Origin: Marinilabiliales bacterium
GTDB taxonomy: Bacteria > Bacteroidota > Bacteroidia > Bacteroidales > PUMT01
Assembly (NCBI GenBank): GCA_007695015.1
Contig: REEN01000044.1
Span: 1-64,000, forward strand
Length of the DNA stretch: 64,000 nucleotides
Direction of reading: 5' to 3'
Shown here: positions 1-64,000 of the stretch, piece by piece
Numbering within the stretch: position 1 is the first letter of the stretch
Layout of the letters: every line of letters starts with the position of its first letter
Position numbers and translations under genes: made by a program
Notes under the pieces: generated by a model
What the model was told of the DNA's origin: nothing
The model's input: only the letters and a program-made list of their open reading frames with translations
Database searches by the model: none

Positions 1-1038
1 GCCTGCTCCCGTTACAGTACCTGTTCCCGGAGGTGATGCCTGCAGGGTCAATGTGTGCAGGATGGTTACATGGAGTATGCTGGGTGGACCTTCACCGCAG
101 TTGTTCACTGCCCTGACCTCTATGTTGCCCGATTCAGCCCCCGAATCGACTGTAACAGCATTGGTCCCCTGTCCTGCTGCAATAGACCAGCCTTCCGGCA
201 CGCTCCAGTTGTAGGTTAATCCCGGACTGGATTCTATTTCATAGCCGAGATTGCCTGAATACTTCATAACAGTTTCAGGCCCTGATATATCCGAGGGCCG
301 GTCCGGTGCCGAGTCAGCCAGGTCAAACAGGTAATCGGTATCCGTTTCAGGTGTGTCGGTAATGACTCCGTAATCAATCTCATAGGAAAAAGGACTTGTA
401 ACGTAGCCCGTGAACCTGAGTTCATCTCCGGGTTCGTAATCGAATCCGGGGGATGACTTGAGGGTGGCCTTTATAGTTGGCGCGGACTCTGCCTGCCCGG
501 TTCTGCCGCTTCGTGACATCCCGTTATATTCTATTCTGGAGGTGGATCTCCCGCCCCTGCCGGATTGTATCATTATCCTCCTCTGACTGTATTTGCCGGA
601 GTTGACAGTAAGAAGGTAGCTCTGCTGGTTGCAGGCATGAAAGGTGAAGTGGTGCATGCCCTGTTCAAGTTTTGCGTCATGAACCACCAGCAGTCTTCCC
701 GACATATCGTGCACATTTATCCTGAAAAGGTCAGGGTCGGGCACGTATATATCTATGTCGGTAACAGCCGAGAAAGGGTTGGGGTAGTTCTGGGAGACAT
801 AGAGTCCGTCATACGCTTCATCAAGCTGATCTATGAATGTAGGGACGATCGTCAGCACCGTGTCGGGATAGTAAAGAGCCCTGGAGCCTTCCCTGGTGAG
901 GTTCTCAACCAGCACGCTGTCAAGCTGTATATAGGTGCATGTATGGTTTGCTGTAAACCTCAGGGTCATGGTGTTCTCTTCAGCCCGAACGGCTGTAATT
1001 GCTATAAAACCTAAAAGCAGAAGGGTAAATGTCCTCAT
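1..1038 (-). CDS. Secreted multidomain protein, FISUMP-protein-like N-terminal part (3' end beyond window)
   Basis: The frame is open from the ATG at 1036-1038 to the left edge (346 codons, no stop), so the C-terminal part is missing. It begins with a signal peptide (MRTFTLLLLGFIAITAVRA). Residues about 72-146 resemble a type IX secretion tail (QNYPNPF, DIDIYVPDPD, HDMSGRLL, YLLTVNSGKY), but near the N terminus instead of the end. Residues about 255-325 look like a PKD-like Ig fold (YNWSVPEGWS, VRAVNNCGEG), and the last visible residues (LTLQASPPGTGTVTGAG) resemble the start of an InlB B-repeat-type module. From memory this layout is common in Bacteroidota proteins that carry a C-terminal FISUMP domain; that domain would lie outside the window, so the assignment is inference. 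A surface or secreted protein is likely; substrate unknown. Confidence 0.72.
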   Translation of the reverse strand, partial: MRTFTLLLLGFIAITAVRAEENTMTLRFTANHTCTYIQLDSVLVENLTREGSRALYYPDTVLTIVPTFIDQLDEAYDGLYVSQNYPNPFSAVTDIDIYVPDPDLFRINVHDMSGRLLVVHDAKLEQGMHHFTFHACNQQSYLLTVNSGKYSQRRIMIQSGRGGRSTSRIEYNGMSRSGRTGQAESAPTIKATLKSSPGFDYEPGDELRFTGYVTSPFSYEIDYGVITDTPETDTDYLFDLADSAPDRPSDISGPETVMKYSGNLGYEIESSPGLTYNWSVPEGWSIAAGQGTNAVTVDSGAESGNIEVRAVNNCGEGPPSILHVTILHTLTLQASPPGTGTVTGAG

Positions 1039-1222
1039 GGCAGTTTTGTTTGCAGGTCCCTGCCGGCGTAAGAAAATACTTTACCTTCCGGGGTATTTGG
1101 CCCGGGAACCGTAAAGCAAGGCAGGGGACGGTGTTTAATTATTATTAGATGATCATGAGATGGTTATGGGCAGATTTGGTCTGTATTGTTTTTGATTTGG
1201 ATACAGCAATCATGATGTGATT

Positions 1223-1254
1223 CAAATGTATGATAATGACTGGGTCACAATCAA
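1223..1254 (-). promoter_or_regulatory. Candidate Bacteroidota promoter for the left-edge secreted protein
   Basis: On the minus strand TACATTTG (1223-1230) matches the TAnnTTTG -7 consensus exactly. TTG elements lie 17 and 21 nt upstream (1248-1250 and 1252-1254), near the usual -33 position. The 5' leader would be about 180 nt. A second -7 match (1280-1287, TAAATTTG) has no -33 partner. Confidence 0.4.
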
Positions 1255-1520
1255 CTTTATTGGAAATAAAGCTGAAATTCAAATTTATTGGCGCCGGCAC
1301 ACCGTGGGAATAGACCTGTATAGTTAAGGGATGCAGACTTCAACCTAATGTACAGGTTTTTGCGCTTTTATTTAGATTGTCTATAAATATTCCGGGACAG
1401 CCTCCGAAAATTTTCTGACAATATGCCCGAACAATTGTCTGTTTATGCCGTTTATCAAGTGAGGTAATATTTATGACAAAAAATTACCATAATCTATATA
1501 ATCTTTTGAGTAATTGGCAA

Positions 1521-1528
1521 TATCTTTG
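1521..1528 (+). promoter_or_regulatory. Candidate -7 element for the TonB receptor/DUF4249 pair
   Basis: TATCTTTG matches TAnnTTTG exactly, 54 nt before the ATG at 1583. No good -33 TTTG lies 19-21 nt upstream; a TTTG at 1505-1508 is too close. Confidence 0.35.
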
Positions 1529-1582
1529 ATCTTAAAATTGCCCGCCTGAAATAATTTCCCGTATAAGTTGTTATATTCTTCC

Positions 1583-3940
1583 ATGACCCGGATAGCACGT
1601 ATATCAATTATTGCAGCAGTGATTCTCACTATACTGGTGCCTGTAAGTGCAACTGCCCAGGGCTATGTCGTGACCGGCACCGTTTCTGATGCCGAAACCG
1701 GTGAAACCCTTGTTGGCGCAACTGTTTTTGTGCCCGATATACAGTTTGGTGTTGTTACCGGCCCGGAAGGGAATTACCGGCTACCCCTGCCTGACGGCCA
1801 ATACAGGGTAATCTTTTCGTTTGTTGGATATGAGAATTATGAGGCAGTGGTCGATCCTCAGATATCCGCGCTTGATGCTGAGCTCCGTGTATCGAGTGTA
1901 AGCCTTGACGAGGTTGTGGTTTCTGCAAGGCAGGCCGACCGTAACGTTGAGCGTGCCGAGATGAGTACCATAGCTGTCAGCATGGAGGCCATACGTAATG
2001 TGCCTGCATTCCTCGGCGAAGTTGATGTGCTGCGTACTATCCAGCTATTGCCCGGAGTGCAGTCGGCCGGCGACGGCAATACAGGTTTTTTTGTCCGCGG
2101 CGGCGATGCCGACCAGAACATGGTTCTGTTTGACAATGCCATGGTATACAACGCATCTCACCTGTTTAACTTCTTCTCGGTATTCAATCCCGATGCAGTT
2201 GCCGATATCCGGCTCTATAAGGGAGGCATACCCCCTTCATACGGCGGAAGGCTTTCGTCGGTGCTGGATGTGGAGATGAGGTCGGGCAGCATGGATGAGT
2301 ACGGTTTTACAGGGGGAATCGGACTGATCTCGAGCAGGATCAGTGCAGAAGGACCAATTCAGGAGGGGAGGAGCAGCTTCCTTGTGGCCGGGAGACGCAC
2401 CTACGCCGATCTTTTTCTCCGGCTTTCGCCGGATGAGAACCAGCGGGATTCGCGGCTGTGGTTCTATGACCTGAACACCCGGATGAACTACGTTGTGAAC
2501 GAACGTAACCGGATCTTCCTCTCCGCTTATCATGGCAAGGACCTGACCGCTTTCAGCGACCTGTTTGGTTTTGACTGGGGCAATAGCACAGGCAGCCTGA
2601 GGTGGAACAGCACATTTTCAGATAACTTTGCCGGTAATTTTTCGCTCCTTTACAGCAATTACCGGTTCAATATAACCGGCGATGTGGGTCCTGCCTCCTT
2701 CAGGTGGCAGTCTGATATCGACAATGTAAACTTAAGGGCCGATTTCAACTACTTTTCTGATACCGGCAGTACTCTCTCATTCGGGGCGGGAACGGTGCTT
2801 CATATGCTTGATCCCGGTACCATCAGGGCTGAGCTGACAGGGGCATCGAGTACCACTGCCGAGCTCACTCCCGGCTATGCGCTGGAACACGGGATTTACA
2901 TCAACAACGAGCAAAGTTTTTTTGACAACAGGCTTCTTGTAGTTTACGGGGTAAGAGGGTCGCTGTTCCAGGTTCTGGGTCCCGGTAAACAGTATGTTTT
3001 TGACAGGTCTGCCCCTCAGGCCTGGGAGGTGGCCGATACCGTCATCCTCGAAAGAGGGAATATCTATGAATCTTTCGGGGGACTGGAGCCCAGGGTGAGC
3101 CTGAGGGTGAGTACAGGGCCCGGCAGTTCGGTAAAGGCGAGCTACAACCGCATGATACAGTATATACAGCAGGCCCAGGGTTCCCAGTCGGTTGCGCCCT
3201 ACGATGTCTGGTACATGAGCAGCAACAATATACCGCCGCAGGTGGCCGACCAGGTGGCGGTCGGGTATTTCAGGAACTTTCTCGGTAACCGGGTAGAGAC
3301 CTCGGTTGAACTCTATTATAAGGATATGTCGGCTATTTCGGATGTTATTGACAATGGTGATATCCTTGGGAACGAGTTGCTCGAGGGACAGCTGAGAGTA
3401 GGTGACGGATGGTCGTACGGGGCCGAGTTCCTGGTTCGGAAGGATGAGGGACGGTTCAGCGGTTTTGCCGGCTACACGTGGTCGCGCACCCGAAGGCAGA
3501 TTGACGGCATCAATGAAGGCAGGCCCTATTATGCACCCAACGACAGGCGGCATGATCTGAGTCTTACCGGAGGGTATTCAATCACCCCGGCCGTGAGTGT
3601 TTCGATGAGTTTTGTTTATGCAACGGGAAGGGCCTTTACGTTGCCGGAAGGGAAGATGTTTTACCAGGGAGCCTTTGCGCCTGTTTACGCTGAGAGGAAC
3701 TCGAGCAGGCTGCCTGCATACCACCGGCTTGACTTGTCGGTTACATACACCCCGCAAAGGCGCGGGTTAAACAGGAGATTCAGCGGCGACTGGAATTTCT
3801 CGGTGTTCAATGTTTACGGGCGAGTAAACCCGATCTCGGTATCTTTTGCCGAAGATGCTGACAGGCCGGGCATACCCAGGTCTTCATTTTTTTATATTCC
3901 CGGCCCTGTGCCGGCGGTAACGTATAACTTCAAATTCTGA
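1583..3940 (+). CDS. TonB-dependent receptor with carboxypeptidase-like regulatory domain
   Basis: A 785-residue outer-membrane receptor. I chose the ATG at 1583 over an in-frame TTG at 1568 because the signal peptide (MTRIARISIIAAVILTILVPVSATAQG) begins there. Residues about 28-92 are a CarboxypepD_reg-like Ig fold (TGTVSDAETGETLVGA, GNYRLPLPDG, FVGYENY). The plug follows at about 145-230 (LLPGVQSAGDG, FFVRGGDADQNMVLFD, PPSYGGRLSSVLDV), then a beta-barrel ending in aromatic TYNFKF, as expected for outer-membrane assembly. There is no SusD partner; the gene 6 nt downstream encodes a DUF4249 lipoprotein, a recurrent companion of this receptor subtype. The imported ligand cannot be told from sequence. 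Confidence 0.9.
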   Translation: MTRIARISIIAAVILTILVPVSATAQGYVVTGTVSDAETGETLVGATVFVPDIQFGVVTGPEGNYRLPLPDGQYRVIFSFVGYENYEAVVDPQISALDAELRVSSVSLDEVVVSARQADRNVERAEMSTIAVSMEAIRNVPAFLGEVDVLRTIQLLPGVQSAGDGNTGFFVRGGDADQNMVLFDNAMVYNASHLFNFFSVFNPDAVADIRLYKGGIPPSYGGRLSSVLDVEMRSGSMDEYGFTGGIGLISSRISAEGPIQEGRSSFLVAGRRTYADLFLRLSPDENQRDSRLWFYDLNTRMNYVVNERNRIFLSAYHGKDLTAFSDLFGFDWGNSTGSLRWNSTFSDNFAGNFSLLYSNYRFNITGDVGPASFRWQSDIDNVNLRADFNYFSDTGSTLSFGAGTVLHMLDPGTIRAELTGASSTTAELTPGYALEHGIYINNEQSFFDNRLLVVYGVRGSLFQVLGPGKQYVFDRSAPQAWEVADTVILERGNIYESFGGLEPRVSLRVSTGPGSSVKASYNRMIQYIQQAQGSQSVAPYDVWYMSSNNIPPQVADQVAVGYFRNFLGNRVETSVELYYKDMSAISDVIDNGDILGNELLEGQLRVGDGWSYGAEFLVRKDEGRFSGFAGYTWSRTRRQIDGINEGRPYYAPNDRRHDLSLTGGYSITPAVSVSMSFVYATGRAFTLPEGKMFYQGAFAPVYAERNSSRLPAYHRLDLSVTYTPQRRGLNRRFSGDWNFSVFNVYGRVNPISVSFAEDADRPGIPRSSFFYIPGPVPAVTYNFKF

Positions 3941-3946
3941 GAAGCG

Positions 3947-4837
3947 ATGTTGAGCAGTACAAATTATCATAAGCAGGCCGGAAAGTTGGTAAGGTGGAGT
4001 ATAACCGGTATTGCAGCCATGATTGTCATTGTTTTTGGGCTTGTATCTTGTGAGAAGGAGGTTATCCTGGAGCTTTCGGACAGGGAGGGGGCCTATCTTA
4101 TAGTTGAGGCAAACATCGACGATGCAACGGCCGAACAGTGGATCCGGCTCAGCCTTTCCAGTTCATATTATGATGTGACGGAAGGTGCAGTTGTAACGGG
4201 AGCTGATGTTATGGTATCTTCAGGTGAAGGGGAGTGGCTATTTACCGGGAAGGGGCCTGACAGCCTGGCCGGATTATATTTCAACAGCGATATCGGCGCC
4301 GAACTTGTCGATGGCAGTTACACTCTTTCTATTGAGCATGAGGGGAACAGATACTCCGCCGTAAGTGAATACAGGGCTGTTCCCGGAATAGATTCTGTCA
4401 CTACAAGGCTCAATTTTTTCTCATCTGCAGGGCTGACCGACGAAAGGCTTTATGATATACTGGTCCATTTTGCCGATCTGCCGGGCAAGGGTGATCACTA
4501 CCTGATCGACGTGACAATCAACGGTAAGCTTCAGACCCCGAGGCCCTCGCAAAAAACCGTTATAAGTGACCAGGACCTGGGCAGCTACGTGTCACGGTCG
4601 GTAAGGACCATTAACGGCAATGACATGCATGCCGGCGATACCATCAGGCTTGACATGAGAAGCATTTCGCGTGAAAAGTACGAGTTCTACCAGATCTTCT
4701 TCTTCCAGACCGACCTTTCGGGCAACCCCTTTGCCGGCGCCCCGCCGGCAAACATACCTACCAACATGAGCGAAGGCGCCAGGGGTTTTTTCCAGGTATC
4801 GGCGGTTTCCAGGGCTCAGACAAGGTTCAGGAAGTGA
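3947..4837 (+). CDS. DUF4249 family outer-membrane lipoprotein
   Basis: A 296-residue protein with a hydrophobic N-terminal segment ending in a lipobox (VFGLVSCEKE; Cys about residue 36), followed directly by typical DUF4249 sequence (LIVEANIDDA, WIRLSLSSSYYDV, GADVMVSSGEGEW) of beta-sandwich character. It starts 6 nt after the TonB receptor stop and is surely co-transcribed. DUF4249 proteins usually pair with receptors like this one and may act as surface partners; the exact role is unknown. Its 3' end overlaps the convergent DUF4105 gene by 11 nt. Confidence 0.85.
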   Translation: MLSSTNYHKQAGKLVRWSITGIAAMIVIVFGLVSCEKEVILELSDREGAYLIVEANIDDATAEQWIRLSLSSSYYDVTEGAVVTGADVMVSSGEGEWLFTGKGPDSLAGLYFNSDIGAELVDGSYTLSIEHEGNRYSAVSEYRAVPGIDSVTTRLNFFSSAGLTDERLYDILVHFADLPGKGDHYLIDVTINGKLQTPRPSQKTVISDQDLGSYVSRSVRTINGNDMHAGDTIRLDMRSISREKYEFYQIFFFQTDLSGNPFAGAPPANIPTNMSEGARGFFQVSAVSRAQTRFRK

Positions 4838-6095
4838 CAGGCTGTTTGGGTGTTCCGCTGCTCTTTTGAACCTGTTTGCTGTTCTTTTGGCCGGCCCCGA
4901 GAATATCGGGTTTGAACATTCTTATTATTACGGCTGACCTGACCACCATGGCCATTACCAGCGGCATTATCACCCAGGGCAGTGGCTGGGGCAGCAGAGG
5001 CCAGGAAAAGATCAGCAGGATGAGAATTACAAGGTTAGCCATGAAGTAATAGTTGATAAGCCTGAAATTCTTTTTCCCCGAAAGGAAAAAGATAATAAAG
5101 AAATGAAGCGGATGGGCCCAGATAATATTCAGGTTCCAGGCGGTTACAGCGTGGTCGGTAAAGAACCAGAGGAAAACGATCAGCAAACCTAAAAGTCCCA
5201 CACTCCCGAAAAGGATCCGGTCGTACCACCATGTGAATTTCTTAGACTGAAGGTTGAAATGGGAGAGGATAATGGTACCCATCAAAACCAATATGAAGAG
5301 CCAGAGGGGTGAATGGCGCAGTAACGCACGGGGCAGCTCCTCACCCTGAAGTATCAGCCTGCTTCCCGGGGTGAACGCAGCCAGGCTTTCACCTGCACGA
5401 AAGTCTGCATGCTCATACAGGGTCATCATATGATCGGGAAGGAACATATAATCCCACGGAGTGGCAGTCTTGTCTGAGGGTAGTCCCAATGCAAGGTTTA
5501 TACCGAGCCTGGCCCAGGGCTTCTCCCTGAGGTAGGGCATCAATAGCTCCCTGAAACTTTGCCCCTTGTCAAGCACATCATAATCGAACACTATCTCCCT
5601 GCTGATGGCTTCGCCAAATACGTCACGTATGCGGGTGGCGCAGTTATCGTAGAAGAAATCATAAAGGTAGTACCGGTTTTCGGGCTGGTAATTGATCAGC
5701 AGTGAATCGAAAAGATATTGCTTTTCGGCCTGGGTAATGTTTAGATCCTGTTCCCATATCCAGCGCTGTTCTCTTCTGTACTCCTGCTCGAAATGCCTGT
5801 ATTCGGATACCGAAAGAATATAGTTCAGCCTGCCTCTGACAAAGTTGGTGTAAAAGTTGGGGTCGGAGAAATCAAAGGTACCGTAATTGAAGACCCAGTC
5901 CAGATCCCGTACAGGATCATTAACCCGTATTGCACTGTGCCCGAATACCGAGTATAGTTCATCTCCCGGGGAACATGTCAGAAGTGAGATCTTTGCCTGG
6001 CTGCTCAGCCTGAACCCCGGCTGTTGCCCATGGCCCGGGGCAGCAGCTGCCAGGCCTATGATTACTGATAAAATGAATGCGAACCTGGTTTGCAT
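4827..6095 (-). CDS. DUF4105 (Lnb N-terminal periplasmic domain) membrane protein
   Basis: A 422-residue protein. The ATG at 6093-6095 directly precedes the signal peptide (MQTRFAFILSVIIGLAAAAPGHG); an upstream TTG would only add a non-hydrophobic extension. Residues about 30-250 match the DUF4105/Lnb periplasmic domain (LLTCSPGDELYSVFGHSAIRV, FNYGTFDF, FYDNCATRIRD with its Cys); this fold is related to papain-like/NlpC enzymes. Four to five hydrophobic segments follow (LWLFILVLMGTIIL, ILFGSVGLLGLLIVFLWFF and others), giving a periplasmic head on a membrane tail. It lies 45 nt downstream of the response regulator on the same strand and may be co-transcribed. Substrate unknown. Confidence 0.82.
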   Translation of the reverse strand: MQTRFAFILSVIIGLAAAAPGHGQQPGFRLSSQAKISLLTCSPGDELYSVFGHSAIRVNDPVRDLDWVFNYGTFDFSDPNFYTNFVRGRLNYILSVSEYRHFEQEYRREQRWIWEQDLNITQAEKQYLFDSLLINYQPENRYYLYDFFYDNCATRIRDVFGEAISREIVFDYDVLDKGQSFRELLMPYLREKPWARLGINLALGLPSDKTATPWDYMFLPDHMMTLYEHADFRAGESLAAFTPGSRLILQGEELPRALLRHSPLWLFILVLMGTIILSHFNLQSKKFTWWYDRILFGSVGLLGLLIVFLWFFTDHAVTAWNLNIIWAHPLHFFIIFFLSGKKNFRLINYYFMANLVILILLIFSWPLLPQPLPWVIMPLVMAMVVRSAVIIRMFKPDILGAGQKNSKQVQKSSGTPKQPVTS

Positions 6096-6140
6096 CTGGT
6101 TATAATAAAAGATGAACTGACAGACTGCCAATTTGGGGGT

Positions 6141-6833
6141 CTACATTACAAGTTTAAATCCCTTGCCGTGAACATTCAATATCTCAACCGATTCGTCTTC
6201 CTTAAGGTATTTGCGCAGCTTGGTTATATAGACATCCATGCTGCGTGCATTGAAGTAATTGTCGTCAAGCCATATGGTCTTGAGTGCAAAATTACGGTCA
6301 AGGATCTTGTTCTGGTGGGTGCAGAGCAGCTTGAGCAGGTCCGATTCCTTTGTAGTAAGTTTGTTAACCTTTTCTCCAATCTGCAACGTCTGTTTTTTTA
6401 AATCAAAAACGTACTTACCTATATTGAACTCGTCGGGTGGGGCAGTTTTGTAACTGCTGCTGGTCCTTTTCAGTATTGCCTCAATTCTGAAAAGAAGCTC
6501 CTCCATGCTGAAAGGCTTGGTCATATAGTCATCGGCACCAATTGAAAACCCCTCGATAACATCCTCTTTCATTGATTTGGCGGTGAGAAAGATAATAGGT
6601 ATATCCTCATCGATCTGACGGATCTCCTTTGCAAGGGTGTAACCGTCTTTGACGGGCATCATCACATCAAGAATGCAGATGTCATACTGGGTCTTAACGA
6701 AGTCTCTGAATGCGAGTTCACCGTTTGCAAAAAGATTGGTTTCGAAACCCTTGGCCTTAAGATACTCTTTCAGGAGAAGTCCGAGATTTTCATCATCCTC
6801 GGCAAGCAGTATCCTGGTTTTTGTTGTCGTCAT
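6141..6833 (-). CDS. rprY: OmpR-family response regulator, RprY-like
   Basis: A 230-residue two-domain regulator. The receiver spans about 7-122, with acidic pocket E12-D13-D14, phospho-acceptor D56 in CILDVMMP, T/S in FLTAKS and K in MTKPFS. A winged-helix Trans_reg_C domain fills about 135-229 (LTTKESDLLKLLCTHQN, MDVYITKLRKYLK, NVHGKGFKLVM). The partner kinase is encoded 64 nt upstream on the same strand. Sequence style matches the Bacteroidota RprXY pair, so the symbol is by family resemblance; the regulon is not predictable from this window. Confidence 0.88.
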   Translation of the reverse strand: MTTTKTRILLAEDDENLGLLLKEYLKAKGFETNLFANGELAFRDFVKTQYDICILDVMMPVKDGYTLAKEIRQIDEDIPIIFLTAKSMKEDVIEGFSIGADDYMTKPFSMEELLFRIEAILKRTSSSYKTAPPDEFNIGKYVFDLKKQTLQIGEKVNKLTTKESDLLKLLCTHQNKILDRNFALKTIWLDDNYFNARSMDVYITKLRKYLKEDESVEILNVHGKGFKLVM

Positions 6834-6897
6834 CAGTTATAAGTTTTAGGGCAATATGCAACATCCATTTTATGTTGTCCGGTTTAGTAAATAGTTT

Positions 6898-8475
6898 TTA
6901 CACGGATGCGTCCTCTGTCTGTTTAAGGGGGATGGTGATGTCAAATCTTGTACCTTTCTTCGATTCACTCTGGATGCTGATACGTCCGTTATGCTCTTCG
7001 ACGATCTTTTTAACATAACTCAGTCCGAGTCCGAACCCTTTAACGTTATGGATATTCCCGGTGGGTACTCTGTAGAACTGTTCAAATATACGTTTCTGGT
7101 TCTCCTTGCTGATCCCGACTCCCTTATCTTCAATGTATAAATGGAAATTATTGTTTGTGCTTTTTGTGCCTACGGTAATGTGTGTTATGCCATTGCTGTA
7201 TTTTACAGCATTATCAAGCAGATTGAAAATGATGTTGGTAAAGTGGATTTCATCGATTTTTAGTACCGGTTCACTGGCATTCAGCTTTTGTATGATCTCG
7301 CCGTTCTGGTTCCTTACTTTTATGATGAAATTGTTCACAACATTGCTTATAAGGTCGTGAACGTCAACCTCCTGCCGTTTTAATCGGAGCCTTCCCTTTT
7401 CGAAAATGGCCATCTGAAGCACCTTTTCTACCTGAAAACCAAGCCTTTTGCTTTCTTCATGTATAACGTTTGAGATGTTTTCAAAATTTTTGTTTTCAAA
7501 AGGAATACTGTTGTCCCTAAGCATCTGCGACGCGAGGGATATAGTTGAGATGGGTGTCTTCAGTTCATGGGTCATGTTGTTGACAAAGTCTGTCTTAATC
7601 TCCGAAAGTTTTTTCTGCCTTATGATTATGTAAATTGTAAAGGCAAAGGTCCCCAGAATGATCAGGGTAAGAAGGGTTGAAGAAAGCCCCATGAAACCAA
7701 CCGATTGGAGAATGTATGATTTCTGTTCGGGAAAGTAGAGGGCAATATGGTTGGGAAACATGAATGCATCATTGGGGAAAAGCCTTCTGAGAAACATTTC
7801 GGGCCGTTCTTCGAAATTTTTTGATTTAAGTACAAATTCTCCATCCTGGTTACGCACGGCAAATTCATAATCCAGGTTGATGCCAACATTATGCATCTGC
7901 TTTTTAATAAGGCTGTCAAGAAGCGCCACATTCAGACGATCTTCGATGCATTTGTTGTAGCTGAGCATCTCGTCGATGATCTTTTCAACAATAACCGCCC
8001 TGTTTGAAATTGTGTGGCCCATCTCATGCGACGGGCCCAGGAGGTTTTGCGGCCTGCTGAAAATCCTGATGGAGTCGACATTGCTGAAGTTGATCTGTGA
8101 TTCGGATCCTTCAAAAAGACCACGTGAATCCACCTGGCCGGGCCTCCCTGTAAAACGTCCTGAATAGAAATATGCACTGTGCTGGCCTGAATGGGTTCCG
8201 GACTGGAACTGGTGATTGAAGTTAATCGTAAACCCTGATGACCATGTTACACTGTCAACTACCGAGGAGGGGCGAAGTTCACTCAGAACCATTGTCAGCG
8301 CCTCCTGTTTTTCTATTTCGTTTGATATGGTACCCAGGGTGCGCCAGGCGGTCAACCTGAACTGTTGCTCCTTGACCTCAATGGCATTGGTAATCCAGTA
8401 ACTCTGAACTATAATAAGTCCGGTAGTGGCAAGTGTCATTACACCTATAAGTATCCAGATAACTTTTCTGCTCAT
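6898..8475 (-). CDS. rprX: Sensor histidine kinase, RprX-like
   Basis: A 525-residue inner-membrane kinase. TM1 is at about 5-28 (WILIGVMTLATTGLIIVQSYW), then a periplasmic sensor region of about 240 residues, then TM2 at about 265-288. The HisKA dimerisation domain carries NNMTHELKTPIS with the phospho-accepting H303. The HATPase_c domain follows with an N box (FNLLDNAVKYS), G1 (DKGVGIS), F box (FEQFYRVP) and G2 (GFGLGLSYV). It heads the unit kinase-regulator-(DUF4105). The sensor region matches no ligand-binding fold I recognise. Confidence 0.9.
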   Translation of the reverse strand: MSRKVIWILIGVMTLATTGLIIVQSYWITNAIEVKEQQFRLTAWRTLGTISNEIEKQEALTMVLSELRPSSVVDSVTWSSGFTINFNHQFQSGTHSGQHSAYFYSGRFTGRPGQVDSRGLFEGSESQINFSNVDSIRIFSRPQNLLGPSHEMGHTISNRAVIVEKIIDEMLSYNKCIEDRLNVALLDSLIKKQMHNVGINLDYEFAVRNQDGEFVLKSKNFEERPEMFLRRLFPNDAFMFPNHIALYFPEQKSYILQSVGFMGLSSTLLTLIILGTFAFTIYIIIRQKKLSEIKTDFVNNMTHELKTPISTISLASQMLRDNSIPFENKNFENISNVIHEESKRLGFQVEKVLQMAIFEKGRLRLKRQEVDVHDLISNVVNNFIIKVRNQNGEIIQKLNASEPVLKIDEIHFTNIIFNLLDNAVKYSNGITHITVGTKSTNNNFHLYIEDKGVGISKENQKRIFEQFYRVPTGNIHNVKGFGLGLSYVKKIVEEHNGRISIQSESKKGTRFDITIPLKQTEDASV

Positions 8476-8499
8476 GATGCCCGAATTAATTCGTTAATA

Positions 8500-8507
8500 C
8501 AAAGATA
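8500..8507 (-). promoter_or_regulatory. Candidate -7 element for the two-component operon
   Basis: On the minus strand TATCTTTG matches TAnnTTTG, 25 nt upstream of the kinase ATG. The -33 region is weak; the nearest TTG is about 24 nt further upstream. Confidence 0.35.
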
Positions 8508-8625
8508 ACCGACAGCTCAGAGTACAGTTGGCAATTTAACACTTTTTAACTTGCAGGTTGATTGATTAATTATATTTAAAACGGCTTTTAAAGGACCGGG
8601 GCCGATTTTGACTGGTCATTCCGGG

Positions 8626-9054
8626 TTATTCCGGAGGCAGATGCCAGGTCTTTTTTATTCTGTCAGGGTTAATCTCAAAAACCGCAGAAATCAGCTCATC
8701 TCCCTTGATCTTTGAAGATAAGCCGTCCAGTTGTTCCTGGCTTATTTCTCCGAAAATCTGGAGGAAATAGTCTATGTTTTTCATGTCACTTACCAGAAAG
8801 CAGTCCGGGCACCTGTTTGAAACCAGGTTCATCTTAATGATTTTGTCTTCGTCATATGAGCTGAACACTGAGAATTCCGGATATTCTCCGGTTAATAGCG
8901 GTTTACCCCGGTGATTGTCTGCTTTTCTGAATTTCATTCCCATCCTCCTGTTAAGGACCCAGCTTATGCGATAGTCGTTCTCATGAGATGAAATACCCAG
9001 CAGTTTGAAGGGGTTTGATTCCGGAACAATCAACTTATGGACTTTCTTCTTCAT
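8626..9054 (-). CDS. IPExxxVDY family protein
   Basis: A 142-residue soluble protein with no signal peptide. It contains family landmarks: a basic start (MKKKVHKLIV), HENDYRISWVLN at about 25-36 and a motif ending in NIDYFLQIFGE (positions of the conserved VDYFL). This Bacteroidota family has no known function and typically sits next to rnc, as it does here, 117 nt downstream of it on the same strand. Some members have a degraded name motif, as seen here (SDMKNIDY). Confidence 0.75.
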   Translation of the reverse strand: MKKKVHKLIVPESNPFKLLGISSHENDYRISWVLNRRMGMKFRKADNHRGKPLLTGEYPEFSVFSSYDEDKIIKMNLVSNRCPDCFLVSDMKNIDYFLQIFGEISQEQLDGLSSKIKGDELISAVFEINPDRIKKTWHLPPE

Positions 9055-9171
9055 TTGTCAGTGCCTGGTGAACATGATGCCGGATTACCGGCAGGGATAG
9101 CTGAATATTATATGATAAACCTTTTTTGTGATATGTTTATTGTACGTAATGGCACCAGGTACATATCATAA

Positions 9172-9903
9172 TCAGGAGGGGAGGTTCTCCAGTGCCTTCC
9201 TTGCAGCAAGCTGCTGAGCCTCTTTCTTGGTGCATCCGAAACCTTCTCCTGCAACGGTATCCATTATATGTATGGTCGCAACAAACAAAGGCTCCGGGTT
9301 GCCGGACTTATCAAGCTCATAACTTTCGAATGATATCTCCTGCTTATTCTTTTGCCCCCATTGGATAATACGGCTTTTATAGTCCCATTCACTACCTTCG
9401 AGCTTGTCTATGGCCTGGGATGAAATAATCTGTCCTGTTATGAACTTCCTGGCATTCTTATAACCTCTGTCTATATATATAGCTCCAATAAGGGCCTCCA
9501 GTGCGTTGCCGTAAATGAATTTTTTGGTAGGAACACCATTCCTGTTAAGCATCACCAGCTTGTCGATCTTCATGCTGAGGGCGATCCTGTTGAGATTTTC
9601 CCGGTTGACCAACCTTGATCTCATTTTGGTAAGGAATCCTTCTTTGCTGCCGGGGTAGCGTTTAAAAAGGTAGTCGGCTATAACCGCACTCAAAACAGCA
9701 TCTCCAAGGTATTCGAGCCGTTCATTATCGCGGTCTGATCCATTGTGTTGCTTACTTGCAATAGACCTGTGTGTTAGTGCTGAAATATAGAGTTTGATAT
9801 TCCGCGGCCTGAGGCCTGTTATGGAGATAATATCCCTGCGTAATCTGCTGTTACTGTCGAAATTCGTATAAAGAGATTTAATCAGGGTCCTGATGTGAAA
9901 CAC
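9172..9903 (-). CDS. rnc: Ribonuclease III
   Basis: A 243-residue double-stranded-RNA endonuclease that processes rRNA precursors and structured transcripts. The RNase III signature ERLEYLGDAV occupies residues 61-70, including metal-binding E64 and D68. A second acidic cluster (GNALEALIGAIYIDRG) at about 130-145 supplies the remaining catalytic residues. A dsRNA-binding domain follows at about 175-241 (GEGFGCTKKEAQQLAARKAL). It starts 5 nt after fabF; acpP-fabF-rnc is a common Bacteroidota operon. Confidence 0.96.
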   Translation of the reverse strand: MFHIRTLIKSLYTNFDSNSRLRRDIISITGLRPRNIKLYISALTHRSIASKQHNGSDRDNERLEYLGDAVLSAVIADYLFKRYPGSKEGFLTKMRSRLVNRENLNRIALSMKIDKLVMLNRNGVPTKKFIYGNALEALIGAIYIDRGYKNARKFITGQIISSQAIDKLEGSEWDYKSRIIQWGQKNKQEISFESYELDKSGNPEPLFVATIHIMDTVAGEGFGCTKKEAQQLAARKALENLPS

Positions 9904-9908
9904 TGGTG

Positions 9909-11159
9909 CTATTTAAGTTTTTTGAAAATAACCGAGGAGTTATGTCCTCCAAATCCGAATGTATTGCTGAGAGCGACGTTGACCTCTCTCTCCTGGGCCT
10001 TGTTGAAAGTAAAATTCATCTTATTGTCAAGGTCCGGGTCTTCATGTTCAAAGTTGATAGTGGGAGGAACAATATTATGCTTTACAGCCAGTATTGCAGC
10101 AATTGCCTCAACAGCGCCGGCAGCTCCTAAAAGATGCCCGGTCATTGATTTTGTAGCACTTATGTTCAGGTTGTAGGAATGTTCGCCAAAAACAGCCCTG
10201 ATGCCTTTGACTTCTGCTATATCGCCCAACGGAGTGGCGGTGCCGTGAACATTGATGTAGTCAACATCCTCAGGTTTCAAATTTGCATCTTCAATAGCAT
10301 TCTGCATAACCCTTGCAGCACCAAGTCCCTCGGGGTGCGGGGCTGTGAGATGGTAGGCGTCGGCACTCATGCCTCCTCCGGTAAGCTCACAGTATATGGT
10401 TGCACCCCGCCTGACGGCATGTTCATATTCTTCAAGTACGAGGGCACCTCCTCCTTCTCCCATGACGAAACCGTCCCTGGTCCGGTCGAACGGCCTGGAA
10501 GCCGTTTTATATTCTTCATTATTGGTTGAAAGGGCCTGCATCGCATTGAACCCTCCAAGTCCGGCTTCATTTATTGCTGCTTCTGATCCGCCTGTGATGA
10601 ATATATTGGCCTTGCCGAGCCTGATGTAGTTCAGGGCATCAATTAGGGCATTTGTTGATGATGCACATGCAGATACTGTACTGAAGTTGGGTCCCCTGAA
10701 ATTGTATTTTATGGATATGTGACCTGACGCAATGTCTGAGATCATTTTAGGTATGAAGAAGGGACTGAAGCGGGGGGTATAATCGCCTTTTACAAACCCG
10801 GCTATCTCATCAAGGAATGTATTCAGGCCTCCTATTCCTGAAGACCAGATTACACCTGCTTTATCCGAATCTACAGCAGAAAGGTCGAGAGACGCATCCT
10901 TCATTGCTTCATCCGTTGCAACAAGCGCATACTGTGCATAGAGGTCAAGTTTCCTGGCCTCTTTCCTGTCGAAGTGGTCCTCTACCTTATAATTTTTGAC
11001 CTCACACGCGAACTTGGTTTTAAATTTTTCGGTATCGAAACGAGTAATCAGGTCTGAACCACTTACCCCGTTTTTCAGATTTTCCCATAATTCATTTGCA
11101 GTTTTACCCAAAGGTGTAATTGCTCCAAGACCTGTTACTACAACTCGTTTCAATTCCAT
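9909..11159 (-). CDS. fabF: 3-oxoacyl-ACP synthase II (KAS II)
   Basis: A 416-residue cytosolic condensing enzyme that extends acyl-ACP with malonyl-ACP in fatty-acid elongation. The thiolase fold carries nucleophile C165 (TVSACASST) and both histidines (NVHGTATPLGD and KSMTGHLLGAAG); the C-terminal GGHNSSVIF motif is intact. It starts with MELKRVVVTGLGAITPLG, a standard KAS II opening. It lies 30 nt downstream of acpP, whose product it uses as substrate carrier. Confidence 0.97.
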   Translation of the reverse strand: MELKRVVVTGLGAITPLGKTANELWENLKNGVSGSDLITRFDTEKFKTKFACEVKNYKVEDHFDRKEARKLDLYAQYALVATDEAMKDASLDLSAVDSDKAGVIWSSGIGGLNTFLDEIAGFVKGDYTPRFSPFFIPKMISDIASGHISIKYNFRGPNFSTVSACASSTNALIDALNYIRLGKANIFITGGSEAAINEAGLGGFNAMQALSTNNEEYKTASRPFDRTRDGFVMGEGGGALVLEEYEHAVRRGATIYCELTGGGMSADAYHLTAPHPEGLGAARVMQNAIEDANLKPEDVDYINVHGTATPLGDIAEVKGIRAVFGEHSYNLNISATKSMTGHLLGAAGAVEAIAAILAVKHNIVPPTINFEHEDPDLDNKMNFTFNKAQEREVNVALSNTFGFGGHNSSVIFKKLK

Positions 11160-11189
11160 ATACTGTAATTTAAAACTTCAGAAAAATAT

Positions 11190-11426
11190 TTACTTTGCGT
11201 TTTCCTCAAGGAATTTGATGGCGTCACCGACAGTGCCTATGGTTTCTGCTTTATCGTCGGGAATAGACATATTGAACTCCTTTTCAAACTCCATAATCAA
11301 CTCAACTGTATCCAGTGAGTCCGCACCCAAATCGTTGGTGAAGCTAGCTTCAGGTGTAACTTCACTTTCGTCAACGCCAAGCTTATCAACGATGATAGCC
11401 TTTACTCTTGATGGAATGTCTGACAT
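11190..11426 (-). CDS. acpP: Acyl carrier protein
   Basis: A 78-residue acidic four-helix protein carrying growing acyl chains. The phosphopantetheine attachment site is S37 in [10 protein letters not shown]. Length and sequence ([20 protein letters not shown]) are typical. First gene of acpP-fabF-rnc, with its own promoter-like sequence upstream. Confidence 0.97.
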
Positions 11427-11463
11427 AGCTTTAGTTTTTAATTAGTAATAAATTTTAACTTTG

Positions 11464-11494
11464 CAAAGAAAGATATTCTGGCAATATTATCAAA
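11464..11494 (-). promoter_or_regulatory. Candidate promoter of acpP-fabF-rnc
   Basis: Read on the minus strand: TTTG (11491-11494), 19 nt, then TTTCTTTG (11464-11471). Spacing fits the Bacteroidota consensus; the -7 deviates at one base (TT for TA). The predicted leader is about 30 nt. Confidence 0.45.
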
Positions 11495-11630
11495 CAATTT
11501 TTATCATTTTTTTGACCGCATACCTCGAGATTGAGTTAATATATAGATATTTACCGTATTATGTTTCGAACGAAACCGAAAGCTGGACGAAAATCTGGTT
11601 TTGCCGGTAGAACCAGCAAGGGTCTCTTTT

Positions 11631-12233
11631 ATGCAGCAACCTGTAAATAAACAATTATCTGTGATTAATTTAGCGGTATTTGCATCCGGTTCGGGCACGA
11701 ATTTTCAGGCGATAACAGACTACTTCGCGGGCCATGACCGTATAGGGGTTAAATTGCTCCTCTGCAACCGGCCGGATGCCCGTGCGCTGCATAGGGCCAG
11801 GGAGGCGGGTGTTGACAGTTTTGTTTTTACCCCTGATGAACTTTACCACGGGGATGCTGTTCTCAAAGCTTTGCGCAGGCATAATATTGATTTTATTGTC
11901 CTTGCCGGTTTCCTTCTGAAGATCCCCGGAAACATACTCGCGGCCTTCCCCGAAAGGATAGTCAATATACATCCTGCACTTCTGCCCAAATACGGGGGGA
12001 AGGGAATGTACGGAATGCGTGTTCACAAAGCTGTTATTGAGGCAGGGGATAAGTTTTCAGGGATCACGGTCCATATGGTCAATGAAGATTATGACAGCGG
12101 GAGTATTGTTTCGCAGCACACCTGTGAAGTCAGGCAAGATGACACTCCTGAATCTCTTGCCGAAAGAGTTCATAAGCTTGAGCATCACTGGTATCCCAGG
12201 ATTATCGGGAGACTTCTGGATGAGGACTCATAG
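11631..12233 (+). CDS. purN: Phosphoribosylglycinamide formyltransferase
   Basis: A 200-residue enzyme of purine synthesis that transfers formyl from 10-formyltetrahydrofolate to GAR. I chose the ATG at 11631 over an in-frame TTG 30 nt upstream. The opening INLAVFASGSGTNFQ is the phosphate-binding loop. Catalytic residues are N112 and H114 in NIHPALLPKYGG and an Asp around 155 in NEDYDSGS, all present. It is divergent from acpP, and its stop overlaps the last 6 nt of the convergent M23 peptidase gene. Confidence 0.95.
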   Translation: MQQPVNKQLSVINLAVFASGSGTNFQAITDYFAGHDRIGVKLLLCNRPDARALHRAREAGVDSFVFTPDELYHGDAVLKALRRHNIDFIVLAGFLLKIPGNILAAFPERIVNIHPALLPKYGGKGMYGMRVHKAVIEAGDKFSGITVHMVNEDYDSGSIVSQHTCEVRQDDTPESLAERVHKLEHHWYPRIIGRLLDEDS

Positions 12234-13481
12234 GCTGTCAAGCCTGTCAATCCACATTCGTTTAATCCTTTCAAAATCTTCCAGATTCTCCTCTTTCACC
12301 GGTTCTACCGGTGGCGCTTCAATTGACAGGGGGTCTACAGGCTGACCGTTTCTCCACATCCTGAAATCGAGATGCGGTCCGGTTGACATGCCTGTAGTGC
12401 CCACATATCCAATGACATCTCCCTGCCTGACCCATACGTCAGGCCTGATTCCGGGTTCGAAATTCCTGAGATGCAGGTATGCTGAACTGTAAACGCTGTT
12501 GTGCCTTATTCTCACCATTCTGCCGGCTCCAGCTGTATATGATGTCTCAGTAATCCTGCCGTCGCCGATAGCATATACCGGCGTTCCTACGGGGGCTGCA
12601 TAGTCTACTCCGTGATGCGGCCGCCTGACCCTCAGTATCGGGTGCATTCTTGAGTGGGAGAATCCTGATGATATCCTGCTGTATCTTAGCGGGGCCCTGA
12701 GGAAGGTTCTGCGCAGACTGTTGCCGTCCTGATCGAAAAAACTCATGACACTGTCCTGTTCAAAAGGTATTGCATAAAACTCCCTGCCCATATGACTGAA
12801 CCATGCAGCAACTATCCTGTCAATTCCTGCCGGGTTTGATCCGACATAATTTTCATAGTAGAATGCTTTGAATGAATCACCTCTCTGAAGACCAAAAAAG
12901 TCAACGGTCCATGCATAGATTTCAGAAAGTTCAAGTGCCAGTACGGGAGATGATCCGGATTCAATCATTGCATTCCAGAGTGATGAATTGATCGTACCCG
13001 AAAGATGATTAAGCACACGGGTAACCTCTCGGCTTCCTCTTTTGATACTAACCGGTTCGTAAAGAGTTACTTTTATAAATTCAAGCTCATTGGGTTGGTA
13101 GATAAGATACCGGGGCAGGTTCAGTGAGTCGTTTGAATGAAAAATTTTGTACCTGTCGCCGGCCCTGATCCTCCTCACATCAAACAACTCTCTTGAATAG
13201 CCGGCAACCTGGTGGATTAGTGATGCGCTGACATTAAAACCGGAAAGGATTACAGACAGGGTCTGGTTTCTCTGAACCCTTCCTTCAACCAGGGTGAATT
13301 CTCCTTCGGCAATCCCATACTCATTAATAGTGACTGGAGGGACCTGGGGTTCTTCAGTTTCTCCAGGTTCATGTATAGATGATGCATCTTCTTCAATGGT
13401 AATGCCATCCATATAGAAGTGGATGGCCACAAGCAGCAGAATGCCTGTCAGAACCTGTGGAAATAAATCTTTCTTCAACAT
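12228..13481 (-). CDS. M23 family metallopeptidase, membrane-anchored
   Basis: A 417-residue envelope protein with one N-terminal hydrophobic anchor (LTGILLLVAIHFYM). An OapA/LysM-like middle follows (VEGRVQRNQTLSVILSGFNVS, RRIRAGDRYKIF). The C-terminal M23 zinc-peptidase domain is at about 285-390, with HHGVDYAAPVGTPVYA (first metal ligands H..D), AYLH and HLDFRMW (catalytic/metal His). It likely cleaves peptidoglycan cross-links; the related MepM group has the same order. It is monocistronic, convergent with purN and 188 nt downstream of leuS. Confidence 0.88.
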   Translation of the reverse strand: MLKKDLFPQVLTGILLLVAIHFYMDGITIEEDASSIHEPGETEEPQVPPVTINEYGIAEGEFTLVEGRVQRNQTLSVILSGFNVSASLIHQVAGYSRELFDVRRIRAGDRYKIFHSNDSLNLPRYLIYQPNELEFIKVTLYEPVSIKRGSREVTRVLNHLSGTINSSLWNAMIESGSSPVLALELSEIYAWTVDFFGLQRGDSFKAFYYENYVGSNPAGIDRIVAAWFSHMGREFYAIPFEQDSVMSFFDQDGNSLRRTFLRAPLRYSRISSGFSHSRMHPILRVRRPHHGVDYAAPVGTPVYAIGDGRITETSYTAGAGRMVRIRHNSVYSSAYLHLRNFEPGIRPDVWVRQGDVIGYVGTTGMSTGPHLDFRMWRNGQPVDPLSIEAPPVEPVKEENLEDFERIKRMWIDRLDSL

Positions 13482-13669
13482 ATTATCGGCCTCGCTTCTC
13501 AGTCTGCAATATTAAGATTTTCCTGACAAATCACCATATCCCTGTCCGGTCATGGGCACTCACCTTGCAGAGGACATGCACAGGTACTTTTCAGGGCCGG
13601 ATCATCAGTTAGCCCCGGCCGGAGGCGGCACATATAAAAGCAGCTCCAGTAATTAGGTGTAAAAAAGGA

Positions 13670-16459
13670 TTATCCGGTGACTATATTTATAATACGCCCG
13701 CTGACAACTATTATATTTTTGGGAGGTTTGCCCATAAGGTATTTCTGTACGTCGGGGTTTTCAACAATCTCCCTTTCTATTTCACTGCTCCCGTATTTTA
13801 CAGGAAACTCCAGCTTCAGCCTGGTTTTACCGTCAAAGGAAACCGGGTAGATAATGGTGTCTTCAATAAGGTACTCCTTTCTGGCAGCAGGAAAGGCCGC
13901 ATCACTTATACTGCCGGTGTTACCCAGCAGCTGCCATAGCTCTTCTGCAATATGGGGTGCAAAGGGAGAGAGGATTATAATCAGGTCAGACAAGACTTCC
14001 CTCTTATTGCACTTCAGCGCGGTCAGCTCATTGACGCAAATCATGAATGCGCTTACCGATGTGTTGAATGAGAACCTTTCAATATCCTCTTCGATCTTTT
14101 TAATCGTTTTGTGAAGAACTTTAAGTTCATCTGATGATGGTCTGTCATCTGAAATGTCCGGCTCGTTTTTTGAGTTATGGAATAGTTTCCAAAGTCTTCG
14201 CAGGAATTTATGCACTCCGTCAATTCCGTTGGTGTTCCATGGTTTGGACTGCTCTATCGGCCCAAGGAACATCTCATATAACCTTAGTGTATCGGCTCCG
14301 TAATTTTCAATAATATCATCAGGGTTAACCACATTATAAAGTGATTTCGACATCTTTTCAATGGCATATCCGCACCTGTAACTGCCATCGTTCTCAAGAA
14401 TGAATTCAGCGCTTTTGTATTCAGGGTTCCAGTTTCTGAAAGCTTCAATATCGAGTATGTCGTTATTGACAATATTCACATCAACATGCAGGGGTGTTAC
14501 GTCATATTGGTCTGTAAGTCCGTAACTAACAAACTTGTTGGTGTTCCTGATCCTGTAGACAAAATTGGAGCGCCCCTGTATCATCCCCTGGTTGATAAGC
14601 TTTCGGAATGGTTCATCCCTGCATACTAGTCCCATATCATAAAGGAACTTGTTCCAGAAACGTGAATATATCAGGTGTCCGGTCGCATGTTCGGTACCGC
14701 CTATATACAGGTCGACGTCTTTCCAGTAGTCATTTGCTTTTCGGGATACAAGCTCAGTATCGTTACGCGGGTCCATATAACGAAGGTAGTATGCCGATGA
14801 GCCTGCAAATCCAGGCATGGTACTCAGCTCTATGGGGTATCCCTCCTTGGTGTTCCAGTTTTTTGCCCTTCCAAGAGGTGGCTCTCCCTTCTCGGTCGGC
14901 AGAATTGCATCTATCTCAGGAAGTATAAGAGGCAGATCCTCCTCATCCATTACCCTGGGCACTCCGTCCTTGTAATACACAGGGAAGGGTTCTCCCCAGT
15001 AACGTTGCCGGCTGAAGATGGCATCTCTTAACCTGTAGTTGACTTTTCCTTTGCCGATGCCTTTTTTCTCCAGTTCATCGATCGTTCTGGCTATAGCTTC
15101 CTTAACATTCAGCCCGTCAAGAAAATCGGAATTGATCAATTTGCCATCAGTGTTGTCGTATGATCCTTTTGAAATATCACCGCCTGTTACTACTTCCCTG
15201 ACCGGCAAACTGAAATGCCCGGCAAAATCGTAATCCCTGCTGTCGTGGGCAGGCACTGCCATTATAGCGCCTGTTCCATATCCTATAAGTACGTAGTCAC
15301 TAATCCAGACCGGAAGCTTTTCACCGGAAAAGGGGTGAAGAGCGTAAGCACCGGTAAACTGGCCGGTAATTGTTTTTGCATCGGCCATACGCTCCCGTTC
15401 GGTGCGCTTTGCGGTTTCTTCAAGATAAACCTGAACCTTGTCACGGTATCGGGGTGTGGTAATTTTTTCAACAAGAGGATGTTCAGGGGCCAGAACCATG
15501 TATGTGCATCCGAATATTGTGTCGGGCCGGGTGGTAAAAACCTCTATCTTATCATCCTTATTTTTATCGGCGGCAGATGAATCCAGATTGAAGTTGATCA
15601 GGGCTCCTTCAGACCTTCCTATCCAGTTTTTCTGGATTTCCTTCATAGAGTCGCTCCATTCGAGTTTTTCAAGTGAGTCAACCAGCCTGTCAGCATAAGC
15701 TGTCACCCTGAGCTGCCACTGCTTCATCTTTTTCTGTTCCACGGGGTGGCCGCCCCTGACAGAGTACCCGTCTTTCACCTCGTCATTAGCCAGCACGGTG
15801 CCAAGAGCCGGGCACCAGTTAACCAGGGTATCGTCATAGTATGCCAGTCTGTATTTAAGCAGGATCAGTTGTTGGTCCTTTTCACCCATAGCCTTCCAAT
15901 CAGAAGCCGTGAATACAGGGCACTCATTTTGTGCCGCTTTAACCGCTGAATTTCCTTTCTTTTCAAATTCAGCAACCAGGTTTTCAATCGGTTCAGCCTT
16001 ACCGCTCTCTTTGTTAAACCAGTGTTTGAACATTTTTATGAATACCCACTGGGTCCATTTATAGTAGCCCGGGTCACATGTCCTGATCTCCCTGTCCCAG
16101 TCGTAACAGAAGCCTATCTTATCCATCTGTTCGCGGTATCGCCTTATGTTGTTTTCGGTTGTGACGGCCGGGTGCTGCCCTGTTTGTATGGCGAACTGCT
16201 CGGCAGGCAGTCCGAATGAATCATATCCCATAGGATGAAGGACATTGAATCCTTTCAGCCTTTTGTACCTTGAATAAATATCAGAGGCGATATAGCCCAG
16301 CGGGTGGCCAACGTGGAGGCCTGCCCCTGATGGGTAAGGGAACATATCAAGCACGTAGAATTTGGGCTTTTGGTTGTTTTCGGTAACCCTGAATGTTTTG
16401 TTCTTTTCCCAGAACTTCTGCCATTTCTGTTCAATCTCCCTGAAGTTGTATTCCATCAT
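13670..16459 (-). CDS. leuS: Leucyl-tRNA synthetase
   Basis: A 929-residue class Ia synthetase charging tRNA-Leu. The HIGH-type motif is in [17 protein letters not shown] (about 40-56); the KMSKS loop is K702-S706. The CP1 editing domain shows the conserved TTRPDTIFG stretch, and an anticodon-binding domain follows. There is an internal insertion around 120-260, of the size seen in other Bacteroidota LeuS. Two adjacent ATGs (16459 and 16456) could start it. The first ATG overlaps the stop of an open frame in the repeat tract upstream. Confidence 0.96.
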
Positions 16460-16495
16460 TGAAAGTATGGTGTAAGATTAGCTTTGAAATATCTG

Positions 16496-16503
16496 CGAAA
16501 ATA
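16496..16503 (-). promoter_or_regulatory. Candidate -7 element for leuS
   Basis: On the minus strand TATTTTCG fits TAnnTTyG, 36 nt upstream of the leuS ATG. No convincing -33 partner. Confidence 0.3.
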
Positions 16504-16592
16504 GAAAATCTTTGGCACATTTATTTCGCTGTTGGGGTGAGGCGTTGCCCTAATGGGAACCGGCAGGTCCACTTTTTCCAGATACAGCAACC

Positions 16593-16715
16593 GGTTCAGT
16601 GTTTTCTGATGCATCAGCTGGTTTGCTGTTTCCTGATGCGTCAGCCGGTTCTCAGGTTTCTCATCCAGCCCCGGCCGGCTGCCTGTTTTCTGATCCAGTC
16701 CCGGCCGGCTGCCTG
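16593..16715. repeat. Degenerate tandem repeat, spacing 27/27/30 nt
   Basis: Four related units begin at the cores CTGATGCATCAG (16606-16617, a perfect palindrome), CTGATGCGTCAG (16633), CTCATCCAG (16660) and CTGATCCAG (16690). The last two are followed by CCCGGCCGGCTGCC. All spacings are multiples of three, and both strands stay open through the tract in the same register. It is not CRISPR-like because the units diverge and there are no unique spacers. Confidence 0.65.
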
Positions 16716-16815
16716 GCGCTGCCCGGGGGACGTTGCCTGCCCCGGAAGAATCGATGTCCTTCAGCTTTCTGTAATAAAACTGATACGCGCGGGCGGTTCC
16801 TATCCAAAAAATTTT

Positions 16816-16823
16816 TAAATTCG
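16816..16823 (+). promoter_or_regulatory. Candidate -7 element for tRNA-Arg
   Basis: TAAATTCG (TAnnTTyG form) lies 23 nt upstream of the tRNA 5' end. The -33 region is unclear. Confidence 0.3.
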
Positions 16824-16846
16824 CAACTCAAAATAATAATTATACC

Positions 16847-16920
16847 GGCCCCGTAGTTCAGCTGAATAGAACGTCAGATTCCGGTTCTGAAGGTCGGGGG
16901 TTTGAATCCCTCCGGGGTCA
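16847..16920 (+). tRNA. tRNA-Arg (anticodon CCG)
   Basis: A complete 74-nt cloverleaf: acceptor GGCCCCG/CGGGGTC with one G-T pair, D arm GTTC...GAAC, anticodon stem TCAGA/TCTGA with loop TTCCGGT (anticodon CCG), five-base variable loop AGGTC, and T arm GGGGG-TTTGAAT-CCCTC. Discriminator A; the CCA end is not encoded. Confidence 0.95.
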
Positions 16921-16925
16921 CAAGG

Positions 16926-16961
16926 CACAGGGCTCTGCATTAATGCGGAGCTTTGTGTTTT
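16926..16961 (+). terminator. Rho-independent terminator after tRNA-Arg
   Basis: An uninterrupted hairpin of about 15 bp including G-T pairs (CACAGGGCTCTGCAT / ATGCGGAGCTTTGTG, loop TA), followed by TTTT. It begins 6 nt after the tRNA end. Confidence 0.85.
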
Positions 16962-17060
16962 CTGCAGGTTTTGAACAGTCACGGGTGCCCTGAGGGATCA
17001 CGAGCGGGTCGTGTGCCAGCCATTTAGCCTTGTTTCAGGAAATCTGCTGATTATGTAAAC

Positions 17061-17068
17061 TATTTTTG
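17061..17068 (+). promoter_or_regulatory. Candidate -7 element for the small lipoprotein gene
   Basis: TATTTTTG matches TAnnTTTG exactly, 52 nt before the ATG at 17121; no clear -33. Confidence 0.35.
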
Positions 17069-17120
17069 AATTTCCTGCGTAGTATCTACAGTAAATAATT
17101 CCAACTTAAATCTATAAGTT

Positions 17121-17450
17121 ATGCTTAAAAGGGTTTTAATGCTTGCTGCAGCTTTCGGATTTCTTTTTGTTCTTTCAGGCTGCGAAAAAGATGAGGAGGA
17201 GTTTGGTACCGTGGTTGTGATAAATGAGACCGGTTTCAGCATCATTACCGATGTCAGATGGGGTGACATGGATGAGAATGATCCAAGGGTAATCAATGAC
17301 GGCGATCAGACCACTTATGAGAGTATTCCCGCCGGCGATATTACGGTATGGGGTAAAATAGATGAGGATGGTTTTGGTTGGGCCAGTTTTGATGTAACCC
17401 TGGAACCCGATCAAACATTTAATTTTACCTGGAATCCGCCGGCTGATTAA
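17121..17450 (+). CDS. Small lipoprotein of unknown function
   Basis: A 109-residue protein with signal peptide and lipobox (FVLSGCEKDEEE; Cys about residue 17). The mature part is short, acidic and beta-rich (TVVVINETGFSIITDVRWG, WASFDVTLEPDQTFNFTW), which suggests one small Ig-like or jelly-roll domain. An acidic stretch right after the Cys resembles a lipoprotein surface-export signal of Bacteroidota (inference). It stands alone behind the tRNA-Arg terminator; function not recognised. Confidence 0.75.
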   Translation: MLKRVLMLAAAFGFLFVLSGCEKDEEEFGTVVVINETGFSIITDVRWGDMDENDPRVINDGDQTTYESIPAGDITVWGKIDEDGFGWASFDVTLEPDQTFNFTWNPPAD

Positions 17451-17496
17451 TGTATTACCATATCTTAGGTTTCCGGACATTTAAATTTGAGGCCTC

Positions 17497-17545
17497 ATCA
17501 TTCCCGGGAGGACAAAATAAAATGTAAGCCCTAATTGGGAATGAT
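17497..17545. repeat. Inverted repeat ATCATTCCC / GGGAATGAT
   Basis: Perfect 9-nt arms at 17497-17505 and 17537-17545 with a 31-nt loop, between the lipoprotein and glycosidase genes. No T tract follows, so a terminator is unlikely; it could be an operator or a weak structure. Confidence 0.45.
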
Positions 17546-17678
17546 TGGCAGATAGTATTTACTGTTGTGAATTCGACCGAATAGCAATTGCATAAGGATT
17601 ATACCGGGAGTATAAAACGGGGTATTCCAGATAATCGGGAGTTACATCAGATTATACTGGTAGTTAATTAATAATATT

Positions 17679-19106
17679 ATGAGATCATTTCGTATTTTAA
17701 CTCTGAGTTCTTTAATTTTCATACAATGGAACTGTTTTGCCCAGACAATTAATAGTGCCTGCTCAATTCAGCCCTTTCCAGATAATCCTTATTACTGGCA
17801 ATACAAAGGAAAACCTGTTGTATTGTTGGGCGGTACCTGGCAGGACAACCTTTTTAATCATCCGGAAGGCCTGGAGAGACATCTCGATCTGCTACTGGAG
17901 AGTGGTGGCAACTACGTGCGAAATACCATGAGTCACCGAAATACAGGTAACTTGTTCGCATATGAGCTTATCGATGGTAAATATGACCTCGACCGGTTTA
18001 ACGATGAATATTGGCAACGCTTCGAAAACTTTCTGAGTCTGGCATACGAGCGTGATATCATAATCCAAATTGAGGTATTCGATCCCTGGGATATGTTTAC
18101 CGATGAGGGGCAGGGCGGATGGTCAAAGCATCCTTTTAACCCGTCCAACAATATCAATTATACTGCTGAACAGTCTGGCCTGCCAACCTCAGTCGACTAC
18201 GTTCCGACCGGGTCTCCTAGTGAACATGCATTTTATCGCACAGTTCCGGCTCTTGATAACAACAAGCTGTTCCTTGACTACCAGCATGCGTATGTAGACA
18301 GGATGCTTTCTCATTCACTCAGGTATCCGAACGTATTGTACTCTATTCAGAATGAATCCGGCGAGGAGCTTGCATTTGGGGACTATTGGGCAGATTATTT
18401 GCACCAGAAAGCCCGGGATGCAGGCCGGAAAATTTATGTTACGGACATGCGTCGAAGTGGTAATACCCGCTCCCCTGATCATAATCATATTTACAATAAT
18501 CCGGAGCGGTACAACTATCTTGACATTGCACAGAATAGCTGGCAGACCGGCCAGATTCATTACGACAGGATTATTTATGTAAGAGACCTGATCAGCGACT
18601 CACCCCGTCCAATCAACACAGTTAAGATCTATAACAGGGATGGTGTTGAAGAATCCGTCGCAAGGTTCTTTCGTGTATTCTTTGCCGGAGGCGCCAGTGC
18701 CAGATTTCACAGGCCATCTTTCCGTGAGGATTCCGATGCTCATGAGGTGTCGACAGATTGGGGGCTGGGCCTTAGTCCCCGGGCACAATCTACTATTCGC
18801 AGTGCGCGGATGCTGTTTGGGGCCTTTGATTTATTCACTGCAGAACCTCGTAATGAACTCCTTTCAGAGCGGGATATCAATGAAGCTTATTTGCTGGCAC
18901 AGCAGGGGAAACAGTATGCCGTTTATTTCCCCGACGGAGGTGAGGTTAAACTAGATGTCACTGAAATTTCAGGGTCATTAATGGTGCGTTGGCTTGATAT
19001 TAACCGTAGCGTTTGGTCGGAGGAACTGCAAGTGAACGGAGGCAGGAAATTAGATTTAAAATCGCCGGGTACCGGTCACTGGGCTGCTGTTATTCGTACG
19101 AAGTGA
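17679..19106 (+). CDS. Putative secreted glycoside hydrolase, TIM-barrel (clan GH-A-like)
   Basis: A 475-residue protein with signal peptide (MRSFRILTLSSLIFIQWNCFAQ). The opening PYYWQYKGKPVVLLGGTWQDNLF is the style of apiosidase/DUF4038-like barrel enzymes, and YSIQNESGEE carries an Asn-Glu pair (N225-E226) where clan GH-A acid/base residues occur. A C-terminal beta-domain of about 80 residues follows (YAVYFPDGGEVKLDV, GHWAAVIRTK). It probably acts on a plant or algal polysaccharide, but no SusC/D or other CAZyme genes adjoin it, so substrate and exact family are uncertain. It ends before a bidirectional terminator. Confidence 0.7.
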   Translation: MRSFRILTLSSLIFIQWNCFAQTINSACSIQPFPDNPYYWQYKGKPVVLLGGTWQDNLFNHPEGLERHLDLLLESGGNYVRNTMSHRNTGNLFAYELIDGKYDLDRFNDEYWQRFENFLSLAYERDIIIQIEVFDPWDMFTDEGQGGWSKHPFNPSNNINYTAEQSGLPTSVDYVPTGSPSEHAFYRTVPALDNNKLFLDYQHAYVDRMLSHSLRYPNVLYSIQNESGEELAFGDYWADYLHQKARDAGRKIYVTDMRRSGNTRSPDHNHIYNNPERYNYLDIAQNSWQTGQIHYDRIIYVRDLISDSPRPINTVKIYNRDGVEESVARFFRVFFAGGASARFHRPSFREDSDAHEVSTDWGLGLSPRAQSTIRSARMLFGAFDLFTAEPRNELLSERDINEAYLLAQQGKQYAVYFPDGGEVKLDVTEISGSLMVRWLDINRSVWSEELQVNGGRKLDLKSPGTGHWAAVIRTK

Positions 19107-19210
19107 TGCTGATCAAAAAAATTACCGGTAAAGGTTAACCATACAGCTGCAGGAGGTGAAAGTTGCCGGGAAAAAGTTATAATTGAATATCCAGATCGGG
19201 TCTGGGTAAA

Positions 19211-19250
19211 AAAGCAAAAGGCTGCCCTTTTGAGACAGCCTCTTTTACTT
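19211..19250. terminator. Bidirectional terminator between the glycosidase and exbD genes
   Basis: A hairpin of about 9 bp (AGGCTGCCC...GAGACAGCCT, 19219-19241) flanked by A-rich sequence on the left and CTTTTACTTT on the right. It therefore has a T tract on either strand and can end both convergent units. Confidence 0.8.
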
Positions 19251-19266
19251 TAGCAATACTGATCAA

Positions 19267-19743
19267 CTAGTCAAATATTGACTCTACTGTCAGGGTTGAA
19301 TAGTTGATATTAAGTGCGTTTGCCCGTCGTAAAGCCTGCTTTACATCATCTACGATACCCATTCGGACCTCATTATCGACCTTGAGCGAAGTTCTCATGA
19401 AGGGGATCTCAGACTCATCACGCGCCTCTCTTTCACTGGCAATGAACGCCGCGATATCGGCGGTTGTAGCAAACTGGTCATTGAGCTGAATACGCGGCTC
19501 GGTTCCGAGAAGCGCCTGAAAAGCCGTTCTGGGCTCACCAATATAGATGAAACTTACAAGGGAACGTTTTTCCAGTTTCTGTACCTCCGTCGCCGAAGGC
19601 AGTCGCTGACGCACGTTTATGGTTACTTCACGCATCGTTGTGCTGACCATGAAAAAGAACAGCAGCATGAATACAATGTCGGGAAGGGAAGCTGTGCTGA
19701 TTCCCGGCATTTTACCTTTGTCTTTTCTTTGAAATTTTGACAT
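19267..19743 (-). CDS. ExbD/TolR family biopolymer transport protein
   Basis: A 158-residue protein with one TM (IVFMLLFFFMVSTTM, about 24-38) preceded by the ExbD-type acidic residue in SLPDIVFM (D22). The periplasmic part is mixed alpha/beta (ADIAAFIASER, VKQALRRANAL). With the ExbB/MotA/TolQ channel of the same operon it should form a proton-driven motor that energises TonB or a related periplasmic partner. It is the second of two exbD genes, starting 1 nt after the first. There is no tonB gene in the window. Confidence 0.88.
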   Translation of the reverse strand: MSKFQRKDKGKMPGISTASLPDIVFMLLFFFMVSTTMREVTINVRQRLPSATEVQKLEKRSLVSFIYIGEPRTAFQALLGTEPRIQLNDQFATTADIAAFIASEREARDESEIPFMRTSLKVDNEVRMGIVDDVKQALRRANALNINYSTLTVESIFD

Positions 19744-19744
19744 A

Positions 19745-20317
19745 TTATCTTCCTCCTACTTGTCTGGGTTCTGCTTCTGAAATACGCATTGGATAAATTT
19801 TTCGGACTGCAGCCTGCTGACTGGCGTCAAGACGTTCAAATATTCTTCCGAACCGGTCCATCGCAAGCTCATCCCTTAGCTCATTATAGGCAGCTGTCAA
19901 TTCGTTCTGAACCTTGATATACATTCCGTAGGAAGTGCCTCTTGCATTCTGAAGTGATATTACCTGCCTTGAAATAGGATATTCGCCAAAATATTCAACC
20001 TCTTCAACAACCTTCTCCGGCAGATGTTCTTCATCCCTCGGATTGGCAATAAACTCCTTTGCCCTGTCTCTCAGATTCACCAAGTTCTCAAGCTCACCTT
20101 CAACCAGAAGCATATCCTGAGCATTTACGCGTACTGTAAAAATATTCCGCTCCCTGATCTGCTGGTCATCATCCGGCTCTTCTTCAGGCATGGGCGGCAG
20201 AATTCTCGATATTCCAGAATCCACATCCATGGTTGTGGCAACCAGGAAGAATATCAGCAGCATAAATGCGATATCTGCCAGGGAGGCGGAGGGTATTTCC
20301 GGAGTTACTCGTCCCAT
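19745..20317 (-). CDS. ExbD/TolR family biopolymer transport protein
   Basis: A 190-residue ExbD paralogue with one TM (ADIAFMLLIFFLVATTM) and channel-type Asp in SLADIAFM. Its periplasmic region is longer than in its neighbour, with a charged insert (MPEEEPDDDQQIRE). The conserved NARGTSYGMYIKVQNELTAAY helix region is present. Paired ExbD genes are common in Bacteroidota and may form a heterodimer in the ExbB pore (inference). Confidence 0.88.
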   Translation of the reverse strand: MGRVTPEIPSASLADIAFMLLIFFLVATTMDVDSGISRILPPMPEEEPDDDQQIRERNIFTVRVNAQDMLLVEGELENLVNLRDRAKEFIANPRDEEHLPEKVVEEVEYFGEYPISRQVISLQNARGTSYGMYIKVQNELTAAYNELRDELAMDRFGRIFERLDASQQAAVRKIYPMRISEAEPRQVGGR

Positions 20318-20358
20318 AATTATTATTATTTATAATTACCCCTGCAGGGGTAAAAGTT

Positions 20359-20814
20359 TTACTTAAATAGTCCTCTTATCTCAGTGTAAAAAATTGACAG
20401 GATAGCCAGCCCAAGCAAAATATACATGGTTCCCAACTGGGTACCTGCCAGTTTTAAAACGTGCGGAACGTTATCCGGATTGTCCACTGCAAGCGGTAAA
20501 ATATCGTCAGATGCAAATTGCCAGGAAATGAATACTATAACGGCAATTACCCCAATACCTATAAGGGTCTTTTTGGCATTCTTCGGGTTCATGATCATCA
20601 TGACCGTAGGGAAGAGCAATGCCGACAGCAGTGCAATACCTACCAGTATGTAGGCCCAGATCAGGATGGTTTCGGTAACAACCGGCTCCCTCATTGGCGT
20701 CCCTTCTGTTCCCGGCACATCAGCTCCAAAGTAGAATAGCAGTGTAAGTACAACTGATATTCCCATCAGAGCGTAGAGGGAAATGGTTATTATTTTTTGA
20801 ATTATATTGGACAT
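20359..20814 (-). CDS. Four-TM membrane protein of an ExbB/ExbD operon
   Basis: A 151-residue hydrophobic protein with about four TM segments (ISLYALMGISVVLTLLFYFG, ILIWAYILVGIALLSALLFPTVMMI, IGIGVIAVIVFISWQ, LGTMYILLGLAILSIFY). Between TM2 and TM3 lies a short basic cytoplasmic loop (NPKNAKKTL). It sits between exbB and the exbD genes, 5 nt from exbB, so it is presumably a part or regulator of the motor. I know of no assigned function. Confidence 0.7.
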   Translation of the reverse strand: MSNIIQKIITISLYALMGISVVLTLLFYFGADVPGTEGTPMREPVVTETILIWAYILVGIALLSALLFPTVMMIMNPKNAKKTLIGIGVIAVIVFISWQFASDDILPLAVDNPDNVPHVLKLAGTQLGTMYILLGLAILSIFYTEIRGLFK

Positions 20815-20819
20815 ATCAA

Positions 20820-21617
20820 TTATTTTTTGAGGTTATATTTTACCAGAATGTCGATCAGAGAGATTGAGGCATCTTCCATGGTGTTAACCAGTGAATCGAC
20901 TTTTGATGCAATATAGTTGTAGAATACCTGGAGTATGATGGCAACAACAAGGCCGGATACGGTTGTAATAAGTGCAACCTTGATACCGCCTGCCACCAGC
21001 GAAGGTGAAATGTCACCAGCAGCCTCGATCGAGTCAAAGGCTGCGATCATACCTATCACGGTACCCATAAACCCAAGCATAGGTGCAATCGAGATAAAAA
21101 GTGATATCCATGTCATATTTTTCTCCAGCAATCCTGTCTGAACACCGCCATAGGCAACGACTGATTTTTCAACAACATCAATTCCCTCGTCAAATTTGCT
21201 CAAACCCTGGTAGAAAATACTGGCAACCGGCCCCCTGGTGTCTCGGCAGACCTCCTTTGCAGCTTCAATGCCGCCGTTTTCGAGCGCTTCCTCAACATCC
21301 AGCAACAGGCTTTCTGTATTGGTGGTTGCAAAGTTGAGATACAGAATTCTCTCGATTGATATTGCCAGGCCGAAGATAAGGGCCAGGAGTACAACACCCA
21401 TAAAACCGGCGCCACCCTCAATAAAAATCCTCTTAATCTCCTGGTGAAGAGGCTGAGCTTCTTCGTCTGTTTCTACGTCAACAGGTGCAGGAGTTTCAGG
21501 TATGACCTGTTCTGTTTCTGTGGGATCTTCAACAACATCTTCCTGTGCAATTGCTATTGCCGATGTTCCGAATGTCAGCATTCCCATTACTGCTAAAAAC
21601 GCAAATAGATTTTTCAT
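20820..21617 (-). CDS. exbB: MotA/TolQ/ExbB proton channel family protein
   Basis: A 265-residue inner-membrane channel subunit. It has an N-terminal signal-like segment and an acidic/proline linker (about 25-57), then the three ExbB TM helices (GFMGVVLLALIFGLAI; WISLFISIAPMLGFMGTVIGMI; LITTVSGLVVAIILQVFYNYI). The TM2-3 threonine/proline motifs are typical. First gene of exbB-membrane protein-exbD-exbD. The symbol is by family; TolQ-like function is possible. Confidence 0.9.
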   Translation of the reverse strand: MKNLFAFLAVMGMLTFGTSAIAIAQEDVVEDPTETEQVIPETPAPVDVETDEEAQPLHQEIKRIFIEGGAGFMGVVLLALIFGLAISIERILYLNFATTNTESLLLDVEEALENGGIEAAKEVCRDTRGPVASIFYQGLSKFDEGIDVVEKSVVAYGGVQTGLLEKNMTWISLFISIAPMLGFMGTVIGMIAAFDSIEAAGDISPSLVAGGIKVALITTVSGLVVAIILQVFYNYIASKVDSLVNTMEDASISLIDILVKYNLKK

Positions 21618-21649
21618 GGTTAGTCGATAATTAATTAATTAATGAGGTT

Positions 21650-21680
21650 CAAATTTAGTTATAAGTTATCACTATTACAA
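21650..21680 (-). promoter_or_regulatory. Candidate promoter of the exbB operon
   Basis: On the minus strand: TTG (21678-21680), 20 nt, then TAAATTTG (21650-21657), an exact TAnnTTTG. The predicted leader is about 25 nt. Read-through from tRNA-Ser just upstream is also possible. Confidence 0.5.
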
Positions 21681-21690
21681 TTTTCAATTG

Positions 21691-21778
21691 CGGAGAAGGC
21701 GGGATTCGAACCCGCGATACCCTTTTGAGGTATACACACTTTCCAGGCGTGCGCCTTCGACCACTCGGCCACCTCTCC
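21691..21778 (-). tRNA. tRNA-Ser (anticodon GGA)
   Basis: An 88-nt class II tRNA with the long variable arm expected of serine. Acceptor GGAGAGG/CTTCTCC has one G-T pair; the anticodon stem is CACGC/GTGTG with loop CTGGAAA (anticodon GGA), and the T loop is GGTTCGAATCC-like. Discriminator G; CCA not encoded. Confidence 0.95.
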
Positions 21779-21845
21779 AGCAAGAAAAATCTTTAAAATT
21801 TCAGCGTGCCAAGTTACAAAAAAATATATAATAAAAGCAAATCCG

Positions 21846-22874
21846 TTATTTTATTTCTCCTCTTATCGAACTATTTATTAACGTTCTAAGCTCCTTTGCA
21901 TTTGATGTTTGGGCGAGCAGGAACATTACCTTTGTCACAGCCGCCTCGGTTGTCATATCATAGCCGCTCAGTACACCGGCCTCCTTCAGCCTTCTTCCGT
22001 TAATGTATTTATTCATATCAACACTCCCGGTTGTGCACTGACTCACATTTACTATCAGTATCCCCCTGCTGACAGCTTTTTCAATCTCTGAGATGAACCA
22101 GGAGCCGGCAGGAGCGTTACCGGCGCCATAAGTTTCCATAACAACAGCCTTCAGGCCTTCTGTACTGAATAGTGAGCTTAGCAGTTTTCCGGTAATTCCC
22201 GGAAAAATCTTCAGGATGGCCACATTATTGTCCATTTCCCTGTAGACTTTAAGCTTCTTATCGCCATAAGGGTAGTTTATAGCATGGAAGTTGAATTCGA
22301 TGTTAATCCCGGCCTCTGCCAGGGGAGGGTAGTTCTCAGACCTGAATGCATTAAAATACTCAACATTATATTTTGTTGTCCGGTTGCCCCTGAACAGCTT
22401 GTTCTGGAAGAATACACATACTTCAGGTACTGCGGGTGCACCGTTTATTTTTGCAGCAGCGATCTCTATTGATGTGGCAAGGTTTTCCCTGCCGTCGGTG
22501 CGAAGCATTCCTATGGGAAGCTGGGACCCGGTGAAAATAACCGGTTTGCCGAGGTTTTCAAGCATAAAGCTCAGGGCAGAGGCAGAGTATGACATCGTGT
22601 CGGTTCCATGCAGGATCACGAAACCGTCAACCCGGTCATAGTGCTTCTCAACAGTCTCAGCAAGCCTGACCCACATCTCCGGTCCTATCTCTGATGAATC
22701 AACAGGAGGTGAGAAAGACACAGTCTTGATGTCCAGCTCAAACCTCATAAGCTCAGGCATTTCCCGTGATATATTCTCAAAGTTTACCGGGGTTAGTTCT
22801 CCGGTTCCCGGATTGAGCTCCATTCCAATGGTGCCTCCGGTATATATCAGCAGGATTGTTGATCTGTTATGCAT
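21846..22874 (-). CDS. ansA: L-asparaginase, type I
   Basis: A 342-residue cytosolic amidohydrolase turning asparagine into aspartate and ammonia. Both catalytic threonine motifs are present: IYTGGTIGM (T12) and LHGTDTMSYSA (T91-D92). There is no signal peptide, which fits the cytoplasmic type. Its ATG overlaps the tatD stop by one base (TAATG), so the two are translationally coupled. Confidence 0.92.
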   Translation of the reverse strand: MHNRSTILLIYTGGTIGMELNPGTGELTPVNFENISREMPELMRFELDIKTVSFSPPVDSSEIGPEMWVRLAETVEKHYDRVDGFVILHGTDTMSYSASALSFMLENLGKPVIFTGSQLPIGMLRTDGRENLATSIEIAAAKINGAPAVPEVCVFFQNKLFRGNRTTKYNVEYFNAFRSENYPPLAEAGINIEFNFHAINYPYGDKKLKVYREMDNNVAILKIFPGITGKLLSSLFSTEGLKAVVMETYGAGNAPAGSWFISEIEKAVSRGILIVNVSQCTTGSVDMNKYINGRRLKEAGVLSGYDMTTEAAVTKVMFLLAQTSNAKELRTLINSSIRGEIK

Positions 22875-23650
22875 TATTCCCTTTTAAGTTTAAAAAGACG
22901 GTGGGCATTGCCTGTTGTAACCTCTGCAACCTGTTCAATGGTCAACCCCTTTATTTCAGCTATTTTTCCGGCGATATATACCAGGTGAGCGCTTTCGTTG
23001 CGTTTACCCCTGAAGGGGACCGGCGTCAGATAGGGGGCATCTGTTTCCAGGATTATATGCTCCGGTCCGATCTTACTGATAACTTCTGCCAGTCCTGAAC
23101 GGGGATAGGTAACAACTCCCCCGATACCCAGCATGAATCCCATTTCTGTAATTTCCCTGGCCTGCTCTTCACTCCCCGAAAAAGCATGGAATACACCGGT
23201 TATTTTTTTGCTGTAACCATCTTTCAGTATTCTGATGATGGTGTCCATTGTACTGCGGGAATGAATGACGACTGGAAGGCCTGTCTCTTCAGCCCATTCA
23301 AGGTGCGTAATGAATGATCTCTTTTGCTGGTCCATGAAGCTTGTGTCCCAGTGTGCATCCATGCCGGTTTCTCCGATCGCTGCAAAATTTTCTTTTTCAA
23401 GCAGGCCTTCAAGGGTTTTAAGCATGCCTGCATAATCAGCCTTAACCGAAGTTGGATGAAGGCCCAGCATAGGCAGGCATAAACCGGGGTATGCAGAGCA
23501 GACCCGGAGCATAGGGTCAACTGACCTGACATCAATATTCGGCATTAGTATACGGCCTACATTGTTCATTTTTGCATTGCCGATAACCCGGTCAATATCG
23601 TTCTCAAAATGAGGCAAATACAGGTGCGCATGTGTGTCAATCAGCATCAT
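22874..23650 (-). CDS. tatD: TatD family metal-dependent hydrolase
   Basis: A 258-residue TIM-barrel nuclease-type hydrolase. The metal-binding start is DTHAHLYLP (D5, H7, H9). A Glu follows in IGETGMDAHWD, then histidines in VIHSRST and GVFHAFSGS, and the C-terminal LETDAPYLTP motif. Family members act as 3'-5' exonucleases or D-aminoacyl-tRNA deacylases; which applies here is not visible. It lies 53 nt downstream of gdhA and upstream of ansA, all on one strand. Confidence 0.93.
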   Translation of the reverse strand: MMLIDTHAHLYLPHFENDIDRVIGNAKMNNVGRILMPNIDVRSVDPMLRVCSAYPGLCLPMLGLHPTSVKADYAGMLKTLEGLLEKENFAAIGETGMDAHWDTSFMDQQKRSFITHLEWAEETGLPVVIHSRSTMDTIIRILKDGYSKKITGVFHAFSGSEEQAREITEMGFMLGIGGVVTYPRSGLAEVISKIGPEHIILETDAPYLTPVPFRGKRNESAHLVYIAGKIAEIKGLTIEQVAEVTTGNAHRLFKLKRE

Positions 23651-23703
23651 GCTGCAAGATTGTTATGTGCTGACGGTATTACGGCAGCGGATTAAAAAGC
23701 ATA

Positions 23704-25044
23704 TCAGACGGCCCCCTGTGCGAGCATTGCATCGGCTACCTTGACAAACCCCCCTATATTGGCACCCCTTACATAGTTGACCGATCCGTCTTCGTTTTGC
23801 CCGAACCTGACACAGGTTTCGTGTATATTCTTCATTATCTGCTGCAGTTTCGCGTCAACCTCCTCCCTTTGCCAGCTAATTCTCATGGCATTCTGGGTCA
23901 TTTCAAGGCCGCTCACGGCAACTCCCCCGGCGTTGGCTGCCTTACCCGGGCCATACAGTATACCGTGATGCAGGAATGCCTCTACAGCATCGATTGTTGA
24001 GGGCATATTGGCCCCTTCCGAAACTACAAAACAACCGTTTTTGATCAGCATCTCAGCGTCCTCCCTGGTAATCTCATTTTCAGTGGCACATGGAAGGGCT
24101 ATGTCGCATTTTACCGGCCATGGCCTCTGCCCCTGGTAATACTCAACCCCGAATTTTTCGGCATACTCACTGATCCTGCCTCTTCTGATGTTCTTCAGCT
24201 CCATAACCCATTCCAGCTTTTCAGGGTCAATTCCTGCCGGATCATATATGAATCCGTTGCTGTCTGAGAGCGTTACAACCCTGGCTCCCATGGAGGTCGC
24301 TTTCTCAGTTGCAAATTGTGCCACGTTACCTGATCCGGATATCGCCACTGTCTTATCTTTAAAAGTGTCATCACGGGTCATGAGCATTGCCTGAGCAAAA
24401 TAGACACAACCGTAACCGGTAGCTTCAGGTCTGATCAGACTGCCACCCCACTCCCTGCCTTTACCGGTAAGCACTCCGGTGAACTCATTTCTGAGCCTTT
24501 TGTACTGCCCGAACATATAGCCTATTTCCCTTCCGCCGACCCCTATATCACCGGCAGGAATGTCGGTTTCTGGACCTATGTGCCTGCTGAGTTCGGTCAT
24601 GAAGCTCTGGCAGAATTTCATCACCTCGTTGTCGGTCTTCCCCTTTGGATCAAAATCTGATCCTCCCTTGCCTCCTCCCATTGGGAGTGTGGTGAGGGAA
24701 TTCTTGAATACCTGCTCGAATGCAAGGAATTTAAGGATACTGAGGTTCACGGTAGGGTGAAACCTTATCCCCCCCTTGTAGGGGCCTATGGCCGAATTCA
24801 TTTCGATCCTGTAGCCTTTGTTTATCTGTATCTCACCCTTGTCATCAATCCACGGGACCCTGAACAGCACTATCCTTTCCGGTTCGGCGATCCGCTCAAG
24901 GATCTTTGCATGCTTATACCGGGGATTTTCTTCAATAAACGGTATAAGGGATTCGGCAACTTCTCTCACTGCCTGGTGAAATTCAACCTCTCCGGGGTTT
25001 TTGGCTGTTATGGCAGCCATGAATTTTTCTGCTCTTGGATCCAT
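23704..25044 (-). CDS. gdhA: NADP-type glutamate dehydrogenase (copy 1)
   Basis: A 446-residue hexameric-type enzyme interconverting glutamate and 2-oxoglutarate plus ammonia. The substrate-binding region YKGGIRFHPTVNLSILKFL and the catalytic-Lys region MGGGKGGSDFDPKGK are intact. The Rossmann nucleotide site is SGSGNVAQFATEKA, and the C-terminal GPGKAANAGGV is present. The length fits the family I enzymes, mostly NADP-dependent; cofactor choice is inferred. A second copy (26405-27742), about 60% identical by eye, lies upstream beyond dprA. Confidence 0.93.
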   Translation of the reverse strand: MDPRAEKFMAAITAKNPGEVEFHQAVREVAESLIPFIEENPRYKHAKILERIAEPERIVLFRVPWIDDKGEIQINKGYRIEMNSAIGPYKGGIRFHPTVNLSILKFLAFEQVFKNSLTTLPMGGGKGGSDFDPKGKTDNEVMKFCQSFMTELSRHIGPETDIPAGDIGVGGREIGYMFGQYKRLRNEFTGVLTGKGREWGGSLIRPEATGYGCVYFAQAMLMTRDDTFKDKTVAISGSGNVAQFATEKATSMGARVVTLSDSNGFIYDPAGIDPEKLEWVMELKNIRRGRISEYAEKFGVEYYQGQRPWPVKCDIALPCATENEITREDAEMLIKNGCFVVSEGANMPSTIDAVEAFLHHGILYGPGKAANAGGVAVSGLEMTQNAMRISWQREEVDAKLQQIMKNIHETCVRFGQNEDGSVNYVRGANIGGFVKVADAMLAQGAV

Positions 25045-25085
25045 GATTTTTCAGGGGTTGGTTAATACACGGTGATTTACAGGAA

Positions 25086-25114
25086 CAAACTTAAATATTT
25101 TCTGACAAAACAAG
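25086..25114 (-). promoter_or_regulatory. Candidate promoter of gdhA copy 1
   Basis: On the minus strand: CTTG (25111-25114), 17 nt, then TAAGTTTG (25086-25093, exact TAnnTTTG). The leader would be about 35 nt. Confidence 0.4.
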
Positions 25115-25139
25115 TGCATGGGGTAGCTGTTTTTCTTTT

Positions 25140-26276
25140 CTACCTGTTAATGGCTGTGGCCGACAGCTTGTACATTTTTCCCGGAAGGCTCAATATGTAT
25201 CCCATAAACTCCAGGTTCAGCAGCAGGAATGATGTCTTTCCCGCACCAAGCCCCAGCCCTGCAGATATCTGATCGGCCGACATGCAGGAATTAACTTCAA
25301 GCATGCGCAGAATTGCCTTTTCATCATCTCCTGTTCCGGGGAAGAGCATCTGTTTGTCATCCGGTAGTTTACCTGTACCAGGTTCCCAGCCAAGTATATA
25401 TTCGAGGTCGCCGGTTTTTTCAATCAGTGCTGCCCTGTTCGTTTTTATGAGGCTGTTGCATCCATGGGATCTTTTGTCGGTTATCCTTCCGGGGAGTGCA
25501 AAGACATCGCGGTTATAGGAGCCTGCAAACCCGGCAGTTATCATGGCACCACCCGATAATGACGACTCGATAACGACCGTGGCATCAGCAAGTCCGGCAA
25601 TGATCCGGTTTCTCTTAAGGAAATTGCCTCTCTCCGGACCTGTTTTACTCCCGAAATCAGATACAAGTGCCCCCTGGACTGCTATTTTTTTTGCAGTTTT
25701 CCGGTGTTCCGGCGGATAAATTGTTGAGAGTCCGTGAGCCAGTACAGCCACTGTCTGCAGACCGTTATCGAGGGCCGCCCTGTGCGCACAAATATCAATG
25801 CCGTAGGCAAGTCCGCTAACAATCAACGGATCGTGTCCCCTTGCAGCCAGATCAGCAACCAGCTCCCGGCAGAAACCGGTTCCATAGTCTGATGCACTCC
25901 TTGTACCTATTATACTCAGGACCTTCACACTGTCAAGGTTGGCATTGCCCCTGCTGAACAAAACAACAGGGGCGTCCTGGCACTCTTTTAACCGGGCCGG
26001 ATAATCATCATCGAGGTAATACAGTGCCCTGATGTTGTACCTGGAAAGGAAATCGATCTCCCTGTCGGCTTCCTCAAGGACCCTGCTGTCAAGGATGTTG
26101 CCTGCAAGGGTCCTGCCTATTCCGGGAATCTTCTGAAGCGTGGCCTGATCTGATCTGAAGACTGCTTCGGGGCTGCCGGTATATTCAACAAGTTTCCGGG
26201 CCAGTATCCCCCCTATGCCCGGGATCAGCATCAGGCCTGTCTTGTACCTGAGCAGCGGATCATTAAGGTCTGCCAT
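25140..26276 (-). CDS. dprA: DNA-processing protein DprA
   Basis: A 378-residue protein that loads RecA on incoming single-stranded DNA in transformation. There is an N-terminal helix-hairpin-helix region (LMLIPGIGGILARKLVEY, LQKIPGIGRTLAGNIL). The DprA Rossmann core follows at about 105-300 (IIGTRSASDYG, VSGLAYGIDICAHRAAL, GNFLKRNRIIAGLAD, ESSLSGGAMITA), then a C-terminal winged-helix-like domain (ADQISAGLGLGAGKTSFLLLNLE). Other competence genes are not in this window. It lies between the two glutamate dehydrogenase genes on the same strand. Confidence 0.93.
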   Translation of the reverse strand: MADLNDPLLRYKTGLMLIPGIGGILARKLVEYTGSPEAVFRSDQATLQKIPGIGRTLAGNILDSRVLEEADREIDFLSRYNIRALYYLDDDYPARLKECQDAPVVLFSRGNANLDSVKVLSIIGTRSASDYGTGFCRELVADLAARGHDPLIVSGLAYGIDICAHRAALDNGLQTVAVLAHGLSTIYPPEHRKTAKKIAVQGALVSDFGSKTGPERGNFLKRNRIIAGLADATVVIESSLSGGAMITAGFAGSYNRDVFALPGRITDKRSHGCNSLIKTNRAALIEKTGDLEYILGWEPGTGKLPDDKQMLFPGTGDDEKAILRMLEVNSCMSADQISAGLGLGAGKTSFLLLNLEFMGYILSLPGKMYKLSATAINR

Positions 26277-26346
26277 AACTCCGTATTATATATTAAATAT
26301 ACAAAAAGACCGGGAAAGCAGCAACTGATCACGTGTTGTTCAGTAT

Positions 26347-26375
26347 AAAAAAAGGCCGCACTAATGGTGCAGCCT
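26347..26375 (-). terminator. Rho-independent terminator after gdhA copy 2
   Basis: On the minus strand a 9-bp stem AGGCTGCAC/GTGCGGCCT with loop CATTA (one T-G pair) is followed by a seven-T run, 30 nt past the gdhA stop. It isolates gdhA copy 2 from dprA. Confidence 0.85.
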
Positions 26376-26404
26376 CTTTAATGGATAATTATGTACCTGT
26401 TCTA

Positions 26405-27742
26405 TCAGATAACCCCCTGATCGAGCATGGCATTGGCAACTTTCATGAAACCGGCTATATTTGCCCCTTTCATATAGTTTATATATCCGTCAGGTTCAGC
26501 CCCGTATCTTGCGCATGATTCATGAATGTTTTTCATGATCAGGTGCAGTTTCTCCTCAACCTCTTCTGATGTCCAGCTCAGCTTCATGGCATTTTGCGTC
26601 TGTTCCAGTCCGCTTGTCGAAACACCGCCGGCGTTGGCAGCCTTGCCGGGGCCGTACAGGATCCTGTTCTCCAGGAACAGTTCTATCGCACCGGGTGTGG
26701 AGGGCATGTTTGCTCCTTCAGAAACACACATGCAGCCGTTCTGAACCAGGTTTCTGGCATCTTCTTCGTCAAGTTCGTTCTGGGTTGCACAGGGAAGGGC
26801 TATGTCACATTTGACCTCCCATGGTCTTTTGCCCTCGTGGAATTGGGCATTCGGGAACTCGAAAGAGTATGGTTTCGCTATATCCTGGTTAGAAGCCCTG
26901 AGTTCGAGAAGGTAGTCGATCTTTTCGCCGGTTATTCCGTCAGGGTCGTATATATAGCCGTCAGGGCCCGATATGGTAACAACTCTTGCGCCAAGTTGTG
27001 TGGCCTTGATAATGGCTCCCCATGACACGTTCCCGAATCCGGAAACAGTAACAATCTTGCCCTTGAATGATTCTCCTTTGGTCTTCAACATCTCCTCGGC
27101 AAAATAGACGGTCCCGAACCCGGTGGCTTCCGGCCTGATGAGACTGCCTCCCCAGTTTCTCCCCTTGCCCGTAAGTACACCTGTATGCTCGGATGAAAGT
27201 TTCTTGTACATTCCGTACATGTATCCTATCTCTTTGCCTCCAACACCTATATCACCCGCCGGAATATCCGTGTCGGGCCCTATGATCTTCCACAGCTCAA
27301 GCATATATGCCTGGCAGAAGCGCATTATCTCGGAATTCGATTTTCCTTTCGGGTTAAAGTCCGAGCCCCCCTTGGCGCCTCCCATGGGCAGTGTTGTAAG
27401 CGAATTCTTGAATACCTGCTCAAATCCCAGGAACTTCAGTATACTAAGGTTTACGCTGGGGTGAAAACGAAGCCCCCCCTTATAGGGTCCGATGGCGTTG
27501 TTGAACTGTATCCTGTATCCGGTGTTGACATGGGCCTGCCCCTGGTCATCCATCCAGGGCACCTTGAATGTCAGCACCCTGTCAGGTTCGACAAGACGTT
27601 CGATGATTGCTGCTGATTCAAACTGCGGATTCTGGTTGTACACTTCCTCGATCGATTCCAGAACTTCCCTTACCGCCTGGAGATACTCTGTTTCGCCGGG
27701 ATGTTTTTTCTCCAGATCGATCATTAGTTTGTCTACATTCAT
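26405..27742 (-). CDS. gdhA: Glutamate dehydrogenase (copy 2)
   Basis: A 445-residue paralogue of the enzyme at 23704-25044, same family and orientation. All signature regions are intact: YKGGLRFHPSVNLSILKFL, MGGAKGGSDFNPKGKSN (Gly-to-Ala change after GG), nucleotide loop SGFGNVSWGAIIKA, and GPGKAANAGGV. The Rossmann loop differs from copy 1 (SGSGNVAQF), which may reflect different cofactor preference or regulation (inference). It has its own candidate promoter and terminator, so it is likely regulated separately. Confidence 0.93.
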   Translation of the reverse strand: MNVDKLMIDLEKKHPGETEYLQAVREVLESIEEVYNQNPQFESAAIIERLVEPDRVLTFKVPWMDDQGQAHVNTGYRIQFNNAIGPYKGGLRFHPSVNLSILKFLGFEQVFKNSLTTLPMGGAKGGSDFNPKGKSNSEIMRFCQAYMLELWKIIGPDTDIPAGDIGVGGKEIGYMYGMYKKLSSEHTGVLTGKGRNWGGSLIRPEATGFGTVYFAEEMLKTKGESFKGKIVTVSGFGNVSWGAIIKATQLGARVVTISGPDGYIYDPDGITGEKIDYLLELRASNQDIAKPYSFEFPNAQFHEGKRPWEVKCDIALPCATQNELDEEDARNLVQNGCMCVSEGANMPSTPGAIELFLENRILYGPGKAANAGGVSTSGLEQTQNAMKLSWTSEEVEEKLHLIMKNIHESCARYGAEPDGYINYMKGANIAGFMKVANAMLDQGVI

Positions 27743-27798
27743 GATAGTGTTGTTTAGTTGGTTATGGTTTATTTTCCTGAAGATTTAGGAGAAGTACA

Positions 27799-27806
27799 CA
27801 AATGTA
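27799..27806 (-). promoter_or_regulatory. Candidate -7 element for gdhA copy 2
   Basis: On the minus strand TACATTTG matches TAnnTTTG exactly, 56 nt upstream of the ATG. No clear -33 element. Confidence 0.35.
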
Positions 27807-27949
27807 ACTGAAAAGCAGATATGCCGGCTATGACTTTCCTCATGCATGCCGATGACTTTTCTCATGGGCCTCAGCGTTAAGAGGCAGTTAGACAGGAAGA
27901 TAAGTGGCTTGATGGAGACAAAACATGCTGTAGAATATGTTTTTGCCCT

Positions 27950-28444
27950 CTATTTTGCCGATCGGTTGGCAATCAGTATTCTCTGCATAGAGGCCATGAT
28001 CTTTTCCAGATCGCTCTTTGAAAGTGCAGTCAGGCTTACCGGCGGATATTTGGCCACTCCCCGTGCAGTCTTCCTGTAGATGACAAGCTTTTTGTTAAGT
28101 CCGTGCAATGACCTGGTTATTTCATAATTGGATAGCTCACTCTTGTTGAACTCAATTGCACTTTTCCTGTCAGCCATGGGCCGCAGGCTGAAATAGCGCA
28201 GGATGAACTTGTCGCCGGTGTCGGAGTAGTAGATATAATGGTGGTCCCTCACATAATTCAGGAGAAAGAATAGCACAACGAGCATGATCGTGAACACGGC
28301 AATATGGTCCCTGGTAAAACCAAAGGCCCCGTCGCGCAGAACATTTGCAAAATACAACAATCCGATGAATATTATCAGGAACAGCAATGCCAGTGATTTG
28401 ATTATCCTGAGGTTTACCGCCTGCTTTTGATTTGTTATCGTCAT
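27950..28444 (-). CDS. Two-TM protein with a bacterial PH-like C-terminal domain, function unknown
   Basis: A 164-residue protein with two TM helices close together (LALLFLIIFIGLLYFANVL; IAVFTIMLVVLFFLLNYV), then about 95 cytosolic residues of alternating beta strands and a final helix (FILRYFSLRP, KKLVIYRKTARG, KSDLEKIMASMQRIL). This pattern resembles bacterial PH-domain membrane proteins, which is a structural guess. It starts 5 nt after the proline dehydrogenase stop, so the two are co-expressed; a link to that enzyme is not otherwise supported. Confidence 0.65.
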   Translation of the reverse strand: MTITNQKQAVNLRIIKSLALLFLIIFIGLLYFANVLRDGAFGFTRDHIAVFTIMLVVLFFLLNYVRDHHYIYYSDTGDKFILRYFSLRPMADRKSAIEFNKSELSNYEITRSLHGLNKKLVIYRKTARGVAKYPPVSLTALSKSDLEKIMASMQRILIANRSAK

Positions 28445-28449
28445 CTTGT

Positions 28450-29625
28450 TCAGGTTTTGGATATCTTTTTTCTTCTTTTTCTCTCAATTCTGATATAATG
28501 CAGCTCCCTGCCCGACTGCCCGGTAACCGACCTGTTCTCTTCGGCCCTCCTGATCAGGTAAGGGATCAGGTATTTTATTGGTCCGTAAGGCAGGTACTTT
28601 GCCACATTGTATTGGTGTGCCGCCATATTGAAGCTGATATGATCGCTCATCCCGTAGAGCTGGCTCACACATATGCGGGGATCATCTTTGGGGATCCCCA
28701 TGTCCTTCATCTGTTCCATAAGCCGCAACAGGCTTTCCTCATTGTGTGTGCCAACAAACAGGCTTGTCATATCAAGGTTTTCCAGGCAGGTGGTTACCGC
28801 ATCGTCAAATGCCTTGTCGGTACTCTCCTTGTCGGGATGGATGGGAGAGGGATAACCCAATTTTTTTGCTCGTTCGCGCTCCTGATCCATGTAAGCCCCC
28901 CTGACAAGCTTGTACCCGGCGAAGTATCGCTTTTTCCTGGCCCTGGCGACAGCTTCTTTCAGGAAACCGTGCCTGTCGTGCCTGTACATCTGAAGAGTAT
29001 TGAAAACGACAGCTTTCTCTTTATTGTATATCTCCATCATCTCCTCACAGATGTCGTCGATCAGCTGCTGGTATTGACACTCTTCGGCGTCGATCATAAC
29101 AGGCACACTTCTTTTGTGAGCTGCTTCGCAAAGGATTCTTATGTTTTCCCTGAATTTTCCTGCTGCCAGCAGGTCAGTTGCCTGCCTGCCTGTGAATGTG
29201 CATGTCTCCTCAAGAACACCCGGGGGTGCCAGTGCAGTGGGCTTGAAGACAGAGAACGGAACAGCCTCAGAAGTTCCCGCATAGTCGGTTGCAGCAACTA
29301 TTTCGGTTATCACCTGGTTGATCTCATCCTCGGATCTGCGGTTTTCGGCGGCGAAATCGGTTACGGACAGAACATTGTGTTCTGACAGCTTTTCCACCAC
29401 TTTTTTCGCTTCATCAAGTGATTCCCCGCCGCAGAAGAGACTGAATACCGTAGGTTTTACGATCCATCTGAGCGGAATTCTCAAGCCAAGGGCAAGCTTT
29501 GCCAGCATTCCCATTATATTGACTGCCAACGGAGATGACATCATCCTGAACATAATTTCAGCCTTCCTGAGTTCAGAGTCTGTTTTTATTTTAAAGGCTA
29601 TTTCGGTATTTTGAAGAATTTGCAT
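28450..29625 (-). CDS. Proline dehydrogenase
   Basis: A 391-residue FAD-dependent enzyme oxidising proline to pyrroline-5-carboxylate. It is the stand-alone PRODH TIM barrel, not fused to a P5C dehydrogenase. Diagnostic motifs are the FAD/substrate strand GYKLVRGAYMDQERERA, VMIDAEECQYQ, FVGTHNEESL and the C-terminal RRAEENRSV (substrate-binding Arg pair). Electrons probably enter the respiratory chain. The start MQILQNTEIAFKIKTDSELRKA is typical of Bacteroidota orthologues. Its partner P5C dehydrogenase is not in the window. Confidence 0.92.
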   Translation of the reverse strand: MQILQNTEIAFKIKTDSELRKAEIMFRMMSSPLAVNIMGMLAKLALGLRIPLRWIVKPTVFSLFCGGESLDEAKKVVEKLSEHNVLSVTDFAAENRRSEDEINQVITEIVAATDYAGTSEAVPFSVFKPTALAPPGVLEETCTFTGRQATDLLAAGKFRENIRILCEAAHKRSVPVMIDAEECQYQQLIDDICEEMMEIYNKEKAVVFNTLQMYRHDRHGFLKEAVARARKKRYFAGYKLVRGAYMDQERERAKKLGYPSPIHPDKESTDKAFDDAVTTCLENLDMTSLFVGTHNEESLLRLMEQMKDMGIPKDDPRICVSQLYGMSDHISFNMAAHQYNVAKYLPYGPIKYLIPYLIRRAEENRSVTGQSGRELHYIRIERKRRKKISKT

Positions 29626-29777
29626 CTGTTAGCTCAAATGGATTTATTATTTTTAGCCCTGCTAAAAGCAGGTTAACAGTTAAAAGCAGCCGAACAGACA
29701 CGTAGTCCTAAAGCTGACATCCAAATTTATACAATGATGTTTATAATAACACAAGAATCATTGAATAATTATCGAAA

Positions 29778-29803
29778 TTGCCGGTCAGCATTTATTTATT
29801 TTG
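29778..29803 (+). promoter_or_regulatory. Candidate promoter of ruvA-sprA
   Basis: TTG (29778-29780), 16 nt, then TATTTTG (29797-29803), one base short of TAnnTTTG. It lies 20 nt before the ruvA ATG. Confidence 0.35.
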
Positions 29804-29822
29804 CACAAAAACATTATTAACC

Positions 29823-30404
29823 ATGTATGAATACATAACCGGAACCTTTCATGAACTGGCCCCTGCCCACCTTGTTGTAGACAGTGCAGGTACGGGATTT
29901 TTTGTTAATATATCGCTCAATACTTTCTCTGCACTTTCGGGTAAGGAGAGCGGTAAAATATTTCTGCACCAGGTGGTAAGAGAAGATGCATTGCTCCTGT
30001 TTGGGTTTGCCGACAAGGACGAGCGGGAACTGTTCAGGCAACTGATAACCGTTTCGGGAATAGGCGCAAATACTGCCAGGGTAATGCTTTCGTCGCTGTC
30101 GCCTGCCGACATAAGGAAGGCCATAGCATCTGGTAATGTTGAAGCGCTTAAGGGTGTAAAAGGGATAGGGGTGAAGTCGGCACAACGCATTATTGTTGAT
30201 CTCAGGGATAAGCTGAGCAAAACGGATGGCGGTACAGAAATATTTGCGGGGGCAGACAATACCATCAGGGAAGAATCGTTATCTGCTTTAATAATGCTGG
30301 GGTTTTCCCGTAATGCGGTTGAAAAGGTGATCAGCCAGCTTCTGAATGACGGTGAGGTGAAAACTGCCGAGGATCTGGTAAAGAGGGCTTTGAAAAAACT
30401 TTAG
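29823..30404 (+). CDS. ruvA: Holliday junction branch migration protein RuvA
   Basis: A 193-residue DNA-binding subunit of RuvAB. I chose the ATG at 29823, which begins MYEYITGTF, the standard RuvA opening; an in-frame TTG 45 nt upstream lies in the promoter region. It has an OB fold (about 1-62), two helix-hairpin-helix motifs (VSGIGANTARVML; VKGIGVKSAQRIIVDL) and a C-terminal domain III that contacts RuvB (about 147-193). It is followed by sprA after 12 nt, a conserved Bacteroidota order. Confidence 0.95.
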   Translation: MYEYITGTFHELAPAHLVVDSAGTGFFVNISLNTFSALSGKESGKIFLHQVVREDALLLFGFADKDERELFRQLITVSGIGANTARVMLSSLSPADIRKAIASGNVEALKGVKGIGVKSAQRIIVDLRDKLSKTDGGTEIFAGADNTIREESLSALIMLGFSRNAVEKVISQLLNDGEVKTAEDLVKRALKKL

Positions 30405-30416
30405 AAAATAAATTTA

Positions 30417-33400
30417 TTGGCTAAGGCATCAAAATATTCCTGCATATCTTTTTGTGTATTGTTGTTATGGGTACTTGTTTCGGCCCCGGGCGCCTCAACC
30501 AGATTTCCAGACGCTGGCTATAATTACGGTGCGGTAACTGACAAGACTGACCCAGGTGATAATTCACCCGGTGAGCTACATATGCCTGAAATATTTCAGG
30601 ATTATTCTGCAGGCCCGTCTTCACGGGGGGAAATACCCATACCTCCCTGGTTCCGTATCACCACAGAATATGATATAGGAACCAACACATACCTTATGAG
30701 GAGGATGGTTGGTGACATCCAGATTGGAAGGCCAAGCATGATGACCTTTGAGGAATACCACAGTTATTCACTTGACAGGGCCATGCAGGATTACTGGCAA
30801 CAGCGATCACGTGGTATTGCCGCGGATGCACGTACAGAATTCATTCCCGGACTCTCCCTGGGTGTTGATGCCATTGATATGATTTTCGGGAGTGATGTGG
30901 TCAATATACAGCCGCAGGGATCGGCCGAACTGATATTCGGTATAAATACCGTTAAAAATGAGCGGCCTGACATACAGGAAGAGCTGAGGAGGGTTACCAC
31001 CTTTGATTTCAGGGAGAAGATACAGATGAATGTTACCGGGAGTATAGGCGACAGGATAAATCTGGGGATCAATTACAACACCGAAGCGATGTTTGAGTTT
31101 GAAAACCAGACCAAACTGGAGTATACCGGCGGCGAGGATGAGATTATCCAAAGGATAGAAGCCGGAAACGTAACCCTGCCTCTGCCTGGTTCACTGATTA
31201 CCGGAAGCCAGAGCCTGTTCGGCCTGAAAAGTGAGCTCAAATTCGGAAATCTTACAGTTACCAGTGTCTTTTCTCAGCAGAAGGGTGAATCGAGGAGCAT
31301 TGAAGTGAGAGGTGGCGCTCAGACGCAGGAGTTTGAGGTGTATGCCGACGATTATGATGCAAACAGGCATTTCTTTCTTTCGCAGTACTTCAGGGATACC
31401 TACGAGGGATCGCTCAGAAATCTGCCCGTTATAAGTTCGGGGATAAACATTACGCGGGTGGAGGTTTGGATAACCAACAAGACAAACAGGTTTGAAGATG
31501 CCCGGAATATTGTGGCTTTTATGGATCTGGCCGAAACTCAGCAGAACATATTCTCGCCGCAGAACTTTTCCCGGGACCCGTCGCAGCAGGGCGATCATCC
31601 GCGCAATGCCCTTAATAACCTCTACGAGATGATGACCACCACCTATTCGGGCATCAGGAACATCAACCAGGTTACTTCGGTCCTTCAGCCGCTGGCCCCC
31701 TCTGGATTTGCAATAGGCCAGGATTATGAGGAGATTGAGAACGCGAGGATGCTTTCACAACGTGAATATACCATAAACAGGAGGCTTGGTTATATCTCGC
31801 TTAACACGGCACTCAATGCCGATGAGGTGCTTGCAGTTGCATTTGAATATACAATGGGCGGGCAGACCTACAGGGTGGGGGAGTTCTCGAATGAAGGGAT
31901 CTCTGCTCCTGATGCGCTTATTGTTAAGATGGTGAAGGGAACCAATCTAACTCCGCGGCTTCCGACCTGGGACCTGATGATGAAGAACGTCTATTCCATT
32001 GGCGCCTGGCAGGTTGACCGCAGGAATTTTGAGCTTAATGTGCTATATCGTGATGACCAGACCGGTAATGCCATAAACTATATTCCCGAGGGTAGGATCC
32101 AGGAGCAGACACTTCTGAGGGTATTGAACCTTGACCAGCTTAACTCACAGCTGGATCCCCATCCCGACGGCATGTTTGACTTTATTGAGGGTGTAACCAT
32201 ATACCCGGAAAACGGGAGGATCGTGTTCCCGGTGCTTGAGCCGTTCGGGTCACACCTGAGAGCAAAGATTGGCGATGATGCTATTGCCGACCGGTATGTT
32301 TTCCAGGAGCTCTACGACTCAACGCTGACAAGGGCAAGGCAGGTTGCCGAGAAGAACAAGTTCATGCTGGCCGGCACCTACCAGTCCTCCGCCGGCTCAG
32401 AGATACCGCTGAATGCCATGAATGTGCCCCGCGGTTCGGTAACGGTCACTGCCGGTGGTGTTCAGCTTACAGAAAATGTGGATTACACTGTTGACTATAC
32501 TCTTGGAAGGGTACAGATAATAAACCAGGGCCTGCTGGAATCGGGCACTCCTATCAGGGTATCACTGGAGAGCCAGTCATTGTTTGCCATACAGACCAAA
32601 ACCCTTGTTGGGTCTCATTTTAATTACCGCATTTCCGATAATTTCAATGTGGGGGCCACAATCCTGAATCTGACGGAACGTCCGCTGACTCAGAAGGTTG
32701 GATTTGGGGATGAGCCGATATCCAATACAATCTGGGGACTGAATACATCTTACCGTACCGAATCGATGTTCCTGACAAACCTGGTAGACAGGCTTCCCTT
32801 CATCAATACCAACCAAATATCCACCATATCTTTTCAGGGTGAATTTGCACATCTCGTTCCCGGTCATTCAAGAGCCATCGGGAGGGACGGTGTTTCATAC
32901 ATAGATGATTTTGAGGCTACCAAAACAACAATAGACCTGAAGACACCCAGTGCATGGTTCATATCCAGCACACCTGACGGACAACCGCTTTTCCCTGAAG
33001 CAGCCCTGAACAACGACCTGGCATATGGCTACAACCGTGCCCTGCTGGCCTGGTATGTAATCGACCCTCTTTTCCTCAGGAATACCTCGGCTACGCCCAC
33101 TCATATAAGGAACAACCCCGATCTGCAGTCCAGCCATTTCGTAAGGGAGGTGTTCGAGCGCGAACTGTTCCCCGAAAGGGAAACCCCCACGGGTATTCCC
33201 ACCAACATACCCGTGCTTAACCTTGCCTACTATCCCAGCCACCGCGGGCCCTACAATTATGATGTCAGTCCGTCGGCATATTCGGCAGGGATCGATGAGG
33301 AAGGGCGGCTTATGGATCCTTCCAGCCGCTGGGGAGGCATCATGAGGGCCCTCCATACGACCGATTTTGAAGCTGCCAATATCGAATACGTTGAATTCTG

Positions 33401-36400
33401 GCTTATGGACCCGTTCATTGAAGATATGGCAGACCACTCGGGGGGCGATTTTTACATAAACCTGGGCAACGTTTCTGAGGATATCCTGAAAGATGGGCGC
33501 AAGAGTTTTGAGAACGGACTGCCTGCCAGCGAGTTGGTAGTAGATGTAGATACCACGGCATGGGGCCGGGTGCCCACACAACAGTCGCTTGTGAACGCTT
33601 TCGACAATAATCCCCAGGCCCGTGAGTTTCAGGATGTCGGACTTGACGGTCTTCGAACGGTAGACGAACGTTCGTTCTTTTTCGATTTCCTTGATGAGAT
33701 AGCCCAGATTTTCGGGGAGGATTCGCCGGCCTTTGAGAGTGCCTGGGAGGATCCTTCGAGCGATAATTACCGCTATTTCAGGGGCAGGGAGTGGGATGCC
33801 ATGGAGGCGGACATCCTTTCCAGGTACATGTACTACAACAATATGGAGGGGAATTCGCCCACCTCTGAGCAGTCGCCCGAATCCTACCCCACCTCTGCAA
33901 CAACCCTCCCGAACACCGAAGATATAAACCGCGACAATACACTTAACCGTTCTGAGGCCTATTTCCAGTACCGGGTCAGTATAAGACCCGGAGATCTGAG
34001 GGTCGGGCATAATTATGTTGTTGACTCGGTGCGCACCACTGTCAATTTCCCAAACGGGGAACAGTCTGCAGTAAACTGGTACCAGTTCAAGATCCCGCTG
34101 TCTGATTTCGAGAATGCGGTTGGTCCGATCCAGGACTTCAAGTCGATCAGGTTCATGAGAATGTTCCTTACCGGGTTTGAAGATCCGGTAGTGATGAGGT
34201 TTGCCAGGCTCGACCTGGTAAGGAGCGACTGGCGTCAGTACAACCTGTCGCTTATGGAAGGGCAGGAGGGGCTGGCTCATCCTGATCCTTCAACGGGGAC
34301 TTTTGATATCTCGGCTGTGAACATTGAGGAGAATGCAAGCAAGACACCCGTTAACTATGTTCTTCCGCCGGGCATTGACAGGGTGATCGATCCCACAAAC
34401 CCGCAGTTGCAGCAGCTCAATGAACAGTCTATGGTGCTGAAGGTTGAGAATCTTGAGGATGGAGATGCAAGGGCGGCATTCAAGAATATGAATCTTGACA
34501 TCAGGCAGTACAGGAGGATACAGATGGAGGTCCACGCTGCCGCGCTGCCGGGCGATCTGCTGAATGATGGCGATCTGACTGTGTTTGTAAGACTGGGAAC
34601 CGACTACAGGAACAACTATTACGAGTATGAGATCCCATTGAGGGTTACCCCTCCCGGCCGGTATAACAACAACCGTGAGAGTGACAGGATAGCAGTATGG
34701 CCCAGGGAAAACCGGCTCGATATTGAGCTTGATATTTTCCAGGAGCTGAAGCAGGAGAGGAACAGGCAGATGCAGGTGCCGGGGTCGGGAATAACCATGT
34801 CATCGGTTTTTATGCGGATGGACGGAGAAAACAGGGTGAGGGTTGTAGGCAACCCTAATCTCAGCAATGTCCGCACCATGATGATCGGGGTAAGGAATCC
34901 CGGCCGCAATACCAATCCCCTTCCGGGGGATGACGGGATGCCTAAGTCGGGAGAGATATGGGTTAATGAGTTGCGCCTCTCACATTTCAACGATGAGGGA
35001 GGGTGGGCTGCTAATGCCCGGGTCACGGCAAGGCTTGCCGACCTGGGGTCGGTTACAGTGGCCGGATCAACAAGCCAACCTGGTTTCGGAAGTATTGAAC
35101 AGAAGGTAAATGAGAGACAGCAGGTACAGGTCAACCAGTATGATGTCTCAACAAATCTGGAGCTGGGCAGGTTCTTCCCTGAAGATTCGGGGGTGCGCAT
35201 ACCGATGTATATTGGCTATTCAGAGGGGTTCATCAACCCCAGGTATAATCCGCTCGACCCTGATGTGCCACTGCAGGATGCTCTTGATCTCGCTGAAACC
35301 CGGAGGGAAAGGGATTCGATAAGGGATATGGCACAGGATTACACCCAGAGAAAGAGCCTTAATTTTACGAATGTGCAGATTGCCAGGGGCGATGGCCCGC
35401 CCAGATTCTACAGCCTGGCCAATTGGTCAATCAACTATGCCTACAGCGAGATGTACGGCAGGAACATCAATACCGATTACCGGCTGCAACGAAATTACAG
35501 GGGGGGGATCAACTACAACTATACTGCTAGTCCCCAAAACGTCACCCCGTTCAGCAACTGGGGAATATTAAGCTCCCCTGCGCTCAGGATACTGAGGGAC
35601 TTTAATTTCTACTATGCACCTTCATACATCTCTTTCAGGACAGACCTTAACAGGCATTACCATGCAAGACAGCTCAGAAATATTAACAATCCTGATTTCC
35701 TCATCCTGCCGACATATCAGAAGGACTTCCTCTGGAACAGGTTCTATGATATGCGGTTTGACATCACCAGGCAGTTACGTTTTGAGTTCTCGGCAACCAA
35801 TACAGCCCGTATAGATGAACCCGAGGGAATAGTTGACCGTTACAGGGATCCTGATGGTTACAGGGGATGGAGGGACTCTGTCATGATCAACCTCCAGAAC
35901 CTGGGACGCACCACCCAGTACTTCCACTCGGCCAATCTCACCTATACATTGCCTCTTAACAAGATACCGTTTTTTAACTGGGTAAATGTTACTGCCCGGT
36001 ACAATGCATCCTACGGGTGGGATACCGGACTTATTCTGCCGGATTCTCTTGGCATAAACCTTGGCAATGTAATAAGGAACAGTAATACAAGTCAGTTGAA
36101 CGCTCAGTTCAACCTTCTTAACCTGTACAACAAGGTTGATTATTTTCAGCGGGTTAACCAGAGAACCAGGCAGATGCAGGCTGCCACGGGCAGGCAGCAG
36201 GAGCAGCCGCAGCCTGAGTTCAGGAAGGTGTGGTATGAACGGGCCAATGTGAACCTTACCGCGAACAGGCCGCAAAACATTATTCACAATCTGAACACCG
36301 AAGAGGTCTCCGTAAGGATTCAGGATGCCCAGGGAAGACCGGTCAGGGGCAGCACCGATATTATCAATGAGAGGAGGGCCGTATTTACTCCCGAAACTGA

Positions 36401-37862
36401 TGTTGAAGGAGCTACCATACTTGTTGAAGGCACTGTTGAGGTGAGGGAATCGATATTCACCAAAATTGCCGAGCACGCTTCAAGGCTGCTCATGTCGGTC
36501 CAGAACATAGGCATATCCTATTCACATACAGACGGCACAGTATTGCATGGATACCTGCCTGGCACCGACATACTGGGAACCCGCGGTTTTGATGACCATA
36601 TTGCTCCCGGGATCCCGTTCATACTGGGCTACCAGGATCCTGAATTTGCCTGGCAGGCAGTCCGCCGCGGGTGGATGACCACCGACACCACCCTGAATGA
36701 GCCCTTTTTGATGAGCCACAGCAATACCTTTAACCTCAGAAGCACGATTGAGCCCATTCCGGGTTTCAGGATAGATCTTACTGCAAGCCGTACTTTTGTC
36801 GAAAATATGCAGGAGTATTATTATGCCGACAGGCACGGTACTTTTTATGCCAGCAATAAATTTAATTCGGGGAACTTCAATATTTCATTTCTGTCACTGG
36901 GAACAGCTTTTGAAAAACCTTCGGGCGACAATGCTTATGCTTCGGAGGCTTATGAGGATTTTCAAAGGTACAGGCGTGTGATAGCCATGAGGTTTGCAGA
37001 GCAGAGAGGGTACTCAGACATGTATGACCCGGGACTTATTGATGAGGAAGGTTTCCCGGATGGTTACGGAAGCCTTTCACAGGATGTGCTTTTACCTGCA
37101 TTCCTGGCTGCCTACGGTAAAATTGATCCGATGAATGTGTCACTCAAAACTTTCCCGTTGATACCCATGCCTAACTGGAGAATTGTGTATGACGGACTTG
37201 CGCGTGCCCCCCTTCTGAACCTTATCATGCAATCGGCCAGCATAAACCATGTTTACAGGTCAACCTACAGTATCTCAAATTATGTGACCAACCTGAACTA
37301 TCTGGAGGGGGAAGACGGCTTTGGAATAATAAGGGACAAGGTGAGGGGATATTTTGTTCCCGAACATGACATTTCTTCGGTTGCAATAAGTGAGAGGTTT
37401 GATCCTCTTATTAATATAGATGTAACATGGAACAACAATTTCACCTCCAGGGCGGCTCTGAGAAAATCGAGGACGGTTACACTGAGCCTTGCAAACAACC
37501 AGATTTCTGAGCTTAAAAGTGACGAAGTGGTCATGGGGATCGGTTACAGGTTCAGGGATGTGCAGATAGCTTACAGGACGGGTGGTGTCCAGAGGGAACT
37601 GAGGAGCGACCTCAACCTGCGGGCCGATCTCTCCATAAGGGAGAATATGACCATAGTTCGGAGGTTGGCCGAAGACGGAGTTCAGCCCACTGCCGGCCAG
37701 ACTGTTATATCTCTCAACGCTTCTGCCGACTATGTCATAAGCAACCGGTTTGATGTAAGGCTCTTTTTAGACCGTGTAATAAACCGTCCCATTGTAAGTT
37801 TGTCATTTCCCACAACCAATACCAGCTTTGGTTTCAGTCTGCGCTTTACTCTTATACCATAA
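30417..37862 (+). CDS. sprA: Cell-surface protein SprA, type IX secretion translocon
   Basis: A 2481-residue giant outer-membrane barrel that forms the protein-conducting channel of the type IX system. The only start placing a signal peptide at the N terminus is a TTG at 30417 (MAKASKYSCISFCVLLLWVLVSA...); the upstream frame closes at the ruvA stop. Family landmarks include the N-terminal PPWFRITTEYDIGTNTYLMRR, repeated barrel and plug-like stretches (INLGINYNTEAMFEFENQ, SYIDDFEATKTTIDLKTPSAW, SGEIWVNELRLSHF) and the C-terminal SFPTTNTSFGFSLRFTLIP. Length fits SprA (about 2,400). The frame is uninterrupted over 7.4 kb. It may depend on ruvA transcription. Confidence 0.95.
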   Translation: MAKASKYSCISFCVLLLWVLVSAPGASTRFPDAGYNYGAVTDKTDPGDNSPGELHMPEIFQDYSAGPSSRGEIPIPPWFRITTEYDIGTNTYLMRRMVGDIQIGRPSMMTFEEYHSYSLDRAMQDYWQQRSRGIAADARTEFIPGLSLGVDAIDMIFGSDVVNIQPQGSAELIFGINTVKNERPDIQEELRRVTTFDFREKIQMNVTGSIGDRINLGINYNTEAMFEFENQTKLEYTGGEDEIIQRIEAGNVTLPLPGSLITGSQSLFGLKSELKFGNLTVTSVFSQQKGESRSIEVRGGAQTQEFEVYADDYDANRHFFLSQYFRDTYEGSLRNLPVISSGINITRVEVWITNKTNRFEDARNIVAFMDLAETQQNIFSPQNFSRDPSQQGDHPRNALNNLYEMMTTTYSGIRNINQVTSVLQPLAPSGFAIGQDYEEIENARMLSQREYTINRRLGYISLNTALNADEVLAVAFEYTMGGQTYRVGEFSNEGISAPDALIVKMVKGTNLTPRLPTWDLMMKNVYSIGAWQVDRRNFELNVLYRDDQTGNAINYIPEGRIQEQTLLRVLNLDQLNSQLDPHPDGMFDFIEGVTIYPENGRIVFPVLEPFGSHLRAKIGDDAIADRYVFQELYDSTLTRARQVAEKNKFMLAGTYQSSAGSEIPLNAMNVPRGSVTVTAGGVQLTENVDYTVDYTLGRVQIINQGLLESGTPIRVSLESQSLFAIQTKTLVGSHFNYRISDNFNVGATILNLTERPLTQKVGFGDEPISNTIWGLNTSYRTESMFLTNLVDRLPFINTNQISTISFQGEFAHLVPGHSRAIGRDGVSYIDDFEATKTTIDLKTPSAWFISSTPDGQPLFPEAALNNDLAYGYNRALLAWYVIDPLFLRNTSATPTHIRNNPDLQSSHFVREVFERELFPERETPTGIPTNIPVLNLAYYPSHRGPYNYDVSPSAYSAGIDEEGRLMDPSSRWGGIMRALHTTDFEAANIEYVEFWLMDPFIEDMADHSGGDFYINLGNVSEDILKDGRKSFENGLPASELVVDVDTTAWGRVPTQQSLVNAFDNNPQAREFQDVGLDGLRTVDERSFFFDFLDEIAQIFGEDSPAFESAWEDPSSDNYRYFRGREWDAMEADILSRYMYYNNMEGNSPTSEQSPESYPTSATTLPNTEDINRDNTLNRSEAYFQYRVSIRPGDLRVGHNYVVDSVRTTVNFPNGEQSAVNWYQFKIPLSDFENAVGPIQDFKSIRFMRMFLTGFEDPVVMRFARLDLVRSDWRQYNLSLMEGQEGLAHPDPSTGTFDISAVNIEENASKTPVNYVLPPGIDRVIDPTNPQLQQLNEQSMVLKVENLEDGDARAAFKNMNLDIRQYRRIQMEVHAAALPGDLLNDGDLTVFVRLGTDYRNNYYEYEIPLRVTPPGRYNNNRESDRIAVWPRENRLDIELDIFQELKQERNRQMQVPGSGITMSSVFMRMDGENRVRVVGNPNLSNVRTMMIGVRNPGRNTNPLPGDDGMPKSGEIWVNELRLSHFNDEGGWAANARVTARLADLGSVTVAGSTSQPGFGSIEQKVNERQQVQVNQYDVSTNLELGRFFPEDSGVRIPMYIGYSEGFINPRYNPLDPDVPLQDALDLAETRRERDSIRDMAQDYTQRKSLNFTNVQIARGDGPPRFYSLANWSINYAYSEMYGRNINTDYRLQRNYRGGINYNYTASPQNVTPFSNWGILSSPALRILRDFNFYYAPSYISFRTDLNRHYHARQLRNINNPDFLILPTYQKDFLWNRFYDMRFDITRQLRFEFSATNTARIDEPEGIVDRYRDPDGYRGWRDSVMINLQNLGRTTQYFHSANLTYTLPLNKIPFFNWVNVTARYNASYGWDTGLILPDSLGINLGNVIRNSNTSQLNAQFNLLNLYNKVDYFQRVNQRTRQMQAATGRQQEQPQPEFRKVWYERANVNLTANRPQNIIHNLNTEEVSVRIQDAQGRPVRGSTDIINERRAVFTPETDVEGATILVEGTVEVRESIFTKIAEHASRLLMSVQNIGISYSHTDGTVLHGYLPGTDILGTRGFDDHIAPGIPFILGYQDPEFAWQAVRRGWMTTDTTLNEPFLMSHSNTFNLRSTIEPIPGFRIDLTASRTFVENMQEYYYADRHGTFYASNKFNSGNFNISFLSLGTAFEKPSGDNAYASEAYEDFQRYRRVIAMRFAEQRGYSDMYDPGLIDEEGFPDGYGSLSQDVLLPAFLAAYGKIDPMNVSLKTFPLIPMPNWRIVYDGLARAPLLNLIMQSASINHVYRSTYSISNYVTNLNYLEGEDGFGIIRDKVRGYFVPEHDISSVAISERFDPLINIDVTWNNNFTSRAALRKSRTVTLSLANNQISELKSDEVVMGIGYRFRDVQIAYRTGGVQRELRSDLNLRADLSIRENMTIVRRLAEDGVQPTAGQTVISLNASADYVISNRFDVRLFLDRVINRPIVSLSFPTTNTSFGFSLRFTLIP

Positions 37863-37908
37863 TTGTGAAGATGAGGATTGATTGCCCGGTTGGTTTTTCG
37901 ACGGCGGT

Positions 37909-37925
37909 TGGCAGCCGGCCTGCCA
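37909..37925 (+). terminator. Weak hairpin after sprA
   Basis: TGGCAG-CCGGC-CTGCCA, a 6-bp GC-rich stem 47 nt past the sprA stop. It lacks a T tract, so it is only a possible terminator or mRNA end. Confidence 0.3.
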
Positions 37926-37953
37926 GGGTTAACATCTGTTGGCAGAATCGTGC

Positions 37954-37982
37954 TTGGAAATTCTAAAAAATGTTTACTTTTG
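37954..37982 (+). promoter_or_regulatory. Candidate promoter of gcvH
   Basis: TTG (37954-37956), 18 nt, then TACTTTTG (37975-37982, exact TAnnTTTG). The leader would be about 40 nt. It suggests gcvH is not solely dependent on sprA transcription. Confidence 0.5.
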
Positions 37983-38030
37983 GGACTTATGGCAATTGTT
38001 GAATACATAATTCCTTAAAAACTATTCGAT

Positions 38031-38411
38031 ATGGAAATTCCGGTTGAACTGAAGTACACAAAAGATCATGAATGGGTGAAGGTTGAAAATGGTGTTGCAG
38101 TTGTAGGTATTACCGAGTTTGCCCAGGGAGAGCTTGGCGATATAGTATTCATTGAGATTGAGACCCAAGGGGATACCCTGGACAAGGACGAGGTATTTGG
38201 AACCATTGAAGCGGTCAAGACCGTGTCTGATATGTTTATGCCTGTGTCAGGCGAGGTTGACGAAGTTAATTCAAAGCTTGCAGAGACTCCTGATATAATT
38301 AACAAGGATCCATACGGGGAGGGCTGGATGATCAGGATCAGGATGTCAGATCCTTCGCAGGTTGATTCGCTTTTGACTGCAGATCAGTACAGGGGCCTGA
38401 TTGATGCCTGA
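38031..38411 (+). CDS. gcvH: Glycine cleavage system H protein
   Basis: A 126-residue lipoyl carrier shuttling the aminomethyl group between P, T and L proteins. The lipoylated lysine is K63 in IEAVKTVSDMF. Length and opening (MEIPVELKYTKDHEWVK) are standard. P, T and L genes are not in the window, as is usual in Bacteroidota, where gcvH stands apart. It is convergent with infB. Confidence 0.96.
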   Translation: MEIPVELKYTKDHEWVKVENGVAVVGITEFAQGELGDIVFIEIETQGDTLDKDEVFGTIEAVKTVSDMFMPVSGEVDEVNSKLAETPDIINKDPYGEGWMIRIRMSDPSQVDSLLTADQYRGLIDA

Positions 38412-38492
38412 TATCCTTTAACCCGGCCTGAATGCCGGAACCTGGACGGCATTATCCTGAAAGACTTTATTTTTGTTTAACCGGGATAGCGA

Positions 38493-41357
38493 TCAGAGTG
38501 TTTTCTTGTATTCCACCTCCTTGTAACCTTCAATGATATCGCCTACCTTGATGTCATTGTAGCCGGTAATATTCAGCCCGCATTCATACCCGGAAGCTAC
38601 CTCCCTGACATCATCCTTGAATCTCTTCAGGGAGCCGAGTTCTCCTGAGTGTACAACTATCCCGTCTCTTATGAGGCGGATTTTAGTATTGCGGTGGATT
38701 TTGCCGTCTTTGACAAAGCAGCCGGCTATTGTTCCTACCTTGGTGATCTTGAAGGTCTCCCTTACCTCCAGGGTTGCAACGACCTCTTCTTTAATCTCGG
38801 GCGACAGCATCCCTTCCATTGCGGATTTAATCTCGTTTATTGCATCATAGATGATCGAGTACAACCTGATGTCAATCTCTTCCTTCTCTGCGAGTTTTCT
38901 GGCTGCCAGTGACGGCCGTACCTGGAAACCTACTACAATGGCATTTGATGCGGCTGCCAGCAGGATATCCGACTCACTTATCTGTCCAACAGCCTTATGG
39001 ATTATCCGTACCTGGATCTCATCGGTCGACAGCTTAATGAGCGAATCAGATATTGCCTCGACTGAGCCATCAACGTCACCTTTGACTATTATATTGAGCT
39101 CCTGGAAATTGCCTATGGCAATTCTCCTGCCAATCTCATCAAGTGTTATGTGCTTCTGGGTACGCAGCCCCTGTTCACGCTGCAATTGCTCCCGCTTGTT
39201 TGCAATGTCCCTTGCCTCCCGGTCGGTAGCCATAACATTGAAGTTATCCCCTGCCTGCGGTGCACCGTTAAGGCCGAGCACCAGTGCCGGGGTTGACGGG
39301 GCTGCTTCTTTTATGGGCTTACCCCGTTCGTTGTGCATGGCCTTGACGTGCCCGTAGTGTGTTCCGGCAAGCAGAATGTCGCCAATTTTCAGTGTGCCGG
39401 TCTGAACCAGAACGGTGGTGATGTATCCCCGGCCCTTGTCAAGTTCAGATTCGACTACAGTGCCTGATGCCAGTTTTTCGGGATTGGCTTTCAGCTCAAG
39501 CAGTTCTGCCTCAAGCAGCACTTTTTCAAGGAGCTTGTCGATGTTGGTCCCGCTCTTTGCCGATATCTCCTGTGACTGGTATTTACCACCCCAGTCTTCT
39601 GTCATGAAATTCATGTTCGCGAGCTGTTCCTTGATCTTTTCAGGGTTGGCACCGGGCTTGTCAATTTTGTTTATTGCAAAGACTATCGGTACCCCTGCAG
39701 CATGTGCATGATTGATTGCCTCAACTGTCTGGGGCATTACACTGTCGTCGGCTGCGATAACTATTATGGCAATATCCGTTATCCTGGCACCCCTCGCCCT
39801 CATGGCGGTAAATGCTTCGTGCCCGGGAGTATCAAGGAAGGTTATTGTTTTACCATTATCAATCTCAACACTGTAGGCTCCGATGTGCTGGGTGATGCCC
39901 CCTGCTTCTCCAGCAATCACATTGGCCTGGCGTATAAAGTCCAGAAGAGATGTCTTACCGTGGTCGACGTGACCCATTACTGTTACGATAGGGGAACGAT
40001 CTGTGAGACTTGCTTCATCGTCATGGTCGTCGTCAAGGTCTATATCCTCCTGAAGATCGGCACTTACGAACTCGGTCGTAAATCCATACTCTTCTGCAAC
40101 AAGTGCGATGGTTTCAGCATCGAGCCTTTGATTGATAGATACAAAAAGGCCCAGGCTCATGCATGAGGAAATTATTTCATTAACAGGCACATCCATCATC
40201 GTGGCCAGCTCGTTGACCGTGACAAACTCTGTTACCTTCAGGGTTTTGCTCTCCATCTCGAGCTTCTCGGACTCTTCCTGCTGTTTCTGGCTCATCATCT
40301 CGCGTTTGTCGCGCCTGTATTTCGCTCCTTTTGATTTGCCCTTTGATGTCAATCTGGAAAGTGTGTCCTTTATCTGCTTCTGAACGTCTTCTTCACTGAT
40401 TTCATGTCTTACCGGTCTTTTCTTACTTTTTCTTAGCTTTGATTTCTTCTGGTCGCCCGCAACAGTACCTGGGGTTTCGGATGGAATGCCCGCATCTGAG
40501 GTGTCTTTGCGTATCCGTTTCCGCTTCTTTTTCTTTCCTTTTTCAGTATCGCTTGATGATGCAACAGGTTTTTTCCTCTCCTTTACAGGCAGATCAATTT
40601 TACCGATTACAGTGGGCCCGGACAGCTTTTTTACTTTGTGCTTAAAAACGTCATCTTCAGGCAATTCTTTTTCAGGCTCCTTTTTTTCAGGTTCCTTTTT
40701 CTCCGGTTCCCTCTCTTCAGTTACTGCATCCGGTTCCTGGTCCTTCTCAGTGACCTCTTTCTTCTCATCCCCGGGCGGCTTAACTTTCTCTTTCTGCTCT
40801 TTTTCTGCGGATTTGGGTTTCTTTCCAGGGCGGGTCTTCTGGTTGATGCTGTCAAGATCGATATTCCCAACAATTTTCAAACCAGGTCCCTCCTCTTCTT
40901 TTTCTGTGACCTGAGGATCTTCCTCCGGTTCTTCCGGCAAGGGTACTTCTTCCTTAGCCTCTTCTGCAGGTTCATCTTTCTTTTCGACGGGAGGCTTGGC
41001 TGTGTCAGGTTCAGCAGGCTTTTTGGCTGCTGTATCTTTTATGAGAACTTCATCAGCACTCTCAGATGGCTCTGTTTCTTCCTCATCAGAGGGCTGCTTT
41101 TCTTCATCATCAATGGATATGCTTTCTTTCTTCTCACGGGCAATCCTCAGACTTATCTTTTCAGACTCTTTTTTCACACTGATCTCTGAACTGTATTCCT
41201 TCAGCAAAAGGTGGTACTGTTCTTCAGTAACCTTGGTGTTCGGGTTGGCATCAATGTCAAATCCCTTTTTCTTGAGGAACTCAACAATAGTTGATATCCC
41301 AAGGTTAAACTCCCTTGCTACCTTGCTAAGTCTTTTTGTAGTGATTACCTCTGACAT
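38493..41357 (-). CDS. infB: Translation initiation factor IF-2
   Basis: A 954-residue GTPase that brings initiator tRNA to the 30S subunit. I chose the ATG at 41355-41357 ([19 protein letters not shown]2_N domain) over one 33 nt upstream. A low-complexity Lys/Glu/Pro linker of about 300 residues follows, with short EPEKK repeats. G-domain motifs are GHVDHGKTS (about 463-471), DTPGHE and NKIDK. Domains II and III and the fMet-tRNA-binding C2 domain complete it ([17 protein letters not shown] at the end). Third gene of rimP-nusA-infB. Confidence 0.96.
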
Positions 41358-41415
41358 ATTAAAAACCTCTCGTATTTGTAATTCCCCCAAAAGGGGTATT
41401 TCGCTTCATTGACAG

Positions 41416-42654
41416 TTATTCAAATTCCGCCTTTAAAACTTTGACCACTTCCCGGATTGTCTCCTCTTCGAGATCGGTCCTTTTTACAAGATCCTCAACC
41501 GGCAGTTCAAGTACACTCTTTGCTGTATCGCATCCAACTGCCTTTAGCTCGTCAATGATCCAACTTTCTATTTCGTCGCCGAATTCATCCAGGTTAACAT
41601 CTTCTTCATCCTCACCTTCAGTATCCCGGAATACATCTATTTCATACTCGGTTAACTGACCCGCAAGTTTGATGTTGAGACCGCCTTTGCCGATAGCCAG
41701 GGATACTTCGTTTGGCTTGAGGAATACCTCGGCCCGCTTTTCATCTTCAACTATTTTAATGGAGCTTATTTTTGCGGGGCTGAGCGACCTGGAAATATAA
41801 AGCTGGACATTGGTTGTGTAGTTTATAACATCAATATTCTCATTTTTGAGCTCCCTGACAATGCCATGTATCCGGGAACCTTTCATACCCACACACGCCC
41901 CAACCGGATCGATTCGGTCATCATAGGATTCGACGGCAACCTTCGCTCTTTCGCCGGGCACACGGACAATCTTCTTAATGGTTATCAGTCCGTCATATAT
42001 TTCCGGCACTTCAAGTTCGAAAAGCCTCTCAAGGAAAACAGGAGAGGTTCTTGACAGTATAATAAGCGGTATATTGTTCTTCATTTCAACCTTGATGACC
42101 ACGGCCCTGATAGTGTCACCCTTTCTGAAGTAGTCGGTCGGGATCTGCTCTGTGCGGGGAAGTATCAGTTCGTTCCCTTCGTCATCGAGAATGAGTATCT
42201 CCCGTTTCCATACCTGGTATACATCTCCGGTGACTATTTCGCCGATCCGGTCCTTGTATTTCAGGTAAACATTATTCTTTTCAAGCTCCATGATCCTTGC
42301 AGTGAGGTTCTGGCGCAGGGCCAGTATAGCCCTTCTGCCGAAATCTGCAAGTTTTACTTCATCGGTGACTTCCTCCCCCATCTCATATTCCGGATCAATT
42401 TTCTGTGCTTCGGAAATCGGTATCTGCAGGTTTGGATCCTCAACGCTTCCGTCCTCCACAACCTCCCTGTTCCTCCAAATCTCAAAATCACCCTTGTCTA
42501 TATTGATAATAATGTCAAAGTTCTCGTCAGTACCAAAATATTTGATCAGCATGCTTCTGAAAACATCTTCAAGCACGCTCATCATTGTCGCCCTGTCTAT
42601 GCTCTTCAGCTCCTTGAACTCAGAAAATGGTTCTGTGAGATTCAAATTTTCCAT
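41416..42654 (-). CDS. nusA: Transcription termination/antitermination factor NusA
   Basis: A 412-residue RNA-polymerase-binding factor. NusA_N spans about 1-125, the S1 domain about 135-190 (GDVYQVWKREILILDD), and two KH domains about 200-345 (GACVGMKGSRIHGIVRELKNENIDVI and IGKGGLNIKLAGQLTEYEIDV). A short acidic and helix-hairpin-helix-like tail follows. It lies between rimP (19 nt upstream) and infB, the standard order. Confidence 0.96.
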   Translation of the reverse strand: MENLNLTEPFSEFKELKSIDRATMMSVLEDVFRSMLIKYFGTDENFDIIINIDKGDFEIWRNREVVEDGSVEDPNLQIPISEAQKIDPEYEMGEEVTDEVKLADFGRRAILALRQNLTARIMELEKNNVYLKYKDRIGEIVTGDVYQVWKREILILDDEGNELILPRTEQIPTDYFRKGDTIRAVVIKVEMKNNIPLIILSRTSPVFLERLFELEVPEIYDGLITIKKIVRVPGERAKVAVESYDDRIDPVGACVGMKGSRIHGIVRELKNENIDVINYTTNVQLYISRSLSPAKISSIKIVEDEKRAEVFLKPNEVSLAIGKGGLNIKLAGQLTEYEIDVFRDTEGEDEEDVNLDEFGDEIESWIIDELKAVGCDTAKSVLELPVEDLVKRTDLEEETIREVVKVLKAEFE

Positions 42655-42673
42655 CTTAATTTATCTTTTCCAA

Positions 42674-43138
42674 TTATTTAAATGTTATTACAAGCTTAGC
42701 GGTTTTGATGCTGTCAAAGCCGAGTTCACTTTTTACCGGTTTAATTTCAGGCTTTTTCTTATCTCCCTTTATTTTGACGAGCTGTTCAATGATCACACCC
42801 TTGCCGCTCAGCCCCGTGAGCCTGCCCCTTATCTTCTTTCCGTCGACTGATAATACCTCCAGCTCCCTGCCAATGTTCTTTTCATACTGGGGTATCACCT
42901 TAAGCGGTTCTGACAGTCCGGGTGAGGAGACTTCAAGGTTGAAATCCTCAGCCTCCCTGTCCAGGCTGCTTTCAATAGCCCTTGATAGTTGCACGCACTC
43001 CTCCAGGGTGATGCCCTCCTTGCTGTCTGCCAGCACCCTGATGCTGTTGGATGGTGATACATGAATATCCACAAGGAAGAGCCCTGTTCCCTCAGTATGT
43101 CTGCAAACCAGCTCCTGTATCTTTTCTTTGCCGATCAT
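42674..43138 (-). CDS. rimP: Ribosome maturation factor RimP
   Basis: A 154-residue factor needed for 30S assembly. It has a two-domain RimP fold: N-terminal alpha/beta part (LFLVDIHVSPSNSIRVLADSKEGITLEECVQLSRAIE, with NLEVSSPGLSEPL at the domain edge), then a C-terminal Sm-like beta-barrel (ELEVLSVDGKKIRGRLTG). First gene of rimP-nusA-infB, behind a strong consensus promoter and a leader hairpin. Confidence 0.93.
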   Translation of the reverse strand: MIGKEKIQELVCRHTEGTGLFLVDIHVSPSNSIRVLADSKEGITLEECVQLSRAIESSLDREAEDFNLEVSSPGLSEPLKVIPQYEKNIGRELEVLSVDGKKIRGRLTGLSGKGVIIEQLVKIKGDKKKPEIKPVKSELGFDSIKTAKLVITFK

Positions 43139-43158
43139 TCCGGTACTATCTATTAAAA

Positions 43159-43178
43159 TAGGGGACTTTAGTCCCCTA
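43159..43178 (-). promoter_or_regulatory. Leader hairpin of the rimP operon
   Basis: A perfect 8-bp stem (TAGGGGAC / GTCCCCTA, four-base loop), read on the minus strand and followed by TTTTAATA. It ends about 20 nt before the rimP ATG, inside the predicted transcript. It may act as an attenuator-like or translation-control element. Confidence 0.5.
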
Positions 43179-43207
43179 CGTCTTATTACTCTTCAACATT
43201 CAACCTG

Positions 43208-43238
43208 CAAAAATATAAATAATTACCGAAAACACAAA
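43208..43238 (-). promoter_or_regulatory. Promoter of rimP-nusA-infB
   Basis: On the minus strand: TTTG (43235-43238), 19 nt, then TATTTTTG (43208-43215). Both elements and the spacing fit the Bacteroidota consensus exactly; best promoter match in the window. Confidence 0.65.
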
Positions 43239-43299
43239 AATATGCGACTGAAAATTAGAACATTTCCCTTAACGAAGGGGATAAATGACAAATCTTACT

Positions 43300-43307
43300 T
43301 ATTTTTG
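43300..43307 (+). promoter_or_regulatory. Candidate -7 element for the lpx genes
   Basis: TATTTTTG matches TAnnTTTG, but lies 236 nt before lpxD and lacks a -33 TTTG. Confidence 0.3.
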
Positions 43308-43543
43308 CGACTGTATAAAAATGTTAAGCTCTCTGCTCCCGTGGGTCTGCATTAAAACATAAGTTTTCTTTTAATTCAGGTGAGCTTGCCGGTATTTTGG
43401 AAGCCTCGGATATGCTTAATGTTTCGGTGTTATCAAAATAGTTAAAAAGTATTTTCTTTGCTACCCGAAAGATACGGAGCAATGTAATTGAATTGTAATT
43501 GATAGTTTCAGGCTTAAGGCCTGGATAATAATATGTTAAAAAG

Positions 43544-44590
43544 ATGCATTTTACAGCAGGACAGATAGCGGAATACCTGAAGGGTACAGTGGAGGGGGAT
43601 AGTGAGGTGACGGTTGATGATGTTTCCAGAATTGAGGAAGGAAGGCAGGGAACCCTGACCTTCCTGTCAAACCTGAAATATGAAAAGTACCTATATACCA
43701 CTAAGGCATCGGTGGTTCTTGTAAACAGGGAGTTTACGCCCTCAAAAAGATTAGGTTGCACCCTGATAAGGGTTGATGATGCCTACCAGGCCATTGCAGC
43801 TCTGCTGCAATTAAGGGAGCAGATGAAACCCGCTCCGGCAGGAGTTACCGAAAACGCTTTTGTAGACAGCTCTGCCATAACGGGCAAAAATGTCTACATA
43901 GGCCATTTTTCGGTTATATCCAAAGGTGTTGTAATTGGTGACAGCGTGATAATACATTCCCATTCGTATATCGGGGAGAATGTCACGATAGGTAATAATA
44001 CCGTTATTCATCCGGGCGTAAAGATCTATCATGATTCCGTTATCGGCAAGGAGTGCACGTTGCATGCAGGTGTTGTGATTGGCAGTGATGGTTTTGGTTT
44101 TGCCCCGCAAACCGGCATGAATTACAAGAAGATACCGCAGGTAGGAAATGTGGTTATAGAAGACCAGGTTGAGATAGGCGCCAACTGTACAATCGACAGG
44201 GCCATGATCGGTTCTACAATCATAAGGCGGGGAGTAAAGCTTGATAACCTGATACAGGTGGCTCATAATGTTGAGATCGGAGAGAATACTGTAATTGCTG
44301 CTCAATCGGGGATTGCCGGATCTACCAGGATCGGTGCAGGATGCATGATCGGCGGACAAGCAGGTATTGTCGGTCACCTTAATATTGCCGATGGTACCAG
44401 GATCGCAGCCCAATCGGGTGTTGGTGGCAGTATAAATGAAAAGGACACTACTGTTCAGGGTTCGCCGTCATTCCGGTACAGCAGTTATCAAAGGTCATAT
44501 GTATTCTTCAGGAAATTGCCACAGATCTACAGCAGGCTTGAGAGAATTGAAAGAGAACTTGGAGAAGCCGGAAACAGGAAAAAGGAGTGA
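43544..44590 (+). CDS. lpxD: UDP-3-O-(3-hydroxyacyl)glucosamine N-acyltransferase
   Basis: A 348-residue lipid A enzyme that adds the N-linked hydroxyacyl chain. An N-terminal uridine-binding domain (about 1-100) precedes a left-handed beta-helix of hexapeptide repeats ([34 protein letters not shown] and more). The catalytic-type His is in [10 protein letters not shown], and the [13 protein letters not shown] and [19 protein letters not shown] loops are conserved. First of lpxD-lpxC/fabZ-lpxA. Confidence 0.95.
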
Positions 44591-44756
44591 GCTTAGATCA
44601 GGTAATAAAATGGTCCGGTTTCTGGTAATGAGAGATCCTGCAGAATCACCGGGCTATGGTAATTTCAGGTAAAAACTGGTACCAGTTTCCTTCGATTTAG
44701 TTGAAAATTTGTATATTGCGGAAATTTTTATCAGAATTTCTGTTATAACCACCCAG

Positions 44757-46154
44757 ATGGCAAAAAAACAAAAAACTCTAAATAAGTCGGTTACCTTAAG
44801 TGGAAAGGGATTGCATACCGGTGTGAACGTTGACCTTACATTCAGGCCTGCTCCTGTTGATCATGGTTATGTATTCAAAAGGATCGATCTTGACGGTGAA
44901 CCGGAACTGCATGCATGGGCCGAATATGTTTCTGATACATCGCGTGGAACGACCATTGAAGAGAACGGGGTTAAGGTAGGGACCATTGAACATGTCATGG
45001 CTGCGTTGTACGGGCTGGAAATAGACAATATACTCATGGAGATCAATGGCCCGGAGACACCGATAATAGATGGCAGTTCCAAGTTCATAGTGCGCGCCCT
45101 TAAGGAAGCGGGTATTGTTGAACAGGAAAAGGAGAAGAACTATTATGAGATAAAAGAGAAGATAGTCTGGGCGGATCAGGAAAAGGGGATTGAGATAGTT
45201 ATATTTCCTGACGACAGGCTCTCTGTCGATGTTATGATTGACTATAATTCGAAGGTGCTTGGAAACCAGTATGCCTCCCTGTCCGGACTGCAGGATTTTG
45301 AAAGTGAGGTTTCTCCGTGCCGGACTTTTGTATTTTTTCACGAACTTGAGTTTCTCCTTAAAAATAATCTTATCAAAGGCGGTGACCTTGAAAATGCAAT
45401 TGTAATACTCGATAAGGAGGTCCCGCAGGAGGAGCTGGACCGTATTGCCGACCTTTTCAACAAACCGAGGATTAAAAGAAATTCCGAGGGGGTGCTTAAC
45501 AATGTAGACCTTTACTTTCCCAATGAACCGGCAAGGCATAAGCTCCTGGATATAATAGGTGATTTTGCCCTGATCGGGCGCCCGATCAAAGGAAGGATCG
45601 TGGCCAGCCGCCCCGGACACTATGCAAATAACAAGCTTGCCAGGAAAATTAGGCAAATGATAAAGGAAGAGGAGAAAAGGACGGTTTTTCCTGAATATAA
45701 TCCCAAAGCCAAACCTGTTTTTGACATCAACCAGATAATGGGAATACTTCCCCACAGACCGCCCTTTCTGCTGGTTGACAAGATCATGGCAGTGACCGAA
45801 TCCACCATCGTGGGAGTGAAAAATGTGACTATGAACGAGGGTTTCTTTGTCGGGCATTTCCCTGATGAACCTGTAATGCCCGGTGTGCTGCAGGTTGAGG
45901 CAATGGCCCAGGTCGGGGGTATACTCGTGTTGACATCGGTGCCTGATCCTGAAAAATATTCAACCTATTTTTTGAAAATAGACAAGGTGAAGTTCAAGCG
46001 CAAGGTGGTTCCTGGCGACACCCTGGTTTTTCAACTTGAATACCTGGCCCCGGTGCGCAGGGGGATTGTTTATATGTTCGGGCGGGCATTCGTCGGAGAT
46101 GAGGTTGCCGCGGAAGGGGAACTGATGGCCCAGATAATCAGGAATAAAGAATAA
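44757..46154 (+). CDS. lpxC/fabZ: Bifunctional UDP-3-O-acyl-GlcNAc deacetylase / 3-hydroxyacyl-ACP dehydratase
   Basis: A 465-residue fusion. I chose the ATG at 44757 (MAKKQKTLNKSVTLSG...) over a TTG 48 nt upstream. The LpxC half (about 1-310) commits lipid A synthesis and has zinc ligands in EHVMAALYGLEID and HKLLDIIGDFALIG. The FabZ half (about 325-465) has the hot-dog-fold motifs ILPHRPPFLLVDKIM and GHFPDEPVMPGVLQVEAMAQ with the catalytic His and Glu. This fusion is a hallmark of Bacteroidota. It is followed 15 nt later by lpxA. Confidence 0.96.
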   Translation: MAKKQKTLNKSVTLSGKGLHTGVNVDLTFRPAPVDHGYVFKRIDLDGEPELHAWAEYVSDTSRGTTIEENGVKVGTIEHVMAALYGLEIDNILMEINGPETPIIDGSSKFIVRALKEAGIVEQEKEKNYYEIKEKIVWADQEKGIEIVIFPDDRLSVDVMIDYNSKVLGNQYASLSGLQDFESEVSPCRTFVFFHELEFLLKNNLIKGGDLENAIVILDKEVPQEELDRIADLFNKPRIKRNSEGVLNNVDLYFPNEPARHKLLDIIGDFALIGRPIKGRIVASRPGHYANNKLARKIRQMIKEEEKRTVFPEYNPKAKPVFDINQIMGILPHRPPFLLVDKIMAVTESTIVGVKNVTMNEGFFVGHFPDEPVMPGVLQVEAMAQVGGILVLTSVPDPEKYSTYFLKIDKVKFKRKVVPGDTLVFQLEYLAPVRRGIVYMFGRAFVGDEVAAEGELMAQIIRNKE

Positions 46155-46169
46155 TCATAAGCTTAATTA

Positions 46170-46979
46170 ATGAGTAAAACGCTGAATGTAATCAATCCGG
46201 ATGCGAAGATAGGCAAGGACGTAGTAATAGAGGCATTTACGACCATACAAGGAGATGTTGTTATTGGCGACGGCACCTGGATAGGCCCGAATGTAACAAT
46301 AATGGATGGTGCACGGATAGGCAAAAACTGCAAAATCTTTCCCGGTGCCGTTATCTCAGCTATCCCACAGGATCTCAAATTCAGGGGTGAGGAGAGCTAT
46401 GCCGAGATAGGCAATAACTCCATAATCAGGGAGTGCGTTACAGTTAACCGGGGTACTGCCGCAAAGGGCAGAACGGCAGTTGGAAGCAACACCATGCTAA
46501 TGGCCTATGTTCATGTTGCCCATGACTGTCTGATCGGGAATAACTCGATTCTTGTTAACAGTGTGGGACTTGCCGGCGAGGTTGAAGTTGGAGATTTTGC
46601 AATTATCGGCGGCATGACAGCCGTACACCAGTTTTGCAGGATCGGTGCACATACAATGGTTGGGGGAGCCTCAAAGGTAAGGAAAGATATCCCGCCCTTT
46701 ATTCGGGCATCGCGCGAGCCACTCAGGTATGTTGGAGTTAATGCAATAGGGCTCAGAAGAAGAAACTTCAGTAATGAAACGATTTATGCCATACAGGATG
46801 TTTTAAGGATACTCTATCAGAAAGGGCTGAATACTTCGCAGGCAATAGAGAGGATACTCAGTGAACTTCCGCAAAGTAATGAAAGGGATCTTGTCGTGGA
46901 GTTTGTCAGGGAATCAACAAGGGGAATAATCAAGGGGTATGATCCTGAAACAGATCCACGGGAGGAAGATGACGCCTGA
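46170..46979 (+). CDS. lpxA: UDP-N-acetylglucosamine O-acyltransferase
   Basis: A 269-residue first enzyme of lipid A synthesis. It has a left-handed beta-helix of hexapeptide repeats (VVIGDGTWIGPNVTIMDGARIGKN) with the catalytic His in YVHVAHDCLIGN. The family GGMTAVHQFCRIG and the C-terminal helical domain (NFSNETIYAIQDVLRILYQKGL) are present. It is convergent with thiL, 12 nt apart, without an obvious terminator. Confidence 0.96.
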   Translation: MSKTLNVINPDAKIGKDVVIEAFTTIQGDVVIGDGTWIGPNVTIMDGARIGKNCKIFPGAVISAIPQDLKFRGEESYAEIGNNSIIRECVTVNRGTAAKGRTAVGSNTMLMAYVHVAHDCLIGNNSILVNSVGLAGEVEVGDFAIIGGMTAVHQFCRIGAHTMVGGASKVRKDIPPFIRASREPLRYVGVNAIGLRRRNFSNETIYAIQDVLRILYQKGLNTSQAIERILSELPQSNERDLVVEFVRESTRGIIKGYDPETDPREEDDA

Positions 46980-46991
46980 TCAGGCCGAAGA

Positions 46992-48032
46992 TCAGTCCTT
47001 ATCATGCCAGGCATTCCATCCCTGTGCCTGAAGTGGAATGAACGAACCGTCATGGGTGATCAGGTTGCAATCGCTCTCCCTGTCAGTTATATGTCCGATC
47101 GTTCTTATGTCCCGGTTCTCCTTAAGCTTTACAAATTCACCAGGTGATACCGTGAACAGAAGCTCATAGTCCTCTCCTCCGTTCAGAGCTGCAACAAGCG
47201 GGGTTATATTGAATTCTGCTGCCAGTTTTTCTGTTTCACTGTGAACTGGAATATGTTCGGCAAAGAGTTTGCATCCGGTACCTGATTCTTTACATATGTG
47301 CATGACTTCTGATGAAAGGCCGTCAGATATATCTATCATTGCAGATGGCTTTGCATTATGCTCCCTGAAATACTCAATGATATCGGCCCTGGGTTCAGGT
47401 TTCAGCTGTCTTTGCAGCAGGTACTCGTATCCTTCCAGTTCAGGCTGAACCTCAGGATTATTGAGGTATATCTTTTTCTCCCTCTCCAGCAGTTGAAGTC
47501 CGAGATAAGCCGCACCCAGATCACCTGAAACACAAATAAGATCATTTTTCTTTGCTCCGTTCCGGTATACGATCCGATTTTTCTCTCCCTCGCCTATTGC
47601 AGTGATGCTTATTGCCATCCCGGTTACGGAGGTGGAGGTGTCGCCGCCGGCCAGATCAACATTGTATGTTTCACACGCCAGCTTTATCCCGGCATAGAGG
47701 TTTTCTACCTGCTCCAGGGTAAGCTTTGAGGAGAAAGCCAATGATACTATTATCTGCCTCGGCCTGGCATTCATGGCATAGATATCAGAAAGGTTTGCAA
47801 CAACAGACTTGTATCCCAGATGCTTCATAGGAGTGTAGATCAGATTGAAATGTATCCCCTCCATCAGGATATCACTGGTTACAACTACAAGCTTTCCTCC
47901 GTAATCAAGTACGGCGGCATCATCGCCGGGTCCTTTAAGGGTGCTGGGGTTCTTCATCGTGATATCCGATGTAAGATGCCTTATCAGCCCAAATTCTCCC
48001 AGTTCTTTTATCTTGTTTTTCTTTTTTTTCAT
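46992..48032 (-). CDS. thiL: Thiamine-monophosphate kinase
   Basis: A 346-residue enzyme phosphorylating thiamine phosphate to thiamine diphosphate. Motifs of the ThiL/PurM fold are present: GPGDDAAVLDYGGK (Mg-ATP site), SDILMEGIHFNLIYTPMKHLGYKSVVANLSDIYAM, GGDTSTS, GDLGAAYLGLQLL and MIDISDGLSSE. It is monocistronic, in opposite orientation to both neighbours. I see no TPP riboswitch near it. Confidence 0.94.
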   Translation of the reverse strand: MKKKKNKIKELGEFGLIRHLTSDITMKNPSTLKGPGDDAAVLDYGGKLVVVTSDILMEGIHFNLIYTPMKHLGYKSVVANLSDIYAMNARPRQIIVSLAFSSKLTLEQVENLYAGIKLACETYNVDLAGGDTSTSVTGMAISITAIGEGEKNRIVYRNGAKKNDLICVSGDLGAAYLGLQLLEREKKIYLNNPEVQPELEGYEYLLQRQLKPEPRADIIEYFREHNAKPSAMIDISDGLSSEVMHICKESGTGCKLFAEHIPVHSETEKLAAEFNITPLVAALNGGEDYELLFTVSPGEFVKLKENRDIRTIGHITDRESDCNLITHDGSFIPLQAQGWNAWHDKD

Positions 48033-48088
48033 CTTTGGTTTTGAAACAAGCTGTTAACAATTGCGGACAAAATTTGTTACTATTTTAC

Positions 48089-48180
48089 TAACTTTGCACT
48101 TATTTAGATTAATTCAATTCGTTTAATCTGATAATTTGGCAAATGCAGGAGCGCCTTTAACGTAACAGGATGCAAAGTTA
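48089..48180. promoter_or_regulatory. suf leader: -7 element and nested inverted repeats
   Basis: TAACTTTG (48089-48096) is an exact TAnnTTTG for sufB. Extended by CA it forms TAACTTTGCA, whose perfect inverted copy TGCAAAGTTA lies at 48171-48180. Inside, AGATTAA (48106-48112) and TTAATCT (48123-48129) form a second 7-bp inverted repeat just past the predicted start site, a possible operator. The -33 is not clear. Confidence 0.45.
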
Positions 48181-48219
48181 TCAATAAGGCCTGATAAAAT
48201 AATACGGTTTCATAAATTT

Positions 48220-49668
48220 ATGCAGAACGAACAGGATCAAATACTGAGCGAGGTAACTTCCGGGGAATATAAGTTCGGCTTCTATACCGACATTGAGCAG
48301 GATTCCATAGGAAAGGGACTTAACGAGGATGTTGTCAGGACGATATCTGAAAAGAAAAATGAGCCGGAATTCATGCTTGAGTTCCGGCTAAAGGCCTACA
48401 GGCACTGGCTTACGATGGAGATGCCCCGCTGGGCCCACCTTGATATTCCAGTGATTGACTACCAGGATCATATATACTATTCGGCTCCCAGGCAGAAAGC
48501 CAAACTGGACAGTCTTGATGAGGTCGATCCGGAATTGCTTGAAACCTTTGAAAAGCTGGGTATACCGCTGCAGGAGCAAAAGCAGCTTGCCGGTGTCGCT
48601 GTTGATGCCGTTATGGACAGTGTTTCTGTCAAGACAACCTTTAAGGAGACCCTGGCAGAGATGGGGATCATCTTTTGCTCCTTCAGTGAAGCGGTGCGTG
48701 AGTATCCTGACCTTGTGAAGCAATATATGGGATCGGTTGTTCCATACACCGATAATTATTTTGCTGCACTTAATTCAGCAGTTTTCAGCGACGGATCATT
48801 CTGCTACATACCAAAGGGTGTACGTTGCCCCATGGAGCTGTCCACCTACTTCAGGATAAATGCTGCAAATACCGGCCAGTTTGAGCGTACTCTTATCGTT
48901 GCCGAAGACAACAGCTATGTTAGTTACCTGGAAGGCTGCACTGCCCCGATGCGGGATGAGAACCAGCTTCATGCCGCTATTGTGGAAATAGTTGCCATGG
49001 AAAATGCTGAAGTGAAGTACGCGACGGTTCAGAACTGGTACCCGGGTGATAAAAACGGCAAGGGCGGCATCTATAACTTTGTCACAAAGCGAGGTATCTG
49101 TGAGGGAGATAATTCAAAGATATCGTGGACACAGGTTGAAACCGGTTCGGCGATAACGTGGAAATACCCAAGCTGCATACTCAAAGGAGACAATACCACG
49201 GGTGAGTTCTATTCAGTTGCTGTAACCAATAACCATCAGCAGGCTGATACCGGTACCAAGATGATACATATAGGAAAGAACAGCAGGAGCATAATTGTTT
49301 CAAAGGGAATCAGTGCCGGGTTTAGCAACAACAGCTATCGCGGACTGGTAAAGGTTTTGCGGGGCGCCGGGAATGCCCGGAACTTCAGCCAGTGTGATTC
49401 ACTCCTTCTTGGAGATAAATGCGGTGCTCACACTTTCCCTTATATTGAGTCAGACAACCAGAGCGCCATCATCGAGCACGAGGCAACAACCTCAAAGATC
49501 GGTGAGGACCAGATATTTTATTGCAACCAAAGGGGAATTTCAACCGAAGATGCCATAGGCCTTATCGTTAACGGTTATGCAAAGGAGGTGCTCAACAAGC
49601 TGCCGATGGAGTTTGCAGTGGAAGCCCAGAAGCTGCTGCAGATAAGTCTTGAGGGCAGTGTTGGATGA
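48220..49668 (+). CDS. sufB: Fe-S cluster assembly protein SufB
   Basis: A 482-residue core scaffold subunit of the SufBCD complex. It has the long Suf beta-helix with SufB-specific stretches ([72 protein letters not shown]) and the C-terminal [23 protein letters not shown]. The Glu and Cys residues in LEGCTAP are implicated in the cluster site. First gene of sufBCDS. Confidence 0.96.
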
Positions 49669-49716
49669 TTGCTGTCTGGGAAAAACCCTTAATTTTTAAA
49701 GTGTAAAACTCAAGGA

Positions 49717-50478
49717 ATGTTAATAATCAAGGATTTAAAAGCTTCCATAGAAGGAGAAGAGATACTCAAGGGTGTCAATCTTGAGGTAAAAGCGGGTGAA
49801 GTTCACGCCATAATGGGTCCGAACGGATCCGGCAAGAGCACCCTTGCCTCCGTGCTTGCCGGAAGGGATCTGTACCGCGTTGATTCGGGAGAAGTGAGGT
49901 ACAACGGTGAGGACCTGCTTGAAAAATCACCGGAAGAACGTGCCAAGGATGGGCTCTTCCTGGGCTTCCAGTACCCGATTGAGATACCGGGAGTAAGCAT
50001 GGTGAATTTTATGAAAACTGCTATTAACGAGATGCGCAGGCACAGGGGTGAGGAACCGTTATCGGCTTCTGAGTTCCTGAAAAAGATGAGGGAAAATAAA
50101 GAGCTTGTTGAGATAGATTCATCACTTACCAGCAGGTCGGTCAATGAAGGCTTTTCCGGCGGGGAGAAAAAAAAGAATGAAATATTTCAGATGGCGATGC
50201 TGGAGCCTAAACTGGCCATACTGGATGAGACCGATTCGGGGCTTGACATAGATGCCCTCAAGGTGGTTGCAAAAGGGGTAAACAATCTTAAATCTCCGGA
50301 AAATGCAATTATTGTGATCACACATTACCAGAGATTGCTGGAATATATAATACCGGACTTTGTCCACATTCTATACAAGGGCCGTATAGTGAGGTCGGGC
50401 GGGAAAGAGCTTGCCCTGCTGCTCGAGGAGAAGGGTTACGAATGGGTAAAGAATGAGGAGCTTGAAGGTAAACAGTGA
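49717..50478 (+). CDS. sufC: Fe-S cluster assembly ATPase SufC
   Basis: A 253-residue ABC-type ATPase of the SufBCD scaffold. Walker A is GPNGSGKST, the signature is EGFSGGEKKKNEI, Walker B is LAILDETDSGLD, and the switch His is in VITHYQRLL. The length is standard. It lies 48 nt after sufB and 77 nt before sufD. Confidence 0.96.
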   Translation: MLIIKDLKASIEGEEILKGVNLEVKAGEVHAIMGPNGSGKSTLASVLAGRDLYRVDSGEVRYNGEDLLEKSPEERAKDGLFLGFQYPIEIPGVSMVNFMKTAINEMRRHRGEEPLSASEFLKKMRENKELVEIDSSLTSRSVNEGFSGGEKKKNEIFQMAMLEPKLAILDETDSGLDIDALKVVAKGVNNLKSPENAIIVITHYQRLLEYIIPDFVHILYKGRIVRSGGKELALLLEEKGYEWVKNEELEGKQ

Positions 50479-50555
50479 TATGACCGGGCAGTCAGCAGCA
50501 TGGCAGAAAGCCTCTCCTCCGGTTGCCGGGTTTAAAAATGATCGAAATTTGAATT

Positions 50556-51923
50556 ATGAGTACAGTAACCAGCAAAATATCACTAAAGGACCATTTCATC
50601 AGCCTTTACAGGGAGAAGTCAGGGGAAATCAATAGTAATTCCTCGGATCTTATGAATTCTTTCAGGGAGGATGCTGTTGAAAGGTTTGCAAAGACCGGAC
50701 TTCCCCGAAAGGGAAGCGAAAACTACCGTTATGCTGATATTGAAGGTGTTTTCGGCGCCGATCTGGAGAAATATTTTGGCGAAAAGAAAGTAAACTTCAA
50801 TATCAGGGAGATATTCCATTGTGATGTGCCCGATCTTGAAACAAATCTCCTTCTTCTGGTGAACGGAAGGTTTTATAATAACGGGCAGATGCTCGGCAAG
50901 ATGCCGGGAGGGATAATTGCCGGCAGCCTGGCACAGGCTTCCAAAGAATATCCGGATCTCGTCAGGAAACATTACGGAAAGTATGCCGGTGATTCGGAAG
51001 ACGGCCTGGTTTCTCTCAATACGGCTTTTGCCCAGGATGGCATATTCATATATGTCCCCAAAGGGGTCAGCGTTAAAAAGCCGGTTCAGGTCGTTAATAT
51101 AATGATTGCTGAAAACGATCTTATGACCCAGCACAGAAACCTGTTCATAGCTGAGGAAGACGCTGAGGCAAGGATCGTTGTTTGTGACCATACCCTATCT
51201 GCCCACAGGTTCCTCACCAATTCGGTGAACGAGATATATACCGCGGGAGGGGCAAAGTTAAGTCTCACGAGAATTCAGAATGAGCACAACGGATCTTCGC
51301 AGGTTACACACACATTCAGCCGGCAGGAAGGAGGGTCGGAACAGTCGGCCATAACCATATCACTGCATGGCGGATTTATCAGGAACAATGTCTATGTCAG
51401 GCTTGACGGCGAGCGCGCCGAAAACAAGACCATGGGGCTCTACCTGACCGACAAGGGTCAGTACATAGACAACTTCGTTCACATTGACCATGCGGCCCCC
51501 AATTGCTTCAGTAACCAGCTGTACAAGGGAGTGCTTGATGACTATGCATCAGGTTCATTTAACGGTCGTATACTTGTTCGCCGTGATGCACAGAAGACAA
51601 ATGCATACCAGGCAAACAACAATATTTTGCTGACCGATGATGCAAAGATGTATTCACGGCCACAGCTCGAAATATATGCCGACGATGTGAAATGCAGCCA
51701 TGGGTCTACAATGGGGCAGCTTGATGAGAACGCACTGTTTTACCTGCGTTCGCGTGGTATTGACCGGCGGGAGGCAAGGTTGCTTCTTATGTTTGCCTTT
51801 ACACATGAGGTAATTCAGAATATCAAGGTCGACGCTCTCAGGGACAGGATAGACGATCTGGTTGACAAGCGGCTGAGAGGTGAGCTGAGCCGTTGCAACA
51901 ACTGCGCAATGCAATGCGGGTAA
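50556..51923 (+). CDS. sufD: Fe-S cluster assembly protein SufD
   Basis: A 455-residue SufB paralogue forming the scaffold heterodimer. The beta-helix domain has SufD landmarks (GIFIYVPKGVSVKKPVQVVN, GLYLTDKGQYIDNFVHIDH, SRPQLEIYADDVKCSHGSTMGQLDE with the conserved His) and a C-terminal helical part (REARLLLMFAFTHEVIQNI). It ends 1 nt before the sufS ATG. Confidence 0.95.
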   Translation: MSTVTSKISLKDHFISLYREKSGEINSNSSDLMNSFREDAVERFAKTGLPRKGSENYRYADIEGVFGADLEKYFGEKKVNFNIREIFHCDVPDLETNLLLLVNGRFYNNGQMLGKMPGGIIAGSLAQASKEYPDLVRKHYGKYAGDSEDGLVSLNTAFAQDGIFIYVPKGVSVKKPVQVVNIMIAENDLMTQHRNLFIAEEDAEARIVVCDHTLSAHRFLTNSVNEIYTAGGAKLSLTRIQNEHNGSSQVTHTFSRQEGGSEQSAITISLHGGFIRNNVYVRLDGERAENKTMGLYLTDKGQYIDNFVHIDHAAPNCFSNQLYKGVLDDYASGSFNGRILVRRDAQKTNAYQANNNILLTDDAKMYSRPQLEIYADDVKCSHGSTMGQLDENALFYLRSRGIDRREARLLLMFAFTHEVIQNIKVDALRDRIDDLVDKRLRGELSRCNNCAMQCG

Positions 51924-51924
51924 T

Positions 51925-53145
51925 ATGGAGTTCAATATAGATATAATAAGAGAAGATTTCCCTATCCTCAAGAGCACGGTACACAACCGGCGGCTGGCGT
52001 ATTTAGATAATGCAGCCACAACCCAGAAACCCGTGAGTGTTATCGAGTCTATGGACCGGGTGTACCGTGAGACCAACAGCAATATACACAGAGGCGTACA
52101 TTACCTCAGTGACCTGACTACACGGCAGTATGAGGATGCCCGTGAAACGGTACGCCGGTTTATCAATGCGAGGCATGACCATGAGATCATTTTTACAGGG
52201 GGGACAACTTCCGGGATCAACCTTGCAGCTTTCAGTCTCGGAGAGAAGTATGTCAATAAGGATGATGAGATTATAATCTCTGCATTGGAGCACCATGCAA
52301 ATATTGTTCCCTGGCAGATGTTGTGTGAAAGGAAGAAGGCAAGGCTCAGGATAATCCCCATTAATGATGACGGCGAACTCATTACCGCTGAATATGAAAA
52401 GCTTTTCAGCGACCGGACCAGGCTGGTGTCGCTGACGCATGTTGCCAATTCAATCGGAACAGTCAACCCGGTAAGGGAGATGATCGCATTTGCACATGAA
52501 AGGGGGGTGCCGGTAATCATTGATGGGGCCCAGGCCGTGCAGCACGGGAAGGTCGATGTACAGGACCTGGACGCCGATATGTACATATTCTCGGGGCACA
52601 AGATGTACGGCCCGACCGGTATAGGGGTTCTATACGGCAAGGAAAGCCTGCTTGAGGATATACCGCCTTACCAGACGGGCGGCGAGATGGTAGACCAGGT
52701 AACATTTGAAAAGACCACGTTCAACCGCCTTCCCTTCAAGTTTGAGGCGGGCACCCCGAATTATATCGGGGCCATAGGGCTGGGAGCAGCTCTGGAGTAC
52801 CTTGAAAAAACCGGACTTGAAGAAATTGCCGCATATGAGAAGGATCTTCTTGAATATGCAACCCGGCGCCTTTCTTCTGTCAGGGGACTGCACATTTTTG
52901 GCAATGCCCGGAATAAGATCAGTGTTATTTCCTTTGTGCTTGAGGATATACATCCATACGATGCGGGAATGGTGATCGACAAGTTCGGCATTGCGGTTCG
53001 TACCGGCACCCATTGTGCCCAGCCGGTAATGGACCGGTTCGGTATAAGGGGTACTATAAGGGCCTCTATGGCCATGTACAATACGCGCGAGGAGGTTGAC
53101 AGGCTTTGCGAAGCCATTGAGAAGGTAAAAGAGATGTTTGGGTGA
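51925..53145 (+). CDS. sufS: Cysteine desulfurase, SufS-type
   Basis: A 406-residue PLP enzyme that mobilises sulfur from cysteine. The PLP lysine is K226 (SGHKMYGPTG) and the persulfide cysteine is C364 (GTHCAQPVM), in the short group II loop typical of SufS. The start (MEFNIDIIREDFPIL...) places the N-terminal helix correctly. Its partner SufE is encoded 89 nt downstream. Confidence 0.96.
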   Translation: MEFNIDIIREDFPILKSTVHNRRLAYLDNAATTQKPVSVIESMDRVYRETNSNIHRGVHYLSDLTTRQYEDARETVRRFINARHDHEIIFTGGTTSGINLAAFSLGEKYVNKDDEIIISALEHHANIVPWQMLCERKKARLRIIPINDDGELITAEYEKLFSDRTRLVSLTHVANSIGTVNPVREMIAFAHERGVPVIIDGAQAVQHGKVDVQDLDADMYIFSGHKMYGPTGIGVLYGKESLLEDIPPYQTGGEMVDQVTFEKTTFNRLPFKFEAGTPNYIGAIGLGAALEYLEKTGLEEIAAYEKDLLEYATRRLSSVRGLHIFGNARNKISVISFVLEDIHPYDAGMVIDKFGIAVRTGTHCAQPVMDRFGIRGTIRASMAMYNTREEVDRLCEAIEKVKEMFG

Positions 53146-53234
53146 TCTCCGGTTGCATGGCAAACCATATACCGCCCGGCACGGCAGGCGGGCATCTTAG
53201 GCAAAACCTGGTAAAACAGTAACACTTTTTTGGC

Positions 53235-53684
53235 ATGGATATAGAAAAAGTTCAGGAAGAGATAGTTGATGAGTTCGGGTTATTCGACGACTGGATGGAC
53301 AAGTACAACTACCTGATCGAACTCAGCAAATCACTTCCGGTTATAGATGAAAAACACAAAAAACCGGAGTACCTTATTGAAGGGTGCCAGTCGCGTGTCT
53401 GGCTTCATGCGGGCATGGACGATGGGAAGGTTGTCTATACTGCCGACAGCGACGCTGTAATAACCAAGGGTATAATTGCTCTGCTCATACGGGTGCTGTC
53501 GGACAGGAAGCCCGATGAGATCATAGACAATGATCTTTGGTTCATTGACAGGATAGGACTTAAGGAAAATCTTTCTCCAACCAGGTCGAACGGACTGGTT
53601 TCCATGATAAAACAGATGAAGTTGTATGCCCTGGCATACAAGGTGAAAAGTGAAAAACCGAATGACGATGGAAAAACAGGATAA
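53235..53684 (+). CDS. sufE: Sulfur acceptor protein SufE
   Basis: A 149-residue protein that takes persulfide sulfur from SufS. The acceptor cysteine is C51 in IEGCQSRVWLHA, with the conserved YLIELSKSLP helix before it and the C-terminal SPTRSNGLVSMIKQMK region. Its end overlaps the start of the DUF59 gene. Confidence 0.94.
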   Translation: MDIEKVQEEIVDEFGLFDDWMDKYNYLIELSKSLPVIDEKHKKPEYLIEGCQSRVWLHAGMDDGKVVYTADSDAVITKGIIALLIRVLSDRKPDEIIDNDLWFIDRIGLKENLSPTRSNGLVSMIKQMKLYALAYKVKSEKPNDDGKTG

Positions 53685-53991
53685 CTACCTTGAACTTGAG
53701 ACGGAGGTCGGCCGGGTGCTCAAGAACATTTATGATCCCGAGATACCGGTAAGCATCTATGATCTGGGACTGATCTATGAGATAATTGTGGATGATGAGC
53801 AGAAGGTGGAGATAGTGATGACGCTCACCGCTCCCAACTGCCCCATGGTTGATGAGCTGATGGCCGAGATCAATGAAAAGGTGAGGGCCATTGAGGGGGT
53901 AAACGACCTGGTCATCAACCTTACCTTCGATCCCCCCTGGGACAAGAGCATGATGAGCGAAGAGGCCATGCTCGAACTGGGACTGCTCTGA
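53662..53991 (+). CDS. DUF59 (MIP18/SufT-like) Fe-S assembly protein
   Basis: A protein of about 109 residues with the DUF59 core (LKNIYDPEIPVSIYDLGLIYEI, MTLTAPNCPMVDEL with the conserved Cys, INLTFDPPWDKSMMS). It assists maturation of [4Fe-4S] proteins; SufT is the usual name in Bacteroidota suf operons. The start is uncertain: GTG at 53650, ATG at 53662 or ATG at 53668, all inside the 3' end of sufE, so translation is coupled. Confidence 0.88.
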   Translation: MTMEKQDNYLELETEVGRVLKNIYDPEIPVSIYDLGLIYEIIVDDEQKVEIVMTLTAPNCPMVDELMAEINEKVRAIEGVNDLVINLTFDPPWDKSMMSEEAMLELGLL

Positions 53992-54031
53992 CATCCTGGT
54001 TTTATTATTTCGGCAATTCAGGCAGCTTCTG

Positions 54032-55894
54032 ATGGGTTCATTCAAACAGTATTTTCCCGCTTTATTCAGCGCATTGCTTGTTTCGGCAGGAATAGCATTC
54101 AGTGTTCTTGATGCCGAATTCTTCAGTGAACAGGTGCAGATTTTTTGGTATGCCCTGGCATACCTGCCTGTTGGCGCGCCTGTTGTGGTGAGGGCAGTAA
54201 GGGAGTTGCTCAGACTCGATTTTGCCAACGAGTTTTTCCTGATGTCTGTTGCCACGATCGGGGCCTTTGCAATTGGCGAGTATGCAGAGGCCGTTGCCGT
54301 GATGCTCTTCTATGAGGTCGGCGAGCTTTTCCAGGCTAACGCTGTTAACCGGGCAAGAGGAAACATAAAGGCATTGCTTGATCTGAGGCCGGACCGTGCC
54401 ACGGTAAGGCGCGATGGTGACTGGCTCACGGTTAAGCCCGATGATGTCGCGAAAGGCGAGATCATCATGGTCAGGCCCGGGGAGAAGGTCCCCCTCGACG
54501 GAGAGCTGACAACTGAAGGCGCCACCTTAAACACTGCCGCATTAACGGGAGAGAGCAGGCCCGACAGGATCCGCCGGGGCGATAAGGTTCTGGCCGGGTC
54601 GGTAAACCTTGACGGGGTGATCGAGGTAATCACCACTCGCGTTTTTGCCGACAGCTCCCTTTCGCGTATACTGGCGCTTGTTGAGGAGGCCGGACACAGG
54701 AAGGCTCCCACCGAAAGGTTCATGCGCCGCTTTGCAAGGTATTACACCCCGCTGGTAATGGCCATGGCCCTGCTTATCACTTTTTTTCCTTTACTTATCG
54801 TGGAAGAGTACGTTTTTGCCAACTGGGTTTACCGGGCGTTTGTCTTCCTTGTTATTGCCTGCCCCTGTGCCCTGTATATCTCTATCCCGCTGGGATATTT
54901 CGGGGGCATAGGCGCTGCTTCAAAGAACGGAATTCTTTTCAAGGGCGCCGATTTTCTTGACCGGATGAAGGACCTCCATACACTTATAATTGACAAGACA
55001 GGAACGCTTACAAAGGGAAATTTCAGGGTAACCCGGGTGGAAGTTTATGATGCAGACAGAGATGAGCTTGTCAGGCTCACCGCCGCCCTGGAAAGCCGGT
55101 CAAACCATCCTGTTGCCCGTGCCATAGTTGAATATTCAGGAAACGGCTTTTCAGGCACAGAGGTTGAAGATGTAAAGGAGATCCCGGCACATGGCATGAC
55201 CGGAAAGATTGAAGGCAGGGAGGTTATTGCCGGCAACGGGAAGCTGATGGATATGCATTCGGTGAAGATCCCGCCTGAAGCGGCATCAATCCCCTTTACC
55301 TGTGTGCACGTTGCAGTGGACGGTAAATACCTGGGGTACTTTGTTATTGCCGACGAGGTACGCGAAGACAGCGGAGCGGCAGTCACCAATCTTCATAAGC
55401 TGGGTGTTAAGGAGATCGTGGTTCTTTCGGGCGACCGCGACAACATCACAAGGGAAATAGCAGGGAAGCTGGGTATTGATCATGCACACGGCGACCTCCT
55501 GCCTGAGGAGAAGACGGCGATTGTAAGGGAGTACCTGGACCGTAAAGCCGGTGTTGTGGCCTTTGCCGGAGATGGTATAAATGATGCACCCTCAATTGCC
55601 CTGGCAGATGTCGGCATTGCCATGGGGGCCATGGGCAGCGACCTGGCAATAGAAACTGCCGATGTGGTTATCCAGACCGACCAGCCTTCAAAGATCGCAC
55701 GGGCCGTGCAGATATCCCGGGCCACCAGCCGGATAGTGTGGCAGAACATCTGGATGGTATTTGTGGTCAAGGCGGTGTTTCTCGGACTTGGCGCTATGGG
55801 ACTTGCCGGCATGTGGGAAGCGGTGTTTGCCGACATGGGCGTTGCTCTTGCCGCCATCTTCAACGCCATCAGGATACAGCGCAAAATGGTCTGA
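54032..55894 (+). CDS. Heavy-metal P1B-type ATPase without N-terminal metal-binding domain
   Basis: A 620-residue metal-efflux ATPase. It has about six to eight TM helices, actuator motif LTGESRP, intramembrane metal site C277-P278-C279, phosphorylated D321 in DKTGTLTKG, and GDGINDAPSIALADVGIAMG in the hinge. The last TM region GVALAAIFNAIRI resembles zinc/cadmium-type (P1B-2) pumps. No HMA (GMxCxxC) domain precedes the first TM. It starts 40 nt after the DUF59 gene on the same strand, so it is probably read with the suf genes. The metal is inferred, not shown. Confidence 0.88.
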   Translation: MGSFKQYFPALFSALLVSAGIAFSVLDAEFFSEQVQIFWYALAYLPVGAPVVVRAVRELLRLDFANEFFLMSVATIGAFAIGEYAEAVAVMLFYEVGELFQANAVNRARGNIKALLDLRPDRATVRRDGDWLTVKPDDVAKGEIIMVRPGEKVPLDGELTTEGATLNTAALTGESRPDRIRRGDKVLAGSVNLDGVIEVITTRVFADSSLSRILALVEEAGHRKAPTERFMRRFARYYTPLVMAMALLITFFPLLIVEEYVFANWVYRAFVFLVIACPCALYISIPLGYFGGIGAASKNGILFKGADFLDRMKDLHTLIIDKTGTLTKGNFRVTRVEVYDADRDELVRLTAALESRSNHPVARAIVEYSGNGFSGTEVEDVKEIPAHGMTGKIEGREVIAGNGKLMDMHSVKIPPEAASIPFTCVHVAVDGKYLGYFVIADEVREDSGAAVTNLHKLGVKEIVVLSGDRDNITREIAGKLGIDHAHGDLLPEEKTAIVREYLDRKAGVVAFAGDGINDAPSIALADVGIAMGAMGSDLAIETADVVIQTDQPSKIARAVQISRATSRIVWQNIWMVFVVKAVFLGLGAMGLAGMWEAVFADMGVALAAIFNAIRIQRKMV

Positions 55895-55951
55895 AGCTCC
55901 TGCACCAGGCTCCAATATCAGATTGCCGGGTACCTGGAAAACCTGAAACAA

Positions 55952-57994
55952 CTATCTTCCCCCAGGGGCAGCGTATTCTTCAATCCACTTTCTTACCTGC
56001 GAGTACCAGTAGATGGAATTGTTCGGCTTCAGTATCCAGTGGTTCTCATCGGGGTAGTAGATAAGCCTCGAATCAACGCCTTTGGACTGAAGGGTCCTGA
56101 ACAGCTCGAAGGCCTGCCCGACAGGAACCCTGTAATCCAGCTGTCCGTGAATTATAAGCGCAGGCGTGTTAAAGTTCTCTGCATAATAGTGGGGAGAAAG
56201 CTCACTGTACAGCGAGGGATCCTCCCAGTAGTTGCCAAATCTGGTTGAATGGACGGCAAAGTCGCTGGCCATCTGGCTGTAGAAATTGTATACAGGGGCG
56301 TGGATAACCAGGGCATTGAACGGATGCTCTTTCCCAAGCAGAATGCTTGACAGGTAACCCCCGTAGCTGCCTCCGCCTGCAACCATGCGTGTTTCATCTA
56401 TCCAGGGCTGGCCGGCAAACCATTCTGCCGCCTTCCGGGTATCCTCGTATGGCCTGGTGATCCAGTCCGGATTGATCGCATCTGTAAACTCCTGCCCGAA
56501 TCCGGAAGAGCCGTGAAAATTGTGCCATGCCGTTACATATCCCCATGAAGCGAAAGTTTGCGCGTTCCAGCGGAAGTGAAATCCGTCGGTTATCCCGCTG
56601 TGCGGTCCGCCATGTATGAGGAGAAAGAGCGGGTACTTTTTGTTTCTGTCAAATCCCGGCGGGTAGTGGACCCACATCTGAATGTCGTTGCCATCAGCAC
56701 CGGTGTAGGTAACCGATTCGTATGTGCCCATGTCAACATTCGCCAGAATATCATCGTTAATGGTGTCAATTCTCCGCGTTTGCCCGTTGCCGGTATCGAC
56801 AACCACCAGTCGCGGCGGGTACATGAAGCTCTGGTTAAGGGCGACAAGCGTTCCGTTTCCGGAAATGTCCAGTCCGCTGTAATCGGTTTCGCCCGTTACT
56901 GCCCGGGGGGTGCCGGTGTCTGCATCTATATGATATATCCTCCTGGTGCCCGCATCGTCAATGGCGCCGTAAAGACCGTTACCGTCGGGCATCCATACAA
57001 GTCCGTCAGCCGACCTGTCCCATCCTCCGGTCACCTCCCTCTGCCTGCCTGTTTGCAGGTTATGGATCAGCAGCCTCCTGGTATCTGCATAAAAGCCTTT
57101 TATCCTCTGCTGGTTGAAGGCAAGGTAGCGGCTGCAGGGACTGAAAAGGGGCGAACCGTCGCTTGCTTCATTCGCCTCTGTGATATTGATCGCCTCACTG
57201 CTGCCGGGCCTTACAATGAAAACATCTATCTCGGGATCAACTCCGTCTCTTTTGCTGTCGGCCGTGAAGGCCAACCATGAATTATCGGGCGCCACATCAT
57301 AGCTTGAAGCTCCCTGGCTTGAGCGGGGCAGCTCCCATCCTGTGGGGAGGGTAATTGGTTCAACATCTCCCCCGGCGGAGGGTATCCTGTAGAGATGGGC
57401 CTGGCGTTCCTCGTCTATCCAGTGGTCCCAGTGTGCATAGGGCAGTGCGTTCCATGTACGGGCTGACATATGTGAGTCGCGGTTCTCTCTGATCCGGGCT
57501 GCCATCTCATCCCAGTCCGCTTCAGGCCAAACACGGGTGATGAAATAGATATAGTCTCCTGCCCATTTGGGAGCACTCACTCCTGTTGGCACCTCTGTGA
57601 GCCTCATGGCCTCACCCGGCTCCCTGAGCGGGAGTATGTATATCTGTGAAGCATCATCACTGTCACGCCTGCTCACAAAGGCAAGTTTTGAGCCATCCGG
57701 ACTGAATACCGGTTGCCCGGCTGCAAAACCGGATACTGTCAGTTGCCTCTCAACCGATCCGTCGGAGGCAAACAACCACAGATCGGTATGGCTTTTGTCA
57801 TCCTCAACGGTGTAACGGGTAACCGGAGCAACCACCCAGCGGCCATCGGGCGATATTGCCGGCGAGCCGGTACGCTTCATCTCCCACAGCACTTCGGCCG
57901 AAAGGGTTCGTGATTCATCTGCTTTTACTGCAGAGGCAGCTAAAAATGTAAAAATAAAAACCAGGAGCGGGATAAAAAAACGGTTTCTGTCCAT
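55952..57994 (-). CDS. S9 family serine peptidase (prolyl oligopeptidase-like)
   Basis: A 680-residue periplasmic or secreted peptidase with signal peptide (FIPLLVFIFTFLAASAVKA). The N-terminal two-thirds is a beta-propeller of SPDG-type repeats (PAISPDGRWV, PVFSPDGSKLAFVS). The alpha/beta-hydrolase domain (about 430-680) has nucleophile S543 in GGGSYGGYL, the Asp in HGQLDYRVP and the His in DENHWIL. It likely releases di- or oligopeptides after proline or similar residues. It is convergent with the P1B ATPase. Confidence 0.92.
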   Translation of the reverse strand: MDRNRFFIPLLVFIFTFLAASAVKADESRTLSAEVLWEMKRTGSPAISPDGRWVVAPVTRYTVEDDKSHTDLWLFASDGSVERQLTVSGFAAGQPVFSPDGSKLAFVSRRDSDDASQIYILPLREPGEAMRLTEVPTGVSAPKWAGDYIYFITRVWPEADWDEMAARIRENRDSHMSARTWNALPYAHWDHWIDEERQAHLYRIPSAGGDVEPITLPTGWELPRSSQGASSYDVAPDNSWLAFTADSKRDGVDPEIDVFIVRPGSSEAINITEANEASDGSPLFSPCSRYLAFNQQRIKGFYADTRRLLIHNLQTGRQREVTGGWDRSADGLVWMPDGNGLYGAIDDAGTRRIYHIDADTGTPRAVTGETDYSGLDISGNGTLVALNQSFMYPPRLVVVDTGNGQTRRIDTINDDILANVDMGTYESVTYTGADGNDIQMWVHYPPGFDRNKKYPLFLLIHGGPHSGITDGFHFRWNAQTFASWGYVTAWHNFHGSSGFGQEFTDAINPDWITRPYEDTRKAAEWFAGQPWIDETRMVAGGGSYGGYLSSILLGKEHPFNALVIHAPVYNFYSQMASDFAVHSTRFGNYWEDPSLYSELSPHYYAENFNTPALIIHGQLDYRVPVGQAFELFRTLQSKGVDSRLIYYPDENHWILKPNNSIYWYSQVRKWIEEYAAPGGR

Positions 57995-58160
57995 GATATG
58001 ATTGTTTTTATTATTAAACAGCTATTTGATGGCAGGGTTTTGCCCTGTGCCGGTAGTTCAAACTGATCAAAATTCAGCAAACCCTAAAAATATGAAAAAT
58101 CTGTAAATATTTTCTCTTGCAGGCGGTAATCTGAAATGTACCTCATGCCGGTAATAATTG

Positions 58161-58190
58161 TTGGTTAAAAAAATGATTAGCGTAACTTTA
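58161..58190 (+). promoter_or_regulatory. Candidate promoter of the mscS-like gene
   Basis: TTG (58161-58163), 19 nt, then TAACTTTA (58183-58190), one base off TAnnTTTG. It gives a very short leader before the ATG at 58203. Confidence 0.4.
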
Positions 58191-58202
58191 CGGTAAAAAA
58201 CC

Positions 58203-59033
58203 ATGGAAAGTATTGACTTTGCAAATGTCGGAGCTGAAGGTATTTACAACCTCGTAATAAGCTATGGCCCCCGGCTTGTTGGCGCCATCATCGTTCTTTT
58301 TGCAGGGTGGAAAATTATTGGGTTCCTTAGCCGGCGCATATACAATGCTATGGATAAGAGGGAGTTTGATCCATCGCTGAAATCTTTCATCAGGAATTTG
58401 ATATCGGTGTTGCTCAAAATACTGCTGCTTATCAGTGTTCTTAGTATGCTGGGCGTTGAGATGACCTCGTTTATCGCCATTTTGGGGGCTGCCGGACTGG
58501 CTGTAGGTCTCGCATTGTCGGGCACATTGCAGAACTTCGCCGGGGGTGTGCTGATTCTGCTCTTCAAGCCATTCAAGGTCGGCGACTTTATCGATGCGCA
58601 GGGTCATATGGGCACGGTCAGGGAGATACAGATATTCAACACTATCCTTAAAACACCCGACAACAAAACGGTTGTCATTCCAAATGGTGGACTGGCCACT
58701 GGTTCTATGACTAATTTTTCAACTGAGCCAACCAGAAGGGTTGACTGGAATTTCGGGATTGCCTATGGCGATGATGCCGATGTTGCAAAAAAGGTTTTTG
58801 CCGGACTCCTGGAGGAGGATGAGAGGATACTTAAGGATCCTGCGCCTTTTATTGCATTGAGAGAGCTGGGCAACAGCTCAGTCGACTTTGTTGTAAGGGC
58901 GTGGGTAAAAACTCCCGATTTCTGGCCGGTATTCTTTGAGATGAACGAGAAGGTCTATAAGATCTTCCCCGAAAAGGGTCTCAACATTCCGTTCCCGCAA
59001 ATGGACGTGCATCTGCACCGGGAGAAGGAGTAG
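58203..59033 (+). CDS. Small-conductance mechanosensitive channel (MscS family)
   Basis: A 276-residue minimal MscS-type channel protecting against osmotic downshock. It has three TM helices; the pore helix is AAGLAVGLALSGTLQNFAGGV, with the Gly/Ala packing and Asn/Gln hinge of MscS. The cytosolic beta domain (FKVGDFIDAQGHMGTV, NKTVVIPNG, TNFSTEPTRRV) and alpha/beta vestibule follow. The gene end overlaps the convergent membrane-protein gene by 53 nt. Confidence 0.94.
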   Translation: MESIDFANVGAEGIYNLVISYGPRLVGAIIVLFAGWKIIGFLSRRIYNAMDKREFDPSLKSFIRNLISVLLKILLLISVLSMLGVEMTSFIAILGAAGLAVGLALSGTLQNFAGGVLILLFKPFKVGDFIDAQGHMGTVREIQIFNTILKTPDNKTVVIPNGGLATGSMTNFSTEPTRRVDWNFGIAYGDDADVAKKVFAGLLEEDERILKDPAPFIALRELGNSSVDFVVRAWVKTPDFWPVFFEMNEKVYKIFPEKGLNIPFPQMDVHLHREKE

Positions 59034-60138
59034 TCCCTGTTATTGACCTGACAAGGCATCCCATCAGTCCGCACTGAATCCCGAAAGGAAGGTATCCTGC
59101 ATACCCGAGGACCGGCATTTCAAATATCATGAATTTATGGACCAGCGGGACAGAATATTCCCACCGGGTGTAGCTGTAGTAGTTCCACATTTCCCAGAAA
59201 AAGCCGCATATAAGCGCAGAGAGCGCCAGCAGGAAGACAGTGCTCCAGTTGCCTCTTGTAATATCTTTCAGAAACGTGGGCAGTCCGGTAAAAATAAGTG
59301 CTGCAGCAATTATCACAAGGGGTGCAAGCCAGAGTGCAGGAAACATATAATCGTACAATAATGGTGTGAGTGAAAGTGTTGCTGCAGCGATAACCGACCA
59401 TGTTACGGCTGCCGTTTTAGGGCGGGCTACAGGGATGCCGATAAAGTGGTCGAGTCCCCTGCTAAGTCCACGAAAAGTCTTCAGCAGACGGAAGGTGCTT
59501 ATCACTGCGGGTAGCACTGTTGCAAACGGAACGGTTGCATACAGGAAGAACTCCATCTGGCCAAGTGCTTCGACATTAACATAATACCAGTTTTGCACGA
59601 ACTGGTTCAGGAACTCAAAATACCACCAGAACACGGCGCTGAAAAGAAACAGGCCGGCAAGGTATAACGGTTCGTGGGTTATAAGTGAGCGGCCTGTCCG
59701 CTTGTAGATAATCCCGTTAATAAGCATGATATAGCCAATCCAGGGAATTGTGAAAGTGTGGGTCTGAAGTTGACTGAACCACGGAAAACGTGTCCATGCC
59801 AGCAACCATCCTGCAAGCATTAAGAGCAGTCCGGCCCAACCCCAGGCCGGAAACTTTAGCTCCCGGCTTCCGGCACTTTTTAACGTATGCCGGGTTGTGA
59901 ATATCTTTATAATGAATGGGGCAATGATAAGCGCTGTCAGTGCCAGAAAAAGGTAAAATGCGCTCCACGAGAATGGTGCATGCTCTGTTGTTACTGCGGT
60001 GGTAACAGGAGGGAAATCAAGGAACTGTGTGATTTCCTGTCCTGCAAGGTAGGCTCCGAGTAGGGGCGCCCCGGCAAGGAAAATGACGGCAAAAGCGGCT
60101 GATATGATGCGAATGATCAACTTCATGCTGTTTTGCAC
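58981..60138 (-). CDS. Polytopic membrane protein of unknown function with repeated aromatic motif
   Basis: A 385-residue protein with about ten predicted TM helices and no soluble domain. Not recognised. The motif WWYFEFLN...NWYY (W171-Y186) recurs as FWEMWN...RWEY (W315-Y328), each with E-x-x-N, then Trp 6-7 residues later, and each followed by a hydrophobic stretch with an acidic residue and prolines (MEFFLYATVPF; FEMPVLGYAGYLPFG). This suggests two homologous halves. The C-terminal tail has LMGCLVRSI and TEC cysteines. It is monocistronic; its last 53 nt overlap mscS on the other strand. Confidence 0.7.
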   Translation of the reverse strand: MQNSMKLIIRIISAAFAVIFLAGAPLLGAYLAGQEITQFLDFPPVTTAVTTEHAPFSWSAFYLFLALTALIIAPFIIKIFTTRHTLKSAGSRELKFPAWGWAGLLLMLAGWLLAWTRFPWFSQLQTHTFTIPWIGYIMLINGIIYKRTGRSLITHEPLYLAGLFLFSAVFWWYFEFLNQFVQNWYYVNVEALGQMEFFLYATVPFATVLPAVISTFRLLKTFRGLSRGLDHFIGIPVARPKTAAVTWSVIAAATLSLTPLLYDYMFPALWLAPLVIIAAALIFTGLPTFLKDITRGNWSTVFLLALSALICGFFWEMWNYYSYTRWEYSVPLVHKFMIFEMPVLGYAGYLPFGIQCGLMGCLVRSITGTTPSPGADARPFAGTEC

Positions 60139-60216
60139 TCTAAGACTGGGTACAATAAATTGCCTTTTTACAAATTTAATACATTTAACTCTCTATATTA
60201 AAAAAGTGTCGTCATA

Positions 60217-60244
60217 TTTGCCAGGCTAAACTTTATTATTTTTG
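60217..60244 (+). promoter_or_regulatory. Candidate promoter of queG
   Basis: TTTG (60217-60220), 16 nt, then TATTTTTG (60237-60244, exact TAnnTTTG). It places the start site about 20 nt before the queG GTG start. Confidence 0.45.
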
Positions 60245-60269
60245 CACCTGTCAAACATAATCATCGATC

Positions 60270-61208
60270 GTGCACGACAACTCAGAATATATTGTCAGCA
60301 TAAAAAACAAGGCCGCTGAGCTGGGTTTTGGCGCATGCGGAGTCTCACCGGCCCGCCGTCTTGAAAAAGAGGCCCGGAGGCTTGAAAAGTGGCTCAGTGC
60401 CGGGATGCACGGCAGCATGAAGTTCATGGAGAATTATTTTGAGAAACGTGTTGATCCGCGAAAGCTTGTAGACGATGCTAAAACCGTAATATCGTTGCTG
60501 CTTAATTACTATCCGTCACGAAAACAGGAAGACCCCGGGGCGCCCGTTTTGTCAAAATATGCCTACGGCGCCGATTATCATTATGTAATGAAGGATAAGC
60601 TGAAGGAGCTTTTGGGTTTTATGAACGAAACGATAGGTGAGGTCAACGGGAGGGCTTTTGTCGACTCTGCACCCGTACTTGACCGCGCCTGGGCTGCACG
60701 ATCGGGAATTGGCTGGATAGGGAAAAACTCCTGCCTGATCACCGGGGGCGCGGGTTCATTCTTTTTTATCGGCGAGCTGATAGTTGACATAGAGCTTCCG
60801 GCTGATGCTCCCGCTAAGGATCACTGTGGTTCCTGCAGGATTTGCATTGATGCGTGTCCCACCGGAGCGATAGTTGAACCGGGACTGGTTGATGCCCGAA
60901 GATGCATCTCCTATCTTACAATTGAATACCGGGACGAATTTCCGGCCGGTACCGGAAGCAAGCTGCATAACCGCGTATTCGGGTGTGATCTTTGCCAGGA
61001 TGTCTGCCCCTGGAACAGGAAGGCTAATCCTCACCATGAACCGCTTTTTGAGCCGGAGTCCGGATTGCTCGAGCTTACAACCGATGAATGGTATGAAATG
61101 GCCGGGCCCTTCTACAGGCGTTTGTTCAGTAAATCTGCAGTAAAAAGAGCCGGATACCGTCAGCTGAGGCGGAACCTTGATGCTCTTAGGGGTGTAACCC
61201 GCCAATAA
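60270..61208 (+). CDS. queG: Epoxyqueuosine reductase
   Basis: A 312-residue cobalamin/iron-sulfur enzyme performing the last step of queuosine tRNA modification. Motifs are the cobalamin-side FVDSAPVLDRAWAARSGIGWIGKN, two [4Fe-4S] clusters (CGSCRICIDACPTGA and CDLCQDVCPWNRK) and a short C-terminal HEAT-like part (RAGYRQLRRNL). The start is a GTG (60270-60272); no ATG gives a full N terminus. Confidence 0.94.
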   Translation: MHDNSEYIVSIKNKAAELGFGACGVSPARRLEKEARRLEKWLSAGMHGSMKFMENYFEKRVDPRKLVDDAKTVISLLLNYYPSRKQEDPGAPVLSKYAYGADYHYVMKDKLKELLGFMNETIGEVNGRAFVDSAPVLDRAWAARSGIGWIGKNSCLITGGAGSFFFIGELIVDIELPADAPAKDHCGSCRICIDACPTGAIVEPGLVDARRCISYLTIEYRDEFPAGTGSKLHNRVFGCDLCQDVCPWNRKANPHHEPLFEPESGLLELTTDEWYEMAGPFYRRLFSKSAVKRAGYRQLRRNLDALRGVTRQ

Positions 61209-61212
61209 GGGG

Positions 61213-61617
61213 TTAATCTCCTATTACCGTTACGGCAATTTTCCTGCTTGAACGGGGCCCGTCAAACTCGCACAGGAAGATATTCTGCCAGGTTGACAGG
61301 CCGATTTTACCGTCTATAACGGGTATGGTCTCTGAAGGGCCCACTATTCCGGCTTTTAGATGGGAGTCGCCATTGCCGTCCTGCGCATCATGTTGCCATA
61401 CACCTTGGGGGATCAACTTGTTGAGTAGACTGATAACATCATTCTGCACCGAGTCGTCCCAGTTCTCCTGAATCATAATGCCTGCGGTTGCACCCTGAAC
61501 ATATACTGAAACAATGCCAGACCTTACGGGATTCTGCTTCAGAATATCCTTTACCTTACTGGTGATATCATACAATCCGTTATGACTTGTTGTTGTTATC
61601 TCGATAATTGCCTGCAT
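61213..61617 (-). CDS. yjbQ: YjbQ/UPF0047 family protein (secondary thiamine-phosphate synthase type)
   Basis: A 134-residue single-domain protein. I chose the ATG at 61615-61617 (MQAIIEITTTSHNGLYDIT...) over one 90 nt upstream that would run into the divergent GSCFA gene. Family motifs are SVYVQGATAGIMIQEN, HLKAGIVGPSETIPVIDG and TWQNIFLCEFDGPR. Thiamine-phosphate synthase side activity was reported for the E. coli protein; the physiological role is uncertain. Its 3' end lies 4 nt from the end of queG. Confidence 0.88.
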   Translation of the reverse strand: MQAIIEITTTSHNGLYDITSKVKDILKQNPVRSGIVSVYVQGATAGIMIQENWDDSVQNDVISLLNKLIPQGVWQHDAQDGNGDSHLKAGIVGPSETIPVIDGKIGLSTWQNIFLCEFDGPRSSRKIAVTVIGD

Positions 61618-61676
61618 ACTGTATATGTTGATTTTATTGTGTAAATACTTAATTTTACCCTTGATCTCAATCATAG

Positions 61677-61684
61677 CAAAATTA
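61677..61684 (-). promoter_or_regulatory. Candidate -7 element for yjbQ
   Basis: On the minus strand TAATTTTG matches TAnnTTTG, 60 nt upstream of the yjbQ ATG in the shared divergent spacer. Confidence 0.3.
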
Positions 61685-61696
61685 AAAAGAATCGGG

Positions 61697-62713
61697 ATGG
61701 AGAACAAACCGGGTAGTGAAGATCCTTTCAGGCTGGTGGTTGATGTAGGTGAAAGCAGCAGCCTGATGGATTACAATACACCTTCATTGTGGATCGGTTC
61801 CTGCTTTACCGAGAATATAGGTTCATATATTCAGGAACTGCGGTTTCCTGCAGGGGTCAACCCCTTTGGTGTTCTTTACAATCCTGAATCGATCAGGCAG
61901 TCACTGATGATCCTTGCTGAAGAGAAGGAATTCACCGCCGGCGATCTCCGTTTCGGGAATGAACTCTGGTACAGTTTCAGTCACCACACCAGCTTTTCAC
62001 ATACAGACCGTGATACCTGTCTGCAAAATATCAACGGAAGTGTTGAGAGAGCCTCTATGCTCCTGAGAAAAGCCCGTTTCCTGTTCCTGACATTCGGAAC
62101 TGGCCGGGCATACCGGCTTAAGGAGACAGGGCAAATAGTTTCGAACTGCCACAAGCTTCCCCACAGCATGTTTGATCATGAGTTGCTGAGTGCCGGTGAA
62201 ATTACGGCTTCATACACAGCGCTCATCAGCAAGTTGTCAGAGATCAATCCCGGGATCAACATAGTGCTGACGCTTAGTCCTGTACGGCACTGGAAAGATG
62301 GGCCGACAGGAAATCTTGTAAGTAAGTCGGTCCTTATGGTATCGATTGCCGGCCTTGCTGAAAGATTTGACAATGTCTCCTATTTCCCTGCCTATGAGAT
62401 AGTGATGGACGAGCTGAGGGATTACCGCTTCTATGAGGAGGATATGATCCACATAAACAGGGCTGGTGCAGGTTACATAAGGAAACGGTTCATGGAATGC
62501 TTCGTTGATCCCGAAGCACTTCCTCTTGTAAAGGAGATAACGGCAATTCTCCAGGGGATCGGCCACCGCCCTTTTAACCCATCAACCGAAAGTCACCGCC
62601 GTTTTTTACGTTCGTTACTTGACAGGATCGACCGTTTTGAAAAGGCGGTTCCGTCGGCCGACCTGTCTGCTGAGCGGGAGGAGGTCATGCAGAGAGTCGG
62701 CATATTTGGATAA
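61697..62713 (+). CDS. GSCFA domain protein
   Basis: A 338-residue cytosolic protein. I chose the ATG at 61697 (MENKPGSED...) over an in-frame TTG that overlaps the yjbQ side. The name motif is G34-S35-C36-F37 (WIGSCFTENIG); LTFGTGRAYRL, VSNCHKLP and the His in VLTLSPVRHWKDG are also conserved. The layout resembles SGNH/GDSL esterases (GSC...GTG...H), so hydrolase activity is plausible, but function is not established. Confidence 0.85.
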   Translation: MENKPGSEDPFRLVVDVGESSSLMDYNTPSLWIGSCFTENIGSYIQELRFPAGVNPFGVLYNPESIRQSLMILAEEKEFTAGDLRFGNELWYSFSHHTSFSHTDRDTCLQNINGSVERASMLLRKARFLFLTFGTGRAYRLKETGQIVSNCHKLPHSMFDHELLSAGEITASYTALISKLSEINPGINIVLTLSPVRHWKDGPTGNLVSKSVLMVSIAGLAERFDNVSYFPAYEIVMDELRDYRFYEEDMIHINRAGAGYIRKRFMECFVDPEALPLVKEITAILQGIGHRPFNPSTESHRRFLRSLLDRIDRFEKAVPSADLSAEREEVMQRVGIFG

Positions 62714-62871
62714 GAAATCCGCGTGCAGGTATGAAAATTAATATGAGCTGGAATTAACAGTTAATCCAGAGCAAGGGATCGTCAATGAACCTTGCAAAAC
62801 AAGGAAACTAATATTATATTTAAAGTTTTTATACTTCCTGAAGTTGCCTGCATATAGTCCCTTCATAAGAC

Positions 62872-62924
62872 TGAACAAAAACCGGGAATGGTTGTTTGTT
62901 CAATTGGATGAAAAACTGAACAAA
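62872..62924. repeat. Three copies of TGAACAAA before the TonB receptor gene
   Basis: Copies lie at 62872-62879 (direct), 62895-62902 (inverted, TTTGTTCA) and 62917-62924 (direct, ending on the A of the ATG). The first two can fold as a hairpin with ACC/GGT extending the stem. It looks like an operator or a start-codon-blocking structure. Confidence 0.45.
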
Positions 62925-64000
62925 TGACTGCAAGATTTGCTATACTCATATTTTCCGGATTCCTGTTGTCAGTCCATCTATTTGCTGATGAAGAGGGTAA
63001 TGGCGTTATAAGAGGGAGGGTTTTCAATGCGAGCAATAATGAACCCATCCCATTTGCCAATGTAGTAATATGGAACACCACGACAGGTGCAAGCAGCGAT
63101 TTTGACGGAAATTTCCTGTTTACCGGAATAAAGCCCGGCATGGTAGAGATTAGGGTTTCGGCTGTGGGTTTTCGCACTTACGTGTCGGGACAGCTGATGG
63201 TTACCAATGCCAGGACATTGTATCTTGAAGTGCCTTTGGAGGAGACCACTATAGATATCGATGAAGTTGTGGTACGTGCCTCTCCATTCAGGATGCGTGA
63301 GGAGAGTCCGGTTTCGATGAGAAGGATAGGTGTTTCGGAAATTGAGAAGAGTCCGGGAGGCAACCGCGACATATCAAGGGTGCTCCAGTCATTTCCGGGT
63401 GTTGCATCAACTCCAGCATTTCGCAATGACCTTATAGTAAGAGGCGGCGGGCCCAGTGAAAACAGGTTTTTCCTTGACGAGGTCGAGATACCCAACCTGA
63501 ACCATTTTGCCACCCAGGGAGCCAGCGGAGGCCCGGTTGGTATAATAAACGTGGACTTCCTGCGGGAGGTGGAGTTTTATTCCGGCGCTTTCCCTGCCAA
63601 CAGGGGTAACGCGCTGAGCTCGGTTCTAGATATGCGGCAGGTTGACGGCAATCCTGAAAGGCTGCAGTTCAGGGGAGCAGTCGGCGCTTCTGACCTTGCC
63701 CTTACAATGGATGGTCCTTTGTCTCCCAATACCACATTTATTTTTTCGGCACGAAGGTCATACCTTCAGTTCCTTTTCGATGTAATTGGTCTTCCGTTCC
63801 TGCCCACCTACAACGATTTTCAGTTTAAGAGCCGTACGCGCATAGATGAAAGAAGGGAGTTTTCGGTGATCGGAATTGGCGCAATCGATCAGTTCAGGCT
63901 GAATCTGAATGCCAATGAAACTGAGGAACAAAGATATATACTTGACTACCTGCCTGTAAACGAGCAGTGGAACTATGCGATAGGTGCTGTATACAAACGT
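62924..64000 (+). CDS. TonB-dependent receptor (3' end beyond window)
   Basis: The first 359 codons of a receptor open to the right edge. It has a signal peptide (MTARFAILIFSGFLLSVHLFA), then a CarboxypepD_reg-like domain at about 25-115 (IRGRVFNASNNEPIPFANVVIW, DGNFLFTGIKPG, VSAVGFRTY). The plug follows at about 120-230 (VLQSFPGVAS, DLIVRGGGPSENRFFLDEVE, YSGAFPANRGNALSSVLDM), then the first barrel strands (FIFSARRSYLQFLF). It is of the same subtype as the receptor at 1583, without a visible SusD; ligand unknown. Confidence 0.9.
   Translation, partial: MTARFAILIFSGFLLSVHLFADEEGNGVIRGRVFNASNNEPIPFANVVIWNTTTGASSDFDGNFLFTGIKPGMVEIRVSAVGFRTYVSGQLMVTNARTLYLEVPLEETTIDIDEVVVRASPFRMREESPVSMRRIGVSEIEKSPGGNRDISRVLQSFPGVASTPAFRNDLIVRGGGPSENRFFLDEVEIPNLNHFATQGASGGPVGIINVDFLREVEFYSGAFPANRGNALSSVLDMRQVDGNPERLQFRGAVGASDLALTMDGPLSPNTTFIFSARRSYLQFLFDVIGLPFLPTYNDFQFKSRTRIDERREFSVIGIGAIDQFRLNLNANETEEQRYILDYLPVNEQWNYAIGAVYKR

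Follow-up and report, generated by a model that had tools for sequence, protein, structure and literature searches.

The type IX secretion system recognises its cargo by a domain that forms the extreme C-terminal part of the chain. The published signals are reported to need their last residues and the lysines of motif E (PMC4804311, PMC10202324), and at least one list of cargo compiled recently was restricted to C-terminal hits (PMC11969387). In another report, the conserved motifs of the tail are described as mostly determining its fold, except for a near-invariant lysine that touches PorV, and the contacts with the translocon are said to be made chiefly through the hydrophobic surface of the CTD (PMC10994853). 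In the titles and abstract beginnings of open-licence PMC articles, we found no report of an internal or N-terminal type A tail. Here we describe a tail-like module of this kind that lies close to the N terminus of a putative secreted protein, encoded at the start of the window (the whole stretch of 64,000 nucleotides from a Marinilabiliales bacterium that was analysed).

The gene (1..1038, minus strand) begins with an ATG at position 1038 and runs to the window start over 346 amino acids without a stop; the contig itself physically ends at this point (G000:C44:1), and the ORF is therefore cut, leaving only the N-terminal 346 residues. The protein opens with a predicted signal peptide of the signal peptidase I type that lacks a lipobox (residues 1-19; 982..1038, minus strand; assigned by eye), and this region was modelled by AlphaFold2 as a helix at residues 2-15. 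It is followed by the first half of a beta domain, hereafter the host (residues 21-68; 835..978, minus strand; host profile positions 3-50, 40.2 bits, E 2e-11), and by the type IX tail-like module of predicted Ig fold (residues 83-158; 565..792, minus strand; AlphaFold2 block pLDDT about 81-98). After a second linker predicted to be disordered (residues 178-197; 448..507, minus strand; pLDDT <50 at model residues 160-179) comes the second half of the host (residues 191-243; 310..468, minus strand), whose profile match overlaps the end of the linker and is weak when taken alone (host profile 42-88, 12.6 bits, E 8e-3), with pLDDT of 90-95 at model residues 181-220. The remainder consists of a PKD_6 domain (residues 245-324; 67..306, minus strand; PF19408, 75.5 bits) and the putative start of an InlB-type (Flg_new_2-like) repeat (residues 328-346; 1..57, minus strand). 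The latter was assigned by resemblance to relatives, given that PF18998 stands directly after PKD_6 in L081 and alike repeats are present in G000:C52. These elements agree with the first-pass annotation, in which PKD-like and repeat modules had been noted behind a tail-like stretch of a secreted protein. The first 1100 bases of the window had no other match in the rest of its own genome, and no link to the window gene was found for the contig ends that carry a partial FISUMP (C28, C6).

The same annotation had taken residues about 72-146 for a type IX sorting tail and had suggested a comparison with type A tails by HMM. The likeness stands, since the module matches TIGR04183 with 26.8 bits (E 3.9e-6), which passes the curated cut-off of 23, and the lack of any profile similarity that would have spoken against the claim was not observed; the range proved to be shifted, as the module actually extends from residue 83 or 85 to 158, about 12 residues later. 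With PF18962 the score was 20.0 bits (E 8.3e-4), below the Pfam gathering cut-off of 27. When the family members were scanned singly, 39/40 were matched by TIGR04183 and 34/40 by PF18962 (E <= 0.01). Motif B (PNP), at residues 86-88 of the window protein, is kept in 40/40 internal modules of the FISUMP type, and it is also present in every row of the five compared groups (26, 31, 37, 3 and 4 rows). The glycine of motif C is likewise found in all 40. A different picture emerged for motif D (GxY), where the window has Q two residues before the Tyr: glycine occupies this position in 1/40 internal modules against 25/26 C-terminal tails of the same genome and 31/31 of the phylum, the phylum tails having been found with the internal-module profile, which biases that sample towards likeness. 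A cruder count, with GxY accepted anywhere in the module, gave 11/40. At the motif E column, K stands in 27, R in 7 and other residues in 6 of the 40 internal modules; the window has I, and the window together with its two nearest relatives reads I, I, L. Two arginines directly precede this column in the window module, so that a shift of one residue in the alignment would place a basic residue there. For comparison, the last 8 residues of the own-genome C-terminal tails include K in 17/26 cases and K or R in 26/26.

In summary, the window module shares with the T9SS type A sorting domain the sequence profile, PNP, the D..G motif and a predicted Ig-like beta sandwich, which AlphaFold2 models as six strands over residues 92-158 with a block pLDDT >90, plus short preceding bridges. 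It differs from that terminal domain in being internal and nested, with about 188-189 residues after it before the contig end, in having lost the motif D glycine and, in the window subfamily, in a motif E column that is not basic as aligned. This motif state favours, though not strongly, a structural function over export, because the motif D glycine is lost and, less firmly, because the motif E lysine is missing in the window.

Regarding its surroundings, the tail-like module sits in a loop of a host beta domain of ~95 residues that adjoins the signal peptide. Eight of the tailed proteins carry, further downstream, one or two additional copies of this host without a tail, nine in total, and in 7/9 of these uninterrupted copies the FISUMP domain begins ~100 residues after the copy. 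These nine copies served to build the host profile, so that their own match to it is by construction. When the profile was compared with 63 distinct tailed proteins, the window included, 42 were split near profile positions 47/48 with the tail in between, of which at least 5 (L134, L061, L062, L218, L087) have a loose second border that starts at profile 13-24. The window is among this first-site group, with the weak second half mentioned above. In 7/63 the insertion lies at a second site near 66/67; in 13/63 only the first host piece was found, and 1/63 was unclear. L050 and L053, the two nearest relatives of the window protein, yielded no second half with the host profile. In the printed host-profile matches, each protein has one tail, always in the copy that adjoins the signal peptide. 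The seven second-site rows (L156, L172, L174, L179, L185, L186 and L091, from G182, G057 and G263) are set apart by a single branch (SH-aLRT 94) of a tree in which first-site was the default label for the other 68 rows. As they group together, the module seems to have moved once between loops of the same host.

The models are compatible with this arrangement. For residues 1-173 (40 sequences), AlphaFold2 gave a pLDDT >90 for the block of residues 91-160 and about 53-84 for the first host half; for residues 19-245 (38 sequences), both host halves reached about 79-95, the tail was high and both linkers were low. Because the pLDDT of the first half rises once the second half is included, the two halves are predicted to fold together, bearing in mind that the two models rest on slightly different alignments. 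A resemblance by eye led us to consider CarboxypepD_reg as the identity of the FISUMP-type host; this assignment was discarded, since no Pfam match was obtained in 11 members and the hhalign probability was 0.3%, with small alignments.

Sixty-two relatives from many genomes share the layout of the window protein. The search in 393 genomes of the order Bacteroidales gave a match at E <= 1e-6 in 155, plain C-terminal tails included, and a hand count of the matches listed revealed a near full-length module in at least 48 genomes. The usual relative consists of a signal peptide, a short beta segment, the tail-like module, ~85 residues, and a FISUMP domain that runs to the C terminus, as the first-pass annotation had expected for the missing end; some relatives end in other domains, e.g. 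Lcl_C in L084 and L099. By its signal peptide, split host and tail, which it shares with FISUMP proteins (Fib_succ_major, PF09603/TIGR02145) of Bacteroidales, the window protein groups with the FISUMP family that has an internal tail. Its nearest relatives, unlike the usual FISUMP proteins, have PKD_6 after the module. The nearest long one, L081 (G152), which is cut by its contig, carries PKD_6, Flg_new_2 in two stretches and DUF5689, and matches Fib_succ_major weakly (19 bits, with a cut-off of 33.9); the closest complete relative with PKD_6, L083, has 766 aa and lacks a C-terminal tail. A first scan for named organisms gave no match; a second one, with a member from G091, retrieved nine loci, all from uncultured Bacteroidia or Bacteroidales assemblies, most of them with ruminant-linked titles or isolate codes.

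In the genome of the window, 30 places match PF18962 (E <= 0.1); 28 of them end <=17 residues from the stop, the partial match L037 stops 49 residues short of it, and that of the window protein is the only internal one. Over 392 genomes of the phylum, the family profile had matches at E <= 1e-12 in 207, and those listed almost always covered the tail part only; plain C-terminal tails of other classes are found with E about 1e-20. Among the 29 fetched phylum loci outside the window's own, 25 have a tail that reaches to within 1-3 residues of the stop. The tree of tails comprises 101 rows, among them the phylum tails biased towards likeness; in it, the 40 internal modules of the FISUMP type lie on one side of a branch with support 97/90; all internal modules, those of the M19 type described below included, also lie on one side, there unsupported (53/66). 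The FISUMP-type modules therefore most likely have a single origin, in one old capture of a true relative of the type A tail. The first-pass annotation had proposed the fusion of a once terminal domain, and the single clade fits that part of the proposal, whereas the event itself appears to have been an insertion into a loop and not an end-to-end fusion.

A second family with an internal tail was found in other classes of the phylum. In three of the 29 fetched phylum loci (L103, L104 and L117, from G550, G637 and G453), the tail ends 377-384 residues before the stop, and L101 seems to have the same layout, although cut by its contig. The domains of L103 and L117 are half a CarboxypepD_reg, Por_Secre_tail and then Peptidase_M19, and L104 reads alike. 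The tails pass the Pfam cut-off in the two that were scanned (L103 and L117; 38.5 and 30.6 bits), and the motif D glycine and the Lys are kept in 4/4 tails of this type. In the native proteins L103 and L117, CarboxypepD_reg is matched over profile positions 1-43 or 2-44 of 82 (24.2 and 32.2 bits). With the tail left out, the scores of L103, L104 and L117 were 37.7, 39.2 and 37.7 bits, with the profile reaching 72-74 of 82 and the cut-off of 32.3 passed; in a control in which the second half was reversed in one M19 protein, 25.1 bits over 1-43 were obtained. As CarboxypepD_reg becomes whole once the tail is removed, the tail appears to be inserted in these proteins too. Judging from these profiles, the M19 dipeptidases thus carry a better-preserved type A tail nested in CarboxypepD_reg behind a signal peptide, and their intact motifs leave export open for this family. 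Like the family of the window protein, they have a signal peptide, a tail within a beta domain and no C-terminal tail; they differ in their CarboxypepD_reg host, to which the FISUMP-type host has no detectable relation, in their enzyme cargo and in their intact motifs. A short protein, L112 (G421:C19), consists of a signal peptide, half of a domain that by eye resembles CarboxypepD_reg and, at the end of the chain, a tail; it may be an intermediate or a truncated relative.

As regards the export route, the genome of the window possesses type IX machinery, judging by the translocon gene sprA (30654..37853, plus strand; TIGR04189, 2767 bits) on the same contig as the tail-like module. To relate internal tails to other export features, we relied on a census of eight genomes and the window's own, which took in 143/144 FISUMP places and 12/14 own-genome places and comprised 126 distinct FISUMP ORFs, including some fragments; since its rows are related, the p values are only guides. 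Thirty-six ORFs have an internal tail and 90 do not. A C-terminal tail was found in 0/36 of the former over the nine genomes, one ORF being cut before its end, and in 4/90 of the latter, a difference that is not significant (p 0.58). A lipobox was detected in 4/33 internally tailed ORFs vs 31/77 without an internal tail (p 0.004) by a crude regex that misreads some rows both ways; with the doubtful cases dropped (four, plus one in the other group), the counts became 0/33 vs 30/77 (p 3e-6). Furthermore, up to 42 FISUMP ORFs have a start of the signal peptidase I type and no recognised tail, although several of them are fragments or misread lipoproteins; given that such ORFs exist, the missing C-terminal tail alone demands no internal signal.

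A comparison of genomes with and without SprA hardly discriminates, since SprA was found in 371/393 Bacteroidales genomes, and it is confounded by kinship. All 48 listed genomes with a near full-length module are SprA-positive, and no full-length module appeared among the matches listed for the 20 SprA-negative genomes listed (of 22). Family-profile matches at E <= 1e-4 were present in 4/20 of these (G113, G134, G227 and G247; best 3.4e-15), and those listed for G227 and G247 are confined to the tail. FISUMP occurs in 11/20 of the SprA-negative genomes listed, from which 23 distinct ORFs were fetched; none of them has an internal tail and 20/23 are lipoprotein-like by eye. One of these ORFs, L263 (G134), resembles the first half of the host at E 0.84 and lacks the tail.

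Another observation on the FISUMP genes concerns L131 (G204:C25:191146-196505), where an apparently complete diversity-generating retroelement lies beside a FISUMP lipoprotein gene. Its parts are a variable repeat (2745-2944), a small accessory-like ORF (3003-3344), a template repeat (3486-3685) and an ORF that looks by eye like a reverse transcriptase (4031-5197). The template and variable repeats are 84% identical over 200 bases, and 31/32 mismatches fall on A. When 12 other FISUMP loci of G204 were compared with the template, the mismatches were A-biased in three (L143 33/51, L146 36/46, L147 37/45); the two internally tailed loci among the 12 gave no clear result (L166 43/89, L204 41/80).

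Taking these results together, we hold with moderate confidence that the window protein contains a type A tail domain that was captured once, is nested in a loop of the host and now acts as an Ig-like spacer or docking domain. The tail would have been captured long ago, in an ancestral secreted protein of Bacteroidales, into a loop of the host domain behind the signal peptide, and the module would then have spread with the family, whose members mostly display a C-terminal FISUMP. The polypeptide would enter the periplasm by Sec, and the host halves, folded together as the models predict, would let the tail-like Ig domain protrude on a pair of flexible linkers. Having ceased to be a sorting signal, the window module would most likely serve as a folded spacer or docking domain, a function suggested by the absence of a free C terminus, of the motif D glycine and of a lysine at the aligned motif E position. 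Several observations stand against a spacer: K or R is kept at the motif E column in 34/40 modules, an export signal could equally take the form of one tail per protein next to the signal peptide, full-length modules are confined to SprA-positive genomes among the matches listed, and the second half of the host scores weakly in the window and went undetected in 13/63 proteins, L050 and L053 included. Alternatively, the nested module would still be a type IX targeting domain, with its surface docking PorV inside the SprA translocon and the linkers letting the rest of the chain follow, an explanation that we regard as possible and yet rather unlikely. In its favour are, besides the K or R at the motif E column and the single tail next to the signal peptide, the disordered linkers on either side, the lack of a C-terminal tail in the 36 internally tailed FISUMP ORFs, the rarity of the lipobox among them (all four cases being doubtful by eye), the absence of internal tails in the 23 FISUMP ORFs of SprA-negative genomes, 20 of them lipoprotein-like by eye, the well-preserved M19-type tails, and the prominence of the hydrophobic CTD surface in translocon contacts, as stated in PMC10994853. 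It is opposed by the need of the signals for their last residues and motif E lysines, as reported in PMC4804311 and PMC10202324, by the disappearance of the motif D glycine from 39/40 modules, by the up to 42 tail-less FISUMP ORFs with a signal peptidase I type start and by the kinship that confounds the SprA comparison. Only tentatively, then, could some Bacteroidota proteins be credited with a working mid-chain type IX targeting domain, of which the M19 dipeptidases would be the best candidate and the window copy a diverged member.

Three other explanations appear less probable than the captured spacer or docking domain. It is improbable that the window protein has both the internal module and an ordinary C-terminal tail, past the contig end, that drives export. 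The window ORF is cut where a Flg_new_2-like repeat begins, and a 5'-open ORF at another contig end of the same genome (G000:C118:1-804) has Flg_new_2 repeats that end in a real C-terminal type IX tail; however, the repeats of C118 are worded differently from those of the window, which makes it a possible but unsupported partner, and a C-terminal tail was found in none of the extracted complete proteins with the full N-terminal module, L083 among them (L051 and L052, ordinary C-terminal tails without the N-terminal module, are no counter-examples). Very improbable is a likeness due only to the common Ig-like fold and not to homology. In the structure searches, which were also meant to identify the host fold but whose lists are filled by the Ig domain of the tail module, the top rows were unrelated Ig/FN3-type domains of similar Z, Foldseek with the module models gave no match at E <1e-3, and a PDB sequence search with the family profile reached the type IX tail 8glj at E 0.63 only; with lists so full of generic domains, the fold fits and does not discriminate. 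On the other hand, type IX proteins are among the structural matches (PorU 6za2, Z 8.9, rmsd 2.7 over 85; the C-terminal domain of mirolase 8qb1, Z 8.5, rmsd 2.1 over 75; NucA 8glk and RemA 8gl6), the matches to the type A tail profiles are specific at the sequence level, and PNP and the motif C glycine are kept throughout the 40 modules. Finally, an assembly error or a chance gene fusion, which the first-pass annotation had raised and the position at a contig end might suggest, is hardly credible: the same layout is present in G152, in dozens of other assemblies and in G013, of the same genus, whose protein is 49% identical over 173 residues (1-173) and also ends at a contig end, and its recurrence in independent genomes refutes the error.

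The existence of a large family with a nested, near-N-terminal tail, and of a second one with intact motifs, makes it testable whether the tail must be terminal. What is new here is the nesting of the module in a loop of the host domain, that is, a sorting domain apparently captured into, and shifted within, another domain. In practice, TIGR04183 ('T9SS type A sorting domain-containing protein') would label such proteins as type IX cargo, possibly wrongly. If, on the contrary, the nested module were a true targeting domain, these Bacteroidota would export proteins by the type IX route without a free C-terminal tail.
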